Shown here piece by piece: positions 1 through 64,000 of a DNA stretch of 64,000 nucleotides. Origin of the DNA: Vulcanisaeta moutnovskia 768-28 (GTDB taxonomy: Archaea; Thermoproteota; Thermoprotei; Thermoproteales; Thermocladiaceae). Position numbers and translations under genes: made by a program. The stretch is from assembly GCF_000190315.1 (NCBI RefSeq), contig NC_015151.1, positions 2,024,509-2,088,508 of the forward strand, written 5' to 3'. Positions within the stretch are counted from its first letter, which is position 1. Each line of letters opens with the position of its first letter. The notes beneath the pieces are model-generated. The model made no database searches. It worked only from the letters and a program-made list of their open reading frames with translations, and was not told the origin of the DNA.

Positions 1-1
1 A

Positions 2-124
2 ATAGGCGGCCCTGAGGGTAGGGCTTATGGAGACCTGCCAGGTGTTAGGTTTAGGGTTATAATGGTTAATGGCGTTAGCTTAAAGGCTGTATTGCAGGGT
101 AAGAAGCAGAAACCCGTTAGGTAA
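2..124 (+). CDS. rps12: Ribosomal protein S12 (uS12), C-terminal fragment
   Basis: Only the last 40 codons are in the window; the gene starts to the left. The visible residues carry the conserved uS12 C-terminal pattern GGPEGR, then DLPGVRFRV, then [18 protein letters not shown] before TAA at 122-124. S12 sits near the decoding site of the 30S subunit. The family match is strong because the tail of uS12 is nearly invariant in archaea. The convergent gene downstream ends 28 nt away. Confidence 0.93.
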
Positions 125-152
125 TTTGACTTAAGATCTAGGACTAATTAAT

Positions 153-683
153 TTAATCCTCAGATCCCTGGTTATCATCATTACCTTGATTGTTATTACC
201 TTCATGTTCCTCCTCATGTTCACCAACAGGCTTTATTGTTATTAATGGCTTATTAATAGCATTTGGGGGTCCTTCAGGGTTAGGCTTAACCGTGTAATAA
301 ACAGTTATTGATACTGTGTAATTACCTGGCGTTAAGTAAATGGTATACTTATCCCTATGCAGATTTAGTGCTACCGTTTGATTGCCAATGGTTATAACAG
401 CAGTGAAATTACTAAATACATCATCTAGGTCCTCATGATGAAGCTCAACCTTGAAGTAGCCCGAGGAATTAACGTATAAATATGCCGTGGATTTAGCCAT
501 ACCACTCATTCCTGGCGTCAGGTTACCGAGGTTTATGTAGGCAGCAACGGTGCTATACATAGGAGGTGGTGGTAGGATTAGGTGATAGCTTAAGTAGGCG
601 AGTACGCCATTCATATTAGCTGCAACAGCCATTCCACTTAGACCTGTGAGAAACGCCAGCGCTATTAGTATCCAGGTCTTCAT
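153..683 (-). CDS. Secreted or membrane-anchored hypothetical protein with acidic tail
   Basis: The 176-residue protein begins with a charged Lys, then a hydrophobic stretch at about residues 4-22 that reads as a signal peptide or N-terminal anchor. The middle is beta-rich with several NxS/T sites and looks extracellular. The last 25 residues are low-complexity Glu, Asp, Asn and Gln. No family is recognised. A TATA-like element at about 702-716 is centred roughly 26 nt upstream of the ATG at 683, which supports this start and a leaderless mRNA. It stands alone between rps12 and a candidate C/D sRNA. Confidence 0.75.
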   Translation of the reverse strand: MKTWILIALAFLTGLSGMAVAANMNGVLAYLSYHLILPPPPMYSTVAAYINLGNLTPGMSGMAKSTAYLYVNSSGYFKVELHHEDLDDVFSNFTAVITIGNQTVALNLHRDKYTIYLTPGNYTVSITVYYTVKPNPEGPPNAINKPLITIKPVGEHEEEHEGNNNQGNDDNQGSED

Positions 684-730
684 ATTAAAAAGAGGAATTG
701 ATCGCTAATTAATAAAAGTTGCGCGACATA

Positions 731-740
731 AGTATTTAAA
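731..740 (+). promoter_or_regulatory. TATA box for C/D sRNA at 764
   Basis: AGTATTTAAA is an archaeal TATA-box match whose centre lies about 26 nt upstream of position 762, two bases before the C box of the guide RNA. Confidence 0.5.
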
Positions 741-763
741 GAGCAGTGTCTAGGTATGGTCAA

Positions 764-814
764 GTGATGTAAAGGTTTCCGGCCTGATAAATTGATGACA
801 TCACCCCTTACTGA
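764..814 (+). ncRNA. Candidate C/D box sRNA (2'-O-methylation guide) 1
   Basis: The boxes run in the order and spacing of archaeal C/D sRNAs: C box GTGATGT (764-770, last base off consensus), a 13-nt guide, D' box CTGA (784-787), a 4-nt spacer, C' box TTGATGA (792-798), a 12-nt guide CATCACCCCTTA, and D box CTGA (811-814). The RNA would bind L7Ae, Nop5 and fibrillarin and direct methylation of the base opposite the fifth guide position before each D box. It lies between two leftward genes and has its own TATA box. Targets are not assigned. Confidence 0.72.
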
Positions 815-821
815 CGACAAC

Positions 822-1379
822 TCAACCCGCCTTATACTCCCTTAATTCATCACTAAATACTCTATCGAATACGTTGAATGCCTCATCATCATACAAGCAA
901 ATAATTATTCTCCTCACGTTCTTAAGGCCTGGCGACTCCCTCCTAATTGTTCGTACCATTACCCTCGCCGCATCCTCATATGGACATCCAAATATGCCTG
1001 TGCTAATTGCTGGGAAGGCGATGCTCGTTAGGTTAAGTTCCTCAGCCTTCCTAAGGGAGTTTGTGACTGCGTCATCGAGCTTCTCAATGGGTTCAATATC
1101 ACATCTAGGACCAACGGCGTGTATCACGTACTTAGCCTTCAACCTACCCGCACTGGTCACAGCAACTCCACCCACAGGAACTGGACCATACTTCCTAACC
1201 CATTCCCTGGACTCCTCCTGTATTACCCAACCACCCTTCCTAACGATGGTTCCAGCAACGCCACCACCGTGCTCAAGGTACGAATTAGCAGCATTAACGA
1301 TAGCATCAGCCTCAATCTCTGTTATATCACCTTTAATTAGTTCCACAGTAACTCCATTGGGAAATCTAAAGCTGGACAT
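822..1379 (-). CDS. Macrodomain protein (ADP-ribose / O-acetyl-ADP-ribose binding)
   Basis: This is a single macrodomain of 185 residues. The signature is clear: [17 protein letters not shown] near residues 16-32, a glycine loop HGGGVAG about residues 37-43, and a second loop [15 protein letters not shown] in the C-terminal half. These loops bind the distal ribose and diphosphate of ADP-ribose in known macrodomains. Many stand-alone archaeal members deacylate O-acetyl-ADP-ribose or remove ADP-ribose from proteins or nucleic acids. Which of these applies is not visible. The downstream neighbour is the guide RNA at 764-814; no partner gene is apparent. Confidence 0.92.
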
Positions 1380-1436
1380 ATGCAGTATTTAGCCTGATAA
1401 AGCGTCCTTATATGCATTAATGGTGTAAACTTTATA

Positions 1437-1473
1437 ACTGGCTACCTACCCAGTTACTGGGTAGGTAGCCAGT
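1437..1473. promoter_or_regulatory. Perfect 37-bp palindrome overlapping ATPase start codon
   Basis: Two 18-nt arms (1437-1454 and 1456-1473) are perfect inverted repeats around a single central T at 1455. The left arm begins ACTGGCTACCTACCC. The right arm ends within the GTG start codon at 1472. A TATA-like TTTATAA (1431-1437) abuts the left arm, so the palindrome covers the expected transcription start. It is most simply an operator or an mRNA hairpin that hides the start codon. Confidence 0.8.
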
Positions 1474-2551
1474 GCTCTTTGATCCAAAGCCTAAGGAAAG
1501 AAGGGAGGATCTATTCGATCGAGATGATGAATTAAATAGGCTCAAGGCTGGGCTTAACTACCCGGTTATTTTATTGCTCGGTATAAGAAGGAGTGGTAAG
1601 TCGTCATTAGTTAAGGTGCTTATGAATGAGATGAAAGACGTGATATGGATATACCTTGACCTGAGGAAGTATGAGGGTTATACATACATAACCTATAAGT
1701 ATCTATTGAGTGAATTTGAGAGGGCATTAAATACTTGGCCGAAATTCCTAAGGGAATTATTACGTGGAATTCGTGGAGTAGTTATCTCGGGATCTGGGTT
1801 TGAGGTTAGATTAAGTTGGGGTAGGGATAGAGTTGAGCTTGCTGATTTATTTGATAGGTTATCTAGTATTGGCGAGCGTGAAGGCCGTAGAGTTGTGATA
1901 GTGTTTGATGAGTCTCAGGAACTTAGGAAGCTTAAGGGGTTTAATATATTGTACCCGCTTGCTTATGCATATGATAATCTTAGATTAAGCTTCATATTTA
2001 CTGGGTCTCAAATTGGCATGGTTTATAGATTTTTAAGACTTAAGGATCCGAACTCGCCATTGTTTGGGAGGGCTATGTTTGAGGTTCGTGTAAATCCATT
2101 TACGAGGGAACAATCAATTGAGTTCCTTAAGACCGGGTTTAGAGAGGTTGGTATTTCCGTAAATGATGGCGTACTTGAAAGCGTATATGATGAGTTAGGC
2201 GGCATACCTGGTTGGTTAACGTACTACGGCTTTAATTATCTGCAATTCAATAATCATGAGGAGGCAATAAAAAGAACACTGGAGTATGCTGTGCAACTTG
2301 TTAGGCAGGAATTTGAAAATTTCCTGAGGGGTAGGGAAGAGGCTAGGGAACGTTATTACGCCATAATGGGCCTATGCAAGAGTGGATGTAGATGGAGCGA
2401 TGTCAAGAGAATACTGGAGGCTAGGGAGGGTTATCGCGTCGATGATAAGAAAATAACGGAGTTACTGCAGAACCTAGTGGATGCATCATTCCTGATTAAG
2501 GAGGGAGATATCTACAGGCCAAGTGATCCCTTGATAACTAAGGCATTTTAA
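1472..2551 (+). CDS. Archaeal AAA-type ATPase (PF01637-like) with C-terminal winged helix
   Basis: The 359-residue protein opens with the FDRDDELNRL motif typical of archaeal ATPases, then Walker A GIRRSGKSS at about residues 37-45. Walker B VIVFDESQEL falls near 140-150 and a sensor-like FTGSQ near 176. The last 90 residues resemble a winged helix that could bind DNA. This family is expanded in hyperthermophilic archaea, and its cellular role is poorly known. The GTG start was kept because the next in-frame start would remove the FDRDDEL motif. The start codon lies inside a perfect palindrome, which suggests self-control. It converges on the MFS gene 7 nt away. Confidence 0.9.
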   Translation: MLFDPKPKERREDLFDRDDELNRLKAGLNYPVILLLGIRRSGKSSLVKVLMNEMKDVIWIYLDLRKYEGYTYITYKYLLSEFERALNTWPKFLRELLRGIRGVVISGSGFEVRLSWGRDRVELADLFDRLSSIGEREGRRVVIVFDESQELRKLKGFNILYPLAYAYDNLRLSFIFTGSQIGMVYRFLRLKDPNSPLFGRAMFEVRVNPFTREQSIEFLKTGFREVGISVNDGVLESVYDELGGIPGWLTYYGFNYLQFNNHEEAIKRTLEYAVQLVRQEFENFLRGREEARERYYAIMGLCKSGCRWSDVKRILEAREGYRVDDKKITELLQNLVDASFLIKEGDIYRPSDPLITKAF

Positions 2552-2558
2552 ATATCAC

Positions 2559-3812
2559 TTATCCAAATAGAGGAACTTTACTGCGTTTTGGCGGTTTAGG
2601 TACGGCAGACCATAGGGCTCCCGATATGAACGCCAATATAAGCACTATTAGCAATGCATGTTCAAGAGCGCCGACTTCACCATAAATCGGCACGTAATAT
2701 TGAGCCAGCAAACCCGTTATTAATGATCCAAGCACATTACCGCCGGTAACAGCGCCATTCCAAACAATTGATGTCGCCCAACTAACCTGCTCCCTTGGGA
2801 ATAAGTCGCCAAGGACGGCCATTATCAGTGGGAAGTTGCTTAATACGAAGAGTATGGCGAAGAAGGCGAATACAAGGTTTCCCGTGTATATGAAGGCTAT
2901 GAATAGTATTGCAAAGGCAAATGTGGAGAACGATGCCATGAATCTCCTACCAATCTTATCACTTAACCAGCCGAGTATTGGTTGGCCTATTATGGCTGAG
3001 GCGAGTAGTATTGATAGGATTTCTCCATAGCTTACGCTGAGCTTTACGCCGAGTACCTTATTTATGTATATACCTAGGAATGTCTGTATGCCCTGACCAG
3101 CCGTATTTCTTAGCAACGTTATTACAAATAGTAGTATTATTAGCATTATTGATACCCTAAGCATTGTTGATTTATTATTAGGTGGATCATCCTTATTATT
3201 GCCTCTCCTATATGCCTTGACATCGAACTTGTAAATACCGTATAGTAATACTGAGAGACCCACAATTAATGTTATGAATGCCAATACCCACAAATTATAT
3301 GCAGCGCTTACAGAACCTGTGAATATAAGCACTGAACCTATCAATGGATAAAGGGCTCTGCCTAAGCTACCGAATGCACCATTTATGCCTAGTGCTGAGC
3401 CTGCCGTTCCTCCATATGTCGCGGATAGCAACGCGCTTCCAATTGGATGGTAGTAAGCCGCACCAACTCCCGCCAATACAACACCTATATAGACTAGGAA
3501 TAGATCGTGTATTAGGAAGCCTATTGAGGATAATCCAATGGCGAATGCCCACAGGAACATTCCGAGTGCCATAGCCCTCATATGCCCACCAAGCCACTTA
3601 ATACTCAGGGGCACCAATGGACTTGCTAATGCAGATATTGCCGCGTATAATGCCGATAATAATCCAATTACTGCATAATTAACACCAACCTGACTAAGTA
3701 TTGGGAGTATTATACCGGGTATTAACCACATATTTCCATCATTAATGAAGTGTCCGATCGATGTTAGCCCAAGAATTGTTGCCCTATCTCTGCCCTTTCC
3801 TTCCTGCATCAT
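2559..3812 (-). CDS. Major facilitator superfamily transporter
   Basis: This is a 417-residue integral membrane protein with about 12 hydrophobic helices. A cytoplasmic loop of basic and acidic residues near the middle (RRGNNKDDPPNNKS) separates the two six-helix halves. The motif LSDKIGRR after helix 8 is the MFS loop motif. The first helix contains GHFINDG, a pattern seen in the fosmidomycin-resistance-like branch of MFS carriers, which export small acids or drugs. The substrate cannot be read from the sequence. A TATA-like element at about 3837-3846 fits a short-leader transcript. The neighbouring genes give no clue to substrate. Confidence 0.9.
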   Translation of the reverse strand: MMQEGKGRDRATILGLTSIGHFINDGNMWLIPGIILPILSQVGVNYAVIGLLSALYAAISALASPLVPLSIKWLGGHMRAMALGMFLWAFAIGLSSIGFLIHDLFLVYIGVVLAGVGAAYYHPIGSALLSATYGGTAGSALGINGAFGSLGRALYPLIGSVLIFTGSVSAAYNLWVLAFITLIVGLSVLLYGIYKFDVKAYRRGNNKDDPPNNKSTMLRVSIMLIILLFVITLLRNTAGQGIQTFLGIYINKVLGVKLSVSYGEILSILLASAIIGQPILGWLSDKIGRRFMASFSTFAFAILFIAFIYTGNLVFAFFAILFVLSNFPLIMAVLGDLFPREQVSWATSIVWNGAVTGGNVLGSLITGLLAQYYVPIYGEVGALEHALLIVLILAFISGALWSAVPKPPKRSKVPLFG

Positions 3813-3937
3813 TAACGTTTGGGTTACCCTAATGTCTTTTAAACCAATCGCGTTAAGTAATAAGTAATGAAATTAAGCCAACTAATCATTAATAATCGCG
3901 AAATACTCATAAACATGCTAGCATTAAGCCGCAGCTA

Positions 3938-4270
3938 ATGGCAAAGGTAGTCTTCCTAATAATGAGCGATGACATAAAAATGGACCTCGCACTAACAATG
4001 GCAGCGAACACAGTGGGAACAAATAGGTACGAGGACTTCAAGGTTGTATTCTGGGGACCCGCCCAAGAGAGACTAATAAGACTTGAAGGACCTGCCAGAG
4101 ACAACTTCGAGAAGTTACTAAGGGCTGGCGTAATCGATAGTGCATGCATTAATTACGCAAAGAACAAGAGGATAGACCAGGAATTAACGAAGATAGGTAT
4201 TAAGCTGCATCCTGCTGGTGATAGGGTGGCATATTACATAAACAATGGGTATCAAGTGTTGGTATTTTAA
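3938..4270 (+). CDS. DsrE-like small sulfur-carrier family protein
   Basis: This 110-residue single-domain protein starts with the beta-alpha pattern of DsrE/DsrF-like proteins (AKVVFLIMSDD, then an alpha helix of small residues, then KVVFWGPAQERL). One Cys lies in the middle (DSACINYAK); DsrE-type carriers use a Cys near this place to bind persulfide. The exact subfamily is uncertain. A TATA-like element near 3905-3914 is spaced about 26 nt from the start. It converges on a CDGSH iron-sulfur gene. The longer DsrE protein at 9658 is a more typical member. Confidence 0.62.
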   Translation: MAKVVFLIMSDDIKMDLALTMAANTVGTNRYEDFKVVFWGPAQERLIRLEGPARDNFEKLLRAGVIDSACINYAKNKRIDQELTKIGIKLHPAGDRVAYYINNGYQVLVF

Positions 4271-4302
4271 TTTTAAATTGAATACTAATTACCGAGATTT
4301 TA

Positions 4303-4530
4303 TCAAACCCTCCTCAATCTCTCAACATTCTCCAGATTTACCATGCCTAATCTATTTCCATTTTGATCATAGCTATAGATCCTATTATCTTCTTCATCAC
4401 GTACGAGCTTATGCTTACCACTGCATATTGGGTATGTATCACTTAAACCGCACATGCATATCCAAACTGATTCACCGTTGGGTGTTTTATATTGGTAGGG
4501 TCCCTTTGCCGTGTGAAGTATAATCCTCAC
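4303..4530 (-). CDS. CDGSH-type iron-sulfur domain protein
   Basis: The 75-residue protein carries one CDGSH-type motif, CMCGLSDTYPICSGKH, at about residues 25-40. This fits the rule C-x-C-x2-S/T-x3-P-x-C-x-G-x-H with three Cys and one His to hold a [2Fe-2S] cluster. The Asp that normally follows the third Cys is Ser here. Members transfer electrons or clusters and are small soluble proteins in prokaryotes. The N-terminal LHTAKGPYQYKTP resembles the usual beta strand before the cluster. It lies tail to tail with the DsrE-like gene. Confidence 0.9.
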   Translation of the reverse strand: MRIILHTAKGPYQYKTPNGESVWICMCGLSDTYPICSGKHKLVRDEEDNRIYSYDQNGNRLGMVNLENVERLRRV

Positions 4531-4657
4531 GGTACTACGTGCGGATTACGTTATTAAAAAGGTTATTACTAAGTTCAGAAAAAAGTATGTATTGTCACCA
4601 TTGAATAATAGCATAGTTAATACTAATTCTTTACTAATTATTAACGAAAATAGTGCG

Positions 4658-5563
4658 TCATTTAATGATTTCCCTAATTTCAGGGAGTTCCATTGGTGTC
4701 AAGTGTTGAGTTCTTAGGAAGGCTATCCTATTACCTAGGTTGCATGATTCAACTGGGTCCAGGTCTCGTATAATTCCAGTAATGTATGCTGCATTAAATG
4801 TGTCACCGGCGCCAATCGTAGTCACTATATTACCTGTGTCGTATGGCTTACACCACTTAATTTTACCATTACGTACTAGGGCGGCGCCTCTACTACCCAA
4901 CTTCACTATAGCAATAATACCAGTACTACCTGTAAAATTAGTCAGATTTTCCAGGTCGCCGAACAATCTCTTCATTTCATCCTCATTCATGAAGACGGTA
5001 TTTGATAATCCAATTAGGCTGATTATTAAGTCCCTATTATTAATGGCAGGTCCTACATCGAGAAACACCTGGACTGAGTGTTTATGAGCAGTTCTAATCG
5101 TCTCAATAAATGTATTAACGATGCCTACTGTGAATGAGGCATAAAAACCATTGATGTATATAGCCCTTGAATTCTTAATGATGTTCTCATCAATATCATC
5201 AACGGTTAATTCCCTGCCAACACCTAGGTATCCCATGAATGCATGTCCATTATTAGTAATGATATTATTGGATATTGTTACAAAACCATGCACCCTCTTT
5301 ATAAAGCCTGTATGTATACCATTGTCGTTAAGGTATTTAATGAGAATATCTGAGAATGGGTCATCACCAACCTTATCAATAACAGCGACATTGAGGCCCA
5401 ATTTACGGGTCACTAAGGCCGTTGTGCATGCACCGCCAGGCGATAACGCGATTATATCTGATACTGCAACATCACCTACCTTAATAGGTAATTCCCCAAC
5501 CCTATAATAAATGTCCAATACGCAGTCAGAGAGAATGACTAAATCAAACTCATTGTTTCCCAT
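4658..5563 (-). CDS. PfkB-family carbohydrate or nucleoside kinase
   Basis: This ribokinase-fold kinase of 301 residues phosphorylates a sugar or nucleoside with ATP. PfkB signature 1 is visible as SPGGACTTALVTRKLG and signature 2 as TTIGAGDTFNAAY, whose Asp is the catalytic base and whose GAGD forms the anion hole. A longer in-frame form beginning at 5605 exists, but MGNNEFDLVIL at 5563 gives the normal first beta strand. It also gives a 14-nt overlap with the upstream transporter, a common coupling. The pair probably imports and phosphorylates one substrate. The substrate itself is unknown. Confidence 0.9.
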   Translation of the reverse strand: MGNNEFDLVILSDCVLDIYYRVGELPIKVGDVAVSDIIALSPGGACTTALVTRKLGLNVAVIDKVGDDPFSDILIKYLNDNGIHTGFIKRVHGFVTISNNIITNNGHAFMGYLGVGRELTVDDIDENIIKNSRAIYINGFYASFTVGIVNTFIETIRTAHKHSVQVFLDVGPAINNRDLIISLIGLSNTVFMNEDEMKRLFGDLENLTNFTGSTGIIAIVKLGSRGAALVRNGKIKWCKPYDTGNIVTTIGAGDTFNAAYITGIIRDLDPVESCNLGNRIAFLRTQHLTPMELPEIREIIK

Positions 5564-6797
5564 GCTCCCACGCACCAATGCTAATTCCCCTGCCAGTCTC
5601 AACACCGATTAAGTACCAGGTGAGGGATGCTGCGAATCCAACACTAAATATTACGGCCGCCAATATTAAGTATGAACTTACTGGTAGGTAGGATGATAGG
5701 AATATCACGGGTATGGAACCGCCCAGTGATATAACCCTAACAATCGCAGTATAGGAACCCCTACGCCTAGTTACCCAATACTCAGATTTCAGTGTATCTT
5801 CAGTTAGGAAGTATGTATTTATGAGAATTGAGAATAGTATGAATAGTATCCAGAAGATGTATTGGGCGTTTATGAGACTCCTTATTAGTAGTAAAATAAG
5901 CATTGAGGTAATTAGGGATCCTATTGATGAGAGAAGTAACAATGACTTTCTGCTAATGGTATCAGCAAGCATACCTATGGCGATTCCTGAAATGAGTGAT
6001 GATATTGAGAATGCAAAAATAAGCCAATTAGTGAGGTTTGGGAAGTAATACGGTCCAAAGGTCAGTACTAATAGTGTGAAGCCCGTTGTGTATGACCAGC
6101 CAATTAAACCGCCTATGGCTATCCTAGTTGTTAATGATGGTAACCTTATTGTGATATTACTATTTCTATTCTTTATTAGATCAAACCTGGAATTATCATA
6201 GGGTAATCTCCTTGCCCTAAGCCAGTATGGTGATTCAGGGATTAATGACCTAAGTAGATAGAGTATTGGTATTACTATGAGTATTGTTAATCCAAGTGCG
6301 AGCTTTTGAAGAATCATGGATGATATGTTGATTAAGACCAAGGCAGTTGCTAGGGCGCCACCAAGGTTAGTGAAGTTAAGTATTAGGTAAACAATCCTAC
6401 TCCTGATTCCGCTTGGGAAGTACTCATGGGCTGAGATCATCACGGTATTATACTCACCACCAACTGCAAGCATTAATATTGCGAGGGAAATCAGTAAAAT
6501 CACATAGTTAATACTGAATATCAACCCCATGGAGCCAATTATGTACATTATTAATGATATGTAAAGGCTCCTCTTCCTACCAATGGTATCTGAGAGAGGG
6601 CCCATCAAGGCGCCACCCAGTAACAACCAAAGTGGTGGCCATATTGATAGTAAGGCTATTAAAGGCCTTGGTACTGAGACCCAGTTTGAGGCAATATAGG
6701 CTATGGAATATATGTAAGCCTCAATCATAGTACTTATTGAAAACACAGTAAACACTAACGTATGAATTCTACTCCATTTCTCAGACTCAATCATCAT
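5550..6797 (-). CDS. MFS transporter, sugar-porter-like
   Basis: This 415-residue carrier has about 12 membrane helices. GPLSDTIGRKRSL after helix 2 is the MFS motif, and PESPYWLRARR after helix 6 is the sugar-porter signature. A second copy of the loop motif, ADTISRKS, opens the second half. It is translated first in an operon with the PfkB kinase and overlaps it by 14 nt, so uptake and phosphorylation of a sugar or nucleoside is the likely job. A TATA box and a palindrome lie just before the start. Two ATGs stand at 6797 and 6794; either could serve. Confidence 0.9.
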   Translation of the reverse strand: MMIESEKWSRIHTLVFTVFSISTMIEAYIYSIAYIASNWVSVPRPLIALLSIWPPLWLLLGGALMGPLSDTIGRKRSLYISLIMYIIGSMGLIFSINYVILLISLAILMLAVGGEYNTVMISAHEYFPSGIRSRIVYLILNFTNLGGALATALVLINISSMILQKLALGLTILIVIPILYLLRSLIPESPYWLRARRLPYDNSRFDLIKNRNSNITIRLPSLTTRIAIGGLIGWSYTTGFTLLVLTFGPYYFPNLTNWLIFAFSISSLISGIAIGMLADTISRKSLLLLSSIGSLITSMLILLLIRSLINAQYIFWILFILFSILINTYFLTEDTLKSEYWVTRRRGSYTAIVRVISLGGSIPVIFLSSYLPVSSYLILAAVIFSVGFAASLTWYLIGVETGRGISIGAWEHGKQ

Positions 6798-6817
6798 AAT
6801 AGGATAACTATCCTATT
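6798..6817. promoter_or_regulatory. Palindromic operator candidate before transporter-kinase operon
   Basis: Nine-base arms AATAGGATA and TATCCTATT flank a central AC. The element touches the ATG of the transporter (6797), and a TATA-like GCTTATAAAT (6815-6824, minus strand) lies immediately upstream. A repressor bound here would cover the transcription start. Confidence 0.6.
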
Positions 6818-7100
6818 TATAAGCTATACCAAAACACCATTATTGGCTCTATCGAAAACATAGGCACAATATTTTATTACTCAACGATCAGATTCCGCAG
6901 ATGATTGGCGGTTTAGTAAGATTTTTTGTGTACAGGAAGTTTTTTAGAAAGCATGGTGATGGAGGTCTGATATGTGAAAATTACCATGGCATAGTAAATA
7001 TGTGGGTATTACATTGAGGATAATTGTGGAAAGTAAGACTAGGGAAATGCATGGGACAGGGCAGATAAAGAGTTTTATTGCATAGGTTCACCTACTCATC
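6818..7100. other. Intergenic stretch between divergent operons
   Basis: Besides the promoter of the leftward transporter, this holds a TATA-like element at 6870-6878 and a possible 38-codon gene. A second TATA-like element at 7071-7079 is centred 26 nt before the pelota GTG. I see no repeat, tRNA or guide RNA here. Confidence 0.5.
6901..7017 (+). CDS. Possible 38-residue leaderless small protein
   Basis: An ATG at 6901 opens 38 codons ending in TGA, with a TATA-like TATTTTATT at 6870-6878 centred about 26 nt upstream, the spacing seen for other genes in this window. The peptide is basic and aromatic near the start (RFFVYRKFFRK). No family is recognised, and a chance reading frame of this length is quite possible. 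Confidence 0.22.
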   Translation: MIGGLVRFFVYRKFFRKHGDGGLICENYHGIVNMWVLH

Positions 7101-8153
7101 GTGAAGTTAAACCTTGATAGGAATTGGATTGATTTTACTATTGAGAGTGAGGATGATTTGTACGTCATTTACCTATTGATTGATCCTGGTGATATTATTT
7201 ATGGCTGGACCGTTAGGGAATTTAGAGGTAGGGAAGGTTCCAGGGGTGAAAGGATTAGGATTTACGTTGGTCTTAAGGTTGAGAACCTGGAGTACCACGC
7301 TTTCAGAGGTACGCTTAGGGTTAGAGGTGTGCTTATTGAAATTCCCGAGTGGTTTGAGGGTGCCAAGGGTAGTCACCACACAATGGAGTTATCCTATGGA
7401 ATTGAGTATAGATTAGTTAAGCCCAGCGATATTGATAGGGGATTCATTAATAAGGTCCTGGAGATGTTCAGTGGTGCATCAATAAGTGTATTGCTGGTTT
7501 CGGTCTCTATGGAGGAGGTTGCGGTTGCCCACATTCGTAGATTCGGTAGGGAGTTACTTGGGACAATACCAATACAAGGTGGTGGTAAGGAGGGTGAGGA
7601 CTCCCTTGATAGGTTTAGGAGATCCCTTAGGAACGCACTTACTCAGGTTAAGCAGTGGGTACAGGTTAGGAGACCTACGCATATCGTGGTTGTTGGTAAT
7701 CATATGACACTTTCAATGGCTAAGGACGTGATTAATGAGGAATTGGGTAAGTTGGGGATACAGGTTATTTATCATGAGCAGGGTGAGGGTGGTTTAGCCG
7801 GTATTTATGAGTTTGAGAGGGTTGGTGTTGATGTTCTTAGGAAGCTGAATATAAGTCTTGGACAGGAGTATGTGGATGAAGTATTTAGTAGGTTAGGTAT
7901 GGGTAATGGACTGGTCGCTGTGGGCGTCGATGAGGTTAGGAAGGCGCTTGAGTTTGGTGCTGTGGAAACCCTGATTGTTCTTGATGAGACGTATAAGGAA
8001 AAAGGTTATGAAATGAGGAATTTAATTAGCATGGTATTAAGGACTAGGGCTAACCTAGTGATAATACCATCAAGTACTGAGAGCGGTGAGAGATTGAGGA
8101 GTATTGGTGGTATAACTGCGCTATTGAGGTTCCCTATTTCTTCTCAGACTTAG
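7101..8153 (+). CDS. pelA: Pelota / Dom34, ribosome rescue factor
   Basis: This 350-residue protein has the normal archaeal Pelota length and domain order. The N-terminal Sm-like domain covers about 1-130 with the hallmark GSHHTMELSYG near residue 92, then an eRF1-like middle domain, then a C-terminal eRF1 domain 3 ending in LLRFPI. It lacks the GGQ loop of release factors, as expected. With aABCE1 and aEF1A it splits stalled ribosomes in no-go and non-stop decay. The GTG start lies 26 nt from the centre of a TATA-like AGTTTTATT, implying a leaderless mRNA. Its 3' end overlaps the convergent zinc-ribbon gene by 20 nt. Confidence 0.95.
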   Translation: MKLNLDRNWIDFTIESEDDLYVIYLLIDPGDIIYGWTVREFRGREGSRGERIRIYVGLKVENLEYHAFRGTLRVRGVLIEIPEWFEGAKGSHHTMELSYGIEYRLVKPSDIDRGFINKVLEMFSGASISVLLVSVSMEEVAVAHIRRFGRELLGTIPIQGGGKEGEDSLDRFRRSLRNALTQVKQWVQVRRPTHIVVVGNHMTLSMAKDVINEELGKLGIQVIYHEQGEGGLAGIYEFERVGVDVLRKLNISLGQEYVDEVFSRLGMGNGLVAVGVDEVRKALEFGAVETLIVLDETYKEKGYEMRNLISMVLRTRANLVIIPSSTESGERLRSIGGITALLRFPISSQT

Positions 8154-8535
8154 TTCCCTCAGTCTTTGTTGGTTCCTGGTTAATTATTTGCGTTATCTTA
8201 TCATAAGCCTCTAGGATTAGCACCATTGATCTAACAAGCTCATTTATTCTATCAATGTCCTTGGTCTCCTTAAGCTCATTATTTATCATAACAAGTCTTT
8301 CATATAGCGTATTCCTAATGTCCATAAGGCCGTACCTAATCATGACCTCCTTTTCCTCAGCATCAGACCTGACAATTACCACGGGTCTATCACAATTAGC
8401 ACAGTAATACTCACCAGTCTTCAACTTAAGCAATGGTGTTCCGCAGACTGGGCATGTATAACTCGTCAGCGTCGCCCCAGCCCTAATCAACTGAGCCATC
8501 TTCTTAGCAACCAAATCCCTACTACTAACATTCAC
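8134..8535 (-). CDS. UPF0148 family zinc-ribbon protein (autoantigen p27-like)
   Basis: The 133-residue protein has an N-terminal helix (RDLVAKKMAQLIRAGATL) followed by a zinc ribbon with CPVCGTPLLK and YYCANCDRPVVIV, four Cys at about residues 29-50. It ends with a long helical segment and a Lys/Glu-rich tail. This layout is that of UPF0148, archaeal relatives of the Sjogren syndrome/scleroderma autoantigen 1 family; the molecular role is unknown. The start is a GTG at 8535. Its last codons overlap the end of pelA on the other strand. Confidence 0.88.
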   Translation of the reverse strand: MNVSSRDLVAKKMAQLIRAGATLTSYTCPVCGTPLLKLKTGEYYCANCDRPVVIVRSDAEEKEVMIRYGLMDIRNTLYERLVMINNELKETKDIDRINELVRSMVLILEAYDKITQIINQEPTKTEGTKSEKK

Positions 8536-8623
8536 GATGCCTAAACTAACACAACCTGCTTATAAACCCAACGAAGCAATGCCCAAGTTAAGTATTTTAA
8601 ACCTTGAATAGGTTCTTCGTTAA

Positions 8624-8672
8624 GTGATGAGTGACATGCCATGTGACTGGTGATCGATCCTGGGGTACCTGA
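8624..8672 (+). ncRNA. Candidate C/D box sRNA 2
   Basis: The boxes are: C box GTGATGA (8624-8630), 12-nt guide GTGACATGCCAT, D'-like GTGA (8643-8646), 3-nt spacer, C'-like GTGATCG (8650-8656), 12-nt guide ATCCTGGGGTAC, and D box CTGA (8669-8672). The outer boxes are perfect and both guides have the canonical 12-nt length. D' and C' are off consensus by one and two bases. A TATA-like AGTATTTTAAA (8591-8601) is centred about 26 nt upstream of the C box. From memory of rRNA, the second guide can pair, with G-U pairs, to the conserved CUACCCCGGGG near the 23S peptidyl-transferase centre. Confidence 0.6.
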
Positions 8673-8725
8673 CCATACCTGCACTAAGGAATAAGGTTAA
8701 TAGAGTCTAATTACATGCGGCATCC

Positions 8726-9565
8726 GTGGAGTATAGAGTATTTGGTAAGACCGGCATTAAGGTATCCATAATGGGCATGGGTACTTACTACGACCCAGGC
8801 TGGATAATACTATCAAGGCTCGGGATAAGGCCTGGCTACGAGAGGAAGCTCAAGGCCCTTAGGGTTGGTCTGGATGGTGGAATTAACTTTATAGATACGG
8901 CGGAGATTTACGGCTCGGAACCATTGGTTGGCGAGACTATCAAGGACTTCAACAGGGAGGATTTGTTCATAGCCACTAAGGTCTGGCCAACGCACTTGAA
9001 GTACGACGTCGTTATAAAGGCTGCGAAGAGGAGCCTTGAAAGGCTCGGTGTTAAGTACGTAGACCTATACCAAATACACTTCCCGAATAGGAGGATTCCA
9101 ATCACGGAGACCATGAGGGCCATGGAGTACCTAGTCGATACCGGATTAATAAGGTTCATTGGACTAAGCAACTTCAATCTCAACCAAATAATCGAGGCGC
9201 AGGGCGCCCTTAAGAAGTATGAAATAGCCTCCATACAAATGCCCTATAGCCTAATGGATAGGGCTATCGAGAAGGATATAATACCCTACGCCAGGAAAAA
9301 CGGAATGGCCGTAATAGCCTACTACCCACTTGACCATGGCAAACTCATTAGGAGCATTCCAAGGGATATCATTGATCTGGTTAGTAAGAATCATGGACCA
9401 AAGACACCTGCCCAGATAGCCCTTAACTGGATAATCACTAAGCACGAACATGTATTCCCAATACCCAGGGCCTCAAATCCTGATCACGTAAGGGAGAACC
9501 TTGGTGCCGTGGGCTGGAGATTGAGTCAGGAGGAGATTGAGAAACTGGAGAACATTAATTTATAA
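8726..9565 (+). CDS. Aldo/keto reductase
   Basis: This 279-residue TIM-barrel oxidoreductase would use NAD(P)H to reduce aldehydes or ketones. The catalytic set is present: Asp and Tyr in FIDTAEIYG at about residues 50-58, Lys in IATKVWP, and His in LYQIHFPN. The cofactor-binding tail IPRASNPDHVRENLGA is also clear. Start is GTG at 8726 just before YRVFGKTGIKVS, the usual first strand of the family. It lies upstream of the sulfur-relay genes on the same strand, but a gap of 92 nt separates them. The natural substrate is unknown. Confidence 0.93.
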   Translation: MEYRVFGKTGIKVSIMGMGTYYDPGWIILSRLGIRPGYERKLKALRVGLDGGINFIDTAEIYGSEPLVGETIKDFNREDLFIATKVWPTHLKYDVVIKAAKRSLERLGVKYVDLYQIHFPNRRIPITETMRAMEYLVDTGLIRFIGLSNFNLNQIIEAQGALKKYEIASIQMPYSLMDRAIEKDIIPYARKNGMAVIAYYPLDHGKLIRSIPRDIIDLVSKNHGPKTPAQIALNWIITKHEHVFPIPRASNPDHVRENLGAVGWRLSQEEIEKLENINL

Positions 9566-9599
9566 TAAATTTTGAGGAGATAAGGACCACGTAATCCAC

Positions 9600-9749
9600 G
9601 TGAGTCTCATAGATAGGAGAAAGTTCATAAAGCTATTATTAGCGGCAGGTTTTAATAATGAAGTTGCTTATTCTAATCACTGGCTCAACGTTGGATCGAT
9701 TATTAACATTAGGCACAATAACCCTTGGCGCAGTGAGCATGGGGCATGA
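9600..9749 (+). pseudogene. Possible remnant of a Tat-exported protein (twin-arginine signal only)
   Basis: From a GTG at 9600 the frame reads SLIDRRKFIKLLLAAG, a good twin-arginine signal (RRKFIK followed by a hydrophobic segment). It then runs 49 codons in another frame across the start of the DsrE gene to a TGA at 9747. No mature protein follows. It may be the broken end of a lost exported enzyme next to sulfur genes, or a chance match. A purine-rich GAGGAGATAAGG lies about 20 nt upstream. Confidence 0.28.
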
Positions 9750-10092
9750 GGTTGCCATTTATGCCACCCAATCAGCATCCTTTGTCTTCCTTAAGGATTA
9801 CGCAGATAAGATTGGTAACTACGCGGGTAATTCCTCGCTGGGTATGTTAATTAATGGTGTCATTAATGGTTATAACAATGCCGTAATTAACGGTAAATTT
9901 TTCAAGTGGCATGAGATGATTAGGCAGGCCAGAGAGATCGGTAATGTGAAGGTCTATGTCTGTACCCAGCCCTTTGAGTTGGCAGGTATTAAGGTTAATT
10001 TAGGTGGTTTTCTTGACATTGTTGATGAACTGGTTATGATTGGTAAATACATTGAATTGCTTGAGTGGTGTGATAAGTCGGTCTCGCTTTGA
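9658..10092 (+). CDS. DsrE-family sulfur-carrier-like protein
   Basis: The 144-residue DsrE-fold protein begins KLLILITGSTLDRLLTLGTI. Further in is a central helix-rich part and a Cys in VKVYVCTQPFELAG, close to residue 103, matching the reactive Cys position of DsrE-type proteins that hold persulfide. It resembles the DsrE3/peroxiredoxin-like group that accompanies TusA in archaea and sulfur bacteria. It is followed by a TusA, a SelD-like synthetase and another TusA on the same strand, so a role in passing sulfur between carriers is likely. A second Cys near the C-terminus (LLEWCDK) could form a disulfide. Confidence 0.85.
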   Translation: MKLLILITGSTLDRLLTLGTITLGAVSMGHEVAIYATQSASFVFLKDYADKIGNYAGNSSLGMLINGVINGYNNAVINGKFFKWHEMIRQAREIGNVKVYVCTQPFELAGIKVNLGGFLDIVDELVMIGKYIELLEWCDKSVSL

Positions 10093-10158
10093 ATTTAAAT
10101 AAATTTATTTAAATTTAAATGAATGTTAAACTGTGCAAAAACAGCACTGATTTAAGGC

Positions 10159-10166
10159 TATATAAA
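10159..10166 (+). promoter_or_regulatory. TATA box of the TusA / SelD-like operon
   Basis: TATATAAA at this place lies 31-38 nt before the ATG at 10197 and inside a longer in-frame extension from 10119. It therefore argues for the shorter TusA start. Confidence 0.5.
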
Positions 10167-10196
10167 GCGTTACGTTGGTATAATGCCGTGAAATTC

Positions 10197-10433
10197 ATGA
10201 AAGTAAGTAATGATAGGTACATGTTAGATGCCAGGGGTTATGCCTGTCCATACCCACAGGTCTTTACGTTGAAGGTTATTAAGGAGTTGAAAGAGAACTC
10301 GATAATAGAGGTTCTCGTTGATAACCCAGCGAGTTGTGATAACGTTCCGGCGGCTGTTAGGAAGCTTGGTCACGAGGTTCTTGAGGTTAACCAGGAGGGT
10401 AATTACTGGAGGATTGTGGTTAGGAAACGGTGA
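10197..10433 (+). CDS. tusA: TusA/SirA-family sulfur carrier, copy 1
   Basis: This 78-residue protein carries the TusA signature LDARGYACPYPQ at about residues 10-21, with the persulfide-carrying Cys in ACPYP. The rest is the compact beta-alpha-beta fold with DNPASCDNVPAAV and RKLGHEV. A longer frame from 10119 adds 26 unrelated residues. I prefer 10197 because the length then equals the usual 75-80 and because a TATA box lies inside the extension. TusA proteins receive sulfur from a sulfurtransferase and pass it on. The stop overlaps the GTG of the SelD-like gene, so the two are translationally coupled. Confidence 0.9.
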   Translation: MKVSNDRYMLDARGYACPYPQVFTLKVIKELKENSIIEVLVDNPASCDNVPAAVRKLGHEVLEVNQEGNYWRIVVRKR

Positions 10434-12175
10434 TTAAGATGAGGGAGGATAGAATAAGTGTGTTTAGGGAAAGGTTGGATAAATACCTGAATCTTGGAAT
10501 TAACTTGCTATCCCTTGCCATTGGTTGTTCAGTTAAGGTTGACCTATACGATACGTTGTACCCAGCCCTCTCACTTGTTAACAATGAGATAGCTAAGTTG
10601 AACATAGAGATACAACCAAGGGAGGATGTAGCCGTGCTAAGGAGTAATGGTGATTACTCATTGGTCAGGAGGATATACGATATAAGTGGTAATGGTGTGA
10701 ATAAGGATGAATTAATTAGTATTAATCCATCAGTGGCATTATTGCTATTGCAGGTTCACCAATCACGTGCGTCATCACCGAAGGAATTTGCAAGTTCAAT
10801 AATAAGCCTATATAGGAGGTTAGGGAGTTCGCCGGTTCGGGTTAGGATTGGTAAGGGCCACTCAATAGTCTCGACTAAGGAGAAGGCTGAGTTTGCCCTT
10901 ATCGACTTCATAGGTACGAAGAGCGGTAATGAGTACTTATTGGCTAATAATGATACAATACAGATAATTGACCCGACAGAAGACCCAGGTAGTTATAGAC
11001 AGGTGGCTACCGCAGTGAGCAATGCATTAAATGATTTATTCATAAAGGGTGTATATAGGGATATAACGATATACCCAGTCTACGATGCACCAATTGAGGA
11101 TTTAAGGGAGAAGTTAACGAGGAGCTTTAAGGAATTTAGTAGTAAGTGGGACTTTCAATTAAATGCTAATGTTATACAACCAAGGGTTAACTATCTATTG
11201 ATGGGCGCAACCGTGGTTGGTACATTAGATAAGGAACCACCAATGTTTTATGATAATATTAAGGCCGGTTTTAAGATACTCGTCACTAGGTCATTTGGCG
11301 AGCTTTCCATAATATCTACGTATTTAACGACTCACGTTGATGAATCAATAATAGATGAGCTTGAACGTAATGTTATGAGTATTGAGGATCTTGAGAAATT
11401 GAAGACTAAAATAATGGACTCTCTCTCAAGACCTAACATCGAAATAGCCAGAGTGATAAGTAAGTACTTACCTGAAATAGGCGAGGCGTTTAGAGAGGAC
11501 GAGCATATAGCGGCCACGGTAGACGTATCGGGACCCGGCATATTCGTATTTAAGGAATTAGCTGAGCAGGCTAATGTAGATGTTGCTCTGTACAACATAC
11601 CATTAATATCACCTGAAATTGCGAAATTCGCTGCTGAACACTACATAATCACCGATGCCACGGCGGGTACTAATGGAGCTATAGCAATCGTGGCTAGTAA
11701 GGACGTTATTGATTCGTTGATTAGGAATTTGAGGGGCATTGAGGATGTGCAACCCATGGTAATTGGCGAGGTCATGGGCAGGGGGTCTGGCAAGCTATTC
11801 GTGCCAGATTACATAACAAGGTATATAACGAGTAAATCATTATTAATGAAGCTCACTATGAACATCGACGTATTAAGAAGCCTAAGGAGGCAACAAGTCA
11901 GGTGCGAGAAGGTAAGGGTTGAGGCGAGGGTCCTTGGCAATGTGCAGGGTGTTGGATTTAGACCAACACTACGTAGGCAAGCTCTATCCCTTGGATTAAC
12001 CGGGTATGTGAGGAACCTTCTAGACGGCTCGGTTGAAGTAGTTGCTGAGGGTTGTAAGGAGGATGTGATGGCGTTTATCGAGTGGATTAGGTCGAGTCCT
12101 GTTGGTTCAGTTCAGACTATAAATTACATGATTAAGCAATATTATGGGGAGTTCAACGAGTTCGAAATAAGGTAA
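10430..12175 (+). CDS. SelD-like (AIR synthetase superfamily) synthetase fused to acylphosphatase
   Basis: This 581-residue protein has two parts. Residues about 25-450 resemble selenophosphate synthetase. IGCSVK keeps the equivalents of the catalytic Cys (Cys33) and Lys (Lys36), REDVAVL (64-70) matches the metal-binding Asp region, and SNALNDLF (197-204) matches the NAISDIF motif. About 90 residues (75-165) are family-atypical. Residues 495-581 are an acylphosphatase domain with its catalytic Arg (Arg511, GVGFR) and Asn (Asn529, GYVRN). SelD makes selenophosphate from ATP and selenide. Crenarchaea are not known to use selenocysteine, so a thiophosphate-type product or a selenium cofactor is inference. 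It sits between two TusA genes and is coupled to the first. Confidence 0.85.
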   Translation: MIKMREDRISVFRERLDKYLNLGINLLSLAIGCSVKVDLYDTLYPALSLVNNEIAKLNIEIQPREDVAVLRSNGDYSLVRRIYDISGNGVNKDELISINPSVALLLLQVHQSRASSPKEFASSIISLYRRLGSSPVRVRIGKGHSIVSTKEKAEFALIDFIGTKSGNEYLLANNDTIQIIDPTEDPGSYRQVATAVSNALNDLFIKGVYRDITIYPVYDAPIEDLREKLTRSFKEFSSKWDFQLNANVIQPRVNYLLMGATVVGTLDKEPPMFYDNIKAGFKILVTRSFGELSIISTYLTTHVDESIIDELERNVMSIEDLEKLKTKIMDSLSRPNIEIARVISKYLPEIGEAFREDEHIAATVDVSGPGIFVFKELAEQANVDVALYNIPLISPEIAKFAAEHYIITDATAGTNGAIAIVASKDVIDSLIRNLRGIEDVQPMVIGEVMGRGSGKLFVPDYITRYITSKSLLMKLTMNIDVLRSLRRQQVRCEKVRVEARVLGNVQGVGFRPTLRRQALSLGLTGYVRNLLDGSVEVVAEGCKEDVMAFIEWIRSSPVGSVQTINYMIKQYYGEFNEFEIR

Positions 12176-12288
12176 TTAACCTGATGATCAGTCATGCATG
12201 AACCATGCCTTATAAACTTATTGGCTCAGTTAGTAATCAGCACACGCGTAAGCATTTTTATGCATGCCATTAATTATGTGTGAATAAT

Positions 12289-12528
12289 ATGACCAGTGTT
12301 ATTGATGTTAGGGGTTTTCAATGTCCAACGCCGGTTACAATCGTCGCCAATGCGGTGGATAAGGCTGAGGCAGGATCAACACTTACGGTAATAACGGACG
12401 ACTTCATATGCTTCATGATGATACAGAGGATATTGAAGATTCTCAATGTGGAGATTAGGGAGGCCGTGCAGTTGGATGATGGTAATTATAGGATAGTCGT
12501 TATTAAGCTCCATAAAGGCACTCAATAA
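12289..12528 (+). CDS. TusA/SirA-family sulfur carrier, copy 2
   Basis: This 79-residue TusA-type protein has DVRGFQCPTPVT at about residues 5-16, including the carrier Cys in QCPTP. A second Cys lies in DDFICFMMIQR. Start was placed at ATG 12289, one step after a GTG at 12280, because MTSVIDVRG matches the family N-terminus. Unlike copy 1 it has the CPTP rather than CPYP motif, so the two copies may serve different partners. A gap of about 110 nt with a TATA-like AT-rich run separates it from the SelD-like gene, so it may have its own promoter. Confidence 0.9.
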   Translation: MTSVIDVRGFQCPTPVTIVANAVDKAEAGSTLTVITDDFICFMMIQRILKILNVEIREAVQLDDGNYRIVVIKLHKGTQ

Positions 12529-12574
12529 TCTATGATTAGCACTGATTTTAATTCCCAGTAAATACGTATATTCA

Positions 12575-13393
12575 ATGCCAACAATGGCCTTTAAGGTGCT
12601 TTATGATGGATCATTATTTAGCGGATTTACGGGTGGTACTAACTCCATTGAGTATTATCTGAGGAGGGCCATTAGGTACTTCATTAAGGACTTTGGGTTA
12701 AGTAAGGCCTCAAGGACTGATCCAGGGGTTAGTGCCGTTGGTAATGTAATTTCGATAAAATATGATGACGGCATTAGGTTGATGCCTGGTATGTTAAATT
12801 CCAGGTTGCCGAATGGGATTAGGGTGTGGGCTTGGGCTGAGGTTAGTGATGATTTTCACGCAAGGGCTGCTGTGTCTAGGACGTACGTTTATGTAATGCC
12901 CTGGCTCTACGAGGATGTTGATCTAATGAGAAGGGCGACGGAATTATTTGTGGGTGTTCATGATCTGTCTAATTTCCAGGTTAAGGAGAGGGGTGTGCCG
13001 ACCACGGTAATGATAAGTAGCGTTAATGTTGAGAGACTTGGTGATTACCTGGTTTTTACTATTGTTGGTAAGGGATTTAGGAATAAAATGATTAGGAAGA
13101 TTGTTAATGCAATTAGGATGGTTGGCATAAGCAACTTAACACTGGATGAGCTAAGGGATTTAATAGAGTTAAGGGTTAGGAGACCAATACCTCCTGCATC
13201 ACCTTATGGACTATTATTACTAAGTGTTAGTTATGGTGCTAAAGAACCAAAGTGGATCTTACATGATGATGGTGTCTCATACGCAATTAATTATCTAGTT
13301 AATAGGTGGCATAATTCATTATCGAATTCATTTGTTATTTTAAAAATTCTTCATGAATTTATGGATATAAATAAATTATTTATTCATATTTAA
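12575..13393 (+). CDS. truA: tRNA pseudouridine synthase TruA
   Basis: This 272-residue TruA-type enzyme converts uridines of the tRNA anticodon arm to pseudouridine. The catalytic Asp is in SRTDPGVSA at about residues 47-55, RLPNGIRVWAW follows with the usual spacing, and FHARAAVSRTY contains the conserved RxY. FRNKMIRKIV in the C-terminal half is another TruA motif. The last 15 residues (MDINKLFIHI) are AT-rich and poorly conserved. It follows tusA copy 2 by 46 nt; a joint role in tRNA modification with a sulfur relay is possible but not shown. Confidence 0.92.
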   Translation: MPTMAFKVLYDGSLFSGFTGGTNSIEYYLRRAIRYFIKDFGLSKASRTDPGVSAVGNVISIKYDDGIRLMPGMLNSRLPNGIRVWAWAEVSDDFHARAAVSRTYVYVMPWLYEDVDLMRRATELFVGVHDLSNFQVKERGVPTTVMISSVNVERLGDYLVFTIVGKGFRNKMIRKIVNAIRMVGISNLTLDELRDLIELRVRRPIPPASPYGLLLLSVSYGAKEPKWILHDDGVSYAINYLVNRWHNSLSNSFVILKILHEFMDINKLFIHI

Positions 13394-13450
13394 ACATAAC
13401 ATGGACCAAATGTTTAAATAATAAATAAAATAATAGTAAACGGGAGTTTT

Positions 13451-14131
13451 GTGGCATATTTCGACATTGAAATGGCCTGTAAGGAGGGTTTTGGTGAACG
13501 TAAGCTAGTCTCCATGATTCAACAACGGATTAATTCCCTATCCTGGGACCTAGATACTAACGAGCAGGATTTCCTTACGAGCTATGCTTATCAAGATCTA
13601 AGATATTATCTATTATATAAGTTCGGATTGCTTAACCTAGATAGTGAAAATGCATCCTTTGAATTATGTAAGAGGATTTTAAGGGATGAGGATTCCATTA
13701 CGAAGATTGTTGATGAATGGTTTAGTTGGTGGGTGGTTAAGTGGAGACAGAGGGTTAAGTTAGTATTCAGTGAGAGTGAGCAGGTGAATTCTGATGATAA
13801 TACGAGCTTAATGGCTAATGTTGATAGTATTCTTAAGAATATTCCGAAGAAACTAATCGAGAAGTTACGTAGAGAGATTGTGATCGAACTAATAAGGCAG
13901 AACGAGGTTTGCAGCCTTGATGTAGTTTCTGATTTTATATTAAGGACGACGCTTAATGATCTTGTTAATGAGTATGGAAAGGATGGAATTATAAAACTAA
14001 TAATTACTGATATAACGAGCATACGCCTAAGATTATTAAGAAGAATAATGGAAGTAAAGGATTCTAATCAACCGCTCGTAATTCTTAGGGTTAAGATTAA
14101 CTCATCACAACCATACCAGGGAGCACAATAA
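13451..14131 (+). CDS. Hypothetical helical protein upstream of radical SAM enzyme
   Basis: I do not recognise this 226-residue protein. It is predicted mostly helical, with two Trp-rich stretches (WDLDTNEQDF, and EWFSWWVVKWRQR near residues 90-103) and charged helices in the second half. There is no signal peptide or clear metal site. Start is GTG 13451; an AT-rich TATA region at 13418-13430 lies about 26 nt upstream. The radical SAM gene begins 5 nt after its stop, so the two are one operon and may act together, perhaps as substrate-binding partner and enzyme. Confidence 0.72.
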   Translation: MAYFDIEMACKEGFGERKLVSMIQQRINSLSWDLDTNEQDFLTSYAYQDLRYYLLYKFGLLNLDSENASFELCKRILRDEDSITKIVDEWFSWWVVKWRQRVKLVFSESEQVNSDDNTSLMANVDSILKNIPKKLIEKLRREIVIELIRQNEVCSLDVVSDFILRTTLNDLVNEYGKDGIIKLIITDITSIRLRLLRRIMEVKDSNQPLVILRVKINSSQPYQGAQ

Positions 14132-14136
14132 CAATA

Positions 14137-15687
14137 ATGACCACTTACTATAAATCATACAGGAAAGGAATGATTAAAGTAGCCATTGCATATCCATCTA
14201 GCATAAGGGTTGCGCTCCAATCATTATCAGTGCATATAATCCGGAAATTACTGAGTGAGTATCCTAATGTATATGCAGACTTCGTATTCATAGGCAATAA
14301 TGGACAATCCATAACAAAATCACTTAAGGATTTTGATGTGGTTATCTTCTCTGTGCATTATGAGCTTGATTACCCACGCATACTAAAGATGATGGAGATT
14401 AGTGGCATAAACCCATATAGCTCTCAAAGAGGTATTAATGATCCATTAATAGTAATGGGTGGTCCAACGCTAATAGCTAACCCTGAACCCATGGCGCCCT
14501 TCGCTGATATAATACTTATTGGTGATGCTGAGGTCTTAATTCCCAAGTTCATGGAGCATTACATGGAATACGGTAAGGATATTGAAGAATATGTAAATCT
14601 AACTGGTTTTTACATTCCATCACTTGGTAAGCATATTGTAAGTAAGGCGTTTGCTAAGGACTTATCATATTCCATAAAATTAATTCATGATACTGCAATT
14701 GAACTAGGCCTCAGTAATGTTAAATCAGTATTCAGTCATTCAGCAATACTTGAGGTTATGAGAGGTTGCCCGAGAGGTTGCCTATTCTGTATGGAGGGTT
14801 TCATTGGAAGACCTGTTAGGTATGCTAACATCAATTCAATTAAGAATATAGTGCTTAGAGATGCTAATAAAGATAAGAAAATAATTAACGGAGTATCACT
14901 AATGGGGCTTTCCGTAACTGATCATCCAGGCTTTAAGGACTTAATGGATTTTCTTGTGAATAACCTAGGGTTGAGCGTGTCAGTTCCTTCCCTACGTGTT
15001 GATTCTCTAGATGAAGATACGATTAAGTTAATTGTAAGGGGCGGCCAAAAAGTCCTTACTATAGCTCCTGAGTCAAGTGAGAGATTAAGGAGGGCATTAG
15101 GTAAAGGTTTCTCTGATGATGATATTGCTAGCATCGTTATAAGTGCGATGAATGCGGGTATTGATCACATGAAGCTTTACTTCATGGTTGGATTACCTGG
15201 TGAAACTAATGATGATGTGGAATCAATAATAAACTTACTACTAAGACTTAAGAGACTTGGTATTAAATATTCTCTCTCGGTTAATCCATGGATACCTAAG
15301 CCACATACCCCATTACAGTGGCTGCCAATGGCTAGTGATGATGTGATTAATAGTAGGGTTAAGGTTTTGGAGGATTTACGAACATACATTGAATTCTCAA
15401 CATATAATATACTTGATGCTAAGGTTCAGGCTTTATTATCGCTTGGGGATAGGGATGTTGGTGACCTGGTATTTGAGGCTTCATTAACAGGGCTCGATAG
15501 GGGTTCCTGGAGGAGACTACTTAGGAAATATGAGAATTTACTTAATAAGTATGTATATTCATGGAAGCCACTTAATAGTGAGTTGCCCTGGAGTCACATA
15601 AGGATTCCAGGTATTGAAGAACAGAGTCTCAAGGTATTATTACTTAGGTACCTTAAGGAAGTTAATATCAGTATTTCAATTAATTAA
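14137..15687 (+). CDS. B12-binding-type radical SAM protein
   Basis: This 516-residue protein has an N-terminal Rossmann-like domain of the cobalamin-binding type (about residues 10-190). It includes VVIFSVHYELDYPRI and VMGGPTLIANPEP, the pattern of the UPF0313/YgiQ and MiaB-like groups. Next comes the radical SAM core with RGCPRGCLFC (C-x3-C-x2-C, near residue 212), which binds a [4Fe-4S] cluster and S-adenosylmethionine. APESSERLRRALGKG and DHMKLYFMVGLPGET are typical downstream motifs. No DxHxxG-type His is visible, so cobalamin binding itself is uncertain. The substrate is unknown. It forms an operon with the preceding hypothetical gene. Confidence 0.88.
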   Translation: MTTYYKSYRKGMIKVAIAYPSSIRVALQSLSVHIIRKLLSEYPNVYADFVFIGNNGQSITKSLKDFDVVIFSVHYELDYPRILKMMEISGINPYSSQRGINDPLIVMGGPTLIANPEPMAPFADIILIGDAEVLIPKFMEHYMEYGKDIEEYVNLTGFYIPSLGKHIVSKAFAKDLSYSIKLIHDTAIELGLSNVKSVFSHSAILEVMRGCPRGCLFCMEGFIGRPVRYANINSIKNIVLRDANKDKKIINGVSLMGLSVTDHPGFKDLMDFLVNNLGLSVSVPSLRVDSLDEDTIKLIVRGGQKVLTIAPESSERLRRALGKGFSDDDIASIVISAMNAGIDHMKLYFMVGLPGETNDDVESIINLLLRLKRLGIKYSLSVNPWIPKPHTPLQWLPMASDDVINSRVKVLEDLRTYIEFSTYNILDAKVQALLSLGDRDVGDLVFEASLTGLDRGSWRRLLRKYENLLNKYVYSWKPLNSELPWSHIRIPGIEEQSLKVLLLRYLKEVNISISIN

Positions 15688-15844
15688 AATAATATTATTT
15701 AAAATTGAAATAGCTTCAAGATAAATCAAATAATAATTATAATATATAACTAGGTTTAAATAGTATATTTAATTTTAAATAATATAGTTACTTTATTTAC
15801 GTAAATCTTTTAAATTAAATCATTAGCGCCACTGTGGTGAACAT

Positions 15845-16618
15845 ATGACCTGGAATGGTGTGCACTTTAATCTGAACACAATAATACCCTGGTACGTCAT
15901 ACTCATATGGATACTGCTCTATTTCGCATTACTCGCATGGGCCTGGAGACCAAAGGAGGGTAGACCCTTCGGTAATTTCAAGACCATTGACTTCGTTTAC
16001 GTAGCATTAATAGCTGCATTACTTATCGTCTATAACTTCTTTATATCACCATTAATACCTAAGGTTGGTACAGTAACAACATACTTCTATTACCCAATCA
16101 TTGGCGAGATGTTCCTGGTAATGTTGGCGGCAGCCCTAGTTGGTAAACCTGGTTCTGCAGGATTAACAATGTTCATTTACACTCTTCTTTCTGATATTAT
16201 TCATTATGGCTTCGGCGGTGAACCATTCTGGTTCCTTTATGAGGTTACGTCGTATGCCGCAATAATTGATCTATGGTTAATATATAGGGGTAGGTATTAC
16301 ATGATGCCGTTTAGAGGCGTTTTTAAGGGTGCAATTGGTTCTAAGACGGGTGATAGTGAATCTGTAGCTAGTGAGGAGTTAGAGGAAGAGTTGAAACCTG
16401 CTAAGGCGTTGTTCATTATTGATGCCGTATTGGGTGGTATCACTATATCAATAGCATACCCGTTCTGGTGGAGAGGTTTCTGGGGACCATTCGTACTTGG
16501 AATCTCGTATACACCAAGTTTTTGGTTCATAACAACCGTAGCCAGCATAGGTGCCGGTATTGTACTTGGTCTCGTGGTTGCCCCATTCATTTACTACATT
16601 AAGAAGGTACTGACCTAG
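15845..16618 (+). CDS. ECF transporter S component (substrate-specific membrane protein)
   Basis: This 257-residue membrane protein has about six hydrophobic segments. A hydrophilic loop rich in Glu and Ser (GDSESVASEELEEELKP) lies near residues 165-185. It is followed, 8 nt on, by the fused ATPase and then EcfT, so it should be the substrate-binding subunit of an energy-coupling factor importer, normally for a vitamin or metal. Trp-rich helices (WYVILIWILLYFALLAW and WRGFWGPFVLG) do not match a vitamin family that I can name. An SD-like GTGGTGA sits just before the ATG. The 157 nt upstream are extremely AT-rich with no visible riboswitch. Confidence 0.75.
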   Translation: MTWNGVHFNLNTIIPWYVILIWILLYFALLAWAWRPKEGRPFGNFKTIDFVYVALIAALLIVYNFFISPLIPKVGTVTTYFYYPIIGEMFLVMLAAALVGKPGSAGLTMFIYTLLSDIIHYGFGGEPFWFLYEVTSYAAIIDLWLIYRGRYYMMPFRGVFKGAIGSKTGDSESVASEELEEELKPAKALFIIDAVLGGITISIAYPFWWRGFWGPFVLGISYTPSFWFITTVASIGAGIVLGLVVAPFIYYIKKVLT

Positions 16619-16626
16619 GGGGATGT

Positions 16627-18288
16627 ATGGCAAAAATCATTAAAATCAATAACCTCTTTGTTCGTTATTTTGGTTCCGATAAACCCGTTCTTAGGGGCTT
16701 ATCACTTGAAATTGAGGAAGGTGAATTCGTGCTCCTTGTTGGTAGAACAGGCTCTGGGAAATCCACGTTGCTTAACGTAATAAATGGTGTTATACCAAAC
16801 ATAATAAGTGCGACCGTTAGGGGTTCAGTTAATGTGGCTAATCATGATCCAAGAAAAACCCCCGTCCATGAGATGGCTACAATAGTTGGCACTGTATATC
16901 AAATACCCGAAAGTCAAATTTTCTCATTGATTGTTGATGATGACGTGGCTTTTGGACTCGAGAATAGAGCTATTGAGCCTGAGGAAATGAGAAGAAGAGT
17001 TATTGAATCCCTTAAATTGGTCAATCTTACACATAAGATGAAGCACCCAACATTCCTTCTAAGTGGTGGTGAGAAGCAGAGGCTCGTTATTGCTGGCGTT
17101 CTCGCTGTTAAACCTAGGATTTTGATTCTTGATGAACCAACATCAATGCTTGATTCCGTTGGCGCCGAGCAGATCTTTGGTCTTGTTAAGAAACTGAATG
17201 ATGAGGGACTTACAATTATCATGAGTGAGCATAGGGTTGAAAGGGTTATCGGCATGGTTGATAGGATTATTGGTCTTAAGGATGGAGTCATATACATTGA
17301 TGATGAACCACATAAGGCTGTGGCTAAGGACCTAACTAAGCTTGGTATTGAGGAGCCGCAGGTAACCACGCTATATAGGATGATCAATAAGAACTCGGAT
17401 TACTATCCAATATCTGTTGAGGAATTTCTTGAAATTGGAGTGGCAAATAAGTTGGAAATTATTAGTAGGCGTGAAGACGATAATAACACTACTATCGCTG
17501 TTTCAGTAAATAGCGTGAGATTCACATACCCAGGCAGCACACAGGAGGTTCTTAAGGGTGTTAATTTAGAAATACGTGATGGCGAAGTCGTAAGTGTTAT
17601 AGGACCTAATGGTAGTGGTAAATCAACACTAATGTACTTACTTGCGGGCATTTATAGACCGAGTACTGGTTACATTCAAGTCTTTGGACGGGATTCCACG
17701 AAGTTAATCGGTAAGGATAGGGTTAGATTAATTGGCTATGTATTTCAGGATCCTGATCAAATGCTTCTTTCAAGTACTGTTAAGGGTGAGTTGGAGTTTA
17801 CGCTTAAATTAGCAGATATTCGTGGTAAGGAGGCCGAGGATAGAATCAAGAGGATAACTAATTACCTGAATATTAGTGATTTGCTTGATCAAAGTCCACA
17901 TAAGTTATCTGTAGGACAGAGAAGACTTGTTAGTGTTGCCTCTGTCCTTGTGGCCGAGCCTAGGATTTTGATTCTTGATGAACCAACAAGGGGCCTTGAT
18001 AATGCAATGAGTATTGCATTAATGGACTTAATATTAACAATAAAGGAGGAGAGAGGTATGACACTAATCATGGTTACCCATAATATGAGACAGGTTGGGG
18101 AATACAGTGATAAGGCGTTTGTTATGTATGATGGAACTGTGGCATTTAGCGGAACGCCAGAGGAGGTTTTTGAGGAGTCACATAAGCATCCTGAGTGGGG
18201 TATATCTCCGCCTCAGGTTTTTGAGGTTACGCGAAGTATCGGTAAACCAACAGCCAGCATGAGGAGGGTGAGAGCGAATGTTGCTTAG
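16627..18288 (+). CDS. ECF transporter fused ATPase (EcfA-EcfA')
   Basis: Two complete ABC ATPase domains are joined in 553 residues. Domain 1 has Walker A GRTGSGKST, signature LSGGEKQR and Walker B ILILDEPTS. Domain 2, after about residue 290, has GPNGSGKST, signature LSVGQRR and ILILDEPTRGLD. Both are intact, so both may hydrolyse ATP. The second signature has Val for the usual Gly. In most organisms the two are separate EcfA proteins. The gene lies between the S component (8 nt) and EcfT, which it overlaps by 11 nt. Confidence 0.95.
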   Translation: MAKIIKINNLFVRYFGSDKPVLRGLSLEIEEGEFVLLVGRTGSGKSTLLNVINGVIPNIISATVRGSVNVANHDPRKTPVHEMATIVGTVYQIPESQIFSLIVDDDVAFGLENRAIEPEEMRRRVIESLKLVNLTHKMKHPTFLLSGGEKQRLVIAGVLAVKPRILILDEPTSMLDSVGAEQIFGLVKKLNDEGLTIIMSEHRVERVIGMVDRIIGLKDGVIYIDDEPHKAVAKDLTKLGIEEPQVTTLYRMINKNSDYYPISVEEFLEIGVANKLEIISRREDDNNTTIAVSVNSVRFTYPGSTQEVLKGVNLEIRDGEVVSVIGPNGSGKSTLMYLLAGIYRPSTGYIQVFGRDSTKLIGKDRVRLIGYVFQDPDQMLLSSTVKGELEFTLKLADIRGKEAEDRIKRITNYLNISDLLDQSPHKLSVGQRRLVSVASVLVAEPRILILDEPTRGLDNAMSIALMDLILTIKEERGMTLIMVTHNMRQVGEYSDKAFVMYDGTVAFSGTPEEVFEESHKHPEWGISPPQVFEVTRSIGKPTASMRRVRANVA

Positions 18289-19321
18289 CCAATTACTGTA
18301 TAACCCAGCTGTTAATTGGATAATAACATTAGTAATACTTCTTTACGGTCCGATACTGGTTGTTTACCTAATATTCAGGCTCATTGGTTTTCAAGGCTAC
18401 ATGTCATTGTTTAGGTTTATTGAGGGTAAATCAATAATTTATAGGATGGATCCCAGAACTAAGATACTGCTCTCGATAATAATTACGACTGTTGCCGCAA
18501 TAACGATTTGGTGGATATCAGCAATAATGTTTATAGCCGTCATGGCATTATACGCATTACTAAGCAATATTAGGGAGAAGCTCAGGGTAGCGCTACCCCT
18601 CATACTGGCCTCATTTATAGGAACTGCATGGACTGAATCCATATTTGCCCCATACTCATACCTACATATTATATTTCACCATGTAACGTTCCTATACGTA
18701 TTTCCACAATCACTTTCGGTGCTTGGCATAACCCAGGGAACTGGAACATTCTATGTACCGTACCTTGGCTACGTTAATAATCCAGTTGGTTTAACATGGG
18801 AGGGCATTATATATGGCTTACAAATAACGTTTAGGGCCGTGGCGGCAATAGCCTCTGGGCTACTGCTCATCTTCAGTACTCCACCTTCGGATATACTCAG
18901 ATCTCTCGAAAAAAGCGGTTTGCCTATCGAACTTGGATTCACATTATTACTCGCTGTGAGTTCTGTACCTAAGGTGCTTGAGAACTCCATGGTAGTTCTT
19001 AACTCACTGAGGGCTAGGGGGATTGACTTCAGGCCTAGGAGTAGGAATCCAGTGGCATTTATTGGCGAATCATTATTCATAATTAAGATTGTGATAATGG
19101 CGCTCGTGGGTATAGTAATACTAACGCTCAGGGATGCCAGGCAGATAGCCATTGCAGCTGACATAAGGGCATTTAGGGCTTATAGGAGGAGGACGTATTA
19201 CAAGGACATTAGGATGAATAGGATTGATTATATAGTACTTGCATTACTAATCGTGTTGCTAATTACCGGTATTTATATCTCTGGGCTTCCTGGCATGGGT
19301 GCCGTGCCATACAACCCATAA
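18278..19321 (+). CDS. ecfT: ECF transporter transmembrane subunit EcfT
   Basis: The 347-residue membrane protein has about seven to eight hydrophobic helices. Typical EcfT features are MDPRTKILLSI after the first helices and the coupling-helix region with an Ala-Arg-Gly motif, NSLRARGIDFRPRSR, near residue 245, which docks on the ATPases. It provides the scaffold that joins the S component to EcfA. It overlaps the ATPase gene by 11 nt, so these three genes form a dedicated single-substrate importer. The extra N-terminal helix makes it longer than a usual EcfT of about 260 residues. Confidence 0.9.
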   Translation: MLLSQLLYNPAVNWIITLVILLYGPILVVYLIFRLIGFQGYMSLFRFIEGKSIIYRMDPRTKILLSIIITTVAAITIWWISAIMFIAVMALYALLSNIREKLRVALPLILASFIGTAWTESIFAPYSYLHIIFHHVTFLYVFPQSLSVLGITQGTGTFYVPYLGYVNNPVGLTWEGIIYGLQITFRAVAAIASGLLLIFSTPPSDILRSLEKSGLPIELGFTLLLAVSSVPKVLENSMVVLNSLRARGIDFRPRSRNPVAFIGESLFIIKIVIMALVGIVILTLRDARQIAIAADIRAFRAYRRRTYYKDIRMNRIDYIVLALLIVLLITGIYISGLPGMGAVPYNP

Positions 19322-19355
19322 TAGTTATTAATATGGAGCTAAGTATTTATGATGA

Positions 19356-20036
19356 ATGAGTAGGCGTAGGTTTGAGGTGGCGCCATTAAGTATTTACGGG
19401 ACATCGACAATAGGTGTATATATATTTACAAATAATACCTTAACTATTGTTCCCATGGATGTTCCTGATAAGGTAATTAACTCAATAAGAGATACGCTAG
19501 GTACAACAGTAATTAAATCATCACTTGCAAAATCACCATTGATAGGTATATTCATGATTGGAAATGACAATGGTGTATTAGTACCAAGTATAGTAACTGA
19601 GGATGAGGTAAATGAGTTAAGAAAGAATGGTCTTAACGTCTCAGTAATACGCACGAGATATACCGCAGTTGCAAACCTGGTATTAACGAATAGTAGGAAG
19701 ACCGTGGTATCACCAATCATTGAAAAGGAATATATTGATTTAATAAGGGATACATTGGGTACGGAGGTTATTATCGATGAGATCTGCGGAACCTACCTAG
19801 TTGGTTCAATAGCAGTGGCAAACGATAGAGGTGTTTTACTAAGCCCTGAGGCTAGGGATGAGGATGAGAGGAAGATTAGGGATTACTTCGGATTGCCAGT
19901 TAATGTAGGTACTGTAAATAGGGGTAGGAGTTTCCTCAGGGGTGGGCTTGTCGTTAATAACAATGGTGGTCTAGTGGGTAGTGATACCACGGGCTTTGAA
20001 ATAGTTAGGATTATGCAGGCACTAGGCGGTGCATGA
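19356..20036 (+). CDS. eif6: Translation initiation factor 6 (aIF6)
   Basis: The 226-residue protein shows the fivefold pseudo-symmetric repeats of the eIF6 pentein, with SIYGTSTIGVYIFTN at the first strand. Repeating elements include GIFMIGNDNGVLVP, LVLTNSRKTVVSP, VGSIAVANDRGVLLSP and LVVNNNGGLVG. aIF6 binds the large ribosomal subunit and keeps it from joining the small one. Two starts are possible: ATG 19356 with a TATA-like element at 19322-19334, or GTG 19377 with another at 19342-19350. The latter begins right at the conserved PLSIYG. It follows the ECF operon by 34 nt. Confidence 0.95.
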   Translation: MSRRRFEVAPLSIYGTSTIGVYIFTNNTLTIVPMDVPDKVINSIRDTLGTTVIKSSLAKSPLIGIFMIGNDNGVLVPSIVTEDEVNELRKNGLNVSVIRTRYTAVANLVLTNSRKTVVSPIIEKEYIDLIRDTLGTEVIIDEICGTYLVGSIAVANDRGVLLSPEARDEDERKIRDYFGLPVNVGTVNRGRSFLRGGLVVNNNGGLVGSDTTGFEIVRIMQALGGA

Positions 20037-20044
20037 CCATGGCA

Positions 20045-21517
20045 TTACCTAATTAACTCCCTGGCCTTATTAATGCATTCCTCACCAAACCCATGTATAT
20101 TTCTCAATAACTCACTTATCAATTTCTCAACCCTAACCTGCAACTTACTTGGTATTACACCCATACTTACATATGATATGTACTCATCATAGTCAATAAC
20201 CCTGGCCTCATTAGAATCCCATCTCTTAACAATATCAACCACAAGGTCAATATAAAGTACATTACCTCCTGTGTACTCAATAGGCGTATTAATATTCACA
20301 TAAATGCCCTTAGGTCTCAAGGAACGATCTGCATAAACATGAACTAGGTACTCACTACCCACTGATGAACAGGTTATTGCAATATCACCCTCCTCCTTAG
20401 GGAGCCCAAGGCCATCAAGATAGCCACCACCCCTCAACCTACGCAATAAAACAATATCACCAGGCTCAAGCTTAAGTGCATCAGCAATACCAAGCCTAAT
20501 AACCTCACCACTAGGCTTAATATGCATAATACCAACCCTATGCCTTCTACTCATCAACTGCCTCATGAACTCCGCACTAAACCCAGCCCTATCATTACAA
20601 TGACTAAGGAATGACTCAACGAAATCGAGTAATGTAGTGCGTCTTCTCAGTGTCTTATATGTGTGATGTCCCATTATTGTTGGCATGACGTTGTTCCTAA
20701 CATTATCAAGCAGGAGTTTAGCCCTGCCATTAAGCATGATCTCAGTAATACACTCGCCATCCTGAAGCACAGTGTATGGTGAGGATGACCTACTTGCAGC
20801 ATTTACCTCATTGAATATACTCAATGCTCTTTCAGCCTCTCTAGCAGCCTCATTCTCAGTTAGGAATTGGGCACTACTTCTCCACTTAATGCTATATCCA
20901 CTTAATTTACTGACATACTTAAGACCAACCTTAAGAAGCACTTGCCTAGCCTCATACTCCCTGATATGCCTACTAAATAATACTGTACCACTACCCGGGA
21001 CTATCGAGACATACTCCGTATCGACCCTAATACCAGGCATTGCAACAAGTTCATCGCTTGGGTAAACCCTCGTTTTACTTATGATTATTGGAATCACATC
21101 ACCATCATTATATGCATTACCTGGCGCTCTAAGCACGGCCTTAATGCCATTGCCAATATCGACAAGGTAATTACCATTACTAACATTAACAATACCTATT
21201 ATAACTCTATGAAGCGGAACAACGGACTTCCAAGTTAAGGCTTCATTCTCAACAACCCTGAGCAGGTTATTAACGACATCATTAACCACACCGCACTTAC
21301 CCATTACCGTTAACGCTCCAGGGATCCTCTCGGAGTCCTTAATCGTAACGTCAGGCGCAGAATTATCAACATTGATACTAAACCTACTGATTATCACGTC
21401 AGAAGCTTGCGCAATGGTATAACCGAGATCAAGCGCTAACTTACTAATTGCAGTCGCGTATTTACCCCTAATCCTAACCCTATAGCTATATTTACTCACA
21501 GAAAATTGACTTATCAA
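20045..21517 (-). CDS. FAU-1, AU-rich RNA-binding protein / RNase E/G-like
   Basis: The 490-residue protein has the architecture of archaeal FAU-1. The N-terminal RNase E/G-like and S1-type region includes HRVIIGIVNVSNGNYLVDIG and a long central part. A C-terminal DUF402 domain contains GIYVNINTPIEYTGGNVLYIDLVVD and ends with EKLISELL. FAU-1 proteins bind AU-rich RNA, and Pyrococcus FAU-1 takes part in 5S rRNA maturation. It converges on aIF6, whose stop lies 8 nt away. The start may be the ATG at 21517. Confidence 0.88.
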   Translation of the reverse strand: MISQFSVSKYSYRVRIRGKYATAISKLALDLGYTIAQASDVIISRFSINVDNSAPDVTIKDSERIPGALTVMGKCGVVNDVVNNLLRVVENEALTWKSVVPLHRVIIGIVNVSNGNYLVDIGNGIKAVLRAPGNAYNDGDVIPIIISKTRVYPSDELVAMPGIRVDTEYVSIVPGSGTVLFSRHIREYEARQVLLKVGLKYVSKLSGYSIKWRSSAQFLTENEAAREAERALSIFNEVNAASRSSSPYTVLQDGECITEIMLNGRAKLLLDNVRNNVMPTIMGHHTYKTLRRRTTLLDFVESFLSHCNDRAGFSAEFMRQLMSRRHRVGIMHIKPSGEVIRLGIADALKLEPGDIVLLRRLRGGGYLDGLGLPKEEGDIAITCSSVGSEYLVHVYADRSLRPKGIYVNINTPIEYTGGNVLYIDLVVDIVKRWDSNEARVIDYDEYISYVSMGVIPSKLQVRVEKLISELLRNIHGFGEECINKARELIR

Positions 21518-21545
21518 GGGCTAAAATAATTTACGACCATGTAAT

Positions 21546-21935
21546 TTAACGGCAAATACCATACTTAATGTACGAGGCAATTATTAAGCCAAGAAACAAC
21601 ACTGAGATTGCTAATGGGAATGCAAGTATAAGCGTTGAACCAATGACTGGCTGCCTAACGGCCATGTAAACAGATAGTGGTAAGCAAACTATGAAAAATA
21701 GAACCATAAGTACACTAAATATGTTACTCCATTTACGCTCCTCAGCACTTTGTATCCTCGGTGGCTTAACGGCAACAAAGGAAAACACTAGGAATACTAA
21801 AAAGGCCACCAACCCTATGAAATTAGTCGTGTTAATTATCCACGTAATTAAAAAGAACACAGCAACGACTAGGTAAACAATCATAAACCTCCTACTCATT
21901 ACGGCATTACCGCAATTAAACCCTTGACTACTCAT
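21546..21935 (-). CDS. Small multi-pass membrane protein
   Basis: This 129-residue protein has about four hydrophobic segments: two closely spaced near residues 14-55 and two near 72-120. A basic, charged loop lies between the pairs (KPPRIQSAEERKW). The short N-terminus ends in SRR before the first helix, so it is probably cytoplasmic. No family is recognised. It lies between FAU-1 and the PaREP1 gene on the same strand, with gaps of 28 and 40 nt, but no shared function is evident. Confidence 0.7.
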   Translation of the reverse strand: MSSQGFNCGNAVMSRRFMIVYLVVAVFFLITWIINTTNFIGLVAFLVFLVFSFVAVKPPRIQSAEERKWSNIFSVLMVLFFIVCLPLSVYMAVRQPVIGSTLILAFPLAISVLFLGLIIASYIKYGICR

Positions 21936-21975
21936 ATACTAAAGTAATGAACAATACTTAATTAAATGTTTCCCA

Positions 21976-22455
21976 TTAACTGGTTCCCGAAATACTCTTT
22001 GCAAGGTTTACAAGAGCCTCGATGTCGGGTAAGTCCCTCCTGACCTGGTCAGACCTTAACCTTGCCTCATGAAATCCCTCAACGTGCAAAAACCATGCTC
22101 GTCCCCACCACCACCTAACCTCCCTTCTGCTAAGCCTATCGGCAGTATTATCCACTGCATCAAATAATAGCTGTGCCGTCCACCTACCAATCTCAGAGGC
22201 TTTCTTTGCCTCATCTAGGCCTAGGGTTATGGCTATTGCCTTAATGGCCTCCTCAGCGGCCTTGTAAAGCTTCTCGCTGGCCTGCACAGGATCCTTGCTA
22301 ATGAGTTCCCTACCCTCATTTAGGAATTTCTCGGCAAGTTCAAGGTGAGCTTTACTTGTTGTTGATGGGTCAAGTGATAGTGCCTTGGCTATTAAGTCCA
22401 CTATGTCTATTCCCTTTCTCTCAGCCTCGTCGATTATCAACTTTGGTATTTCCAC
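21976..22455 (-). CDS. PaREP1 family protein
   Basis: This 159-residue helical protein matches the PaREP1 family, first seen as repeats in Pyrobaculum. SKAHLELAEKFLNEGREL is followed by DPVQASEKLYKAAEEAIKA and the family motif WWWGRAWFLHVEGFHEARL, then DLPDIEALV. The fold is a HEPN-like helical bundle. HEPN proteins are often RNases or partners of nucleotidyltransferases, but the RxxxxH motif is not obvious here and no MNT gene is next to it. The family is expanded in Thermoproteales and supports the taxonomic guess. Confidence 0.9.
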   Translation of the reverse strand: MEIPKLIIDEAERKGIDIVDLIAKALSLDPSTTSKAHLELAEKFLNEGRELISKDPVQASEKLYKAAEEAIKAIAITLGLDEAKKASEIGRWTAQLLFDAVDNTADRLSRREVRWWWGRAWFLHVEGFHEARLRSDQVRRDLPDIEALVNLAKSISGTS

Positions 22456-22538
22456 GATTTACATTGTTGATGCGGAGTTAAAAATGTTTGTTCGTAATAA
22501 CGTTAGTGCCTTATTAATTGGGGTGTTACTATATTGAC

Positions 22539-23261
22539 GTGAGTATTAAGTGCATTGCCTCAGGCCAGAAGGGTGGTGTTGGTAAGAGCACGCTAACAAT
22601 ACTGACGGCTAAGGCTGCACCTGCACTCGGCATTAGGCTAGCCATTATCGACCTAGCCATGGGCAACCCAAGTACGTCCCTCAACCTACTTGGTAATATA
22701 CCGAGGCATACCCTGGCTACCTACGTAATTAATGTATCTAAGGTTAATGAGGTCATTCACGTAATTCCAACAGAGCATGGTCCCGTCTACCTAATACCCT
22801 CTGGTTATGGTGATTTAGCGCTTATTAATGAGTACGGAGATTTTAAGGAGAGGTTAGGCTCTTTGATTAAGTATTTGATTGATAGGGTTGGGATTGATCA
22901 TGTGGTTATTGATTTCCCATCGTTTGAGCCAAGCCTAGATAGCGTGCTGAATGAGGCATTGGATGAGTGCGATATTGTTTATCCAGTGGGTATTCAGGAC
23001 CTTGGCTCGGTGGTTGCCCTGAGGAACCTGTTGCATTTTGTTAGGAGGTTTTCGATTAATGTTGGTCGCCCTGTGATTAATATGTTTAGGGAGTCCCTGG
23101 GTAGGCAGTGGGTTGCTGTTGTTGGTAAGCTCAGTGGTTTGGAGCCCAGTATTATTCATTATGATCCCTGGGTCATCCGGTGGGTTCATGATGGTGCTGG
23201 TCAGTATGGTGTTGGCGTTAAAGAGGCTTTGTCATACGTAATTAGGGAGATTCTAAGTTAG
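22539..23261 (+). CDS. ParA/MinD-like deviant Walker ATPase
   Basis: This 240-residue P-loop ATPase carries the deviant Walker A motif SGQKGGVGKST near residues 7-17, with the signature Lys at its start. IIDLAMGNPSTS is the A' motif and VVIDFPSFEPS the Walker B. The GTG at 22539 is preferred to a TTG at 22518, since it begins VSIKCIASGQKGG and gives the usual short lead before the P-loop. ParA/MinD proteins position DNA or protein complexes. No ParB or membrane anchor is seen, and the C-terminal part is not amphipathic in the MinD way, so the role is open. Confidence 0.87.
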   Translation: MSIKCIASGQKGGVGKSTLTILTAKAAPALGIRLAIIDLAMGNPSTSLNLLGNIPRHTLATYVINVSKVNEVIHVIPTEHGPVYLIPSGYGDLALINEYGDFKERLGSLIKYLIDRVGIDHVVIDFPSFEPSLDSVLNEALDECDIVYPVGIQDLGSVVALRNLLHFVRRFSINVGRPVINMFRESLGRQWVAVVGKLSGLEPSIIHYDPWVIRWVHDGAGQYGVGVKEALSYVIREILS

Positions 23262-23312
23262 TAGTTGTTACGCAAAATGGTTTTAAGGCATTAATTATTA
23301 GTCATTAATGCG

Positions 23313-24167
23313 GTGTCCATTGAGGAGTTTCGAGGCATTACAGTGGATTCTGAGGATGGCGAGAGGTGGCTACTTATTGCCGATACTCACGTCGGCCTAG
23401 AGGTTGAGCTTGGTAAGAAGGGGGTCAGGATACCGAGCCAGTCAGCTAGGATTGCTCAGTTAGTCCTGGACTTCGCCGAGAGGACCGGAGCAACATCGCT
23501 GGTGATACTCGGTGATGTTAAGCATGAAATAGCCAGTATAGTCGAGAGTGCCAAGGAGATTAGGGAATTCCTAAACAGGGTCAGCGGTAAGTTCAATAAG
23601 GTGGTCCTTGTTAAGGGCAACCATGATGGTAACCTAGACCTAATATTGAGTAGTGACGTGAAGCCTAACGTTTACCTAATCGACTCGAGGGGTTTCGTAA
23701 TGAGGAGTAAGGACGGGAAAAAACTCCTCCTGCTTCACGGTAACTCAAAGCCTAGGATTGAGGATTTCATGAATGCCGACGCAATAATAATGGGACACAC
23801 TCACCCAGCCATACTCATACAGGACGTGACAGGTTATGTAATGAGGTCACCCGTCATTGTAAAGATACGCGTTAATAAGTCCGTGTTCGGTAAAAACATG
23901 TATAACACCGAAATAGGCGCCACGGGCCTCATGAACATAATAGTACTACCCACATTTAACCCATTGACCGTGGGCATGGACGTGTTCGAAATATTCCCAA
24001 AGGACCTCGTCGAAGTCGAAACAATACTCCACTACGCACGCACCTGGGAGATACTAGGTAACATTGAGGTTTACCTAACGGATATGACGTACCTCGGCAC
24101 AATGGATGTACTAGCCAGGATAAGGGAGGACATGGGCGAGGGAGGTTACGACATTGATTGGCTATAA
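23313..24167 (+). CDS. Calcineurin-like metallophosphoesterase
   Basis: All metal-binding motifs of the family are present in 284 residues: ADTHVGLE near residue 23, GDVKHE near 68, GNHDG near 100, LLLHGN near 142 and GHTHPA near 160. The type resembles the archaeal SbcD-related phosphoesterases (ICC-like). Its substrate, a nucleic acid or a small phosphate ester, cannot be told. The start is GTG 23313. The C-terminal 70 residues beyond the domain (VDVFEIFPKDL region onward) are unusual and helical. It follows the ParA-like gene by about 50 nt. Confidence 0.9.
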   Translation: MSIEEFRGITVDSEDGERWLLIADTHVGLEVELGKKGVRIPSQSARIAQLVLDFAERTGATSLVILGDVKHEIASIVESAKEIREFLNRVSGKFNKVVLVKGNHDGNLDLILSSDVKPNVYLIDSRGFVMRSKDGKKLLLLHGNSKPRIEDFMNADAIIMGHTHPAILIQDVTGYVMRSPVIVKIRVNKSVFGKNMYNTEIGATGLMNIIVLPTFNPLTVGMDVFEIFPKDLVEVETILHYARTWEILGNIEVYLTDMTYLGTMDVLARIREDMGEGGYDIDWL

Positions 24168-24309
24168 GAGTTACAAATAAGGAACGTAGTGCCTCAATGA
24201 GGATTATCGGCATCATGCATTAATAAGAACGTTAAAGCGACTCAGCATTCTTAGTCCACCCTTTTAGGGGAATAGCTGGACTTAAAAGTTCTTTAGGAAA
24301 TAATACCTA

Positions 24310-25986
24310 ATGCCTATGGAATTGAGACCGAGGCATTTAATAATGATTATCTTAATAATTGCCATCATCACTGGAGCTCTCATTGTGATGATAACGGTTA
24401 ATGCAAGCCTCGGCCAAAGCTACGTAATGCCGTTTAAGACCATTACGACAAAGTCGGCGTTAATCGAATATTACGGCGGTAGCGTCACTGGGCACCCGGC
24501 TTTGGTGATTCACGTGTACATGAATGGACAACCCATTGAGGTCACGGTAAGCCTATTCGCCTTCACACCAAGGCACATATACACAATAGGCTACTACAAA
24601 GGCTTAGGTACGGTATCCATAAGTCTGGATAACCCATTGATCATGAGAATAGCGAGTGATTGGTATGGTAATTACAGCGATGCAATATGGCCATCACTAA
24701 TAGCCTTCATAACATACACCAATGACACACCTGAAGTATACATGAAGGTGGTCACTATTCCATACCCACCCAGTTATCTTTCGTTGAATAAGCCATTAAC
24801 AATAGTGGTTAATACGAACATAACAAAAAATGACCTTATGATACCTGAGCTGATCAATAGCATTAAAGACCCATCTGCGGGTGGCGGCTCACCACCACCT
24901 AAGGGATTCACCTACATAGGTAACTGCAATGGCAATGGCGTAGTTAGGAATAACCCACCGGGACCTGGTGCGTGGATCCTGGCTAATTGCCTTGAGTATG
25001 AGGGATCATGGCCTCAATTCTTCATTGGATGGAGCGAAAACGTCTTAACTAAATCAGGCATTAGCGGTATATCCTTTACGGTAAACGATTACATAGAATC
25101 AGGCAGTGGCCCTTACGGAGTCCTGAACAGGACAGCCTACTGCATCCCAACGGGCACGTGGGGCTCATCATACCTAGAACTCGTTGGCCCGTTATTCGAG
25201 TTTAGCAATAACATGAATATTGAGTTATGGAATGGTTATACCTCAATTGAAGCTGAACCAGACGCGTCTTTATCCCCGGGTACGGCTAACGGCTTTTTAT
25301 CAGGTGATGTAATAACCTACCAGGTCAATGGCCCTGGATTCGTTTACACATACTTTGATAGTTACATTGCCTTTGTCTCGTTCTACTACAAGACCGGTAA
25401 CTACATCTTTTGGACTAACGGCACGTACATACTGGGCTTCGGGAGCAACACAATGCCCAGCGGTGACACTAATACGCTATACCTAATGCCCGGGATTGAC
25501 ATGGGTAACGGACCAATAACGAGCATGTTCGTGAACATGAATTACTTCGGCTATGAACCATCGATCTATGACGGCTATGAAGTAATTGGGGCAGGCGCAA
25601 TACCACTATGCTCGAATGAACCAAGCATTACTACAGGTACTGGAGGCGTTACGTTCACACTAAGTTCATTAATAACCACGTACAATCCAAACCCGGTCGG
25701 CATTGCCTTTGCACTATCGCTATTACTTGATCCTTGGGATGCAATGCCTAACTTATTTGCGTCACTTACTAGGTTATTCATACCACCAGTTACGGCAAGC
25801 ACCTATTACACTCAAACACAAGTAATGATTGGCGCCTCAAATACACAATTAGGGATATATCGGCTATACATAACGTTCATAGGTACGAACGCGGCGCAAA
25901 ACAATGGTAATGAATATTACTGGCCAATGGGCATTATACTCAATTACTCAAGCCCATACACGGGACAAACACTATGCAATGGGTGA
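24310..25986 (+). CDS. Large secreted or surface-anchored protein A
   Basis: The 558-residue protein has an N-terminal hydrophobic anchor (about residues 11-32, rich in Ile) after a basic start, then an exported beta-rich body with many Gly, Tyr, Asn and Thr and several NxS/T glycosylation sites. A Pro/Gly linker (PSAGGGSPPPKG) near residue 195 divides it in two. Cys residues in the second half (NCNGNG, ANCLEYE, AYCIPTG, LCSNE, LCNG) may form disulfides. No family is recognised. Its style resembles the 480-residue protein at 29696. Composition and size suggest a cell-surface or secreted glycoprotein, possibly an enzyme. Confidence 0.75.
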   Translation: MPMELRPRHLIMIILIIAIITGALIVMITVNASLGQSYVMPFKTITTKSALIEYYGGSVTGHPALVIHVYMNGQPIEVTVSLFAFTPRHIYTIGYYKGLGTVSISLDNPLIMRIASDWYGNYSDAIWPSLIAFITYTNDTPEVYMKVVTIPYPPSYLSLNKPLTIVVNTNITKNDLMIPELINSIKDPSAGGGSPPPKGFTYIGNCNGNGVVRNNPPGPGAWILANCLEYEGSWPQFFIGWSENVLTKSGISGISFTVNDYIESGSGPYGVLNRTAYCIPTGTWGSSYLELVGPLFEFSNNMNIELWNGYTSIEAEPDASLSPGTANGFLSGDVITYQVNGPGFVYTYFDSYIAFVSFYYKTGNYIFWTNGTYILGFGSNTMPSGDTNTLYLMPGIDMGNGPITSMFVNMNYFGYEPSIYDGYEVIGAGAIPLCSNEPSITTGTGGVTFTLSSLITTYNPNPVGIAFALSLLLDPWDAMPNLFASLTRLFIPPVTASTYYTQTQVMIGASNTQLGIYRLYITFIGTNAAQNNGNEYYWPMGIILNYSSPYTGQTLCNG

Positions 25987-26116
25987 TTAATCAGTCCGTT
26001 GAGGCATTAATCGAGCTTTGCCTTTAGGCTTTGAAGGGTTGCTTAAGTGGGTATTGTAATTATTATTCCCATTAAACCCCAGTAATTTAATAAGCATTAG
26101 TCTGCTTATTGCGCGT

Positions 26117-26788
26117 ATGAGGTTGCCAGTACTTATCATAAACATGAAGGTATACCCTGAGGTACTTGGTAAAAGGGCTCTCGAGCTAGCCAAAGTCGCA
26201 GAGGCCGTGTCTAGGGAATTAGGCGTATCAATTGCAGTCGCCCCACCAGTCACTGAGCTTAGGCTTGTGGCTGAGAGCGTGGGGATACCCGTTTATGCAC
26301 AGGGTGCCGACTCAGTCGAGCCTGGGGCTAGGACTGGCCATGTACCACTTGAGTTCGTTAAGGAGACTGGGGCTTCGGGGGTAATACTTAACCATAGTGA
26401 GAATAGGTTGTTACTTAACGACCTTGGTTGGCTCGTTAGTAGGGCAAAGAGCCTTGGTCTGGAGACCCTCGTGTGCGCGCCTGACCCATACACAAGCGCT
26501 GCTGCCGCGGCCCTGGAGCCAACGGCTGTGGCTGTTGAGCCGCCTGAGCTCATTGGTACAGGTAAGGCTGTGAGTAGGGAGAAGCCTGACGTCATTGTGA
26601 AGACCGTGGGGCTCATCAAGAGGGTTAACCCAGGCATTCCCGTGATTACGGGAGCCGGTATTGAAAACTACGAAGATGTTAAGAAGGCCCTAGAGCTTGG
26701 CACGCAGGGTGTATTGGTTGCGAGCGCAATTGTTAGGGCTAGGGATTGGAGACAGAAGATTATGGAGCTTGCGAAGGCTTTACACTAG
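26117..26788 (+). CDS. tpiA: Triosephosphate isomerase, archaeal short type
   Basis: This 223-residue enzyme interconverts glyceraldehyde 3-phosphate and dihydroxyacetone phosphate. The archaeal catalytic residues are visible: Lys in INMKVYPE near residue 12, His in LNHSENR near 93 and Glu in [11 protein letters not shown] near 140. The phosphate loop [13 protein letters not shown] follows. Its short length is typical of tetrameric archaeal TIM. A TATA-like AGTAATTTAATAAG lies upstream. A hairpin followed by a T run lies just downstream. Confidence 0.96.
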
Positions 26789-26814
26789 AGTAGTAATTAG
26801 CTATGTTCATTTCG

Positions 26815-26848
26815 GTTCCGCAACGAAACTTAGGGCGCGGAACTTTTT
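26815..26848 (+). terminator. Hairpin with T run after tpiA
   Basis: GTTCCGC (26815-26821) and GCGGAAC (26837-26843) form a 7-bp stem with a 15-nt loop, directly followed by TTTTT. It lies 26 nt after the tpiA stop and could end that transcript; archaeal termination mainly needs the T run. Confidence 0.45.
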
Positions 26849-26927
26849 CCTGCTGTTAGAGAAAAATGAGTAATTGCCGTTAATTTTATGATGATTATGA
26901 TTTTTATAACCATGAATGTGCGTCCTT

Positions 26928-29642
26928 TTAACGGTATTTCCTTATTATTTGCCTAAGTACGTACTGTAGTATACCTCCGTTCAGGAAGTACTGAACCTCC
27001 ATTGGCGTATCAAGTCTCACAAGCAACTTTGTCTTTATGACCTTGCCATCGGGCTTATGCACGACTAATTCAACGGTTTGCCTAGGCTTTAATCCCTGGG
27101 ATAGTCCTATTATGTCGAATGTCTCGTCGCCCGTTATACCAAGCTTGTCCGCATCCTCACCTTCCATGAACTGGAGCGGTAGTATGCCCATCTCTACGAG
27201 GTTACTCCTGTGTATCCTCTCGAAACTCTTTGCAATAACTGCCTTTATGCCCAGAAGCTTCGGGCCCTTAGCCGCCCAGTCCCTTGAGCTACCGGCACCG
27301 TAAGTCTGCCCAGCCAGTATTATTAATGGTACATGTTCCTCCTTATACTTCATGGCAGCATCAAACACTGTCATTAATTGGCCATCAGGCCAGTGAATTG
27401 TATATCCACCCTCAATTACTTTACCACCTATCTTGTTTCTAACACCTTTGTTCCAGAATGCGCCCCTTACCATTACCTCCCAATTACCCCTTCTGGTGCC
27501 GAATGTGTTAAAATCACTGGGCTTTACCCCGAGTGACAATAGATATTTACCAGCCGGTGAGTCCACCGGTATTGAGCCTGCTGGCGATATGTGATCCGTG
27601 GTTATGCTATCGCCGAGTATTAATAATGCCCTTGCGCCAATTATATCCTTAACCTCAACAAGCTTGTTTGGTTCAAAGTCATCAAAGAATGGTGGTCTCC
27701 TTATGTAGGTGTTCTTTGGATTCCATTGGTATAGGTCACCGCTCGGTGCCTTTAGTGTATTCCACTCATCAGGTACTAAGTCACCGATCTTTGTATACTT
27801 CTCCACAAACTCATCTGGAGTCACGTACCTCTCCACATAGCTCCTGACCTCATCATCACCAGGCCACAGATCCCTTAGGTATATTGGCTTGCCATCATTT
27901 GTATATGTTACTGGATCCTTTGTTAGGTCCTTATTAACTGTGCCGGCAAGAGCGTAGATCACCACCATTGGTGGTGACGCTAGGTAATTAGCCCTAACAT
28001 CTGGGTGTACCCTATTTTCGAAGTTTCTATTGCCTGAAAGTATAGCGGCAGCTATCAAGTCATTATTCCTAATCGCGCTTAGTACTGGTTCGGGTAATGG
28101 ACCTGTGTTGCCTATGCATACCATGCATCCAAAGCCAGTTACATAGAACCCAATCTTCTCTAGGTATTGAAGTAAACCAGCTCTCCTTAGGTATTCATCA
28201 ACGACTCTAGAGCCTGGAGCGAGCACGGTCTTCACGTAGGGTGGGGGCGAAATGCCTAGTTCCACAGCCCTCTTAGCGATTAAGCCAGCCGCTATTAATA
28301 GGTATGGATTACTTGTGTTTGTGCAGCTTGTTATTGCTGCTATGGCCACAAACCCATCTTCAAGCTCCACCTTCTTTCCATCAATCTCTATAACAACTTT
28401 CCTCCTACCACTAGTGTTCTTCTTCTTGTTCCTATCCTCAATAATAGATTCAAGGCTCTTAGGGACATCGCTCAACGACCTTCTTTGCCATGGTAGTGAT
28501 GGACCAGCCAGATTAGGTTCAATTGTGGACAAGTCAATACTAATTATCTGGCTATACTCAATGTCGCCTTCCTTTAATACGCCAAATACACCTTGCTCCA
28601 TGAAGTACTTCTCCACTAGGGATATTAACCATTCATCTCTTCCGGTGAGCCTTAGATATGCCAATGTTTGATCATCAACTGGGAACAAGCCGGTAGTTGC
28701 GCCATACTCAGGGGCCATGTTGGCTATGGTGGCCCTATCAGGAACTGGTAACTCCTTAACACCTTCACCAAAGAATTCAACGAACCTATCAACAACATTG
28801 TACTTCCTAAGAGTCTCAGTTATGTGTAGTACTATGTCCGTCGCCGTAACACCAGGTCTTGGTTTACCATATAAATTAACACCAACAACCTGTGGTGGAA
28901 GTACAGCTATTGGTTGACCAAGGAGTGCAGCCTCAGCCTCAACGCCACCAACGCCCCAGCCAACAACGCCAAGTCCATTAATCATTGTTGTGTGGGAGTC
29001 CATACCGACCACGGTATCGAAGTACGCAAGTCTCTCGTTATGTTCAAGGTCCTCCGTCATCACAACCCTGGCGATATGTTCAAGGTGCACTTGATGTATG
29101 ATGCCAGTGCCCGGTGGGAAGACCCTGAAGTTCCTGAAGGCGTTTTGAGCCCACTTAAGGAACTCATACCTCTCCGCATTCCTCTCAACCTCAAGCTTAA
29201 TGTTTAGCCTAACGGAGTCAGGCCTACCCCAGTAGTCGGCCTGTACGCTATGGTCTATGATTAAGTCCGTCGGTACCTGCGGATTAATGACCTTTGGGTC
29301 AATACCGTACTTAGCCACTATCTCCCTCATCACGGCTAAGTCAACTAGGGCAGGTACTCCCGTGTAGTCCTGCATTAAGACCCTGGCAACCTTTATTGGG
29401 ACCTCCTTAGTACCTGGATTCTTCGGGTTCCAATGCAGTAAATTCTCAATATCTTCCTCAGTAATTGCCTGCCCATCGTAATTCCTGAGCAGGTTCTCTA
29501 TGAAGACCTTAATCGTGTATGGGAACCTGGCAATGTCAAAGCCCTCTCTCTCAAGTGCCTTCAATGAGTAATAGCGAACCTTGATGCCACCAACATCCAT
29601 TACGCTCAAAGTATTCCATAAATTGGGTAGGTTCTTGGCCAC
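26928..29642 (-). CDS. acnA: Aconitate hydratase (AcnA type)
   Basis: This 904-residue aconitase A converts citrate to isocitrate in the citrate cycle. The [4Fe-4S] ligands are visible: Cys in ITSCTNTSNP and the Cys pair GCMVCIGNTG further on. The swivel domain at the C-terminus has the motifs LLILGDSITTDHISPAG and QTYGAGSSRDWAAKG. The size equals the family norm. Start is the GTG at 29642, with a TATA-like element at 29672-29683. It converges on tpiA and lies head to tail with a secreted protein. The central carbon genes here are not an operon. Confidence 0.97.
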   Translation of the reverse strand: MAKNLPNLWNTLSVMDVGGIKVRYYSLKALEREGFDIARFPYTIKVFIENLLRNYDGQAITEEDIENLLHWNPKNPGTKEVPIKVARVLMQDYTGVPALVDLAVMREIVAKYGIDPKVINPQVPTDLIIDHSVQADYWGRPDSVRLNIKLEVERNAERYEFLKWAQNAFRNFRVFPPGTGIIHQVHLEHIARVVMTEDLEHNERLAYFDTVVGMDSHTTMINGLGVVGWGVGGVEAEAALLGQPIAVLPPQVVGVNLYGKPRPGVTATDIVLHITETLRKYNVVDRFVEFFGEGVKELPVPDRATIANMAPEYGATTGLFPVDDQTLAYLRLTGRDEWLISLVEKYFMEQGVFGVLKEGDIEYSQIISIDLSTIEPNLAGPSLPWQRRSLSDVPKSLESIIEDRNKKKNTSGRRKVVIEIDGKKVELEDGFVAIAAITSCTNTSNPYLLIAAGLIAKRAVELGISPPPYVKTVLAPGSRVVDEYLRRAGLLQYLEKIGFYVTGFGCMVCIGNTGPLPEPVLSAIRNNDLIAAAILSGNRNFENRVHPDVRANYLASPPMVVIYALAGTVNKDLTKDPVTYTNDGKPIYLRDLWPGDDEVRSYVERYVTPDEFVEKYTKIGDLVPDEWNTLKAPSGDLYQWNPKNTYIRRPPFFDDFEPNKLVEVKDIIGARALLILGDSITTDHISPAGSIPVDSPAGKYLLSLGVKPSDFNTFGTRRGNWEVMVRGAFWNKGVRNKIGGKVIEGGYTIHWPDGQLMTVFDAAMKYKEEHVPLIILAGQTYGAGSSRDWAAKGPKLLGIKAVIAKSFERIHRSNLVEMGILPLQFMEGEDADKLGITGDETFDIIGLSQGLKPRQTVELVVHKPDGKVIKTKLLVRLDTPMEVQYFLNGGILQYVLRQIIRKYR

Positions 29643-29695
29643 GAGGGTATAATTAATTCATGTGATTTTTAATATTTGCCCTTTAATTAACGGGA

Positions 29696-31138
29696 TTACC
29701 TTGCGAATTGATTATAGCCAGAGGCATTGACGTTATAGTACGTTAGATCCCAGGTTGGTGGTGCGCTTAATTCGAATGGTGTCATGTAGTTTGCCGGTAA
29801 CGTCTTAGTTGTTTCGTTTAGGAATGTTACCTGTATGTCGAACATTGTACCATTAAATATATAATCATATATTGGGTACTTAGTGTATGCGTACTGGAAC
29901 TCGAGTTGTGTATATGTGGCGTAGAACGGTGTTCCACTATATGGTATCTCATGTACCCAGAGTTGATCTGTGTTATAGTCATAAACCTCAAAAATTATCT
30001 CCTTGGTGCTCATATTGTAATAAATCATTAACCTTAGTAATGTGTTATTGGGTGTTTGTATGCCAGGCAATACTGCGGGATTCATCGTTGTCTCGTTAAA
30101 GTAATAATGAGCAAAGCAATTTTTACCGGGTACGTACCAAGGCGCAATCGTACCATTCGGGTCAAGGTCAACCCCTATTTGGAAGAAGCCGACACAAGAT
30201 GACCTGGTGGCTCCGTAGTAATTCATGGCATTTATTTGAAAGCTCAATATACCAACCTGTGGCGTGTTCCAGTACCTAAGTAGTACGAGTGCAGTTAAGT
30301 TATAAAATGGTGGTAGTAAGGTAGTGAGTAGGCCTGATCCCTGCCCATAACCCTCCATATTATTATACTTCTGCAGGTATATTGGTATCTCGAGGCTTGT
30401 GACTATAATGTCCGTGTAATAAACAGTCCCGCTGGTGGTGTTTATGACCGCCGTGTAGTAATTACCTGCATCAGGAACAGAAACCTCAAATGGGGGTTCA
30501 TCAGTCTGATCAACAAATACCTGCATAACCCAACCAGCGGTTTTATTATACGGTGTGCTGGCATTGAATACGTTAACCATTATGAAGACCCAACCAGGTG
30601 GGTAAAGCGCATTTGATAGGCTTAATAAGGGAACCACAGGCTTTAAGTCCGTTAGGTTTGGGCCAGCCCACACATAACCATTAGCAATACCAACTATGGC
30701 GACTGGTTCATAATTACTATTCACTAAACCAAAGAATCCACTACCACCATCACCGTAATAAATCGCCACCTGGAAGGATAGGAATTGATCACCCCTAACT
30801 ATTAATGATGGATTAACAATATCAATCTGAGGTTCGCCATTTAAGGCCGTAGACTCCAGTGCAGGTTCGCCCCAGTAGTTGGGTTGCGTAACTATTACTG
30901 GCGCTTGCCCATTAATGCTTATCCACCCATAATAACTGGGTGGTTCATTCACGTTCTCAAAGTTAGATACATAGGTAAAGGCGCCAACAAGTGATGCGGC
31001 AGGTGCCAGTCTTGGTAAGGGTTTATGTACATGGGTGTAATCATGTTGTGATAAGAAGGTATTTGCTGTCAGTGTTATTGTTAGTATTATCGCCATCATT
31101 ATCATAATTTTTATGGTTTTCCAGTTACCCTTTGTCAT
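29696..31138 (-). CDS. Large secreted or surface-anchored protein B
   Basis: This 480-residue exported protein begins with a basic stretch and a hydrophobic segment (about residues 9-28, rich in Ile, Met and Thr) that is a signal peptide or anchor. The body is beta-rich, with about ten NxS/T sites and Tyr, Asn and Thr in abundance. Two Cys near residues 320 and 347 may pair. ANYYTAVIN-type strands and a tail rich in aromatic residues are seen, but no known domain. It is similar in style to protein A at 24310 and lies just downstream of acnA on the same strand, 53 nt away. Confidence 0.75.
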   Translation of the reverse strand: MTKGNWKTIKIMIMMAIILTITLTANTFLSQHDYTHVHKPLPRLAPAASLVGAFTYVSNFENVNEPPSYYGWISINGQAPVIVTQPNYWGEPALESTALNGEPQIDIVNPSLIVRGDQFLSFQVAIYYGDGGSGFFGLVNSNYEPVAIVGIANGYVWAGPNLTDLKPVVPLLSLSNALYPPGWVFIMVNVFNASTPYNKTAGWVMQVFVDQTDEPPFEVSVPDAGNYYTAVINTTSGTVYYTDIIVTSLEIPIYLQKYNNMEGYGQGSGLLTTLLPPFYNLTALVLLRYWNTPQVGILSFQINAMNYYGATRSSCVGFFQIGVDLDPNGTIAPWYVPGKNCFAHYYFNETTMNPAVLPGIQTPNNTLLRLMIYYNMSTKEIIFEVYDYNTDQLWVHEIPYSGTPFYATYTQLEFQYAYTKYPIYDYIFNGTMFDIQVTFLNETTKTLPANYMTPFELSAPPTWDLTYYNVNASGYNQFAR

Positions 31139-31178
31139 AAAATTAAGTTATTGCTAATTAGTATTTAAATTTTATTAG

Positions 31179-31877
31179 TCATTCACCAATAATGGACCTC
31201 TCCTCAGCGGTGACCTCCTCCTCTGAGTCAACGTGCAGTCTCCTCGTTTGTATACCGTCGGGTGTTAGTAATACCATTTTCACTGAGGCTCCATCCTCAC
31301 CGAACCTTGTTAGGTACCTAATCAATACCTTGTTGGCCAGTACTATACCTATGTGTTGTGTCTTACCGTTTAATGAGACGCTTTGGTGGTAATGCCAGAT
31401 TTCCTTCTTCGTTATTATATTGAATTGTTTAACGATGGAGTCCTTATAATCATCAAGGATTAGGTTATAAATGCTTAATACCCTCCATATTCTCTTTGTT
31501 GGGTTTATTTCCCCGTAAATAATGACCACGGGTCTTTCGGTTCTCTTTTCCTTAACCTTTGATTGGTAAATTGCGGTTATTACAGGTTTTGAATCAAGCA
31601 GTAGTAGGTCCTTAATGAATTGTCTGTACCTAATCACGGCTGCCATGAAAGGCATTAATAACCTAAACCTAAACTCCACACCATTAGGTATCTTCACGCT
31701 ATCGAAATTACAATTATAACAATGAACCCTAACAATGGCTGGCGATGGTTCTATTATCCTCCTTATGAAATCCTGACCTTCCTCAATGAGTTCCTCATTG
31801 TTCACCTTCTTGGATTCATCATTAATAGCCATCAATATTCTATCACTATTATAGAATTTATTAAATTTATGGTTCAT
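31179..31877 (-). CDS. Hypothetical protein with charged C-terminus
   Basis: I do not recognise this 232-residue soluble protein. A helical charged N-terminus (DESKKVNNEELIEEGQDF) is followed by a possible Cys pair (HCYNCNFD, C-x-x-C near residue 53). Then come beta strands (PVVIIYGEINPTKRIWRV) and a tail of Glu residues. The C-x-x-C could bind metal with other ligands, though only two Cys are seen. A bidirectional promoter region with a 15-bp palindrome separates it from the small gene at 31962. Confidence 0.7.
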   Translation of the reverse strand: MNHKFNKFYNSDRILMAINDESKKVNNEELIEEGQDFIRRIIEPSPAIVRVHCYNCNFDSVKIPNGVEFRFRLLMPFMAAVIRYRQFIKDLLLLDSKPVITAIYQSKVKEKRTERPVVIIYGEINPTKRIWRVLSIYNLILDDYKDSIVKQFNIITKKEIWHYHQSVSLNGKTQHIGIVLANKVLIRYLTRFGEDGASVKMVLLTPDGIQTRRLHVDSEEEVTAEERSIIGE

Positions 31878-31903
31878 AATGATAATATTGTTCTATGGAA
31901 AAT

Positions 31904-31918
31904 ATGCAGATTCTGCAT
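31904..31918. promoter_or_regulatory. 15-bp palindrome between divergent genes
   Basis: ATGCAGA and TCTGCAT are perfect inverted arms around a single central T, in the 84-nt gap between two divergent genes. It lies close to the TATA-like element of the rightward gene, so it may be an operator acting on one or both genes. Confidence 0.4.
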
Positions 31919-31961
31919 CTTACAAACTGCTTTTTAATATAATCTATGAAGTATTAATTGT

Positions 31962-32147
31962 ATGATGAGGCATGAATTAAGGAGATACATCACCTATGGG
32001 CAATTAATAATGTGGCCCAGGATTGTTATAAGTGCGAGAAATCACGTTAAGTTGGTGTTATTTAGTAATGCCATAAGTAAGGGTGATGTAAGGAGTATTA
32101 GGTGTACGATGGTCAGGATCTTAAGACAAGAACTCATTGCTCAGTAG
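31962..32147 (+). CDS. Small basic hypothetical protein (61 residues), leaderless
   Basis: The 61-residue protein is basic (about ten Arg and Lys) with a middle hydrophobic strand (RIVISARNHVKLVLF). It has no recognised family. Its promoter supports it: TTTTTAATATA at 31931-31941 is centred 26 nt before the ATG. Its last 14 nt overlap the end of the convergent NAD kinase-like gene. The size and charge suggest a nucleic acid or ribosome binder, but this is guesswork. Confidence 0.5.
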   Translation: MMRHELRRYITYGQLIMWPRIVISARNHVKLVLFSNAISKGDVRSIRCTMVRILRQELIAQ

Positions 32148-33120
32148 ATTTTAATGAATAAACAATAACCTCCTTATTACCCCTAATAATTACCTGCCTC
32201 TGAATTAATCCCTTCCTAATCAAAATACTCAATGCGTTCCTAACAGTCCTACTGGGTAACATTGTCTTCTCAACAATCTCCCTCTGCGTTAACTGACCCT
32301 CGTACTCAAGAATCTTAAGTATGAACTTGGCACTTGGTGGTAGGTCCATATTGGCTAGAAGGCTTACCTTCTTCTCATAACGGCCAATGGCACTCGAGAC
32401 ATTACCAACCCTAATAAGCTTAAGTGGCTTTCCAGGCATTATCTTAGTCTCATTACTCACGTAGGTCCTAATACTGCCGTCTATTATCACCTCAATCCTG
32501 GACCTGGAAATTAGGTCCTTTATGCTAATTACAGAATCGCTGGGTACAATTACTGGTACGCGGGCTAGGTTCGTACTATTAACGGGCACTATCTCAAAGA
32601 CCTGGGCTCTCGAGTGTATTAATGGGCCTCCTGCCGACATTGCGTATGCTGTGGAGCCCGTGGGCGTTGATATTATTAGGCCATCGGCGACATCATGCCA
32701 TAGATACTCATTATTCACGTACAGGCTATACTCAAGGGTTATTGCGCTTTTAGCTGGGAAAATGGCGACCTCATTTATTGCATTTGGTAGTTTCTTCCCT
32801 TTCACGTTCACGGAAAGCCTGAGTATCTCCTCAACATCGTAACTACCACTCACTATCGTCGATAAGGCCTTATCCAGGTTTGCGATGTCCACGGAATTCA
32901 GGAAGCTCAGTCCAAAACCCACGGTGAGGACCGGGCCCTCCCATGAATTTAATTTATGAAGGTTCATGATTATGAACCTATCTGTCCCAATAATACCTAT
33001 AACATCGTAATTACTAACATCATCGCTCAGCTCAGTGACTACATTAAATGATGAGTAATCATTAATTAACTTCTTAACCTCATCAACAACGCTAGGCATT
33101 GTTATCAACAGACCTCTCAT
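32134..33120 (-). CDS. NAD kinase-like protein fused to a winged helix
   Basis: Residues about 1-255 follow the NAD kinase fold: LTVGFGLSFLN (65-75), the NE motif in AINEVAIF (114-121), HDVADGLIISTPTGSTAYA (142-160) with the ligand-binding Asp and Thr residues, and SAGGPLIHS. The GGDG motif that should bind ATP near residue 45 is replaced by IGTDR. Residues about 262-328 are a winged helix-turn-helix with LTQREIVEKTMLPSRTVRNA as recognition region. True NAD kinases make NADP. The missing GGDG and the DNA-binding tail suggest an NAD(P)-sensing regulator instead (inference). Residual kinase activity cannot be excluded. Confidence 0.85.
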   Translation of the reverse strand: MRGLLITMPSVVDEVKKLINDYSSFNVVTELSDDVSNYDVIGIIGTDRFIIMNLHKLNSWEGPVLTVGFGLSFLNSVDIANLDKALSTIVSGSYDVEEILRLSVNVKGKKLPNAINEVAIFPAKSAITLEYSLYVNNEYLWHDVADGLIISTPTGSTAYAMSAGGPLIHSRAQVFEIVPVNSTNLARVPVIVPSDSVISIKDLISRSRIEVIIDGSIRTYVSNETKIMPGKPLKLIRVGNVSSAIGRYEKKVSLLANMDLPPSAKFILKILEYEGQLTQREIVEKTMLPSRTVRNALSILIRKGLIQRQVIIRGNKEVIVYSLKSTEQ

Positions 33121-33214
33121 CTTTGTTAATTATAGAATGCTACAGGAATTTATTTTTTACTATGATTACCTCGATAATGTATGCCTTAAAAATGCGAGTA
33201 ATTAACTATGTAGG

Positions 33215-33466
33215 ATGCTAACAATGATTGTGGGGGTACTTGGACTACTATTCATTGCGGTAGGTTGGGTGCTCGCACTAGGTGATGTGCCACCACTTAG
33301 GTTAACAATACCATACTTAATAGGCAGCGCCCTACTGACGGCATACTCAGCACTTAATTGGAACCTCATATTCCTAGTATTAAATGGTGCCGCAACAATC
33401 CTCTCAGCCATTAATCTAATAAGGAGGATTAGAATAAGTAAGGTTAATGTTGAAGATCATGGATAA
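33215..33466 (+). CDS. Small membrane protein (83 residues)
   Basis: Three hydrophobic segments fill this 83-residue protein (about 1-22, 27-44 and 48-67), ending with a basic cytosolic tail LIRRIRISK. No family is recognised, although the pattern resembles small CBU_0592-type membrane proteins. It is divergent from the NAD kinase-like gene, and its last 51 nt overlap the convergent gene at 33416. Confidence 0.55.
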   Translation: MLTMIVGVLGLLFIAVGWVLALGDVPPLRLTIPYLIGSALLTAYSALNWNLIFLVLNGAATILSAINLIRRIRISKVNVEDHG

Positions 33467-33997
33467 TGCCATAAGCTCAAGCACTAAATCACCCTTTGCA
33501 ATGTATATATCACCACCATTACTTAATAACAAAGTTATTAATGAATCAAGAATCAGCGTCCCTCTGGCAGTACCCCTACCTAACGCTACTGTGCATTTAC
33601 CTTCACCAGTATTTAGCACTGTGATTGTATATATTGAACCAGGGATTACCCGGTCCTTAACAATTACCTCGGTCATACCAATAGTGCTAACCACCTCGGT
33701 TTTAGCAAGGCCTAGTAATGATAATGCCTCATCAATACTCCTCGTATTACCAATTCTTTTAACGAGATTTATTATGGTTGATAATATGCCCCTTGCAGTG
33801 CCCCTTTGAATAGGTATTGTTTCTCCATAGGGTAGTAGGGATATGACGACGGAGCCTTTAGCCATGCATGGATTACTTACAGAAATTATAACACTATGTG
33901 GAGGCACATTACAATCATTAACCCTAACGATATCCTCATCTAACTCTTTAACTACATCAATCAACCACTGAGGCGGTTCGCCAAATACATAGATCAA
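33416..33997 (-). CDS. Hypothetical protein
   Basis: I do not recognise this 193-residue soluble alpha/beta protein. It starts MIYVFGEPPQWLIDVV like a Rossmann-type strand and helix. Later come a repeated RGTARGxL motif (QRGTARGILST near residue 64 and GRGTARGTLIL near 144) and the sequence TITVLNTGEGKCTVALG. The repeated RGTARG is notable and could be a phosphate-binding loop in two halves. It precedes rpoL by position on the same strand with 43 nt between, which may hint at co-transcription. Confidence 0.72.
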   Translation of the reverse strand: MIYVFGEPPQWLIDVVKELDEDIVRVNDCNVPPHSVIISVSNPCMAKGSVVISLLPYGETIPIQRGTARGILSTIINLVKRIGNTRSIDEALSLLGLAKTEVVSTIGMTEVIVKDRVIPGSIYTITVLNTGEGKCTVALGRGTARGTLILDSLITLLLSNGGDIYIAKGDLVLELMALSMIFNINLTYSNPPY

Positions 33998-34040
33998 TGA
34001 TGGACCACCACCCTTAATTATTTTAATCGCCCTGAGGCAT

Positions 34041-34316
34041 TTACGGTGATCCTAAAAATCCCTTCTCTAGCTCCTCAACGTCCTTTAATATTTCATTTAC
34101 TGCCTCCTTAATAACATCAAGTGGTGGTTTTCCCTTGGTCTTTATCCTAAACCGAACATTCTGTGTCAATGGATGGTCTACATCATACATCGCATACTCA
34201 ACATCAGGTCTCTTGAGTAAGTACTCAATCAACGGCGCGAATAACGTGTATGTTTCACCCTGGACAACAGCCTCTAGGTAGTTGTCCTCAGCCTTAACAA
34301 TACTTATTTTAATCAC
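34041..34316 (-). CDS. rpoL: DNA-directed RNA polymerase subunit L
   Basis: The 91-residue protein is the archaeal Rpb11/RpoL, partner of subunit D in RNA polymerase assembly. The conserved features are KAEDNYLEAVVQGETYTLFAPLI at the start, the Asp-Val-Asp-His-Pro-Leu stretch near residue 45, and the C-terminal helix DVIKEAVNEILKDVEELEKGF. Length matches the family. Gene upstream on its strand is the candidate sRNA region. It is translated before the hypothetical gene at 33416. Confidence 0.95.
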   Translation of the reverse strand: MIKISIVKAEDNYLEAVVQGETYTLFAPLIEYLLKRPDVEYAMYDVDHPLTQNVRFRIKTKGKPPLDVIKEAVNEILKDVEELEKGFLGSP

Positions 34317-34602
34317 GAATTCACTGTGGAATAGGTAGTAAAATAAAAGCTTTAGCTCTAGCTTAAAAATAATACATTGAGCATATATCTAAGTGATGAC
34401 AACCCCCGGAACTGACATCGAGTGAAGAATTCACGTACCGGCTGACTTTATTCACTTTTGATGCTTCTAATTTTAGCTTCACAAGGCTTCACTTCAAATA
34501 CCGTTTTCAAAAATAGATAATATCAATAAGTCCAATAGCACTTATAGTACTTACTAGTTAATAATAATTATTATACCATAAGGAACAACTCTTAATTTAG
34601 CA
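34317..34602. other. Intergenic stretch carrying C/D sRNA 3
   Basis: This 286-nt gap between rpoL and the surface protein holds a TATA-like element at 34361-34370, a guide RNA at 34393-34445 and an AT-rich promoter for the rightward gene near 34566-34577. Nothing else is seen. Confidence 0.6.
34393..34445 (+). ncRNA. Candidate C/D box sRNA 3
   Basis: The boxes are: C box GTGATGA (34393-34399), 12-nt guide CAACCCCCGGAA, D' CTGA (34412-34415), 6-nt spacer, C' GTGAAGA (34422-34428), 13-nt guide ATTCACGTACCGG, and D box CTGA (34442-34445). A TATA-like GCTTAAAAAT (34361-34370) is centred about 26 nt upstream. From memory of conserved rRNA, the second guide is complementary over about ten bases to CGGUACGUGA in the 23S domain V, near the peptidyl-transferase centre. 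This makes it the best-supported target here. Confidence 0.75.
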
Positions 34603-35562
34603 ATGTTTAAAACTAGGTCGTATTTTTACCTAACCACTATGTCCAATTTATGCATTTATGTTATTGTCGTCTTGACAGTGATTCTTGTGATTATTGGTGC
34701 TTATCTGAGCATGATTGTCATCTCATTAAAGAATGAAGTTAATGCGTTAAGAACGGGCATGTTAAGGAGCGTATCAGAGTATTACGAGTCATTGACGAAA
34801 CCCATGCTTTATATTTCCACATATGGGAATTATAGTTTCGTGGCTTTGTATCTAAACATAACGAACCCAACAAATGAATTAATGAATATTACAATTAACA
34901 TAATTACCATACAACCACCAATACCATATCAGGTATTCCTAGCATATCCGATGGCATTCATAATACCACCAAAAACCACAGTCTCACTACCAGTAATACT
35001 TAACTTATTTAATTCGTCCATGAATAACATAACGAATATAAACATAACAATCACAATACTCACCAATGAACTAGCCAATTTAAGATTACCTGGGGTTACA
35101 TACAACGTATCGATAATCGAGGTCATTCCGATGAAACAACCAATGGGTATTGCATTTTACGGGCTAACTCAGGGATCATTGTTCTCTCTACGTGTTATGG
35201 ATCCATTATCAAGTTCAATGACGATTATTAGTTATGAGATGTACGCCTATAATGGCTCTTTGTTAACCTCATGCATTTTAAGTAAATCCTTAGTTATAAA
35301 TCCAATGAGCTTTACTGGTTTCTCTCTACCGACTAGATCAGGTACATTCTCTACATTGTTTATCGTAAATATGCCATCTAGTCGGTTAGAAACTTCATTT
35401 TCAGCATCAACGATATGTACAGTGAACTACACGCTTCCAACAAACGATGCAGAATTACCCTATGGATATGTTATGCTGAACACAAATATCGGGAACATAA
35501 CAATACCGTTAATACCATTTCCGCCTATCTTCCATAACATAACATCTAATGCTTCTCATTAA
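34603..35562 (+). CDS. Membrane-anchored surface protein
   Basis: The 319-residue protein has one N-terminal membrane helix (about residues 17-42), followed by an extracellular domain with many NxS/T sites and Ile, Thr and Asn-rich strands. LYLNITNPTNELMNITINI has the look of an Ig-like beta sandwich. TATA-like TTATTATACC near 34566-34577 is centred about 26-30 nt upstream of ATG 34603. This supports the first ATG, though a second at 34639 would fit the anchor as well. No family is recognised. It may be a glycoprotein of the cell envelope. Confidence 0.72.
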   Translation: MFKTRSYFYLTTMSNLCIYVIVVLTVILVIIGAYLSMIVISLKNEVNALRTGMLRSVSEYYESLTKPMLYISTYGNYSFVALYLNITNPTNELMNITINIITIQPPIPYQVFLAYPMAFIIPPKTTVSLPVILNLFNSSMNNITNINITITILTNELANLRLPGVTYNVSIIEVIPMKQPMGIAFYGLTQGSLFSLRVMDPLSSSMTIISYEMYAYNGSLLTSCILSKSLVINPMSFTGFSLPTRSGTFSTLFIVNMPSSRLETSFSASTICTVNYTLPTNDAELPYGYVMLNTNIGNITIPLIPFPPIFHNITSNASH

Positions 35563-35611
35563 TGGATCAGGTCTTTGTATGTTCTCAATACTTCAGTGAT
35601 TTACCTTTATA

Positions 35612-35660
35612 TCAGTCGTTGGCGAAGTAATCATCAGTCATTAAAGGGTGCGTTCATCAC
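35612..35660 (-). ncRNA. Candidate C/D box sRNA 4, in the 3' region of the CBS gene
   Basis: On the minus strand: C box GTGATGA (35660-35654), 12-nt guide ACGCACCCTTTA, D'-like ATGA (35641-35638), 3-nt spacer, C' ATGATTA (35634-35628), 12-nt guide CTTCGCCAACGA, and D box CTGA (35615-35612). The layout equals that of sRNA 2. The C box begins 17 nt after the stop of the CBS-domain gene. A TATA-like run near 35671-35680 lies too close for the standard distance, so the RNA may be cut from the 3' UTR of that mRNA. Confidence 0.55.
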
Positions 35661-35676
35661 TTGCATCATTAGTTTT

Positions 35677-36834
35677 TTACTCACCCGGAGGTCCTCCGCG
35701 TAGTCTTCCTCTCCTTTTTATATCCCTTGTTCTATTTATTTCCCTCTCAATTCTCTTAATCAATGTCTCAAAGGCATACCTAACCGCGTTGACTGGGTCC
35801 CAATCAACTTCGTTAACGGTGTACGTGTCAGCGTTGTCCTTAAGCATTATGTGAACGGAGTACTTACTCCTCTTCTCTTCACCTCCCTTCTCGTACTTCT
35901 TGATGTTTATCTTCATGTCTATCACATTCGTCATCCTATTTATCTTGGCAATGTAATTTGAAATTACCTTCTCAACCAATGGCTTAACATCTTCATCAAT
36001 TTCAGCGAGCTTAGCCTCTACAGGTATCTCCTCATATGGTCTAATAACAGCCCTTATAACGTCATAACTTGAGATGACCCCCACCACGGATTCCCCAGAA
36101 ATCACGGGCATTCCAGAAATACCCTTATCAAGCATTAAATTAACCGCGGTGTAGACATCATCACTCTCGCTAACGGTTATTACTGGCGTAGTTGCTATTG
36201 CCTTCGCGGGAGCTGCGAGTATGTCATCCTCGGTGCCAACAACGTCACCCCTCCTACTGCGCCGTGGTATTGATGCGTAGTATAAACGCTCAACTATGTC
36301 GCGCATTGAAACTATACCGTAGAGCTTACTTGACTCAAGTACTGGTAGGCGTGTTATTCCATGCCTAATCATAAGCCATTTAGCCCTTGCCACGGCTTCA
36401 TTGGCGTCAATAGTAATCGCAGGTTTAGACATTATTGATGATACGGTAATTCGAGGTAACAACTTACCATTAACTAAGTACCTTAGTATTTTTTCCCTAG
36501 TTAGAATACCAACAAGGTTCATGCCAGAATCCACAACGGGTAAGGCCCTAACCTTCAATGTAAGGATCTTTGCCATGGCTTTTATCAGGTCTGAATCCTG
36601 GTTTATTGAATATGGTGGCGACATTGCACTTGAGACCTTAGATTTGAGACTAATCCTACGTTCGAGTAAATCCCTATAGCTCAGGGTACCGACTAATTTA
36701 CCGTTCTCATTAATGACGGGGACAACCCAAACCTTATAATCCTTCATGTCTGAAATTATCTTGGAAACAATGTCCTTAGGTTTTGCGATAACTATTGCAT
36801 GGTCCATGAGCTCACTAACTAGTGGTGTACTCAT
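35677..36834 (-). CDS. Four-CBS-domain protein with HPF-like C-terminal domain
   Basis: Residues 1 to about 270 of 385 hold four CBS motifs (LMDHAIVIAKPKDIVSKII; VSSAMSPPYSINQDSDLIKA; ISSIM-type start near 135; ITVSESDDVYTAVNLM near 220), which bind adenine nucleotides. Residues about 285-375 look like the ribosome hibernation factor HPF/YfiA. Helix-strand order, KINRMTNVIDMKINIKKY, VHIMLKD, VDWDPVNAVRYAFETLIKRIERE and a basic tail RDIKRRGR support this. CBS-containing hibernation factors are known in archaea, so ribosome silencing under energy loss is a fair inference. Confidence 0.85.
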   Translation of the reverse strand: MSTPLVSELMDHAIVIAKPKDIVSKIISDMKDYKVWVVPVINENGKLVGTLSYRDLLERRISLKSKVSSAMSPPYSINQDSDLIKAMAKILTLKVRALPVVDSGMNLVGILTREKILRYLVNGKLLPRITVSSIMSKPAITIDANEAVARAKWLMIRHGITRLPVLESSKLYGIVSMRDIVERLYYASIPRRSRRGDVVGTEDDILAAPAKAIATTPVITVSESDDVYTAVNLMLDKGISGMPVISGESVVGVISSYDVIRAVIRPYEEIPVEAKLAEIDEDVKPLVEKVISNYIAKINRMTNVIDMKINIKKYEKGGEEKRSKYSVHIMLKDNADTYTVNEVDWDPVNAVRYAFETLIKRIEREINRTRDIKRRGRLRGGPPGE

Positions 36835-36912
36835 TGAGGAAATACTTGATTAGGCCTTTAATAATTTAATTGGGTATAATTTTTATAAATAGGGATGGAA
36901 GATACGGCCACG

Positions 36913-37362
36913 ATGGATTGCCAACAAATCCTCAGCGATACAATCCCTGTGATTCATAATCCAGCCAGTGTTCAGAAACTTCTTGATGCAATAAAGGTAT
37001 CACTTGGCTTTGGTGTAAAGACGATAGTCATAACTAAGGCTGTGGGTACAGCAGCACAGCAGGGAATACCTGAGGCCTTTAGGCTTGTTCTTAAATCAGG
37101 GGCTACATTAATAGTGCTACCAGATATTAAGGATGCCATTGAGTTATTGCGACCCGACTCAATTTACTTCCTGAGTACGAGGGGTAATCCTATGGATAAT
37201 ATTAAGGGTAGGACTTTAATGATAGTCCAGGCTTCCGATCAGTCATTTATGCAGAGCGAATTGAATTTGGGGCAGCAAGTTAAGGTTATTAGTAGGGATG
37301 TGGGTAGTACGGCATTATTAACATTAGCACTTAATAAGGTACTTGATAAATGCATTGAATGA
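36913..37362 (+). CDS. SPOUT-like hypothetical protein before nuoA
   Basis: The 149-residue alpha/beta protein shows repeated hydrophobic strands with helices (GVKTIVITKAVG, GATLIVLPDI, DSIYFLSTRG, VKVISRDVGSTALLTLALN). The end resembles the knot region of SPOUT methyltransferase-like proteins of the COG4080 type, but this is tentative. ATG 36913 is preferred over 36895 because the TATA-like TTTTTATAAA (36880-36889) ends only 5 nt before the latter. Its stop overlaps the start of the nuoA frame by 4 nt, so it shares a transcript with the nuo genes. Its relation to respiration is unclear. Confidence 0.6.
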   Translation: MDCQQILSDTIPVIHNPASVQKLLDAIKVSLGFGVKTIVITKAVGTAAQQGIPEAFRLVLKSGATLIVLPDIKDAIELLRPDSIYFLSTRGNPMDNIKGRTLMIVQASDQSFMQSELNLGQQVKVISRDVGSTALLTLALNKVLDKCIE

Positions 37363-37406
37363 GGTTATTACTTAAAAATGCCTCATTGCTAATTCTTTCG
37401 GTCACG

Positions 37407-37802
37407 ATGTCAGCATTCATTGATGCATTAGCAATACTGATAGTACTCGTGGTGATAGCCCTAATAACCGATGCTGCAGTAATATACATAGCAAAGAGGA
37501 TTGCTACTAGGAATCCAAATGTATCGAAGCTTCAGAGATATGAGGCTGGTAACCCACCGGTTGGTGAGGCCAGGTACGTGTTCCCAATACAATACGTAGG
37601 TTTTCTAATCATGTTTCTAGGCATGGAGCCGATCATAGTAATACTACTAATTTTGTCATCAGCTACTGTCATGGCACTACCAATAACCTACATAATACTA
37701 GCGATACTAGTAATAACTCTACCCAGTATCTATGTTGGTTATAAATACGCATTAAAAATTGCGTATCCCAAAGAATTTATAAGAAGGTCAAGTGGTAGGT
37801 GA
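37407..37802 (+). CDS. nuoA: Complex I-like subunit A (NuoA)
   Basis: The 131-residue membrane protein has three helices and the NuoA hallmark loop, RYEAGNPPVGEARYVFPIQY, between helices 1 and 2. FLIMFLGMEP in helix 2 carries the conserved Glu. The ATG at 37407 gives the normal length, while a frame opening at 37359 adds 16 hydrophobic residues. NuoA sits next to the quinone channel of the complex. It is followed, with a 4-nt overlap, by the fused nuoBC gene. Confidence 0.9.
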   Translation: MSAFIDALAILIVLVVIALITDAAVIYIAKRIATRNPNVSKLQRYEAGNPPVGEARYVFPIQYVGFLIMFLGMEPIIVILLILSSATVMALPITYIILAILVITLPSIYVGYKYALKIAYPKEFIRRSSGR

Positions 37803-37807
37803 CGCGA

Positions 37808-39067
37808 ATGTCACTTGACAAATATTTAGAACCCTACAAGAAGTGGGGTACGAAGTATTCCCTATGGCCTGTCCACCTCGTAACGGCGTGTTGCGGTGTT
37901 GAGATGGCACATACCTGGAACCCAACATATGACGCGGAAAGGCTTGGTTCATTACCATGGCATTCACCAAGGCAGACTAACCTAATCCTTGTTGAGGGTA
38001 CGATATCCTTCAAAATGGCAAGGGTCCTTAGATACATTTGGGAGCAAATGAGTGATCCCAAGTATGTGATTGCCATGGGCTCCTGCGCCGCTGAGGGCGG
38101 TGTATTCTGGAATAGTTATCATGCAGTTCCGGTTAATAAAATCGTGCCAGTTGATGCATACGCCATCGGTTGCCCACCAACACCTGAAGCCGTTATTCAA
38201 ATGATTAGGATTGTCCAAAGGAAAATAGAGACAGGCGAGGCTAAGGCCAATGTTAAGCCAAAGACCATTGATTTAACGAAGATCTTCACACCAACACCAA
38301 CAAAACAACCCGCACCAAACCCACCACATAGGATAACCCCTAATCCGCACATACCGGTTTGCCAGGAAAAGAAAGTTGAGTGGCCCTTCGGCTATGAATT
38401 AATAACTAATCAATTAATGCCTGCACTCAGGGAATCGGCCAAGAAGATCGTTGTAACAGACGTTAATAGAATATGTGTTAACACGGAACCCAATAAGTTA
38501 AGGGATGCTGCATTATCATTATCAAAACTAGGCTTTGATCATGTAAAGTCAGTTAATGTAATTGATGCGCCACACGAGAATAAGTTCTATGTCGAGTATT
38601 GGATCTCAAGCTATAGCAAGAAGGAATTAATGCCGGTACTAGTATCATTAACAACGGAAATCCCAAGGGATAATCCCAGGGTACTGAGCCTAATTGATGT
38701 TTGGCCAAGTGCGGATTACATGGAGCGTGAAATGTATGATTTCTTTGGTGTCTGGTTTGAGGGTAATCCATGGATGGGTAAGAACTTCTTACTGGACCCA
38801 GATACGCCAGTTAAGTTTCCACTTAGGAAGGATGTACCAATAGTTAGGGAGTTCTATATTATCGATAGGGAATTTCCAGGACTACCCATGGCGCCACCAC
38901 AGCCAAAACCAGCAGCGCCACAAAAGCCAGTCCAGGCACCGGCCCAACCAAAACCCACACAGCAGGCTTCGCAACCAAAGCCCGCAGAGATCACACCACC
39001 ACAGGTAAAACCTGCCCAGGAAAAATCGGGTGAAGATAAGCGGGAGATGGATGATAGCACTGGGTGA
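37808..39067 (+). CDS. nuoBC: Fused NuoB-NuoC subunit of complex I
   Basis: Residues about 1-160 are NuoB, with the N2 cluster ligands in the Cys pair ACCGVEM near residue 28, GSCAAEGG near 92 and GCPPTPE near 122. Residues about 185-355 are NuoC, with YMEREMYDFFGVWFEGNP and FPLRKDVP. A proline, glutamine, alanine and lysine-rich tail of about 60 residues ends the protein. A short Pro-rich linker joins B and C. An SD-like AGGTGA precedes ATG 37808. NuoB passes electrons to quinone. The fusion fixes their 1:1 ratio. Confidence 0.93.
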   Translation: MSLDKYLEPYKKWGTKYSLWPVHLVTACCGVEMAHTWNPTYDAERLGSLPWHSPRQTNLILVEGTISFKMARVLRYIWEQMSDPKYVIAMGSCAAEGGVFWNSYHAVPVNKIVPVDAYAIGCPPTPEAVIQMIRIVQRKIETGEAKANVKPKTIDLTKIFTPTPTKQPAPNPPHRITPNPHIPVCQEKKVEWPFGYELITNQLMPALRESAKKIVVTDVNRICVNTEPNKLRDAALSLSKLGFDHVKSVNVIDAPHENKFYVEYWISSYSKKELMPVLVSLTTEIPRDNPRVLSLIDVWPSADYMEREMYDFFGVWFEGNPWMGKNFLLDPDTPVKFPLRKDVPIVREFYIIDREFPGLPMAPPQPKPAAPQKPVQAPAQPKPTQQASQPKPAEITPPQVKPAQEKSGEDKREMDDSTG

Positions 39068-40344
39068 TGGACATGGGTAACGATGAGAGATATGTAGAAC
39101 TACCCGTTCAAATGGAGGTACCTGAGGAGTTCACTAGGAACTTCGTACCAATACCAAAGGAATATGTTGAGGAGGCCTACAGGAGCGATGAGTATCTAGT
39201 CTTCATCGGTCCTCAGCATCCAGGTAGTGGTCACATGAGGATAATACTGAGGCTCAAGGGTGACTATGTAATTGATGCAATACCAGATCCAGGTTATGTT
39301 CATAGGGGTGTAGAGAAATTGGCTGAAACTAGGTTGTACATACACGTCATACCTCTTATCGAGAGGCCTACTATTCAGGACTCGGCTAATTTCGATCTTG
39401 GTTATTCACGTGCAGTGGAGAAATTGGCTGACCTTGACGTGCCAAAGAGGGCCCAGTACATTAGGGTAATACTGGCTGAGTTGAGTAGGATAGCCACACA
39501 CCTATACGATACTGGAATACTCGCCGTGTTCATTGGTCATAGTACAGGCTATATGTGGGCCTTTGGGCTCAGGGATGTGATCAATGAGGCTTTCATAAGA
39601 ATTACGGGCGCGAGAACAACACTTAGTTATACCGTGCCTGGTGGTGTTAGGTGGGATGTTAAGCCCGAGGTCCTTAACTTTGTTTATGAATTGACGAATT
39701 ACCTGGAGAGGAAGATGAATGATATGGGATCAATATTCGTTAAGAATCCAGTGACGATACATAGACTTAAGGAGGTTGGCGTACTAACAAAGGAGGAGGC
39801 AATTAAGTACGGCTTAGTTGGTCCGTTCCTTAGGGCATCTGGTGTTGAGTATGATGTTAGGAAGGTAGAGCCCTATGAGGTATATAATGAGTTTGAGTGG
39901 GATATACCGGTGGCTGATGAGGGTGATTCATACTCAAGGTTCCTGGTTAGGGTTGAGGAGATTAGGCAGAGTATTAAGATAATTAGGCAGGCGGTTAAGA
40001 ACATACCAGACACACCAATAATTAGTGAGAAACTACTATCGAGAATACCGCCGAAGGATAGGCCGCAGGCAGCCAAGGACATTAGGACATTCCTAACAAA
40101 GACGCATGTGGGACTAACACCAAGCGCTGGCGAGGCAACGACATTGACGGAAGCCTCGAGAGGACTACTACTATTCACATTAATATCTGACGGGCACAGC
40201 AACGTGCCGTATAGGTTAAGGATGGTCACACCATCATGGCTACTGCTCAGGGGATTCATGGAGTCGCTAAAGGGCTATAGGTTAGCAGATGTACCGGCCA
40301 TATACGGAAGCTTCGGTTACTTCCCACCAGAGGCCGATAGATAA
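39067..40344 (+). CDS. nuoD: Complex I-like subunit D (NuoD, 49-kDa)
   Basis: This 425-residue protein has GPQHPGSGHMRI near residue 40 and PDPGYVHRGVEKLAE near 75, both standard for NuoD. ERPTIQDSANFDLGYS follows, and the C-terminus GSFGYFPPEADR is the usual end. NuoD forms the quinone pocket with NuoB. It overlaps the nuoBC stop by one base (TGATG). Subunits H, I, J, K, L, M and N do not follow. The next rightward gene is NurA after a gap of 169 nt, so the remaining subunits must lie elsewhere. Confidence 0.95.
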   Translation: MDMGNDERYVELPVQMEVPEEFTRNFVPIPKEYVEEAYRSDEYLVFIGPQHPGSGHMRIILRLKGDYVIDAIPDPGYVHRGVEKLAETRLYIHVIPLIERPTIQDSANFDLGYSRAVEKLADLDVPKRAQYIRVILAELSRIATHLYDTGILAVFIGHSTGYMWAFGLRDVINEAFIRITGARTTLSYTVPGGVRWDVKPEVLNFVYELTNYLERKMNDMGSIFVKNPVTIHRLKEVGVLTKEEAIKYGLVGPFLRASGVEYDVRKVEPYEVYNEFEWDIPVADEGDSYSRFLVRVEEIRQSIKIIRQAVKNIPDTPIISEKLLSRIPPKDRPQAAKDIRTFLTKTHVGLTPSAGEATTLTEASRGLLLFTLISDGHSNVPYRLRMVTPSWLLLRGFMESLKGYRLADVPAIYGSFGYFPPEADR

Positions 40345-40383
40345 ACGGAATTAAATCAGCCATTTACACTAAAGACTATGAGT

Positions 40384-40401
40384 AGTCCTCAAGGCAGGAC
40401 T
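40384..40401 (+). terminator. Weak hairpin after nuoD
   Basis: AGTCCT and AGGACT form a 6-bp stem with a 6-nt loop and are followed by TTT. The position 39 nt after the nuoD stop would suit an operon end, but the T run is short. Confidence 0.2.
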
Positions 40402-40513
40402 TTCACAATACTAATAAAGTAGGGAGAGAATAATAATGCCCAGGAAATAGTTACAACTCCCACTCACTCTTGCTCATTAGTGCTTTATATACCTCTCTGT
40501 GTTTATTTCCTAG

Positions 40514-41710
40514 ATGTTACCCAGTGATTATGGACCTGGAGACATTGAGTTTTGGATTGAACCTCCATTACTACTTTCCATACAATCTGATGTTAAGAAA
40601 ATGCTTGATGAAGGCGTTGATTCACAGGTACTTGCCCTGGTCCGTGATTTGAGGAAGGTTATTGAGGATAGAGGATTAATTAAGAGCATTGGTTCATTAA
40701 CAAGGGCTTTCAATGCCTACGCAATTGACTCGAGTTACCCAACGCCGCCTCTCGAGCTCGTTGGCGGCGTCATGACAGTCCTCTCTTACGGCTATGTTGG
40801 TTATCTTAATGGTTCTTATGATAGGTACATGACTGGTGAGGTTGTTTTTGAGGATGTCGGTGAGTTTGAGAGAGTAATTACGAGGAGAGCTCAGGTCAGG
40901 GAAAGGGAGTTGGCGATTAGGCTTCTTCGTAATAAGGCCCGGGGCAGGAAGGAGGTTGACCTGGTTATTCTTGATGGTGAAATACCGATGCATCCGTTGC
41001 CATATAATCTACCTGTTGAGGGTGGTGTACTTGCCCGCGTAACAAGTATAATTGGCGATTTACTGGACTTAGCATTAAAGACTGGTGTACCATTAATTGG
41101 TGTTGTTAAGAGGGTTAGGTCAAGGTTCCTATCAATACTGACTAATGAGTGCTTACCAATGAATGACAAGCTCATTGCAAGCCTAGTCCTAAATAATGGT
41201 GAGTACATGGTGTTGGGTAGTTATGGTGATATTCTTCCATCATGGGTTCAAATAAACTATAGTGATTGCGAGCTAAGAAAGAGGTGCAAAGGCACAGGTT
41301 GTGATAATATTAAGGAATTAATGAATAGAAGGCTTAATGAGGGTTTAATGAACCTTGAGCAGGTTTTCAGTGGGTCTAGTCATTCAGGGTTAAGAATGCT
41401 TAAGGAGATATACGTGGTGTTTTACAAGCCACGTAATGGCGCACCTGCAGTTAAGCTTGAGGTCTTTAATCCAGGTAATAAGATAAGTATTGACGACATA
41501 GTTACTTATCTTGAGTCCCAAACAACAGATACAGGCTACCCCTTCCTACTTGATAGGGTTGATGAGTATGTAAGGCTTGACCCCAAAATACTGGATTACG
41601 TAAGGAGCCTAATAATTAAGGGTTCAAAGGATTTAAACCCAGCCCTGTTGACAATGCTTCAATTAACTAATCCACAAAAGGCTTACCTAGTGAGGAGGCT
41701 TGAGGCTTAA
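40514..41710 (+). CDS. nurA: NurA-domain nuclease
   Basis: The 398-residue protein carries a NurA domain. AIDSSYPTPPLELVGG near residue 69 holds the first metal-binding Asp. LVILDGEIPMHP near 155 holds the second, and KRVRSRFL near 200 and SFR-like elements follow. NurA is a 5'-3' single-strand exonuclease and endonuclease that works with the HerA helicase in end resection. Here neither HerA nor Mre11-Rad50 is adjacent, which is unusual. TATA-like CTTTATATAC (40483-40492) is centred 26 nt before the ATG. Two Cys pairs near 255 (CELRKRCKGTGCDN) may bind metal. Confidence 0.85.
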   Translation: MLPSDYGPGDIEFWIEPPLLLSIQSDVKKMLDEGVDSQVLALVRDLRKVIEDRGLIKSIGSLTRAFNAYAIDSSYPTPPLELVGGVMTVLSYGYVGYLNGSYDRYMTGEVVFEDVGEFERVITRRAQVRERELAIRLLRNKARGRKEVDLVILDGEIPMHPLPYNLPVEGGVLARVTSIIGDLLDLALKTGVPLIGVVKRVRSRFLSILTNECLPMNDKLIASLVLNNGEYMVLGSYGDILPSWVQINYSDCELRKRCKGTGCDNIKELMNRRLNEGLMNLEQVFSGSSHSGLRMLKEIYVVFYKPRNGAPAVKLEVFNPGNKISIDDIVTYLESQTTDTGYPFLLDRVDEYVRLDPKILDYVRSLIIKGSKDLNPALLTMLQLTNPQKAYLVRRLEA

Positions 41711-41763
41711 TTGCCCTAACCTAATGGCAGGCTATATTTTAATACCACTAATTTAATTGTTCT

Positions 41764-42171
41764 ATGTTAATGAGGATTGGAATTAGAATGAGAGGCTTGA
41801 TAATTAAGGTGGCTATATTCATACCTTTGGCAATAGCTGCAGTAGTGGGTATTAGATTCATTCAACCGATTTTTGCACCAATCATAATACTTACACTTCT
41901 TATCCTAGTCATAATCATCAATAGAATAATAAATAGGAAATTATTAAGCATATGGGGATCGCAGTTATTAAGTATGGATAACTATGTCATTTATGAAGAA
42001 GGGATCTATGTAAAGCCCGTTGATATTTTCTACCCATGGAGTGAATTAATTACTGTGCGTAATGAGCAGTCATTCGTAACGTTCGTGTTCAATGATGGTA
42101 CTGAAATTTCATTATTAAGAAGTATTATTGAGGGTCTAGGAAATTGTCCTTGCTTAATGAACATTAGGTAA
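41764..42171 (+). CDS. Membrane protein with PH-like domain
   Basis: This 135-residue protein has two hydrophobic helices (about residues 12-50), then a beta-rich soluble part (LLSMDNYVIYEEGIYVKPVDIFYPWSEL) resembling the bacterial PH domain found after twin helices. The C-terminus has Cys (GNCPCLMNI). TATATTTTAATA at 41732-41743 is centred 26 nt before the ATG. It is probably bound to the membrane with its PH part in the cytosol; no function is known. Confidence 0.65.
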   Translation: MLMRIGIRMRGLIIKVAIFIPLAIAAVVGIRFIQPIFAPIIILTLLILVIIINRIINRKLLSIWGSQLLSMDNYVIYEEGIYVKPVDIFYPWSELITVRNEQSFVTFVFNDGTEISLLRSIIEGLGNCPCLMNIR

Positions 42172-42216
42172 ATGTTAAATAGCAGTGGTATTGCCTAAAG
42201 GAATGGTGATTACTCG

Positions 42217-43542
42217 TTGCGGAGGGTAATAATACTGGGTGCGGGCGGTCGAGACCTACATGTATTCAACATGTACTTCAGGCATAACCCAGAGTATAAG
42301 GTTGTTGCTGTCGCCCAGGTTCAGATACCAGGTATTGGTGGTAAGCGTTACATAAAGGGTTCAGGAGATCTCTATCAACCAGGCGGTATACCCCTAGTTG
42401 GACTTAAGGATCTCGAGGATTTAAACCGGTTAATTAGAGACTTGGGTGCTGATGAGGTTATCTTAGCATATAGTGATTTACTTTATAATGATGTCGGTAA
42501 AATAATAAGTATTATTTTAGCAAGTGGTGCAAGCTTTAGGATTCTTGGTCCGAGGGATACCATGATAAAGTCCTCCAAGCCAATGATAGGTGTTGTTGCT
42601 ACTAGAACAGGTGCTGGTAAATCAACGGTTTCCCATGAGGTAACAGTAGAACTCCTTAGGAGAGGACTAAGGGTCGCGTCAATAAGGCATCCCATGATTT
42701 ATATGAATCCCGATGATATGCTTGTTCAGATATTTAAGACAAAGCAGGACTTGATGAAAATAACGTTTGAGGAAAGGGAGGAGTATGAACATTATATTGA
42801 GATCGGTGTACCCGTACTTGCTGGTGTTGATTATGAGATGATACTCAATGAGGCAGAGACCATGGCAGACGTAATACTATGGGATGGTGGTAATAACGAT
42901 TTCCCATTCTACTACACTGATTACTTAATAACGGTTACTGATGCCAGGAGACCAGGGCATGAGGTCGGCAGCTTCCCTGGTGAGGTAAATACTAGGTTGG
43001 CCAATTCAATAATAATAACGAAGGTGTCTGATTCAACTCCTGATAATGTTAGGACAATAATCAATAATATTAAAGCCGTTAATCAAGGGGCATCAATTAC
43101 GCAGGCTGATCTTGAGGTTTACCTGGATAATCCGAATGAAGTATCAGGTAAGAGGGTGATTGTTATTGAGGATGCGCCAACGGTCACTCATGGAGGTTTA
43201 CCATACGCGGCAGGGTACATAGCAGCCAAGAAGTATAATGCTGAGATAGTAGATCCAAAGCCGTACGCTGTGGGCATAATAAAGGAGACCTACGCCAAGT
43301 ATACGCACATGGGGTCAGTACTACCAAGCCTAGGCTATACTCCAGAGCAAATAAGGGATTTAGAGGAGACCATAAGGAGGATACCAGCTGACGTAGTCAT
43401 TATGGGTACTCCAGCTCACATTGAGGATGTTGTTAAGATTGATAAGCCAATAGTTAGGGCTAAATGGAGACTTAAGGTTCTTGAAGGGCCAACAGTAGGT
43501 CAGTTAATTGATGAATTCCTTGAGCGAGTGAGACTTAAGTAA
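42217..43542 (+). CDS. Cyclic 2,3-diphosphoglycerate synthetase-like P-loop protein
   Basis: This 441-residue protein begins with a Rossmann-like domain (RRVIILGAGGRDLHVFN) and then has a P-loop RTGAGKSTVSHEV near residue 130. ILWDGGNNDFPFY and TDARRPGHEVGSFPGEVNTRLAN follow. This order matches the cyclic 2,3-diphosphoglycerate synthetase family, which makes the thermoprotectant cDPG in some methanogens. Crenarchaeal relatives are often called GTPases. I cannot tell whether this one makes cDPG. The start is the TTG at 42217. Confidence 0.85.
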   Translation: MRRVIILGAGGRDLHVFNMYFRHNPEYKVVAVAQVQIPGIGGKRYIKGSGDLYQPGGIPLVGLKDLEDLNRLIRDLGADEVILAYSDLLYNDVGKIISIILASGASFRILGPRDTMIKSSKPMIGVVATRTGAGKSTVSHEVTVELLRRGLRVASIRHPMIYMNPDDMLVQIFKTKQDLMKITFEEREEYEHYIEIGVPVLAGVDYEMILNEAETMADVILWDGGNNDFPFYYTDYLITVTDARRPGHEVGSFPGEVNTRLANSIIITKVSDSTPDNVRTIINNIKAVNQGASITQADLEVYLDNPNEVSGKRVIVIEDAPTVTHGGLPYAAGYIAAKKYNAEIVDPKPYAVGIIKETYAKYTHMGSVLPSLGYTPEQIRDLEETIRRIPADVVIMGTPAHIEDVVKIDKPIVRAKWRLKVLEGPTVGQLIDEFLERVRLK

Positions 43543-44167
43543 TTTGTTGATGGTTCATGACTAAGTCCATTAAATACCTTGGTATTGGTTTATTGTTCAT
43601 GCTTATTAGTTTTCCATAATTAATTACTATTGGTATTACGCCTTCCCAATGCTTATCGCTACTAATTTTGGGTCCTCCCTCCCTCTTCTTGATTGCGAAA
43701 TCCTCAATCTTAACCTTGACAACAGCCACTGAATTCAACTCATCAATTGTCGGTAAGTCAGTATCGCCTATTCTTCCAGGTACTAACCTATTAATTATTA
43801 ATTGAAATACACGAAGTTTTTCACCTGGTTCATTAACGAATGACCCCCTACCATATACAATAACTGATGCGTAATTAATTGAGTTATTACATAGATCACT
43901 TGAGAGGACTATCCCATGGATTTCCGTCACAGCAATAACTATTGGTGATCCACCACCTATTATCTTAATCAATCTACTATCAGGTGATCCATGCATGTAA
44001 ATGTACTGGTCATCATTAACATAAAGCATTGGTATTACATATGGCTCACCCTCATCTATAAATCCAACATGACATATGAAGTTTCTACTCAGTATTTTCA
44101 TGAGTTCATCCCTATCATAAGAAGCCCTCTCGCTGTATCTAACGACTTTAACCTTACGGATGTCCAC
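43535..44167 (-). CDS. Pyridoxamine 5'-phosphate oxidase-like flavin-binding protein
   Basis: The 210-residue protein has the split-barrel start FICHVGFIDEGEPYVIPMLYVNDD, followed by YMHGSPDSRLIKII and VSVIVYGRGS-type strands, as in the PNPOx-like flavin reductase or flavin-nucleotide-binding family. These bind FMN or F420. A C-terminal helix of about 40 residues (KRYLMDLVMNHQ) ends it. The 3' end overlaps the cDPG-synthetase-like gene by 8 nt. No partner dehydrogenase is visible nearby. Confidence 0.85.
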   Translation of the reverse strand: MDIRKVKVVRYSERASYDRDELMKILSRNFICHVGFIDEGEPYVIPMLYVNDDQYIYMHGSPDSRLIKIIGGGSPIVIAVTEIHGIVLSSDLCNNSINYASVIVYGRGSFVNEPGEKLRVFQLIINRLVPGRIGDTDLPTIDELNSVAVVKVKIEDFAIKKREGGPKISSDKHWEGVIPIVINYGKLISMNNKPIPRYLMDLVMNHQQIT

Positions 44168-44200
44168 ACAATGTTAAAACTATTTACTAATTAAGGATTA

Positions 44201-44914
44201 TCATAATGATAAATTCCCCTCATCCCTAACTACGACAGGTCTAGCATGGATAACTCCTCCTAAATACCTGGTCGTCAGGTCGATTATGAATTGCACGGAG
44301 TCAAGGAGTCTCTCATCATCAATGCCAGGTACACCTGCGGTAATTATTAATACATTTTTTGTTTCAGTCCTTATCTTCGTAATTTCAGAATCCCTATATG
44401 GATAAACATGTAGTATTAAGCCATCTATTGTCGATAGTATAATTTGATTATTGCTTAGGGTCCTTTTAGGTGAACCAATTGGATTAAAGGTCTCTCCATC
44501 CCGTGCATATCGTATGATGAGATCCTTACCACTAAAACTATCAATATCATAAAGCCCAATTGGTACTAAGTACTTTATGCTTGCTGCATTCCCAATATCA
44601 ACCACTGGATTAATCCTTGGCAAGTCCTCACCCCTGAGAATCCTTCTAAGCAGTGCCTCCTGGGCTGGTCGTTGCTTCGTTGGGTCTATACCAAGTTCAT
44701 GCCAATAAAAATCCCTATAAAACCTGATTATAGGGTCATCCTTAAGCTTATCAAGACTGTACTTAGCCCTAACATCCTCAATAGTATTGTTAATGGTAGC
44801 CAGTAATTCGCTTGGGTAATCATTATTAATTACATTACTGACTATGCCTACACCAACAAAGACCTTACCCCTGAGCTTAGTATCTATTGAGAGTTTCACG
44901 CGATTACATAACAA
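44201..44914 (-). CDS. B3/B4 tRNA-binding-domain protein
   Basis: The 237-residue protein matches the stand-alone B3/B4 domain of the phenylalanyl-tRNA synthetase beta subunit. VRAKYSLDKLKDDPIIRFYRDFYW precedes the core GIDPTKQRPAQEALLRRIL, NPVVDIGNAASIKYLVPIGLYD and the end TTRYLGG. In full PheRS this domain edits mischarged tRNA. Separate copies are thought to act on free mischarged tRNA or on other substrates, and are common in archaea. It is followed downstream by the PNPOx-like gene. Confidence 0.88.
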   Translation of the reverse strand: MLCNRVKLSIDTKLRGKVFVGVGIVSNVINNDYPSELLATINNTIEDVRAKYSLDKLKDDPIIRFYRDFYWHELGIDPTKQRPAQEALLRRILRGEDLPRINPVVDIGNAASIKYLVPIGLYDIDSFSGKDLIIRYARDGETFNPIGSPKRTLSNNQIILSTIDGLILHVYPYRDSEITKIRTETKNVLIITAGVPGIDDERLLDSVQFIIDLTTRYLGGVIHARPVVVRDEGNLSL

Positions 44915-44943
44915 TATTTTGATATTAAATTTTTACCAATAAA

Positions 44944-44992
44944 TCAGCTCTGGTGCCACTCCTCATTATTCAGAAATACCAGTCTTCATCAC
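44944..44992 (-). ncRNA. Candidate C/D box sRNA 5 (left member of divergent pair)
   Basis: On the minus strand: C box GTGATGA (44992-44986), 12-nt guide AGACTGGTATTT, D' CTGA (44973-44970), 3-nt spacer, C' ATGAGGA (44966-44960), 12-nt guide GTGGCACCAGAG, and D box CTGA (44947-44944). Outer C and D boxes and D' are perfect. The D' guide is complementary to AAAUACCA, which from memory is part of a conserved stretch of archaeal 23S rRNA. It starts about 26 nt from the shared TATA element and runs away from sRNA 6. Confidence 0.78.
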
Positions 44993-45014
44993 TCTGCTTC
45001 ATCGTTGTTTAAAG

Positions 45015-45028
45015 AAATTTTTAATACC
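45015..45028. promoter_or_regulatory. Shared bidirectional TATA element of two divergent sRNAs
   Basis: The AT-rich AAATTTTTAATACC reads as a TATA box on both strands. Its centre lies about 29 nt from the C box of sRNA 5 on the minus strand and about 31 nt from that of sRNA 6 on the plus strand. Each spacing matches the archaeal 26-nt rule with a leader of a few bases. Confidence 0.6.
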
Positions 45029-45052
45029 TACCTTAATTATGTTCGCGTGTTA

Positions 45053-45102
45053 ATGATGAGCACCTCGACCCCTGACATTATGAGGAGTGGTATTACGGCT
45101 GA
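45053..45102 (+). ncRNA. Candidate C/D box sRNA 6 (right member of divergent pair)
   Basis: The boxes are: C box ATGATGA (45053-45059), 12-nt guide GCACCTCGACCC, D' CTGA (45072-45075), 4-nt spacer, C' ATGAGGA (45080-45086), 12-nt guide GTGGTATTACGG, and D box CTGA (45099-45102). It shares C' ATGAGGA and the following GTGG with sRNA 5, so the two may come from a duplication. The D box ends two bases before the stop of the csl4 gene on the other strand. Targets are not assigned. Confidence 0.8.
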
Positions 45103-45104
45103 TC

Positions 45105-45674
45105 TCATATCCAGTATTCAATAAGGCTAACCTTACGCCTAACCACAGCACCACAATTGGGGCATTGCAACAAATCATTGCCCTTTAATTTCAATTCATG
45201 ACCGCATCTAGGGCATCTTGCATAAACAACACCAAGTTGCGCATCCCTTAGGGTTAACGTATATGGCGGATCCCTAGATATTACTCTAGCTCTAATTATA
45301 TCACCAATTCCAAGTATTTCACTGGCGTTACTTGACTTACCATTTAGTAATTGGGATGGCGGTATTATGCCCGTCACATCATCCTTCAACGCCATCTTGC
45401 CGCCATTATTCTCAACACCAATTATCTTCACAATAACAACCCTATCATTTGGTATTGCTATGACTCTGCCATAAACGACATCATTTACCCTTAATAATGA
45501 ATTACTGCTTCTTAAGGGTTTAACGCTAACTACATGGTCCCGCTCATTCCTAACTACAATACCCATAACCTGAGCCCTCAACTTACCATCCGTATCAACT
45601 TCAACATTCTCCCCAGGCAAATATTCCTCAGCGACACCTATAACATCTCCCGGTGCAACTATTTCTTTATCCAT
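45105..45674 (-). CDS. csl4: Exosome subunit Csl4
   Basis: This 189-residue protein is the archaeal Csl4 cap protein of the RNA exosome. An N-terminal domain (VAPGDVIGVAEEYLPGENVEV) is followed by an S1 RNA-binding domain (DVVYGRVIAIPNDRVVIVKI) and a C-terminal zinc ribbon with CPRCGHEL and CPNCGAVV. It helps bind RNA and recruit DnaG to the exosome. In other archaea the gene lies near other exosome or RNA genes; here it lies among a guide RNA pair and surE. Confidence 0.93.
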   Translation of the reverse strand: MDKEIVAPGDVIGVAEEYLPGENVEVDTDGKLRAQVMGIVVRNERDHVVSVKPLRSSNSLLRVNDVVYGRVIAIPNDRVVIVKIIGVENNGGKMALKDDVTGIIPPSQLLNGKSSNASEILGIGDIIRARVISRDPPYTLTLRDAQLGVVYARCPRCGHELKLKGNDLLQCPNCGAVVRRKVSLIEYWI

Positions 45675-45756
45675 GGTTTATTCACCACTTAGTCCTATTA
45701 TAGTCCTTGATTACTGAGCACGAAACCCTTTATAAACCTTTAAAATCAAGGACCTT

Positions 45757-46581
45757 GTGGTTAGGATACTCGTAACAAACGATGATGGTATATACAGCCC
45801 AGGACTTAGGATGCTTTATGAATACGTTAAGGATTTGGGTGATGTCTATGTTGTTGCCCCTGAAACGCCAAAGTCCGCCTCAGGACTTGGCATAACGCTG
45901 CATAAGCCTCTCAGGGTTTCTAGAGTGGATTTATGTGGTTTTGAGGTTTATGCAACATCGGGTACTCCATCAGATACAATATATTTAGCGGCGCTTGAGA
46001 TAACAGGTAATGTTGACCTTGTTCTCTCCGGTATAAATGTTGGTGATAATACATCAATGCAAGTCATACTATCTTCAGGTACATTGGGCGCTGCATTCCA
46101 AGCAGCATTGCTTGGTATTCCAGCAATAGCGTATTCTGTTGATGTTGAAAGTAGTGATGAGCTTGAAAACAATGAGGAGTTAGTACCGATTTTGAGGGCT
46201 GTAGTTAGAGAATCAACAATGTTCATATTGAGAAATGGCATGCCCAGGGGTGTTGATGTAATAAGCATAAACTTTCCAAGGGCCGTAAGTAAGGACGTTA
46301 AGGTTAAACTTGTTAGGGCTTCAAAGTTAAAATTCTCTGAGAAGGTTGATGTAAGGATTGATCCCAGGGGAAACAAGTATTATTGGCTTTTTGGTTCACT
46401 AATAGAGCCTGAACCTGACAGTGATACGTATGTTGTTCATAAGGAGAACAACATAGCATTGACTCCATTAACACTTGATATGAATGCTCTGGGGCCGCAT
46501 ACATATACCGACCTTAAGGTGCTTAATGGTCTTATTGATGATCTCAATAATGCCATTAAAAATAGTTTAAATGGAAAATAA
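45757..46581 (+). CDS. surE: 5'/3'-nucleotidase SurE
   Basis: The 274-residue SurE enzyme removes phosphate from nucleoside monophosphates. The active-site [12 protein letters not shown] is at residues 5-16 with the Asp pair, [13 protein letters not shown] is a conserved core segment, and [11 protein letters not shown] holds the conserved Asn. Start is GTG 45757, just before RILVTNDDG, and about 26 nt downstream of an AT-rich TTTATAAACC box. The length is near the family norm. It is probably transcribed alone. Confidence 0.95.
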
Positions 46582-46637
46582 CGTGGTGCTATGGACCGCA
46601 ATATCAATGGCGCATTAACATTAATAATATTGCGTGA

Positions 46638-46650
46638 AATTTTTAAATAC
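46638..46650 (+). promoter_or_regulatory. TATA box of ileS
   Basis: AATTTTTAAATAC is centred 26 nt upstream of the GTG at 46670. It lies within a longer in-frame extension from 46634, which therefore is unlikely to be the true start. Confidence 0.55.
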
Positions 46651-46669
46651 TCAACATAGTTTGTGGTGG

Positions 46670-49600
46670 GTGTCCATTATTGATTCACGATTCACACTGG
46701 AGGTTCAGTTCGATGTAAAAAGGATTGAGGAAGTAGTTAGGCAGTATTGGCATGATATAAATATCGAGGGAAGATGGCGTGAAGGTCCTGGAAATACTGA
46801 TAAATGGTTCACGTTCCTTGAAGGCCCACCAACAACTAATGGCTTTCCACACGTTGGTCATATTAGGGGTAGGACGTATAAGGACGTTGTTCTCAGATAT
46901 CACAGATTGCTTGGCTATAGGGTTTGGGCTCAGGGTGGCTGGGATGAGCAGGGCTTGCCCGTGGAGATTGAGGTTGAGAAGAAGTTAGGGCTCAGTACTA
47001 AGAAGGATATTGAGAAGGTTGGTTACGAGAAGTTCAGTCTTGAGTGTAACTCACTGGTTGATTACTACCTTGAGAAGTGGAGGGAGGTTGGTACGAGGAG
47101 GCTTGGTCTATGGCTCGACCTTGATAGGGCCTATGAAACTAGGAGGCCTTACTACATAGAGCATGTTTGGTCCTTCCTAAAGAATGCCTGGGAGAAGGGG
47201 CTTTTGTTTGAGGATTATAGGGTATTGCCCTTCTGTCCAAGGTGTGAGACTGCGCTCAGTGATGCTGAGGTTGACCAGGGTTATGAGGATAGAGAGGATC
47301 CATCGATATTTGTTAAATTCCCAGTGGAGGGCACTAACAATACCTACCTAGTTATTTGGACTACGACGCCCTGGACCTTAGTTGATAATGAGGCTGTCGC
47401 AGTTAACCCAAACTTCAACTATGCGCTGGTTAGGGTTATTATCAATAATAATACGGAGTACCTATGGCTTGCGGAGCCCCTTGTACCTAGGTTGATGGAG
47501 AAGTTCGGCATTAAGGATTACGAAATTGTCAGGGTTGTTAAGGGTTCAGAATTAGCAGGGATTAGGTATAGGCACATTTATATGGATAAGGTACCAATAC
47601 ATGCAGGTCACATTGAGAAGGCGCACTATGTTGTTTTAGCTGATTTCGTAACTCTCGAGGACGGTACTGGACTTGTACACATAGCTCCTGCTCATGGACC
47701 TGAGGATTTTGAGGTTGCTAAGAAGTATGGTTTGCCAATCACAAATTCTGTGGAAATTAATGGGATATTTAATGAGACTGGTGGTGAATTCCGCGGTAAA
47801 TATTGGCTTGATGTTTCCCAGGAAGTGATTAGAGATTTGAAGGAGAGAGGTTTACTTCTTCATTATGGTACGATAACTCACGCATACCCACATTGTTGGA
47901 GGTGTGGCACACCACTGATTTACAGGTCCGATAGGCAATGGTTCATTAGGGTATCCGCTTATAGGGATAGGCTTGTTGAGGAGCTTAGGAAGGTGAAGAT
48001 ATACCCAGACTTCCTGAGGGATAGGTTCGATAATTGGGTTGCGAACGCCAGGGATTGGACAATATCGAGAAGTAGGGTCTGGGGTACGCCATTACCTGTC
48101 TGGCGTTGTAAGGATGACCCAAGTAAGGTCTTGGTCATAGGATCACTGGATGAATTAAGGAAGTACGCCAAGTTCATACCTAATGTGCCCAGTGAGATGC
48201 TTGTTCACAGGCCTTGGATTGACATGGTAAGGATAGAGACTGAGGACTGTAAGGAGTGGGTTAGGGAATCCTTTGTTGTTGATGTTTGGATGGATAGTGG
48301 TGTTGCCTGGATAGCCAGCGTTGATGGTCTTAGAAATAAGGAATTATTCAATAGGTTATACCCCTATGACTGGGTAACAGAGGCGATAGACCAGACCAGG
48401 GGTTGGTTCTATTCATTATTAGTAACTTCGGTTCTTTGGATGAATAAGGCTCCATATAAATCAATATTAATTAGCGGTCATGTGGTCGATAAGTACGGTC
48501 AGAAGATGAGTAAGTCCAAGGGCAACGTGGTTTGGGCTGAGGATTTATTCAATAAGTGGGGTGCCGACCCAACAAGGCTATACCTACTAATTAAGTCTTC
48601 TCCTTGGGATACCATGTCAGTAGATCCAGATGAAATTATGGAAACTAGGAGTGCATTGTCAATACTATGGAATATTGTTAAATTCGCAGATACTTACATG
48701 ACCCTTGATAAGTTTGACCCAGCCATGCATAGACTTGAGGAGTTGATTGATAAGGGATTGATCGAGGATAAATGGATACTTAGTAGGTTCTATAGTAGGT
48801 TACGTAGATTCATCAATTACATGGATAATATGGAGCTTCACATGGCTGCTAGAGAATGGATTGGTCTAGTGGTTGATGATTTAAGCCATGGCTATATTAG
48901 GTTAATTAGGCGTAGGGTCTGGATTGAGGAGAGTAGGGAGGATAAGTACGCTGCATATTCAATTCTTTATTACGTAATTAAGGGAGCATTAATAATGGGA
49001 TCGGCATTGGTACCGCACATAACAGAATACCTATGGAATTCATTCATAAGGAGGTTTGAGAAAAATGAAGTAGATAGTGTACACCTGACATTAATGCCTC
49101 AGGTAAATGAGAAATACATAAATGAGAAACTAGAGAGTGCCTTTGATTCATTATTTATGATATTCTCAGATATTGCAGAAATGAGAAATAGAATAAAGGT
49201 GAAGTTAAGGTGGCCCCTCGCTAGAGCAGTAATTAAAGTTGATGGCAGTAATCTAGACATGCTTAGGCAGATAAAGCATTTACTTGAGTATCTGGCTAAT
49301 GTTAAAGAGGTAGAATTTGTAAGTGAGTTAGGTCAGTGTAATGAGAGCGAGTATGTTAGGGCGCAGGGTAAGGGTTACGAGATATGCCTTAGTAAGGTCA
49401 TAGATAAGAGACTGTATTATGAGGCTCTTGCGAGGGAGGTTGTTAGGCGTATACAGACTATGAGGGCTAAGGCCAACCTTAAGATTGATGAGAGGATAAG
49501 GGTTTATGTGAATACAGGGAATAGCGAATTGCTGTCCGCAATAAGTGAATATAGGGATTACGTAATGAATGAGGTTAGGGCCATTGACATAATCATCGGC

Positions 49601-49684
49601 AAAGTACCGATAAACGCATTTACCATGGATTGGGACATCGAGGATATAAAGGTTAGGATAGGGATAGAACGCATGGCTCAATAA
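46670..49684 (+). CDS. ileS: Isoleucyl-tRNA synthetase
   Basis: This class I synthetase of about 1004 residues attaches Ile to tRNA. The HIGH motif is seen as PHVGHIRGR near residue 60, the KMSKS motif as KMSKSKGNV near 615, and Zn-type Cys pairs as CPRCETAL and CWRCGTPL. The editing domain lies between (TTPWTLVDNEAV; HIAPAHGPEDFEV). GTG 46670 is preferred over 46634 because a TATA box at 46638-46650 is centred 26 nt before it. Its last 7 nt overlap the convergent ASCH gene. Confidence 0.97.
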   Translation: MSIIDSRFTLEVQFDVKRIEEVVRQYWHDINIEGRWREGPGNTDKWFTFLEGPPTTNGFPHVGHIRGRTYKDVVLRYHRLLGYRVWAQGGWDEQGLPVEIEVEKKLGLSTKKDIEKVGYEKFSLECNSLVDYYLEKWREVGTRRLGLWLDLDRAYETRRPYYIEHVWSFLKNAWEKGLLFEDYRVLPFCPRCETALSDAEVDQGYEDREDPSIFVKFPVEGTNNTYLVIWTTTPWTLVDNEAVAVNPNFNYALVRVIINNNTEYLWLAEPLVPRLMEKFGIKDYEIVRVVKGSELAGIRYRHIYMDKVPIHAGHIEKAHYVVLADFVTLEDGTGLVHIAPAHGPEDFEVAKKYGLPITNSVEINGIFNETGGEFRGKYWLDVSQEVIRDLKERGLLLHYGTITHAYPHCWRCGTPLIYRSDRQWFIRVSAYRDRLVEELRKVKIYPDFLRDRFDNWVANARDWTISRSRVWGTPLPVWRCKDDPSKVLVIGSLDELRKYAKFIPNVPSEMLVHRPWIDMVRIETEDCKEWVRESFVVDVWMDSGVAWIASVDGLRNKELFNRLYPYDWVTEAIDQTRGWFYSLLVTSVLWMNKAPYKSILISGHVVDKYGQKMSKSKGNVVWAEDLFNKWGADPTRLYLLIKSSPWDTMSVDPDEIMETRSALSILWNIVKFADTYMTLDKFDPAMHRLEELIDKGLIEDKWILSRFYSRLRRFINYMDNMELHMAAREWIGLVVDDLSHGYIRLIRRRVWIEESREDKYAAYSILYYVIKGALIMGSALVPHITEYLWNSFIRRFEKNEVDSVHLTLMPQVNEKYINEKLESAFDSLFMIFSDIAEMRNRIKVKLRWPLARAVIKVDGSNLDMLRQIKHLLEYLANVKEVEFVSELGQCNESEYVRAQGKGYEICLSKVIDKRLYYEALAREVVRRIQTMRAKANLKIDERIRVYVNTGNSELLSAISEYRDYVMNEVRAIDIIIGKVPINAFTMDWDIEDIKVRIGIERMAQ

Positions 49685-50277
49685 TCAGTGATAACACCCA
49701 TACTAATTAAGTGCTTAAGCGCCCTTCTAATAACTCTCCTAATAACTACCCTGCCCCTAAAGGAACCAAATAGCTTAATTGCAGCCTTACGAATACTACC
49801 CTCATTAATTAATTCCTGTAATATTTTCCTCTCCTCCTCACTCATTGGTACATTATACCTAAGTGCAAGCCTAGCAATATCAATGGGACCAAGCCCAACT
49901 GAGCCATCATCCCTACGGCCAATCCTATCAGTAACTTCAAGCATTAATATCGTAACCCAATCATTACTTGAAACATCGCCATAAATCTTCCTCAATTCAT
50001 CAATTAAGGAATCTCTACTAATAAAACCATCAATCACGGCATCCTCATCAGTTAGTTCAGAGACCCTTTTATAAAGAACGTTCACTATTCGCGCCCTTGC
50101 AACAACCATACCACCACTATGAATAAACACCTCCCTATACTTCGGTCTAATTATACCAAGCCTAATTGTCGTGAACCTACCGTTATCTAACTTATCCAGG
50201 TACTTCGACTTAAGCATTAGGTGCCTACCCAGGTAAACAATCCTACGCATCCTTACGGTTAATGAGGGAGAGAGCAC
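49678..50277 (-). CDS. ASCH-domain RNA-binding-like protein
   Basis: The 199-residue protein has an ASCH domain (about residues 20-120) with LKSKYLDKLDNGRFTTIRLG and ARARIVNVLYKRVSELTDEDAVIDGF, a typical pattern of this PUA-like fold. The C-terminal part (SEEERKILQELINEGSIRKAAIKL) resembles a helix-turn-helix or basic helical RNA binder. ASCH proteins may bind RNA or modified nucleosides; no catalytic site is clear. It converges with ileS with a 7-nt overlap. Confidence 0.82.
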   Translation of the reverse strand: MLSPSLTVRMRRIVYLGRHLMLKSKYLDKLDNGRFTTIRLGIIRPKYREVFIHSGGMVVARARIVNVLYKRVSELTDEDAVIDGFISRDSLIDELRKIYGDVSSNDWVTILMLEVTDRIGRRDDGSVGLGPIDIARLALRYNVPMSEEERKILQELINEGSIRKAAIKLFGSFRGRVVIRRVIRRALKHLISMGVITDY

Positions 50278-50307
50278 TTTTAAAAGCGTTTATTCGCGGT
50301 ATACCTA

Positions 50308-50646
50308 ATGAATCTTGGGAATATTGTTAAGTACGTAAATGCGGCCTACGCAGGTCTAATGATAGGATTAGCTGCCTACTTCGTAATATTGATAAAGCAT
50401 GGCTATACATTCATTACATCAAGCTCCATAAGCATTTCTCAATTATTCTCATCAGGTGCATTAGGGCCATTAGCGCTCGGTATAATTCCCTGGACATTAA
50501 TGATAATGATTATTGCAACAATATTTATTGTTTTGATTAATATGATTTACGAGAATAGTCTAAGGCCCATTAGGAGAGAGAAGGAAAAAGGAAAAGAAGC
50601 AAAGATAAGAGAGGAAAGGAAAACCAGGGGTAAAAGTAAAAGATGA
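50308..50646 (+). CDS. Small membrane protein with basic tail
   Basis: The 112-residue protein has two hydrophobic helices (about residues 8-28 and 55-82), separated by a Ser-rich, Tyr-containing loop, and a very basic C-terminal tail (KEKGKEAKIREERKTRGKSK). The tail is likely cytosolic and could touch nucleic acid or ribosomes, though this is speculation. No family is recognised. It is divergent from the ASCH gene. Confidence 0.6.
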   Translation: MNLGNIVKYVNAAYAGLMIGLAAYFVILIKHGYTFITSSSISISQLFSSGALGPLALGIIPWTLMIMIIATIFIVLINMIYENSLRPIRREKEKGKEAKIREERKTRGKSKR

Positions 50647-50671
50647 TTTTATGTTCAAGTAAGGGTAATTC

Positions 50672-50995
50672 TCACTCTATCTCCTTTTCTGTTAACCTAC
50701 GCTTTACGGCCCTATCAAAGACTATCCAATTCCTATACCAATCCTCATTAGCCTTCTTGAGCTCCATCAATATTGCCTTGGTTAAGTCCTTGGCTGTTAC
50801 TTTATCCACGTCCATGAATTGACATTCAATCTTTCTAGCTATTCTTCGTGCAGCGTCTATTGGCGCCCCTGTTTTTAATATACTAACTATTATCTTTTCG
50901 ATTATGAAGTCCTCCTCAGAACCATCCCTCTTAACTACCTTATTTACCATATAATTATTTAGCAAAACGTTGCCTAAAATATCTTTCTCCTTCAA
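50672..50995 (-). CDS. ATP-cone domain protein
   Basis: The 107-residue protein is a single ATP-cone: VVKRDGSEEDFIIEKIIVSILKTG, followed by AARRIARKIE and KVTAKDLTKAI. This fold senses ATP or dATP in ribonucleotide reductases and NrdR. Stand-alone ATP-cone proteins in archaea have no assigned role. The start is a TTG at 50995 with GGAG 8 nt upstream, although ATG 50950 is possible. It lies 18 nt downstream of the Clp1-like kinase gene, so the two share a transcript. Confidence 0.85.
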   Translation of the reverse strand: MKEKDILGNVLLNNYMVNKVVKRDGSEEDFIIEKIIVSILKTGAPIDAARRIARKIECQFMDVDKVTAKDLTKAILMELKKANEDWYRNWIVFDRAVKRRLTEKEIE

Positions 50996-51013
50996 TGATT
51001 CTCCATCCTATTG

Positions 51014-52330
51014 TCATCTTTTAAGTATAATTTGTGAGGATAATAATGATTCAACCTTACCAATATAGAGGACCTTCTCTATCTCCTCATAGTTATCATT
51101 AACTCTAATCATACCAAGCCTAATATGATCAATCATATTTTCATTATTGAACGACTCATGTACTGATACCACTGCTTTACCAGTATTATAGTAAATCTTT
51201 CGTAATATACCCAATGACAAAAGATAGTTATTCTTATCCTCCAATGCCACTAATAATCCGCTCTCCCAATTCTCAGGTAATATGGCTATGTTTACGTCAC
51301 CAAGATTCCTAACTTGGAATTCCTTAACATTGCCGATGGCCACTGCGGCATTACCCCACTGTTCAATATAGTGTATTGGCAAGTTAAGACTTCTTCTAAT
51401 GAGACTTATAATATAGTTATCATACTTCAACCCATTAAATAATGGTAAATTTATGATAGGTCTCTCCCTAAGATTTATGCTTAATTCTCTCGAAGGCATT
51501 AAATACTTACTATAACCCATTTCTCTCCTTATCTTCCTATCATCCCTATCCCTAATTCTTGCGTTTGGTGGTGATGGTATTACAATAACATTTCTAGCTA
51601 GGCTGGATAATTCCTTGAGTAGCTCGTCAACCTCATCATTACGTTTAATCACGATGATGTGGCTCGCATTAGCTCGCTTGACTATTTCAAGTTTAAACTT
51701 TATGGCTGTTGAGTCAGAAACCCATCCATCAGTATTAATTACTATGGTATCGGCATTATAGTTATGTTTAAGGTCATCGATTAATCTAGAAATTGAATCT
51801 AATACGTAATTCCATACATGTTCTATACTTGTTGTCTTTACGAATACAGACCTCAAATTCCTCAACTGTGTTAAGTGCGTTATGAAACTTGTTGCTATTG
51901 ATGCTGAGATTGTCGTTGGCGGTCCAATATCGTTTTGTCCTGGATCACCATCAATAACACCAACCCTAAGGTTCTCTCTCACTCCCTTATTTACTAGGAT
52001 TGTCGTCACGGTCGTTTTACCAACATCCATAGCGCCCAGTATTATTATCGTGGAGTTCCTTAGTGGTATTGCGGATAATGCCCTATCCCACACATCAATG
52101 ACTTCGTTGTTTCCATCTACCTTCTCAATCTTACCCTCAGGACCAAGCACAACATCAATCTTAGAATCATTCAATGACTTAGCAATTATTCTTCTACCCC
52201 TCATAACAGTAAATGAATCCCCTGAGCCATATTCAACACCCAATACATATAACCTACCATTCATTACCCTAATACTTGCAGGTCCGTCAATACTTAAGAA
52301 TTCATTGGGTCCAACTGTCTGGATATCCAC
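51014..52330 (-). CDS. Polynucleotide 5'-hydroxyl kinase, Clp1/Grc3 type
   Basis: The 438-residue protein has a central P-loop GAMDVGKTTVTT near residue 98. VIDGDPGQNDIGPPTTIS near 125 is the Clp1/Grc3 signature, and VINTDGWVSD lies near 190. Flanking N- and C-terminal domains are beta-rich, as in Clp1. In archaea such kinases phosphorylate 5'-OH ends of RNA, possibly in tRNA splicing. It precedes the ATP-cone gene by 18 nt. Start is ATG 52330, with the normal N-terminal beta domain after it. Confidence 0.88.
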   Translation of the reverse strand: MDIQTVGPNEFLSIDGPASIRVMNGRLYVLGVEYGSGDSFTVMRGRRIIAKSLNDSKIDVVLGPEGKIEKVDGNNEVIDVWDRALSAIPLRNSTIIILGAMDVGKTTVTTILVNKGVRENLRVGVIDGDPGQNDIGPPTTISASIATSFITHLTQLRNLRSVFVKTTSIEHVWNYVLDSISRLIDDLKHNYNADTIVINTDGWVSDSTAIKFKLEIVKRANASHIIVIKRNDEVDELLKELSSLARNVIVIPSPPNARIRDRDDRKIRREMGYSKYLMPSRELSINLRERPIINLPLFNGLKYDNYIISLIRRSLNLPIHYIEQWGNAAVAIGNVKEFQVRNLGDVNIAILPENWESGLLVALEDKNNYLLSLGILRKIYYNTGKAVVSVHESFNNENMIDHIRLGMIRVNDNYEEIEKVLYIGKVESLLSSQIILKR

Positions 52331-52395
52331 AGCATAATTATTACTTACGTAATTATTTAAGCTTGATTATTCAATAAAGGTATGTTGTTTTATTA

Positions 52396-52716
52396 TTAAT
52401 ATAAAGCTAAATCCCTGAAGTCATACGGTATTGGCCTACCCTTCTTCTTAAGCTCTTCGTATCTATTTGCAAGAAATGCCTCAAGTATTGGGCAACCCTC
52501 GTACCTACCCTCCCTTGGGCATTTATTGTTCTCAGTATTGAATAATATGAAGCAGTCGCCAGATCTTGTGTCGTAGTATGGGCATTTCTTATAGTAATCC
52601 TTCATTGACCTTATTATCCTAACAATCCATCGCTGCTTAGGGTCCCTTATTTCTCGCTTTAATTCATACTCATTTAGGTCTTCCTCATCCGAGTAACCAT
52701 ACTTCACCAAAACCAC
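52396..52716 (-). CDS. Small cysteine-rich protein
   Basis: This 106-residue protein contains four Cys in a short stretch (KKCPYYD, GDCFILF, NKCPREG and EGCPILE, at about residues 45-76), spaced as in some iron-sulfur or zinc sites. The rest is helical and charged, with IRDPKQRWIVRIIRSMKDYY before the Cys set. No family is recognised. The spacing would suit a [4Fe-4S] cluster, which is only a guess. It lies downstream of a divergent promoter near 52720-52840. Confidence 0.65.
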   Translation of the reverse strand: MVLVKYGYSDEEDLNEYELKREIRDPKQRWIVRIIRSMKDYYKKCPYYDTRSGDCFILFNTENNKCPREGRYEGCPILEAFLANRYEELKKKGRPIPYDFRDLALY

Positions 52717-52840
52717 CTTTTCGAAACGACTAAGGCGTTATTGAGTAAGGATATTAATACCTTTCTCCTCATGCATAGGCAAATTAGTTAAAACGATGTA
52801 GCACTAAAAATTTAAAGCTCAATAAGTGCGTTTGTACTGA

Positions 52841-53842
52841 ATGGCAACAGGTAAGGACTTGATGACATTATTGCCGCGACTATCAGACTTAGTTAAGAGG
52901 GAGGAAGTCCAGGTTAATAGGTTGATCGCCGATGCTATAAGGACTAAGGGCGTTAAGAAGATACTTACGGAGTTGGAGAGGGAGCTTAAGGGATTGAATG
53001 ATATCGCAATGGACGTACTAAGTAGCCTTGCCGTGGGTAGGCATGTGCTCATAATGGGACCCGTGGGTATAGGGAAGACATCACTGGCTGAATCATTGGC
53101 GGATATAATCCATATCTCCGAGCCTCCTTACATTGAGGTTGCATGCCATAGTCATATGACAGCCACAGAATTAACAGGAGACATCGACATAGCAGTGGCG
53201 CTACAGGCTGGTCTTGATCATCCACTGGCTTATATACCTGGCCCCTTGGTTATGGCTCACAGTGGCATATTAATACTTGACGAAATAAATAGGTTAAATC
53301 CATATAGCCAGGCAGCCTTGTTACAGGTTCTCCAGGAGCACTACGTATTCATCAGGGGCTTCAAGATAAGGAGTGACTTCCTAGTAATAGCTACGTCAAA
53401 CCCTGCCGAGTACTCGGGCGTTTATGAACTCAGTGAGGCGTTGGCGGATAGGATGAAGGTTGTAGAGATACCATACCCTGACAAGGACCTTCTGAAGTCA
53501 ATCCTTTCCTGGAAGAGTAGCCTATACATGGAGCATCTTGGTTTAAAAGCTCCTGATGCATTGACTGACGTCACTGCTACATTCATGACACTAGTTGCTC
53601 AAGATAGTAATATAGAAGTTGGGCCAAGCATTAGGTCGGCAATATATGCAATAACGACTGCCATGTCGAGGGCATGGCTAGATGGTAGGGAGGTATCATT
53701 AAATGATTTGAAGAAGGAGATCATTAGTAATATGGTTAATGTGGTGCGTGGAAACTTCGCCAATGAAACGGAAAAGAGGGATTACCTTGCACGTAAGTTT
53801 GATGAAGCCATAATGATGTATAGGAGATATTCAAGGAGATGA
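52841..53842 (+). CDS. MoxR-type AAA+ ATPase
   Basis: The 333-residue AAA+ protein has Walker A GPVGIGKTSL near residue 72, ILILDEINRL (Walker B) near 145, and TSNPAEYSGVYELSEALADRM, a MoxR-type sensor and arginine-finger region. MoxR ATPases act with von Willebrand A domain proteins to activate or assemble other proteins. Its partner, the VWA protein, follows 80 nt downstream. A TATA-like CTAAAAATTTAAAG is centred about 26 nt before the ATG at 52841. Confidence 0.92.
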   Translation: MATGKDLMTLLPRLSDLVKREEVQVNRLIADAIRTKGVKKILTELERELKGLNDIAMDVLSSLAVGRHVLIMGPVGIGKTSLAESLADIIHISEPPYIEVACHSHMTATELTGDIDIAVALQAGLDHPLAYIPGPLVMAHSGILILDEINRLNPYSQAALLQVLQEHYVFIRGFKIRSDFLVIATSNPAEYSGVYELSEALADRMKVVEIPYPDKDLLKSILSWKSSLYMEHLGLKAPDALTDVTATFMTLVAQDSNIEVGPSIRSAIYAITTAMSRAWLDGREVSLNDLKKEIISNMVNVVRGNFANETEKRDYLARKFDEAIMMYRRYSRR

Positions 53843-53922
53843 CCATCACTATGAACAATTATGAGTAATTAAATGGGTAAGTTATTTAATATGGCATACA
53901 ATATTCATAATGGGGTTAAGGC

Positions 53923-55446
53923 TTGAGTACAAATGCTGATCCGGCGCAAATGATAACGAGAGTACTCAGTAAGGTTTATGAGTACTTGCAGGAGGATTCT
54001 AGGGTCGTTAGGCCAGGTTCAATAAGGAGCTTTGAGGCGGCGGCCGATGACATAATGATGAGGATACTAATTGAGGGTGGTGTTGATTATGAAAAATTTA
54101 AGGAGACAATTACTAGAGTTGGTATTGAGAACCTCTATTTATCTGTGGAAACATCAAATCCCGATGATAAGAAGAGAGTTCTTGAGGAGGCCTTTGAAAG
54201 GGCCTTCGAGGATATTGAGAAGAATCAGAGCGAGGCTGAGGAGCCATCCATGCAGCAAGTGGCTGGCTTTAATGTTAATAATAATGGTGAGACCAGTGAG
54301 GGTGAGAATACGGAGGAGAACTATGAAAGAGGCACTAATAATGTTGGTAGTGGATTTGGCGCTGAATATAGCGCTGAGGAGAACCAGGATCTATCTATGA
54401 GTAGGTCATTAATTGCCAATATTGATGAACGTAATAAGGATGCCAAGCTTGACTCAATAATATCAACAATATACGAAATACTATATGGCGGTGTTGGAAC
54501 GGTTAACTTCCTAAACCTAGCTCAATTAATAAATATGTTTATAGATCCTTATGTTAACATTGTGGAGAAGGTCAAGGTTCTTAGAAAAATGGAGCCATAC
54601 TTAAGAAACTATGGATTATTGCCTACAGATTTTAGGAGAAGTAAGGATGGGGAGAGAATGTTTGAAGCCTTGAGGAATGTAGTTAGAAATGCCATGAGTA
54701 GTATGGGTCAGGTAAAGATTGTTAGGTTTACGGACATTGACAAATACCCAACATACGTAGTCAGTGTCAGGGAGTATAAGGTTGGCGATAATTACTTTGA
54801 CGTTGATCTGCAAAAGACGGCTATGAACCTAAGTAGAAAGACAATGATGCACAAACTATTCACTAATAAGGACATTGTGGTTAAGGAGTACGCGAATGTT
54901 AAGACCATAGATATCGTCCTATGCCTAGACGTATCAGGCAGCATGAGGGAGCTTAGTAGTGGTATGCCCAAGATAGAGATTGCAAAGGATGCTGTTTCCC
55001 AATACATACAATTCCTTTCAAAGACCAATGATAGGTTAGCAATGGTACTCTTTAACTTCAGGGCTGATGTACTGTGGGGGTTGCACCAGGTTAGGAGGTA
55101 TTGGCAGCAGATGAACTATATGCTTAAGTACGTATATGCTGGTGGTGGTACGAATTTAGCAAATGCACTTGAGAGGTCCAGGGAAGTATTGACCAGGTCT
55201 AAAAGTAATTCTAAGCATGTTATCTGTGTAACTGATGGTAGGACCGTTAACTCAAGCATGTGCGTTAAGGAGGCTGTTAGACTTAGGAGAAATGGCACGA
55301 CCATATCCACCATAGCCATTGGTGAGAATAGTGATGATGAACTGTTAATGAGGCTTTCGAAGATTGGCGGTGGACTTTTCATAAAGATAAGTAGTATACA
55401 CGACCTGGGCAAGGCATTGATAATGGATAAACTACATAGTATGTAG
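53923..55446 (+). CDS. VWA-domain protein, partner of MoxR ATPase
   Basis: The 507-residue protein has a C-terminal von Willebrand A domain (about residues 325-507) with a complete metal site: DVSGSMRE, GGGTNLANALE and VTDGRT. The first 200 residues are helical and acidic, with a low-complexity stretch of Glu, Asn and Gly near residues 105-155. MoxR and VWA pairs are chaperone-like systems, and the acidic region may bind a client or the ATPase. The start is TTG 53923. The client is not evident. Confidence 0.9.
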   Translation: MSTNADPAQMITRVLSKVYEYLQEDSRVVRPGSIRSFEAAADDIMMRILIEGGVDYEKFKETITRVGIENLYLSVETSNPDDKKRVLEEAFERAFEDIEKNQSEAEEPSMQQVAGFNVNNNGETSEGENTEENYERGTNNVGSGFGAEYSAEENQDLSMSRSLIANIDERNKDAKLDSIISTIYEILYGGVGTVNFLNLAQLINMFIDPYVNIVEKVKVLRKMEPYLRNYGLLPTDFRRSKDGERMFEALRNVVRNAMSSMGQVKIVRFTDIDKYPTYVVSVREYKVGDNYFDVDLQKTAMNLSRKTMMHKLFTNKDIVVKEYANVKTIDIVLCLDVSGSMRELSSGMPKIEIAKDAVSQYIQFLSKTNDRLAMVLFNFRADVLWGLHQVRRYWQQMNYMLKYVYAGGGTNLANALERSREVLTRSKSNSKHVICVTDGRTVNSSMCVKEAVRLRRNGTTISTIAIGENSDDELLMRLSKIGGGLFIKISSIHDLGKALIMDKLHSM

Positions 55447-55543
55447 TATCATTAAATTAATGATAATGCATCTCATAATACGCCGAATTACTGACTTAAA
55501 TTTCTTTATATACTCACATGTTATTATTAATTTGGTGAATTAA

Positions 55544-56644
55544 GTGCTTAGGTGCTTTAATGATTACGTGGGTTTTATCGTGAAATACCCATTTAGCAAG
55601 GAGGGTCTCACAAGATTTAGGGAAATAACCAGTGAAAGGGGGATATACATTAATGACTTGGCTGATTCAGTAATGGGTAAGCAATTGCTTCAGCGTGCTT
55701 ATGAAATACTCAGCGAAGCAATAATGAAAAACTCAATAACAGATGACCCAGATATTGGCGAGGATGAATTACTGGCGCATTACATAGCGGTAGTACTAGC
55801 TGCGCATCTTGATAAGTCCTTATGGAGAAGATTTGCCGATGTAGAGAGCAAGAGATTTTCAAGTAAATTACTGCTTGAGGACCCTGATTGTGTAATATAC
55901 CTTGCTAAGGAATTTGGTATCAATGCCGTAAGGCTGAGAGACCTTGAAGTTTATGACGAGAACCTGGCATTAGCCTTCGACGTGGGTGTCAGGATTTGGG
56001 ATTACTTGAGGTACATGCCTAAGAATGATCCATATTGGAAGCTCGTTAACAGATACCTATTAAGGGGTTGGGTATTAATCACGTATAAAGACTTGGTTAG
56101 GCTCGTGGAGGAGGCTGTGGAGAAGAAGGTCATTGAGTTAATTAGTAAAGCTGCTGAGAATCTTGATGAAACAAGACCACTGGTTGATGCGCTAAATGGA
56201 ATGAAGGAACTTAAGGAGTATAAGCCTGGGTCCACTATTAAGGTTAAGGTCCAAATAACTGGTTTAACACCACCCTGCATGGATTCAATAATTAACGAAA
56301 TTAAAACTGGTGGTAATCCGAGCCACCAAGCTAGGTTTGCCATCGCAGCCTACATGCTTAGGAGATGCCATGACCTTGAGGGCAAGCCAATGGAGGATTG
56401 TGTTGATGATGTGGTTAATTTATTTAAAACCGTGGCGGATTTTGATGAGAAGAAGACTAGGTACCAGGTAGAGCATATTGCTGGCCTTAGGGGTGGACAT
56501 AAGTTCTACATGCCTCCATCCTGCCAGGAAATGAATAGTCTAGGATTGTGCCCAACCAACTTGGGTTGTGGAGTTAAAAACCCACTGCAGTATACCGTTA
56601 AGGCAATTAGGAAATTTCAATCAATGCAGCAGGCACATAGTTAA
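55544..56644 (+). CDS. priL: DNA primase large subunit PriL
   Basis: This 366-residue protein is the large subunit of the archaeal primase. Its C-terminal domain binds a [4Fe-4S] cluster with Cys in PPCMDSIINEI near residue 246, CHDLEG near 273, and PPSCQEMNSLGLCPTNLGCG near 325-345. N-terminal DIGEDELLAHYIAVVLAAHLDK is the usual PriL helix region. It aids PriS in starting primers. Start is GTG 55544. PriS is not adjacent. The VWA gene ends 97 nt upstream. Confidence 0.92.
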   Translation: MLRCFNDYVGFIVKYPFSKEGLTRFREITSERGIYINDLADSVMGKQLLQRAYEILSEAIMKNSITDDPDIGEDELLAHYIAVVLAAHLDKSLWRRFADVESKRFSSKLLLEDPDCVIYLAKEFGINAVRLRDLEVYDENLALAFDVGVRIWDYLRYMPKNDPYWKLVNRYLLRGWVLITYKDLVRLVEEAVEKKVIELISKAAENLDETRPLVDALNGMKELKEYKPGSTIKVKVQITGLTPPCMDSIINEIKTGGNPSHQARFAIAAYMLRRCHDLEGKPMEDCVDDVVNLFKTVADFDEKKTRYQVEHIAGLRGGHKFYMPPSCQEMNSLGLCPTNLGCGVKNPLQYTVKAIRKFQSMQQAHS

Positions 56645-56647
56645 TGA

Positions 56648-57079
56648 CTACGCATACATCATTCCCTCACCCTGTCTCTGCTGTTGAGGTGGAGGTACTA
56701 TGGGCATTGCCGGTGGAATACCCAGTTCCTTGAGTAATAGATTTACCTCAAAGAATACGTATTGACCAATCATCATCTGAATTACTTGCGGTGACTTACC
56801 TGAATTCACGGACTTCACAATATCCTCAAGTTGCTTTGGGTCACCCTGAATAATTAATGCACCTCTAATTGATATGTTGACAATGGATGGGTTGGAACTT
56901 GCGGCTAATGAAAAGGGTATCTCAACAATATCACCCCTGGTCACGGCATTAGGCCCAATGACAAGGTTCACATTAAATGCAACCTGTGTTTGCGGTGGTA
57001 TTAATTGGAGGCGTTCTGCATGTAGGTAGTCGAATCTAATACCCACGGCCTTAAACGATACTCCAGACATATTTGGCAA
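56648..57079 (-). CDS. Hypothetical protein, possibly SecB-like
   Basis: This 143-residue protein has beta strands with IPFSLAASSNPSIVNISIRGALII, then a long helix and QYVFFEVNLLLKELGIPPAMPI, which vaguely follows the pattern of SecB-type chaperones (beta sheet, then helix with a Pro-rich end). The C-terminal tail is PPPQQQRQG. This is a weak resemblance; no firm family. It shares a promoter region with the divergent nucleotidyltransferase at 57116. It converges on priL with a 3-nt gap. Confidence 0.55.
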   Translation of the reverse strand: MPNMSGVSFKAVGIRFDYLHAERLQLIPPQTQVAFNVNLVIGPNAVTRGDIVEIPFSLAASSNPSIVNISIRGALIIQGDPKQLEDIVKSVNSGKSPQVIQMMIGQYVFFEVNLLLKELGIPPAMPIVPPPQQQRQGEGMMYA

Positions 57080-57115
57080 AATACTTAAATTTAAATGGTA
57101 ATTTAAAGACTACGC

Positions 57116-57718
57116 ATGAGGAGTAATCAATCTAAAGGAACCGTGGATTTAATAAGGAAGGCATTAATAAAGGTGGGTTCTGAATTAAGTAAGAGGAGTA
57201 TTGAGTTCATGCTTATAGGTAGTGCCGTGTTACCCCTTCTCTATGGTATTGATTGGAACGTACATGACATAGACATGTTCATCATAAACAAATCAACAAT
57301 AACGGAACCAGAGCTTTTTGAGGATATAGCCAGGGAGAATGATTGGGATGTTGGTATGGACATGAATGGAATGATGTATTACGAAATCCTAGTTGATGCC
57401 CAGGTAGTTAGAGTTGACCTCATGGAGAACATACTCGACATATACATACCCGAGGAAATGGTAAGAAATGCTGTGAAGGTTAAGGTTAATGGTCTTGAAA
57501 TAAGGAGTATAAGGCTTGAGGACCTATTAGTCCTAAAGGCCAGGGAGGCTAGTGAGGAGGGCGATGAATTTCTATCAAGGATCGCCGAAGTGCTCGCAGA
57601 TCCAGAGAGTAAGGTAGGTATTGATAGGGAGTATTTAAGGAGGGCCATTAATTATTACGTTGATGATAAGGATGCGATTGAAAGAAGACTCGAGAAATCA
57701 GGTATATACCTTGAGTAA
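57116..57718 (+). CDS. Nucleotidyltransferase-fold protein
   Basis: The 200-residue protein shows the nucleotidyltransferase motif GSAVLPLLYGIDWNVHDIDMFI near residues 35-55: a glycine-serine start followed by the DxD pair (DIDMF). Asp in VRVDLMENI near residue 105 may be the third carboxylate. This matches the AbiEii/DUF6036-type group, often seen in toxin-antitoxin systems, but no antitoxin is adjacent. The ATG at 57116 lies about 26 nt after a TATA-like CTTAAATTTAAATG near 57083-57097. It converges on L6 8 nt away. Confidence 0.78.
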   Translation: MRSNQSKGTVDLIRKALIKVGSELSKRSIEFMLIGSAVLPLLYGIDWNVHDIDMFIINKSTITEPELFEDIARENDWDVGMDMNGMMYYEILVDAQVVRVDLMENILDIYIPEEMVRNAVKVKVNGLEIRSIRLEDLLVLKAREASEEGDEFLSRIAEVLADPESKVGIDREYLRRAINYYVDDKDAIERRLEKSGIYLE

Positions 57719-57726
57719 GGATAATT

Positions 57727-58299
57727 TTACTTCATGTGCTCGACACTATATACATAGATTCCATCTAAGACGCCGGGGCCACCTTCACGACCATGGGGAC
57801 TAATCCTCTCCTCGCCTCTCAATGTTGTAGCTAATTCAACGTTTGCCGCAAATTGACTAACAATCTCCTTATCAATACCCTCGACAACAATGTCATCCTT
57901 AGTAGTTGACACCTTAACACCCTTGGGTATATTGAGCATAATCTTTGATCTCCTACCCATGAAATTCTCAATAATTAATTGATTACCCTGAACCTTAGCA
58001 TTCATTGGGAAGTGGGAGAACACAATCTTAAGCTTGTACCTCCAGCCCTTTGTAACTCCAAGGATCATATTCTTAATGTGGCCAGACACGGTACCAACGA
58101 CAGCCTTCTCACTCCTACCAGCAAAGTAAGACTCAACAATTATAGAGCCATCGGAAGCCCTTATAATAACTGGTATATTACCGAAGTCTCTTTCCAGGGT
58201 ACCCAATGGGCCCTTAATAACAACCTTACTACCACTAACATCAACCTTAACACCCTCTGGAACCTCCACCTCCTCAAAAACATATGGCTGCCTAGCCAT
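57727..58299 (-). CDS. rpl6: Ribosomal protein L6 (uL6)
   Basis: The 190-residue protein is archaeal L6, with two similar domains and the C-terminal RNA-binding region. YVFEEVEVPEGVKVDVSGSKVVIKGPLG begins the first domain, KGWRYKLKIVFSHFPMNAKVQG lies in the middle, and ERISPHGREGGPGVLDGIYVY ends it. A TATA-like CGCTTTAATAG (58324-58334) is centred about 29 nt before the ATG at 58299, so the gene has its own promoter and is not part of an spc-type operon here. Confidence 0.96.
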   Translation of the reverse strand: MARQPYVFEEVEVPEGVKVDVSGSKVVIKGPLGTLERDFGNIPVIIRASDGSIIVESYFAGRSEKAVVGTVSGHIKNMILGVTKGWRYKLKIVFSHFPMNAKVQGNQLIIENFMGRRSKIMLNIPKGVKVSTTKDDIVVEGIDKEIVSQFAANVELATTLRGEERISPHGREGGPGVLDGIYVYSVEHMK

Positions 58300-58424
58300 G
58301 TCAAATTGATGGTAATTAGACCCCTATTAAAGCGTTTAGTATCATTAATATGATCATCATAGCAATAGGAGAATGTATTTCACGTTCAGCTAGATTTAAA
58401 AACCTACTATTCAATTTATTATTA

Positions 58425-59942
58425 ATGATCAATTTCAAATTAAATACCAAGGGACAATCGAGCGCTATTGAGTTAGCCATAATAATACCTGTGATTGTTG
58501 TTGCAATCATCATCTTCATATTCCTAGTGCCCAATTATTCTTATTCGGCTGGTTCTGAGGTTAATGCCTTCCAGCTGAACGCCATGGCCCAGTCACTACT
58601 CCAGTACATTGTTACGAATTCAGGAAACCCACCAAACTGGGGATTAAATGCAAGTACACTAACATCCTTCGGACTAGCCGAGCCAAACCAACCAAACCAC
58701 CTAGACCCGTTCAAAGTATTGGCTCTAGTCTATTGGGATTATCAAAACGGAATAAACACATTACCAGGTCCAGCATCAAATCAAGCAATATGCCAAATAC
58801 CACAATCATCAAGCGGTTTCTTCGGCTATTTAACAAATACTCTCAACATTACATCTTTCTATATAACGAATTACTACCTTATATTGCCTTATGGTAGAGT
58901 AAGATGGAATATTAACTATAACTATGTAATGCAATTACTAGGATTAAAGAGAACCTATTATGACCTTAAGTTAGTGATATATCCTGTACTTAATGTCACG
59001 GTGGTAAATAACACTTCGGCAAACATGGTAATAGTAAAGGTAACGAAATTCGCATCAAATCCCCAGCAACCAATACCCAATGCTACTGTGCAAATAACAT
59101 ACACAATAATGTACTACAGTACCTCAAGTAATAATGGAAAAAATGGCTTTGGCTTCGCAATATGTACAGGCACTTCACCACCGGAAGTAACAAATAATAA
59201 TGGTGTAGCAATATTTAACATGTCCTATTTAACTTGCACAAGCGTATTCGGTAATTTATCGGTAAGTCATCCATACATAAATAACGCATCCAGCATATAT
59301 ATAGATGCGTACGTAAGTATCGGTGGACTTGGAGACCACGGCTACTTAATATGGCCTAACAACATAACTATACCATTACTAATGATAATGGTATTACCAA
59401 ACGGAACAAACCAAAACTCAATATTCTTCATAGACCCAAGTGTATTTAACACAACATGTTTAAAGAATATTTACAATTTATCTGGAAAGAGATCACTTGG
59501 ACTCAGAATATCTGCTATATACAAATCAGTCTATGGTTATATATTCCAAACAATAAACTTTACACTAAACCCAGCAAATGGTAATAGTCAAGAGTCGTAT
59601 CCAGTACCTTGCACGTATTATAGCAAGAGCGGTAACCCAGCAAGTGGACAAAAGGGCTCCGTATGCTACTGGAACTTACCAAACTCTCCCATGTTTCTAG
59701 TAATCACAGTTTATAGAAACTCAAATGGACAGTCAAGCACCGTGCCCAAGACACAGATCTTGGTATTACCGTACGGGATATCACCGCAATTCTACTTAAG
59801 CAATAGAATTGTGATATTCGGAAAATCAATAAAAAATGCGCCAGTAGGTACGGCAAAGACCTTAGTCTACATTGGAGATTCCACATATTACATAATTCTC
59901 TACATATATTATAAAGGCAACGAATTTGAACCACTAGGGTGA
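58425..59942 (+). CDS. Type IV pilin-like surface protein 1
   Basis: The 505-residue protein starts MINFKLNTKGQSSAIELA and continues with a hydrophobic helix (about residues 14-40). KGQSSAIE is a class III (prepilin) signal: basic and Gly residues, then Glu at position 5 of the mature protein. The rest is a large extracellular domain rich in Asn, Ser, Tyr and Thr. TATA-like TAGATTTAAAAACC (58391-58404) is centred 27 nt before ATG 58425, so earlier in-frame codons are not used. It is the first of a tandem set. Confidence 0.82.
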   Translation: MINFKLNTKGQSSAIELAIIIPVIVVAIIIFIFLVPNYSYSAGSEVNAFQLNAMAQSLLQYIVTNSGNPPNWGLNASTLTSFGLAEPNQPNHLDPFKVLALVYWDYQNGINTLPGPASNQAICQIPQSSSGFFGYLTNTLNITSFYITNYYLILPYGRVRWNINYNYVMQLLGLKRTYYDLKLVIYPVLNVTVVNNTSANMVIVKVTKFASNPQQPIPNATVQITYTIMYYSTSSNNGKNGFGFAICTGTSPPEVTNNNGVAIFNMSYLTCTSVFGNLSVSHPYINNASSIYIDAYVSIGGLGDHGYLIWPNNITIPLLMIMVLPNGTNQNSIFFIDPSVFNTTCLKNIYNLSGKRSLGLRISAIYKSVYGYIFQTINFTLNPANGNSQESYPVPCTYYSKSGNPASGQKGSVCYWNLPNSPMFLVITVYRNSNGQSSTVPKTQILVLPYGISPQFYLSNRIVIFGKSIKNAPVGTAKTLVYIGDSTYYIILYIYYKGNEFEPLG

Positions 59943-59948
59943 TGAGAA

Positions 59949-62174
59949 ATGGCAGATCGCCATAATAAGGGTCAGGGTTTACTTATTATTGCAATGATAA
60001 TCGTTATTGCGGCATTAATACTCGCCATGCTTTATAGAATATTCACAATGACACCCGCCTATGTATATCAAAGAAGTATATACTTCGCCTTTAAAATGAA
60101 TCCGCAGATAATTGTACAACAGCTAGGCCAATTAACCCAAGGAATAGTAGAGACGTACGCCATAAACTATAGCAACTTCCTAATAACCCAGGGAATAATC
60201 CTATACTTACACGCATTAACCCAATCACCAGTACCATACTCACTAGGCTCATTGATAATCACGGAGATAAGTATATTGGTAAATAGTATATATGTGCCAA
60301 CGGGAATAGCGATACCGACGGCACGACCAAAGCCAAGTATATCTGTAGTAACTGGATTCTATGGGGCACTGAACATAAAGGGCATAAATTACATATACTC
60401 AGGAGGAAATGAATCAAGCATAGCCATACTACTTAACACGACATACAACATGCCAACCCTAGGAATACAACACCTAACGCTAAACAACGGAATAAACCTA
60501 ACAGCATGGATAACACCACCAAGCACCTGCGAGGCACAACCACAGGTAATAAACATAACCACGGAAGTCAGGTGCATATTCAACTTCAAATACGATAACT
60601 ACACATGCACAGGACCAAGCATATACTCAACAGGAAACGCGAACTACCTATGGGCACCACTATACACAGCGTTTCCAAGCAATGAATACAGGACAAGAGG
60701 CCAGGGTTGGGTGGCAGAAGGTGGTCCATACCCACTCGTATTTGTGTTACCCATTGATGAGTTAGCAGCAAACTCTGGTTTCAAGATATCGGCAGTGTTT
60801 AATGTAACGCAAGCCATAGCATCAAATAATAATTATGAAATAGGGGTACAGGTTTTAGGAGCATGGCCAGGAACACTTCAAGGAACAACAAGTTATCCAT
60901 CGACAGGGTATAGCGTAATCGTACAAGGTTCTAGTGGATCAAATACGCCAAGCATAAGTGTATATGCCGGGGACAATGATAATATTAAATGTGGCACGAT
61001 CAATATTAATCAAGGCCTTATAAACGTCACAATATACGTAAAGCCTACATCACCAATAACATGGCAAAACATAATCAACAGCCAACCCACCGCACAGCTA
61101 TACGTAAACGGCGTATACTGCACAACAATATACCTACCAAGTCTGATATTCGTACCGAATACAGTATTTGGAAATGATGCGTATATGCTTAGCGGAATTG
61201 ATCCAAATCATGGACAGGAGATTGGATCATGGACAGCATTAATACTGCAAAACGCCGCGGTTATAAATGCCAGCATAAAACTATACAATACATACCAACT
61301 ACCAAGCAACGTTTACGTAGCAGTATCGGCAAATAATCAACCAGCCCTTGGTACAATAATAACTGGGCTAAACATAACGCCAGTAATAGGTCCAAAGACA
61401 TTTAACGCAAACTACACCGTATGTAATATAACGAGTAATGCCGTGGTATTTAACATAGCAATGCCAAAACCAAAGGGATACCCAAACACCCAATACCTAC
61501 TAATCATAAACTATAGCAACGTGAGACTAATCCTAAATCCGTGGTCACCAAGCGCCCTAGAAACCATGGGGATAAACCCGACATACCCAGTGCCCAACGG
61601 GTATTCGGCAACCTCGTTAATACCGTACATGGCGTACATATACAATGAGACATCGGGCTTCTTGATAATAGTTACGTATTTCATAAATACAGGAATACCA
61701 ACATTATTAACGATATACTCAGGACTATATATGACTCAAATAATTGAAAGTACCATATACACAACACTCGGCTTCGTAAAGCCACTACCATTCATGAACA
61801 TATTAAAGGTTGATAATATATCGCCAATGGGAACATTGAGCATATTCTCATTTAACGAAACAGCCATAAACCTAGCACCTGGTTATATGGTAGTAGGTCA
61901 AGTAATACCATCCACTGAAACAGAAAGTTCTGGCTTTGCGAATCCAAACAATCCCTATCCTTCCAGCTTGTATAATTGGATAACGGGGTACGAGCACTTC
62001 CCAAATCAAACGCTGCCATATACATACTTTTACCCAACGATAATGAATTGTTACTACTACAACCAGAATAACCAGAATTATATTAATTCATACATATACT
62101 TCAGCTATGAGGATAATCAATTACTATATAATGGCTACACCCAATATAATTTAGGATCTTGTCAGGGGTGGTAG
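59949..62174 (+). CDS. Type IV pilin-like surface protein 2
   Basis: This 741-residue protein begins MADRHNKGQGLLIIAMI, a class III type signal (KGQG followed by a hydrophobic helix about residues 10-30). The extracellular body is very rich in Asn, Thr, Tyr, Ile and Pro, with dozens of NxS/T sites and a few Cys pairs (NCTG-like CTGPS, CEAQPQ). An SD-like GGTGATGAG lies before the ATG, 6 nt after the stop of gene 1, so it is co-translated. Its codons end mostly in A, unlike the neighbours. Confidence 0.82.
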   Translation: MADRHNKGQGLLIIAMIIVIAALILAMLYRIFTMTPAYVYQRSIYFAFKMNPQIIVQQLGQLTQGIVETYAINYSNFLITQGIILYLHALTQSPVPYSLGSLIITEISILVNSIYVPTGIAIPTARPKPSISVVTGFYGALNIKGINYIYSGGNESSIAILLNTTYNMPTLGIQHLTLNNGINLTAWITPPSTCEAQPQVINITTEVRCIFNFKYDNYTCTGPSIYSTGNANYLWAPLYTAFPSNEYRTRGQGWVAEGGPYPLVFVLPIDELAANSGFKISAVFNVTQAIASNNNYEIGVQVLGAWPGTLQGTTSYPSTGYSVIVQGSSGSNTPSISVYAGDNDNIKCGTININQGLINVTIYVKPTSPITWQNIINSQPTAQLYVNGVYCTTIYLPSLIFVPNTVFGNDAYMLSGIDPNHGQEIGSWTALILQNAAVINASIKLYNTYQLPSNVYVAVSANNQPALGTIITGLNITPVIGPKTFNANYTVCNITSNAVVFNIAMPKPKGYPNTQYLLIINYSNVRLILNPWSPSALETMGINPTYPVPNGYSATSLIPYMAYIYNETSGFLIIVTYFINTGIPTLLTIYSGLYMTQIIESTIYTTLGFVKPLPFMNILKVDNISPMGTLSIFSFNETAINLAPGYMVVGQVIPSTETESSGFANPNNPYPSSLYNWITGYEHFPNQTLPYTYFYPTIMNCYYYNQNNQNYINSYIYFSYEDNQLLYNGYTQYNLGSCQGW

Positions 62175-62178
62175 GGCT

Positions 62179-63873
62179 ATGGCTAATCGTCCTTTACATT
62201 ATCGCGGTCAGGCTAGGATCATGGAGGCAATAATCGCCACCATAATAATCCTGGTGCTAGCAGCCTTAATGCCCATGTTATTTAAATCGCCAACGACGCA
62301 ACTGCCGAGCCAAGTCGAGTCCAACCTGGAGTCCTATGCCGAGAATGCCCTCTCCCTACTGATAAATAATCCTCAATTCCTCTCGATTATCCAGAATGAG
62401 AATTGGGGTGAACTGGACTCTTTAATGAATAGTATTGTTGGTCCTCAGTATGACTGGTATGTTGCGGTGATTCCATATGGTAGATTGCTCACCTTGTCCT
62501 CTATTGTTAAGGGTAGTAAGTATGTTTTAATACCCATAACCACGGTGCCTATGTGGAATTACTCCTCACCAATACCAATACCACTCACAGATATACACGT
62601 ATCAGAATTAACGCTAAACGTGTACTTACTAAACTTTCTGCTATCCACAGTATCGCCTAATTACTTCATAAACACAACACTGCCTTTATCCAACGTAGCC
62701 TTCATACAATGTGCAAACCAGTCCTTAATGAGTAATATAACGGCGTGCATTGAGAGTAGGCAGGTCAGGATGCTCAGATGGTGGGTTACGTATTTTGATC
62801 CTAGGACTGGTACGGCTGTTGTTTGGGTTAATGCTACTGGCAACATGTATATTGTTGTTTCCGCAAATGGTACTTTACCATATAATGTTATTAGCGGTAC
62901 GTATTGTAGTGAGCCCTATTGTTTCGATATGGGGCTTGGTGGGCTCAGCAATTTAATGAATACCGTATACGGGGCATCGTATAATAATGAGCCGCAGTTC
63001 ATTAATTATGTAAATTCCAACGTCCTTAGCTGTAGTATCTCCAATGGCGTTAAGTATGGTAGTAACTATCTAGTTGAGTTATTAACAAATGGAATTTACT
63101 ATAATGTACCATCATCAGTAGGTTGTAGTGCGACTGTCAATGCGCCATATGAGCCTTATGGTTACCATGTCTACATGATTGGGCAGTTGATAACGGCAAT
63201 ACCAGACTCATTCCTTGAGCTTACCTTTAATAATATTGAAGTTGAGCCGTACATTGTGTATCCTAATGGTACCGTGAATGTGCTGAGTACGTACCAGGTT
63301 GGTTCTATCGGTGTTGAGCTGCTTTACGGAAGTAATGCGGAACGTATGTATATAATAGGCAGTAGTGGAATCCTGAATAAAACAATGCTTAATCAATATT
63401 CCTATTTATACCTGCTTGATTTAGGCATCGAACCTACTATAAGCAACGGCGTTTGCTATCTAAACATTAATGTTACCTTATATGATTTAGTTACGACAAG
63501 TAATTATAACATTAATGCCAGCGTTCCTGTAGGCAGTTGTTCCAATGCGCTTGGTATTAATGTCACAATAGGAGGCATTAGTATTGCACAACAATCACAG
63601 AATCCACAAGGTAATACGAATTATACATACAATACAACGACCATAGTCTACGATCTGTGGTTCATAGGGACTCCAACAACCACACAATACATGCCTATCT
63701 ATGTGAATTACGAATTCCAGCGCATAGACGCCCTTAACATTATTCCACCTAACTATAGAGAGAAGTTCGCCATCAATGGTTTCTCACCAACGGCCTCTGC
63801 CTTCGCAGTTGTTCAGCTTGGTAATAGTTCATACTACCTCGTTTATATTGGGTTAAGTAGTTTGTCGAGGTGA
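62179..63873 (+). CDS. Type IV pilin-like surface protein 3
   Basis: The 564-residue protein begins MANRPLHYRGQARIMEAII, with RGQARIMEA giving a Glu at about position 5 of the predicted mature protein, followed by a hydrophobic helix (about residues 14-34). The body is an extracellular domain with Asn, Ser and Tyr enrichment, several Cys, and many NxS/T sites. An SD-like GGGGTGG precedes it. Its stop overlaps the ATG of the next gene (TGATG). It is one operon with genes 1, 2 and 4. Confidence 0.82.
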   Translation: MANRPLHYRGQARIMEAIIATIIILVLAALMPMLFKSPTTQLPSQVESNLESYAENALSLLINNPQFLSIIQNENWGELDSLMNSIVGPQYDWYVAVIPYGRLLTLSSIVKGSKYVLIPITTVPMWNYSSPIPIPLTDIHVSELTLNVYLLNFLLSTVSPNYFINTTLPLSNVAFIQCANQSLMSNITACIESRQVRMLRWWVTYFDPRTGTAVVWVNATGNMYIVVSANGTLPYNVISGTYCSEPYCFDMGLGGLSNLMNTVYGASYNNEPQFINYVNSNVLSCSISNGVKYGSNYLVELLTNGIYYNVPSSVGCSATVNAPYEPYGYHVYMIGQLITAIPDSFLELTFNNIEVEPYIVYPNGTVNVLSTYQVGSIGVELLYGSNAERMYIIGSSGILNKTMLNQYSYLYLLDLGIEPTISNGVCYLNINVTLYDLVTTSNYNINASVPVGSCSNALGINVTIGGISIAQQSQNPQGNTNYTYNTTTIVYDLWFIGTPTTTQYMPIYVNYEFQRIDALNIIPPNYREKFAINGFSPTASAFAVVQLGNSSYYLVYIGLSSLSR

Positions 63874-64000
63874 TGGGCGTGGATAGTCAAGGTTTAAGCG
63901 AGACTCTTTCCTTGGTTTTGGTTCTGGGTGTTGTTTTAGTTCTATCTGCAATTTTTGTGCTTATTGCTGGCTTTAATTTTGCCTCAGCCTCCGCATCCAC
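63873..64000 (+). CDS. Type IV pilin-like protein 4 (start only)
   Basis: The first 42 residues are visible. MGVDSQGLSETLSLVLVLG begins a hydrophobic helix with a Ser-Gln-Gly start, similar to the class III signals of the previous three genes. The gene is cut by the window edge. Its ATG overlaps the stop of gene 3. Nothing can be said about its body. Confidence 0.6.
   Translation, partial: MGVDSQGLSETLSLVLVLGVVLVLSAIFVLIAGFNFASASAS

Follow-up and report, generated by a model that had tools for sequence, protein, structure and literature searches.

The gene considered here encodes a NAD-kinase-like protein that ends in a winged helix (hereafter NADK-wHTH), and raises the question of whether such a protein acts as an enzyme or has become a transcription regulator. 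A sequence-only reading of the locus had favored the second answer and had suggested NAD(P) or ATP as the ligand sensed. The window, i.e., the whole stretch of DNA analyzed, comprised 64,000 nucleotides of Vulcanisaeta moutnovskia 768-28 (positions 2,024,509 to 2,088,508 of contig NC_015151.1), the genome of which consists of a single contig (C1) of 2,298,983 bases. Coordinates of the features at the locus are listed in Table 1.

Table 1. Features of the NADK-wHTH locus (positions are those of the window).
Feature	Position	Strand	Basis
Gene of the putative NADK-wHTH regulator	32134..33120	-	328 aa, ATG start; ORF call and purifying selection (dN/dS 0.05)
NAD-kinase-fold domain (putative sensor), about residues 1-257	32350..33120	-	PF20143 and phmmer matches to solved NAD kinases
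GTDR, residues 45-48, divergent GGDG motif with invariant Asp47	32977..32988	-	Alignment of 77 family members
NE motif, residues 116-117, NAD ribose contact	32770..32775	-	N 77/77, E or D 77/77; role from PMC8553519, PMC12052686
DGLIISTPTGSTAY, residues 146-159, conserved region II	32644..32685	-	Family alignment; PMC8553519
C-terminal winged helix, about residues 260-323	32152..32343	-	Pfam HTH_24/MarR_2, AlphaFold, structural matches
Intergenic region common to the NADK-wHTH gene and the divergent 83-aa ORF	33121..33214	.	Without significant family palindrome

Both the open reading frame and the fusion that had been read from the sequence proved real. Thus, Pfam placed NAD_kinase_C (PF20143) at residues 116–225 of the 328-aa protein (E 2.6e-27), and residues 35–235 matched NAD kinases in a phmmer search of PDB sequences with E values down to 1e-23. 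Winged-helix models matched weakly but consistently at about residues 259–314 (HTH_24 at 2.4e-5, which is above its cut-off, and MarR_2 at 3.5e-5), residues 252–323 matched an archaeal HTH protein in the PDB sequence search, and the AlphaFold model was confident solely for a winged helix at about residues 260–323 (pLDDT 64–89 per block), in agreement with the claimed position of this domain at residues 262–328. A model of the whole protein, obtained with five Vulcanisaeta sequences as input, had a pLDDT of 40 and contained no usable NAD-kinase domain. The modeled winged helix resembled those of MarR, RPC62 and TFE (Z about 11–12), and R291, T292 and R294 within it were nearly invariant in the family alignment. 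The protein does not have a stand-alone MarR fold, since only the winged helix is MarR-like and this is appended to the NAD-kinase domain. The scores of all NCBIfam NAD kinase equivalogs were far under cut-off, the best being 143.7 bits for NF002984 as opposed to the required 326. Comparison with V. distributa-type relatives gave a dN/dS of 0.05 for the gene and 0.03 for the winged helix, indicating strong purifying selection on both domains. All 42 relatives scanned for domains contained NAD_kinase_C, and 32 of them also matched a MarR_2-type HTH with E<=1e-3. The presence of both domains in relatives, together with the strong purifying selection, indicates that the fusion did not arise by chance.

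A second, canonical NAD kinase, for which a search had been proposed along with the sequence-only reading, was found in the same genome, with an intact GGDG motif, at C1:1192454–1193053 on the minus strand. In a phylogenetic tree, the fusion proteins were monophyletic with respect to canonical NAD kinases (support 100/99). The family is spread over Thermoproteota, with a strong match in roughly 150 of 398 sampled genomes, usually accompanied by a second NAD-kinase match. Most Thermoproteaceae in which a single match passed the strict threshold turned out to carry both the fusion protein and a NAD kinase, and the majority of the family-bearing genomes checked contained a canonical GGDG NAD kinase. 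A third NAD_kinase_C protein of 352 aa from an Acidianus-like member of Sulfolobaceae (L259) was set aside; it lacked the G[ST][ST]AY motif and had no clear relation to the family. In three draft Vulcanisaeta assemblies (L039, L040 and L041) the NADK-wHTH gene was split by frame shifts or stops, which were judged likely sequencing errors because the estimated completeness of these assemblies is only 63–67%.

The NE motif (residues 116–117) and the STPTGSTAY motif (residues 151–159) were present as claimed, whereas the GGDG motif, which had been described as lost, is represented by G45-T46-D47-R48. In an alignment of 77 non-identical relatives, G45 and D47 were invariant, position 46 (the second glycine of GGDG) was G in just 20 and otherwise T, D, E or another residue, and position 48 (the fourth glycine) was R or K in 66, so that G-x-D-[RK] stands in most of the family where NAD kinases have GGDG. 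Asparagine at position 116 and either E or D at position 117 were noted in all 77 relatives, as were D146, G147, G155, S156 and Y159 of conserved region II (DG...TPTGSTAY). Two further residues, D143 and N181, were invariant in this family and distinguish it from NAD kinases. In NAD kinases, the Asp of GGDG abstracts the proton of the 2'-OH (PMC8553519), and Mycobacterium tuberculosis Ppnk requires the Asn and Glu of its NE/D motif as well as the Thr and Tyr of TGSTAY (PMC8553519; also PMC12052686). Counterparts of all five of these residues occur in the family (D47, N116 and Y159 in 77/77, with E or D at 117 and T or S at 157), so the NAD site of the family looks intact. Since the catalytic Asp is invariant, the premise of a lost GGDG was only half right, as it applies to the second and fourth glycines and fails as an argument about catalysis. 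Loss of catalysis in the family is plausible in view of the near universal GGDGT of archaeal NAD kinases (124/127; PMC8553519) but, as only these two glycines change, it stays no more than plausible.

Genes around the family gene were identified with NCBIfam equivalogs. The immediate neighbor, mostly in divergent orientation, was nadA at 12 of 39 loci outside Nitrososphaeria, across several archaeal families, usually accompanied by nadC and nadX (at 11 and 9 loci, respectively). At 5 further loci outside Nitrososphaeria, the gene immediately next to the family gene encoded an aromatic-acid/H+ symport-type MFS transporter (TIGR00895). In Acidianus-like Sulfolobaceae, which were absent among the genomes found to carry nadA, the gene was divergent from a permease, with GGCAAAAAATGCC in between. 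Nitrososphaeria had the gene beside those of a PfkB kinase and CTP synthase, away from nad genes, and the neighbors at the window locus (232-aa and 83-aa proteins and RpoL) revealed no link to NAD. Several other arrangements were also noted. Thus, a NadC-NadX fusion, a single protein of 515–516 aa, was encoded downstream of the family gene and nadA in some Thermoproteaceae (L082 and L086), and in others (L081, L085 and L099) the family gene adjoined purB (adenylosuccinate lyase) instead of nad genes, with an intergenic region that contained no palindrome. Three Acidianus-like loci (L068, L069 and L070) carried a divergent amino-acid-type permease gene together with a molybdenum-hydroxylase-like gene, possibly for nicotinate uptake or use. 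Two secreted or membrane proteins encoded near the gene in the window (29696–31138 and 34603–35562) were without any Pfam match.

A de novo palindromic EM search revealed that upstream regions of the family share the palindrome GGCAA-N3-TTGCC, with an LLR of 52.5 as opposed to 22–25 in shuffles. A weight matrix (PWM) was built from 15 of these family-upstream sites only and tested at nadA promoters of genomes in which the family gene is distant. Among Nitrososphaeria, 26 of 26 such promoters had a site at p<0.05 and 19 at p<0.01, many of them a perfect TGGCAA-N3-TTGCCA; the corresponding number for other family-bearing genomes was 8 of 18 at p<0.05, and several family-bearing genomes (G041, G153 and G010) had no nadA-promoter site. 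Genomes that lack the family had sites at 2 of 26 nadA promoters at p<0.05 and at none of the 26 at p<0.01, and unrelated control genes had 1 in 53. The comparison of nadA promoters was highly significant (Mann-Whitney 3e-9), but gene and palindrome both follow clades, and therefore the genomes are not independent and the co-occurrence is partly confounded by clade. In a control within Thermoproteaceae, two genomes without a detected family gene (G300 and G079, one of them 80% complete) had weak sites (p 0.035–0.045).

The distance from the palindrome center to the downstream TATA box was 49–51 bp in 24 of 24 Nitrososphaeria, and that to the ATG ranged from 61 to 102. A weaker second site, mostly 31 bp nearer the TATA box, was noted in about six Nitrososphaeria nadA promoters; the second site of L178, L181, L188 and L193 is a TGCAAT-type palindrome that lies exactly 31 bp downstream of the first. 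No consistent palindrome was seen upstream of the PfkB and family genes of Nitrososphaeria. In V. distributa and congeners, GGCATTTCTTGCC-like sites occurred 94–99 bp before nadA. The exact pattern GGCANNNNTTGCC was rejected as a stand-alone marker after a genome-wide search of five Vulcanisaeta, in which matches were mostly coding or unrelated. This pattern is unspecific alone, and its specificity comes only from its position in nad promoters.

The family is probably a switch for NAD supply in many archaea, because relatives of the window protein adjoin NAD-making genes and because a conserved palindrome marks the promoters of these genes. The reading that we favor, and hold with fair confidence, is that of a DNA-binding transcription regulator in which a former NAD kinase serves as the sensor and which exerts feedback on NAD-supply genes through the palindrome. 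Most likely, it is a NAD(P)-sensing regulator of both NAD synthesis and niacin uptake. The NADK-wHTH protein itself would be the binder of the palindrome, presumably as a dimer on TGGCAA-N3-TTGCCA in promoters of NAD-supply genes, and NAD(P) would be the ligand of its NAD-kinase-derived domain. DNA binding probably depends on whether NAD(P) fills the intact NAD site, which would provide feedback control of the NAD pool. The regulated genes would be those of the nadA operon, which serves de novo synthesis, and, in uptake-reliant lineages, those of MFS or other permeases.

The situation in V. moutnovskia is different from that in most congeners, in which nadA is retained; at the locus inspected (L177), it is part of a nadA-nadB-nadC operon. 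Neither nadA nor nadC was found in the V. moutnovskia genome. The pncB gene is kept (C1:841068–842342), and niacin auxotrophy with salvage by pncB is predicted. Autoregulation through the intergenic region upstream of the NADK-wHTH gene, where a test of DNA binding had been proposed, received no support, as the best palindrome there, GGCATACATTATC, had a p of 0.46 (PWM). The earlier view of an enzyme-derived NAD(P)-sensing transcription factor found good support at the level of the family, in the nadA-nadC-nadX and transporter context, the palindrome, the distant nadA promoters and the separate NAD kinase; a nad-linked operator, which is a trait of NrtR, was evident for the family only and was not seen at the window locus. 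For ATP, nothing beyond the fold speaks in favor of such a ligand. The promoters of pncB and the NAD kinase gene of V. moutnovskia were considered as targets and not accepted (p 0.07–0.08). Since nadA has been lost, niacin uptake is the likely remaining target of the regulator in this organism. The closest V. moutnovskia homologue of the MFS transporter that adjoins the family gene elsewhere is encoded at C1:2197838–2199190 (L264), and a TGCAATTAATGCC palindrome lies over the likely start codon of this gene (p 0.007, one of five tested), which makes its product a candidate niacin transporter.

Other explanations of these results differ in whether the protein is still an enzyme, whether it is still functional and whether it is the factor that reads the palindrome. 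Retention of counterparts of all five essential Ppnk residues would be expected of a bifunctional (trigger) enzyme, i.e., a NAD kinase that is still active and in addition acts on transcription in the manner of NadR or prototypic NrtR. This is unlikely, however, given that the V. moutnovskia genome and most of the family-bearing genomes checked encode a canonical GGDG NAD kinase, and given the usual loss of the second glycine and the R or K in 66 of 77 relatives at the fourth, as opposed to GGDGT in 124 of 127 archaeal NAD kinases (PMC8553519). That the V. moutnovskia gene is a functionless remnant, left behind by the loss of nadA, would agree with the absence of nadA and nadC and of a significant site in its own promoter, but the reading frame is intact and the strong purifying selection noted above makes such a relic improbable, though loss of nadA could be recent, in which case pairwise dN/dS mostly predates it.

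The nadA palindrome might also serve some other, unrelated regulator as its operator while the NADK-wHTH protein controls something else. The location of the Nitrososphaeria gene beside PfkB kinase and CTP synthase genes and the weak palindromes in two Thermoproteaceae that lack the family are consistent with this explanation, but we give it little credence in that the motif was learned only from upstream regions of the family, was subsequently recovered at distant nadA promoters, is not in family-lacking clades, and is accompanied by nadA adjacency that recurs across several archaeal families. A variant of the favored reading, and not exclusive of it, is that the protein is a NAD(P)-dependent activator of nadA instead of a repressor. 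The constant placement of the site relative to the TATA box in Nitrososphaeria has the position and phasing usual for activators, whereas sites in Thermoproteia lie near or overlap the core promoter or start codon at several loci, as for repressors, and the second, weaker site in about six genomes would allow a tandem repressor to reach the BRE. Activation is thus a serious minority possibility, and repression would be modestly favored over it.

Among known regulators of NAD metabolism, the NADK-wHTH protein is like NrtR in logic but most likely belongs to none of the NrtR, NadR or NiaR groups. Bacterial NrtR also combines an enzyme-derived sensor with a winged helix; its gene may be oriented divergently to nadA/B/C, in which case the site lies in the common intergenic region, and it has homologues that have lost catalysis (PMC6800001). 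The sensor of NrtR is a Nudix fold, however, for which Pfam and NCBIfam scans of the window protein reported no match, whereas that of the archaeal protein is a NAD-kinase fold and its operator is different. NadR of Enterobacteriaceae is likewise a NAD-liganded regulator of NAD metabolism with domains of NAD-pathway enzymes (PMC6800001). In contrast with the window protein, NadR consists of an N-terminal repressor domain followed by NMN adenylyltransferase and ribosylnicotinamide kinase domains, neither of which was reported in the same scans, and is unrelated to NAD kinase. NiaR senses nicotinic acid and does not have a NAD-kinase fold. Similarity to NiaR (YrxA) lies in the repression by the latter of genes for NAD synthesis and niacin transport (PMC6800001; PMC5343564); no NiaR-type model was reported in scans of the protein. 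With NAD kinase itself (NadF/PpnK, PF01513 and PF20143) the protein shares a homologous fold, the NE, D and TGSTAY motifs and the catalytic Asp, but it differs in having G-x-D-R/K for GGDG, an added C-terminal winged helix, the invariant D143 and N181 and a separate clade. In the literature searched, control of NAD synthesis was described for bacteria (NadR, NiaR and NrtR), with no archaeal counterpart, no regulator derived from NAD kinase and no paper that linked NAD kinase and HTH domains in archaea.

It is reasonable, although with somewhat less assurance than for the function of the protein, to regard the family as a new class of NAD-homeostasis regulator that would have been born once from NAD kinase early in Thermoproteota, reads NAD(P) at a NAD-kinase site that is intact yet put to a new use, and controls nadA and niacin uptake via TGGCAA-N3-TTGCCA. 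If so, no other archaeal NAD-supply regulator for which an operator is predicted would precede it in the literature searched, and its early origin in Thermoproteota would take in the ammonia-oxidizing archaea. Annotation of NADK-wHTH proteins as NAD kinases should be avoided; they represent a clean case of the conversion of an enzyme to a putative sensor with the catalytic Asp kept, and provide a regulator, operator and regulon that can be tested in much of Thermoproteota, including ammonia-oxidizing archaea.

Follow-up and report, generated by a model that had tools for sequence, protein, structure and literature searches.

Helix 18 of 16S rRNA has already been called a methylation hotspot (PMC4644070). 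Among the C/D box sRNAs reported by Dennis et al. in 2015, the RNA-seq-detected family Pca sR28/Tte sR114/Sac sR115 has predicted targets at 16S A512 (D' guide) and G491 (D guide), and the family Pca sR53/Tte sR15, likewise detected by RNA-seq, has predicted targets at 16S A509 (D guide) and at C530 and C34/35 (D' guide) (PMC4644070). Bidirectional promoters of the BRE-TATA-BRE type have been described in P. furiosus, with start sites ∼49 to 50 bp apart, and one of them was shown in vitro (PMC6640164).

In Vulcanisaeta moutnovskia, we found two C/D box sRNA genes, A and B, that occupy opposite strands in a head-to-head arrangement, with their 5' ends toward a single TATA-like core. We consider it probable, judging from their sequences, their conservation and their complementarity to rRNA, that these are divergent methylation-guide genes driven by one bidirectional BRE-TATA-BRE core promoter. 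Text searches of the literature returned no description of divergent C/D sRNA pairs, and as far as that literature shows, a divergent shared-TATA pair aimed at one ribosomal loop is undescribed; an earlier mention of such pairs, or of a Pyrobaculum PCNA linkage, is possible.

Two facing C/D box sRNA genes

The window, that is, the whole 64-kb stretch of the 2,298,983-bp V. moutnovskia genome that was analyzed, contains A at positions 44944 to 44992 on the minus strand, from the C box (44992 to 44986) to the D box (CTGA, 44947 to 44944), and B at positions 45053 to 45102 on the plus strand, from the C box (ATGATGA) to the D box (CTGA, 45099 to 45102). Read 5' to 3', A consists of GTGATGA, the D' guide AGACTGGTATTT, CTGA, ATA, the C' box ATGAGGA, the D guide GTGGCACCAGAG, and CTGA, and B consists of ATGATGA, the D' guide GCACCTCGACCC, CTGA, CATT, the C' box ATGAGGA, the D guide GTGGTATTACGG, and CTGA. 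Both have the anatomy of an archaeal C/D sRNA, with RUGAUGA, CUGA, C', and CUGA in this order within ∼50 nt and two guides of ∼12 nt. A strict C-D'-C'-D pattern, searched on both strands of the window, gave three matches, two of which are A and B. The presence of two complete C/D guide RNAs on opposite strands, proposed by an earlier sequence-only reading of this DNA, is thus confirmed by the box anatomy, by the strict pattern search, and by their recurrence in 11 of 11 congeners. At the gathering threshold, Rfam gave no match in the window and missed both A and B; below the threshold, on both strands, the matches belonged exclusively to C/D sRNA families, the best being snoPyro_CD for A (E = 0.0005) and sR5 for B (E = 0.03).

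A further single C/D sRNA candidate, also missed by Rfam, was observed in an intergenic gap at positions 34393 to 34445 (plus strand). It can form 11 contiguous pairs with 23S rRNA through its D guide (position 2005) and 8 through its D' guide (position 2049).

The pair is flanked on one side by an ORF for a csl4-like exosome subunit (45105 to 45674, minus strand; Pfam ECR1_N, 5e-9), whose stop codon lies 2 bp past the D box of B on the opposite strand, and on the other, downstream of A, by an ORF for a B3/4-domain protein (44201 to 44914, minus strand; Pfam B3_4, 1e-27). The nearest long plus-strand gene upstream of B ends at 43542, making it unlikely that B arises by read-through on the plus strand. 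This gene (42217 to 43542) we take to encode cyclic 2,3-diphosphoglycerate synthetase, and a homologue of it is found near an A-family sRNA at two loci of g8 (L066 and L069), a trace of a common neighborhood.

Conservation of the pair

The csl4-like gene was used as the anchor for locating syntenic loci in 12 Vulcanisaeta genomes and was found in 11 of them; the remaining genome (G006) is 54% complete and gave no csl4 match. In all 11 genomes, the divergent A/B pair lies directly downstream of csl4, with its boxes and all four guides kept and the variation falling mostly outside the guide cores. The synteny check in related genomes that the sequence-only reading had suggested therefore came out in favor of the pair, with the guides and a central TTAAAA core retained in every congener that has csl4. 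When the pattern of a compact pair was searched in 84,980 genomes (species), all matches came from Vulcanisaeta (7 records) except for four scattered ones in bacteria, from two cyanobacteria, an Enterobacter, and a member of Anaerolineales, that are probably due to chance.

Guides and their predicted targets in helix 18

The four guides were compared with the 16S and 23S rRNAs of the same genome by the N+5 rule. The best sites are all in 16S rRNA, at G475 for the D guide of A, A493 for the D guide of B, A496 for the D' guide of A, and C514 for the D' guide of B (Eco equivalents about 514, 532, 535, and 553, respectively, by our own count), and the N+5 nucleotide forms a Watson-Crick pair in all four cases. 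These predicted targets fall within one 40-nt stretch, from GGTGTCAGCCGCCGCGGTAATACC onward, and lie in or beside helix 18, whose 530 loop is part of the decoding center. Aligning the guides to the rRNAs had been proposed from the sequence alone, and an absence of matches to any stable RNA would have counted against the pair; instead, every guide has its best match in this region. The target pairs of A and of B each span 21 nt, the D' guide of B has an additional, weaker match at 16S C34 (helix 3), and the target region is near-identical in the six other congeners in which 16S rRNA was found.

Taken singly, the guide matches are ordinary by score compared with shuffled guides (for the D' guide of A, 102 of 400 shuffles score equally well), and the weight of the target evidence therefore rests on the coincidence of the four guides, whose best sites fell within 40 nt at a frequency of 7.5e-6 when the guides were shuffled. 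The four Vulcanisaeta sites differ from the published ones by a constant offset of 16, and the C34 match is recovered as well. Judged by predicted target and not by the published sequences, A belongs to the Pca sR28/Tte sR114/Sac sR115 family and B to the Pca sR53/Tte sR15 family, so the guides themselves are not new.

It could be argued that A and B are chance C/D-like sequences without function, given that the boxes are short and that a lone guide may match by accident. We regard this as hardly credible, since it is contradicted by the conservation in 11 genomes, by the coherence of the targets, and by the existence of known families for which relatives provide RNA-seq support.

The duplexes predicted for the D' guide of A and the D guide of B overlap on 16S positions 493 to 499, so that both RNAs could not occupy the site on one 16S molecule at once.

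A TATA-like core between the two genes

The shared TATA-like core, TTTTTAATA/TATTAAAAA (45018 to 45026, assigned to neither strand), lies midway between A and B, the center of TTAAAA being 29 and 31 bp from the two C boxes. Across the 11 congeners, the TTAAAA core is always 26 to 31 bp from both C boxes and no more than 3 bp away from the middle of a C-box-to-C-box spacer of 52 to 60 bp, in agreement with the earlier proposal of one AT-rich element at matching distances from the two RNAs. Dinucleotide shuffles of one spacer gave such a central placement of the core in 1 to 4% of trials, and since the species are related, these per-species values are not simply multiplied.

A promoter motif learned from the ORF starts of the window was poor, probably owing to uncertain start codons, and was replaced by a motif trained on the 30 tRNA genes of the same genome. 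The latter is a BRE-TATA motif (AAAA-x-CTTAAAA) that begins 34 to 39 bp before the tRNA 5' end, with scores of 7.7 to 19 for the tRNA genes. Toward A, the match is GTAGGTATTAAAAA (45018 to 45031, minus strand), with a score of 2.3, in the top 0.34% of window positions, and it precedes the C box by 39 bp, about the tRNA register. Toward B, it is AAAGAAATTTTTAA (45011 to 45024, plus strand), with a score of 3.8, in the top 0.17%, and it precedes the C box by 42 bp. Among the congeners, the best match starts 36 to 39 bp before the C box in the A direction (9 of 11) and 36 to 42 bp before it in the B direction (10 of 11), and in most species the two matches overlap, having a common core and separate upstream flanks. 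The core and its spacing, as expected of a bidirectional TATA element, are present in all 11 genomes, and the BREs are weak in most species; the motif scores at the shared element are generally modest (about −1 to 4) and in most species well below those of tRNA promoters, with the exceptions of G009, where the A-direction match is tRNA-like (19.0), and G011, where the B-direction match is good (9.6).

The position of A on the csl4 strand, ∼110 bp past the csl4 stop, allows for a different arrangement in which both guides are real and only B has a promoter of its own, served by the TATA, while A is cut from the csl4 transcript at its 3' end. One review puts the share of archaeal C/D sRNAs with a TATA-like motif of their own at only ∼20% and adds that many are released by processing of longer transcripts (PMC7994747), and the BRE in the A direction is poor (GTAGG) in most species. 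Such an origin of A nevertheless appears unlikely to us, as the element is about equidistant from both RNAs in every species and the A-direction match in G009 (locus L007) is a perfect tRNA-type promoter, stronger than the one in the B direction. Co-regulation of A and B from one TATA, which had been put forward from the sequence alone, is plausible.

Origin of the pair

The sequence-only reading had also suggested that A and B may be a duplicated inverted pair, and in V. moutnovskia the two RNAs do have the 11-mer ATGAGGAGTGG in common, as well as TGGTATT in both the D' guide of A and the D guide of B. The 11-mer, however, is not kept in the congeners, whose C' boxes (ATGAGGA, GTGAAGA, ATGACGA, and other forms) vary independently in A and B. 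TGGTATT is required in both guides by their common target AATACCA, and the TGG that starts both D guides is likewise dictated by the targets. Inspection of alignments found no similarity of A and B beyond the boxes and the common target. The two families also differ in age: the sequence model of A (R1) gives a single strong match in most genomes, both in the order and in the class, whereas matches to that of B (R2) are restricted to the order Thermoproteales, and A and B are at different loci in other genera. The derivation of the pair from a single guide gene through inverted duplication is therefore very improbable, and this part of the earlier proposal was not supported.

Another possible route is provided by family f2, a Thermoproteaceae-like family (by an inferred name). 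A and B lie 0.85 to 1.9 kb apart in 13 of its genomes, and the gene between them is identified by Pfam as PCNA. B and PCNA are arranged head to head, with 35 to 62 bp between the 5' end of B and the probable start of PCNA in 12 of 14 genomes compared, and A lies beyond the PCNA 3' end. In this family, the B-family guide RNA and the PCNA sliding clamp may share a promoter. At loci L103 to L114, A and PCNA are mostly on one strand, L103 and L112 being the two exceptions with A on the opposite strand. The block is rearranged in two genomes of the family, with A and B separated by 7.7 kb (L115, G036) and ∼17.7 kb (L116, G028), and at L102 (G029; 2286 to 2930), B and the PCNA gene are pushed apart by ∼600 bp of additional DNA.

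Removal of PCNA from the order B-promoter-PCNA-A would give the Vulcanisaeta order, and in Vulcanisaeta the PCNA gene is elsewhere in the genome; the pair may therefore be the Thermoproteaceae-like block minus PCNA. In g3 and g4, two genera of the same family as Vulcanisaeta, A and B are found on separate contigs and have other neighbors, and in a third (g2), the sequence models gave no clear match for either A or B, so common ancestry of the A-B linkage is only possible.

Proposed mechanism and comparison with known systems

In the mechanism that we propose, TBP on the central TATA core would recruit TFB in either orientation, and one short transcript would emerge to each side. Each transcript would be bound as a k-turn RNP (L7Ae, Nop5, and fibrillarin) and trimmed to ∼50 to 55 nt. 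A would then direct 2'-O-methylation of 16S G475 and A496, and B that of A493 and C514, and possibly also of C34 in helix 3. Because of the predicted duplex overlap at 493 to 499, the two RNPs would have to act one after the other or on separate pre-16S molecules.

Since A and B would have the same decoding-center loop as their target and be in partial competition for it, their production at a fixed ratio can be proposed. That the bidirectional promoter was selected for a fixed A:B ratio, having formed via loss of PCNA from a B-TATA-PCNA-A block, is a tentative reading that we think has the odds against it. If the part on PCNA loss were true, promiscuous bidirectional transcription would have become a two-RNA module. 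Bidirectional TATA promoters of P. furiosus have been described as a source of nonfunctional antisense RNA; if both Vulcanisaeta products are functional on the same 40 nt, the locus would be a natural test of selection on bidirectional promoters for co-production, in which two guides are predicted to compete for one rRNA segment and the order of events in its formation is suggested by the locus itself.

The P. furiosus promoters, with a single TATA, transcripts on both sides, and starts ∼50 bp apart (PMC6640164), resemble what is predicted for Vulcanisaeta, where the C-box-to-C-box spacer is 52 to 60 bp. They differ in that the antisense product in P. furiosus was judged to be nonfunctional noise (PMC6640164), whereas both Vulcanisaeta products are predicted to be functional guides and their arrangement is conserved in the genus. 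A resembles Pca sR28/Tte sR114/Sac sR115/Iho sR21 in the predicted targets of its D' guide (A512, Eco A535) and D guide (G491) and in their 21-nt spacing, but in Vulcanisaeta it faces B over one TATA, while the Thermoproteaceae copy lies beyond the PCNA gene. B, in turn, resembles Pca sR53/Tte sR15 in the predicted targets of its D guide (A509, Eco A532) and D' guide (C530 and C34/35), and is set apart in Vulcanisaeta by having A, and not the PCNA gene, as its divergent partner.
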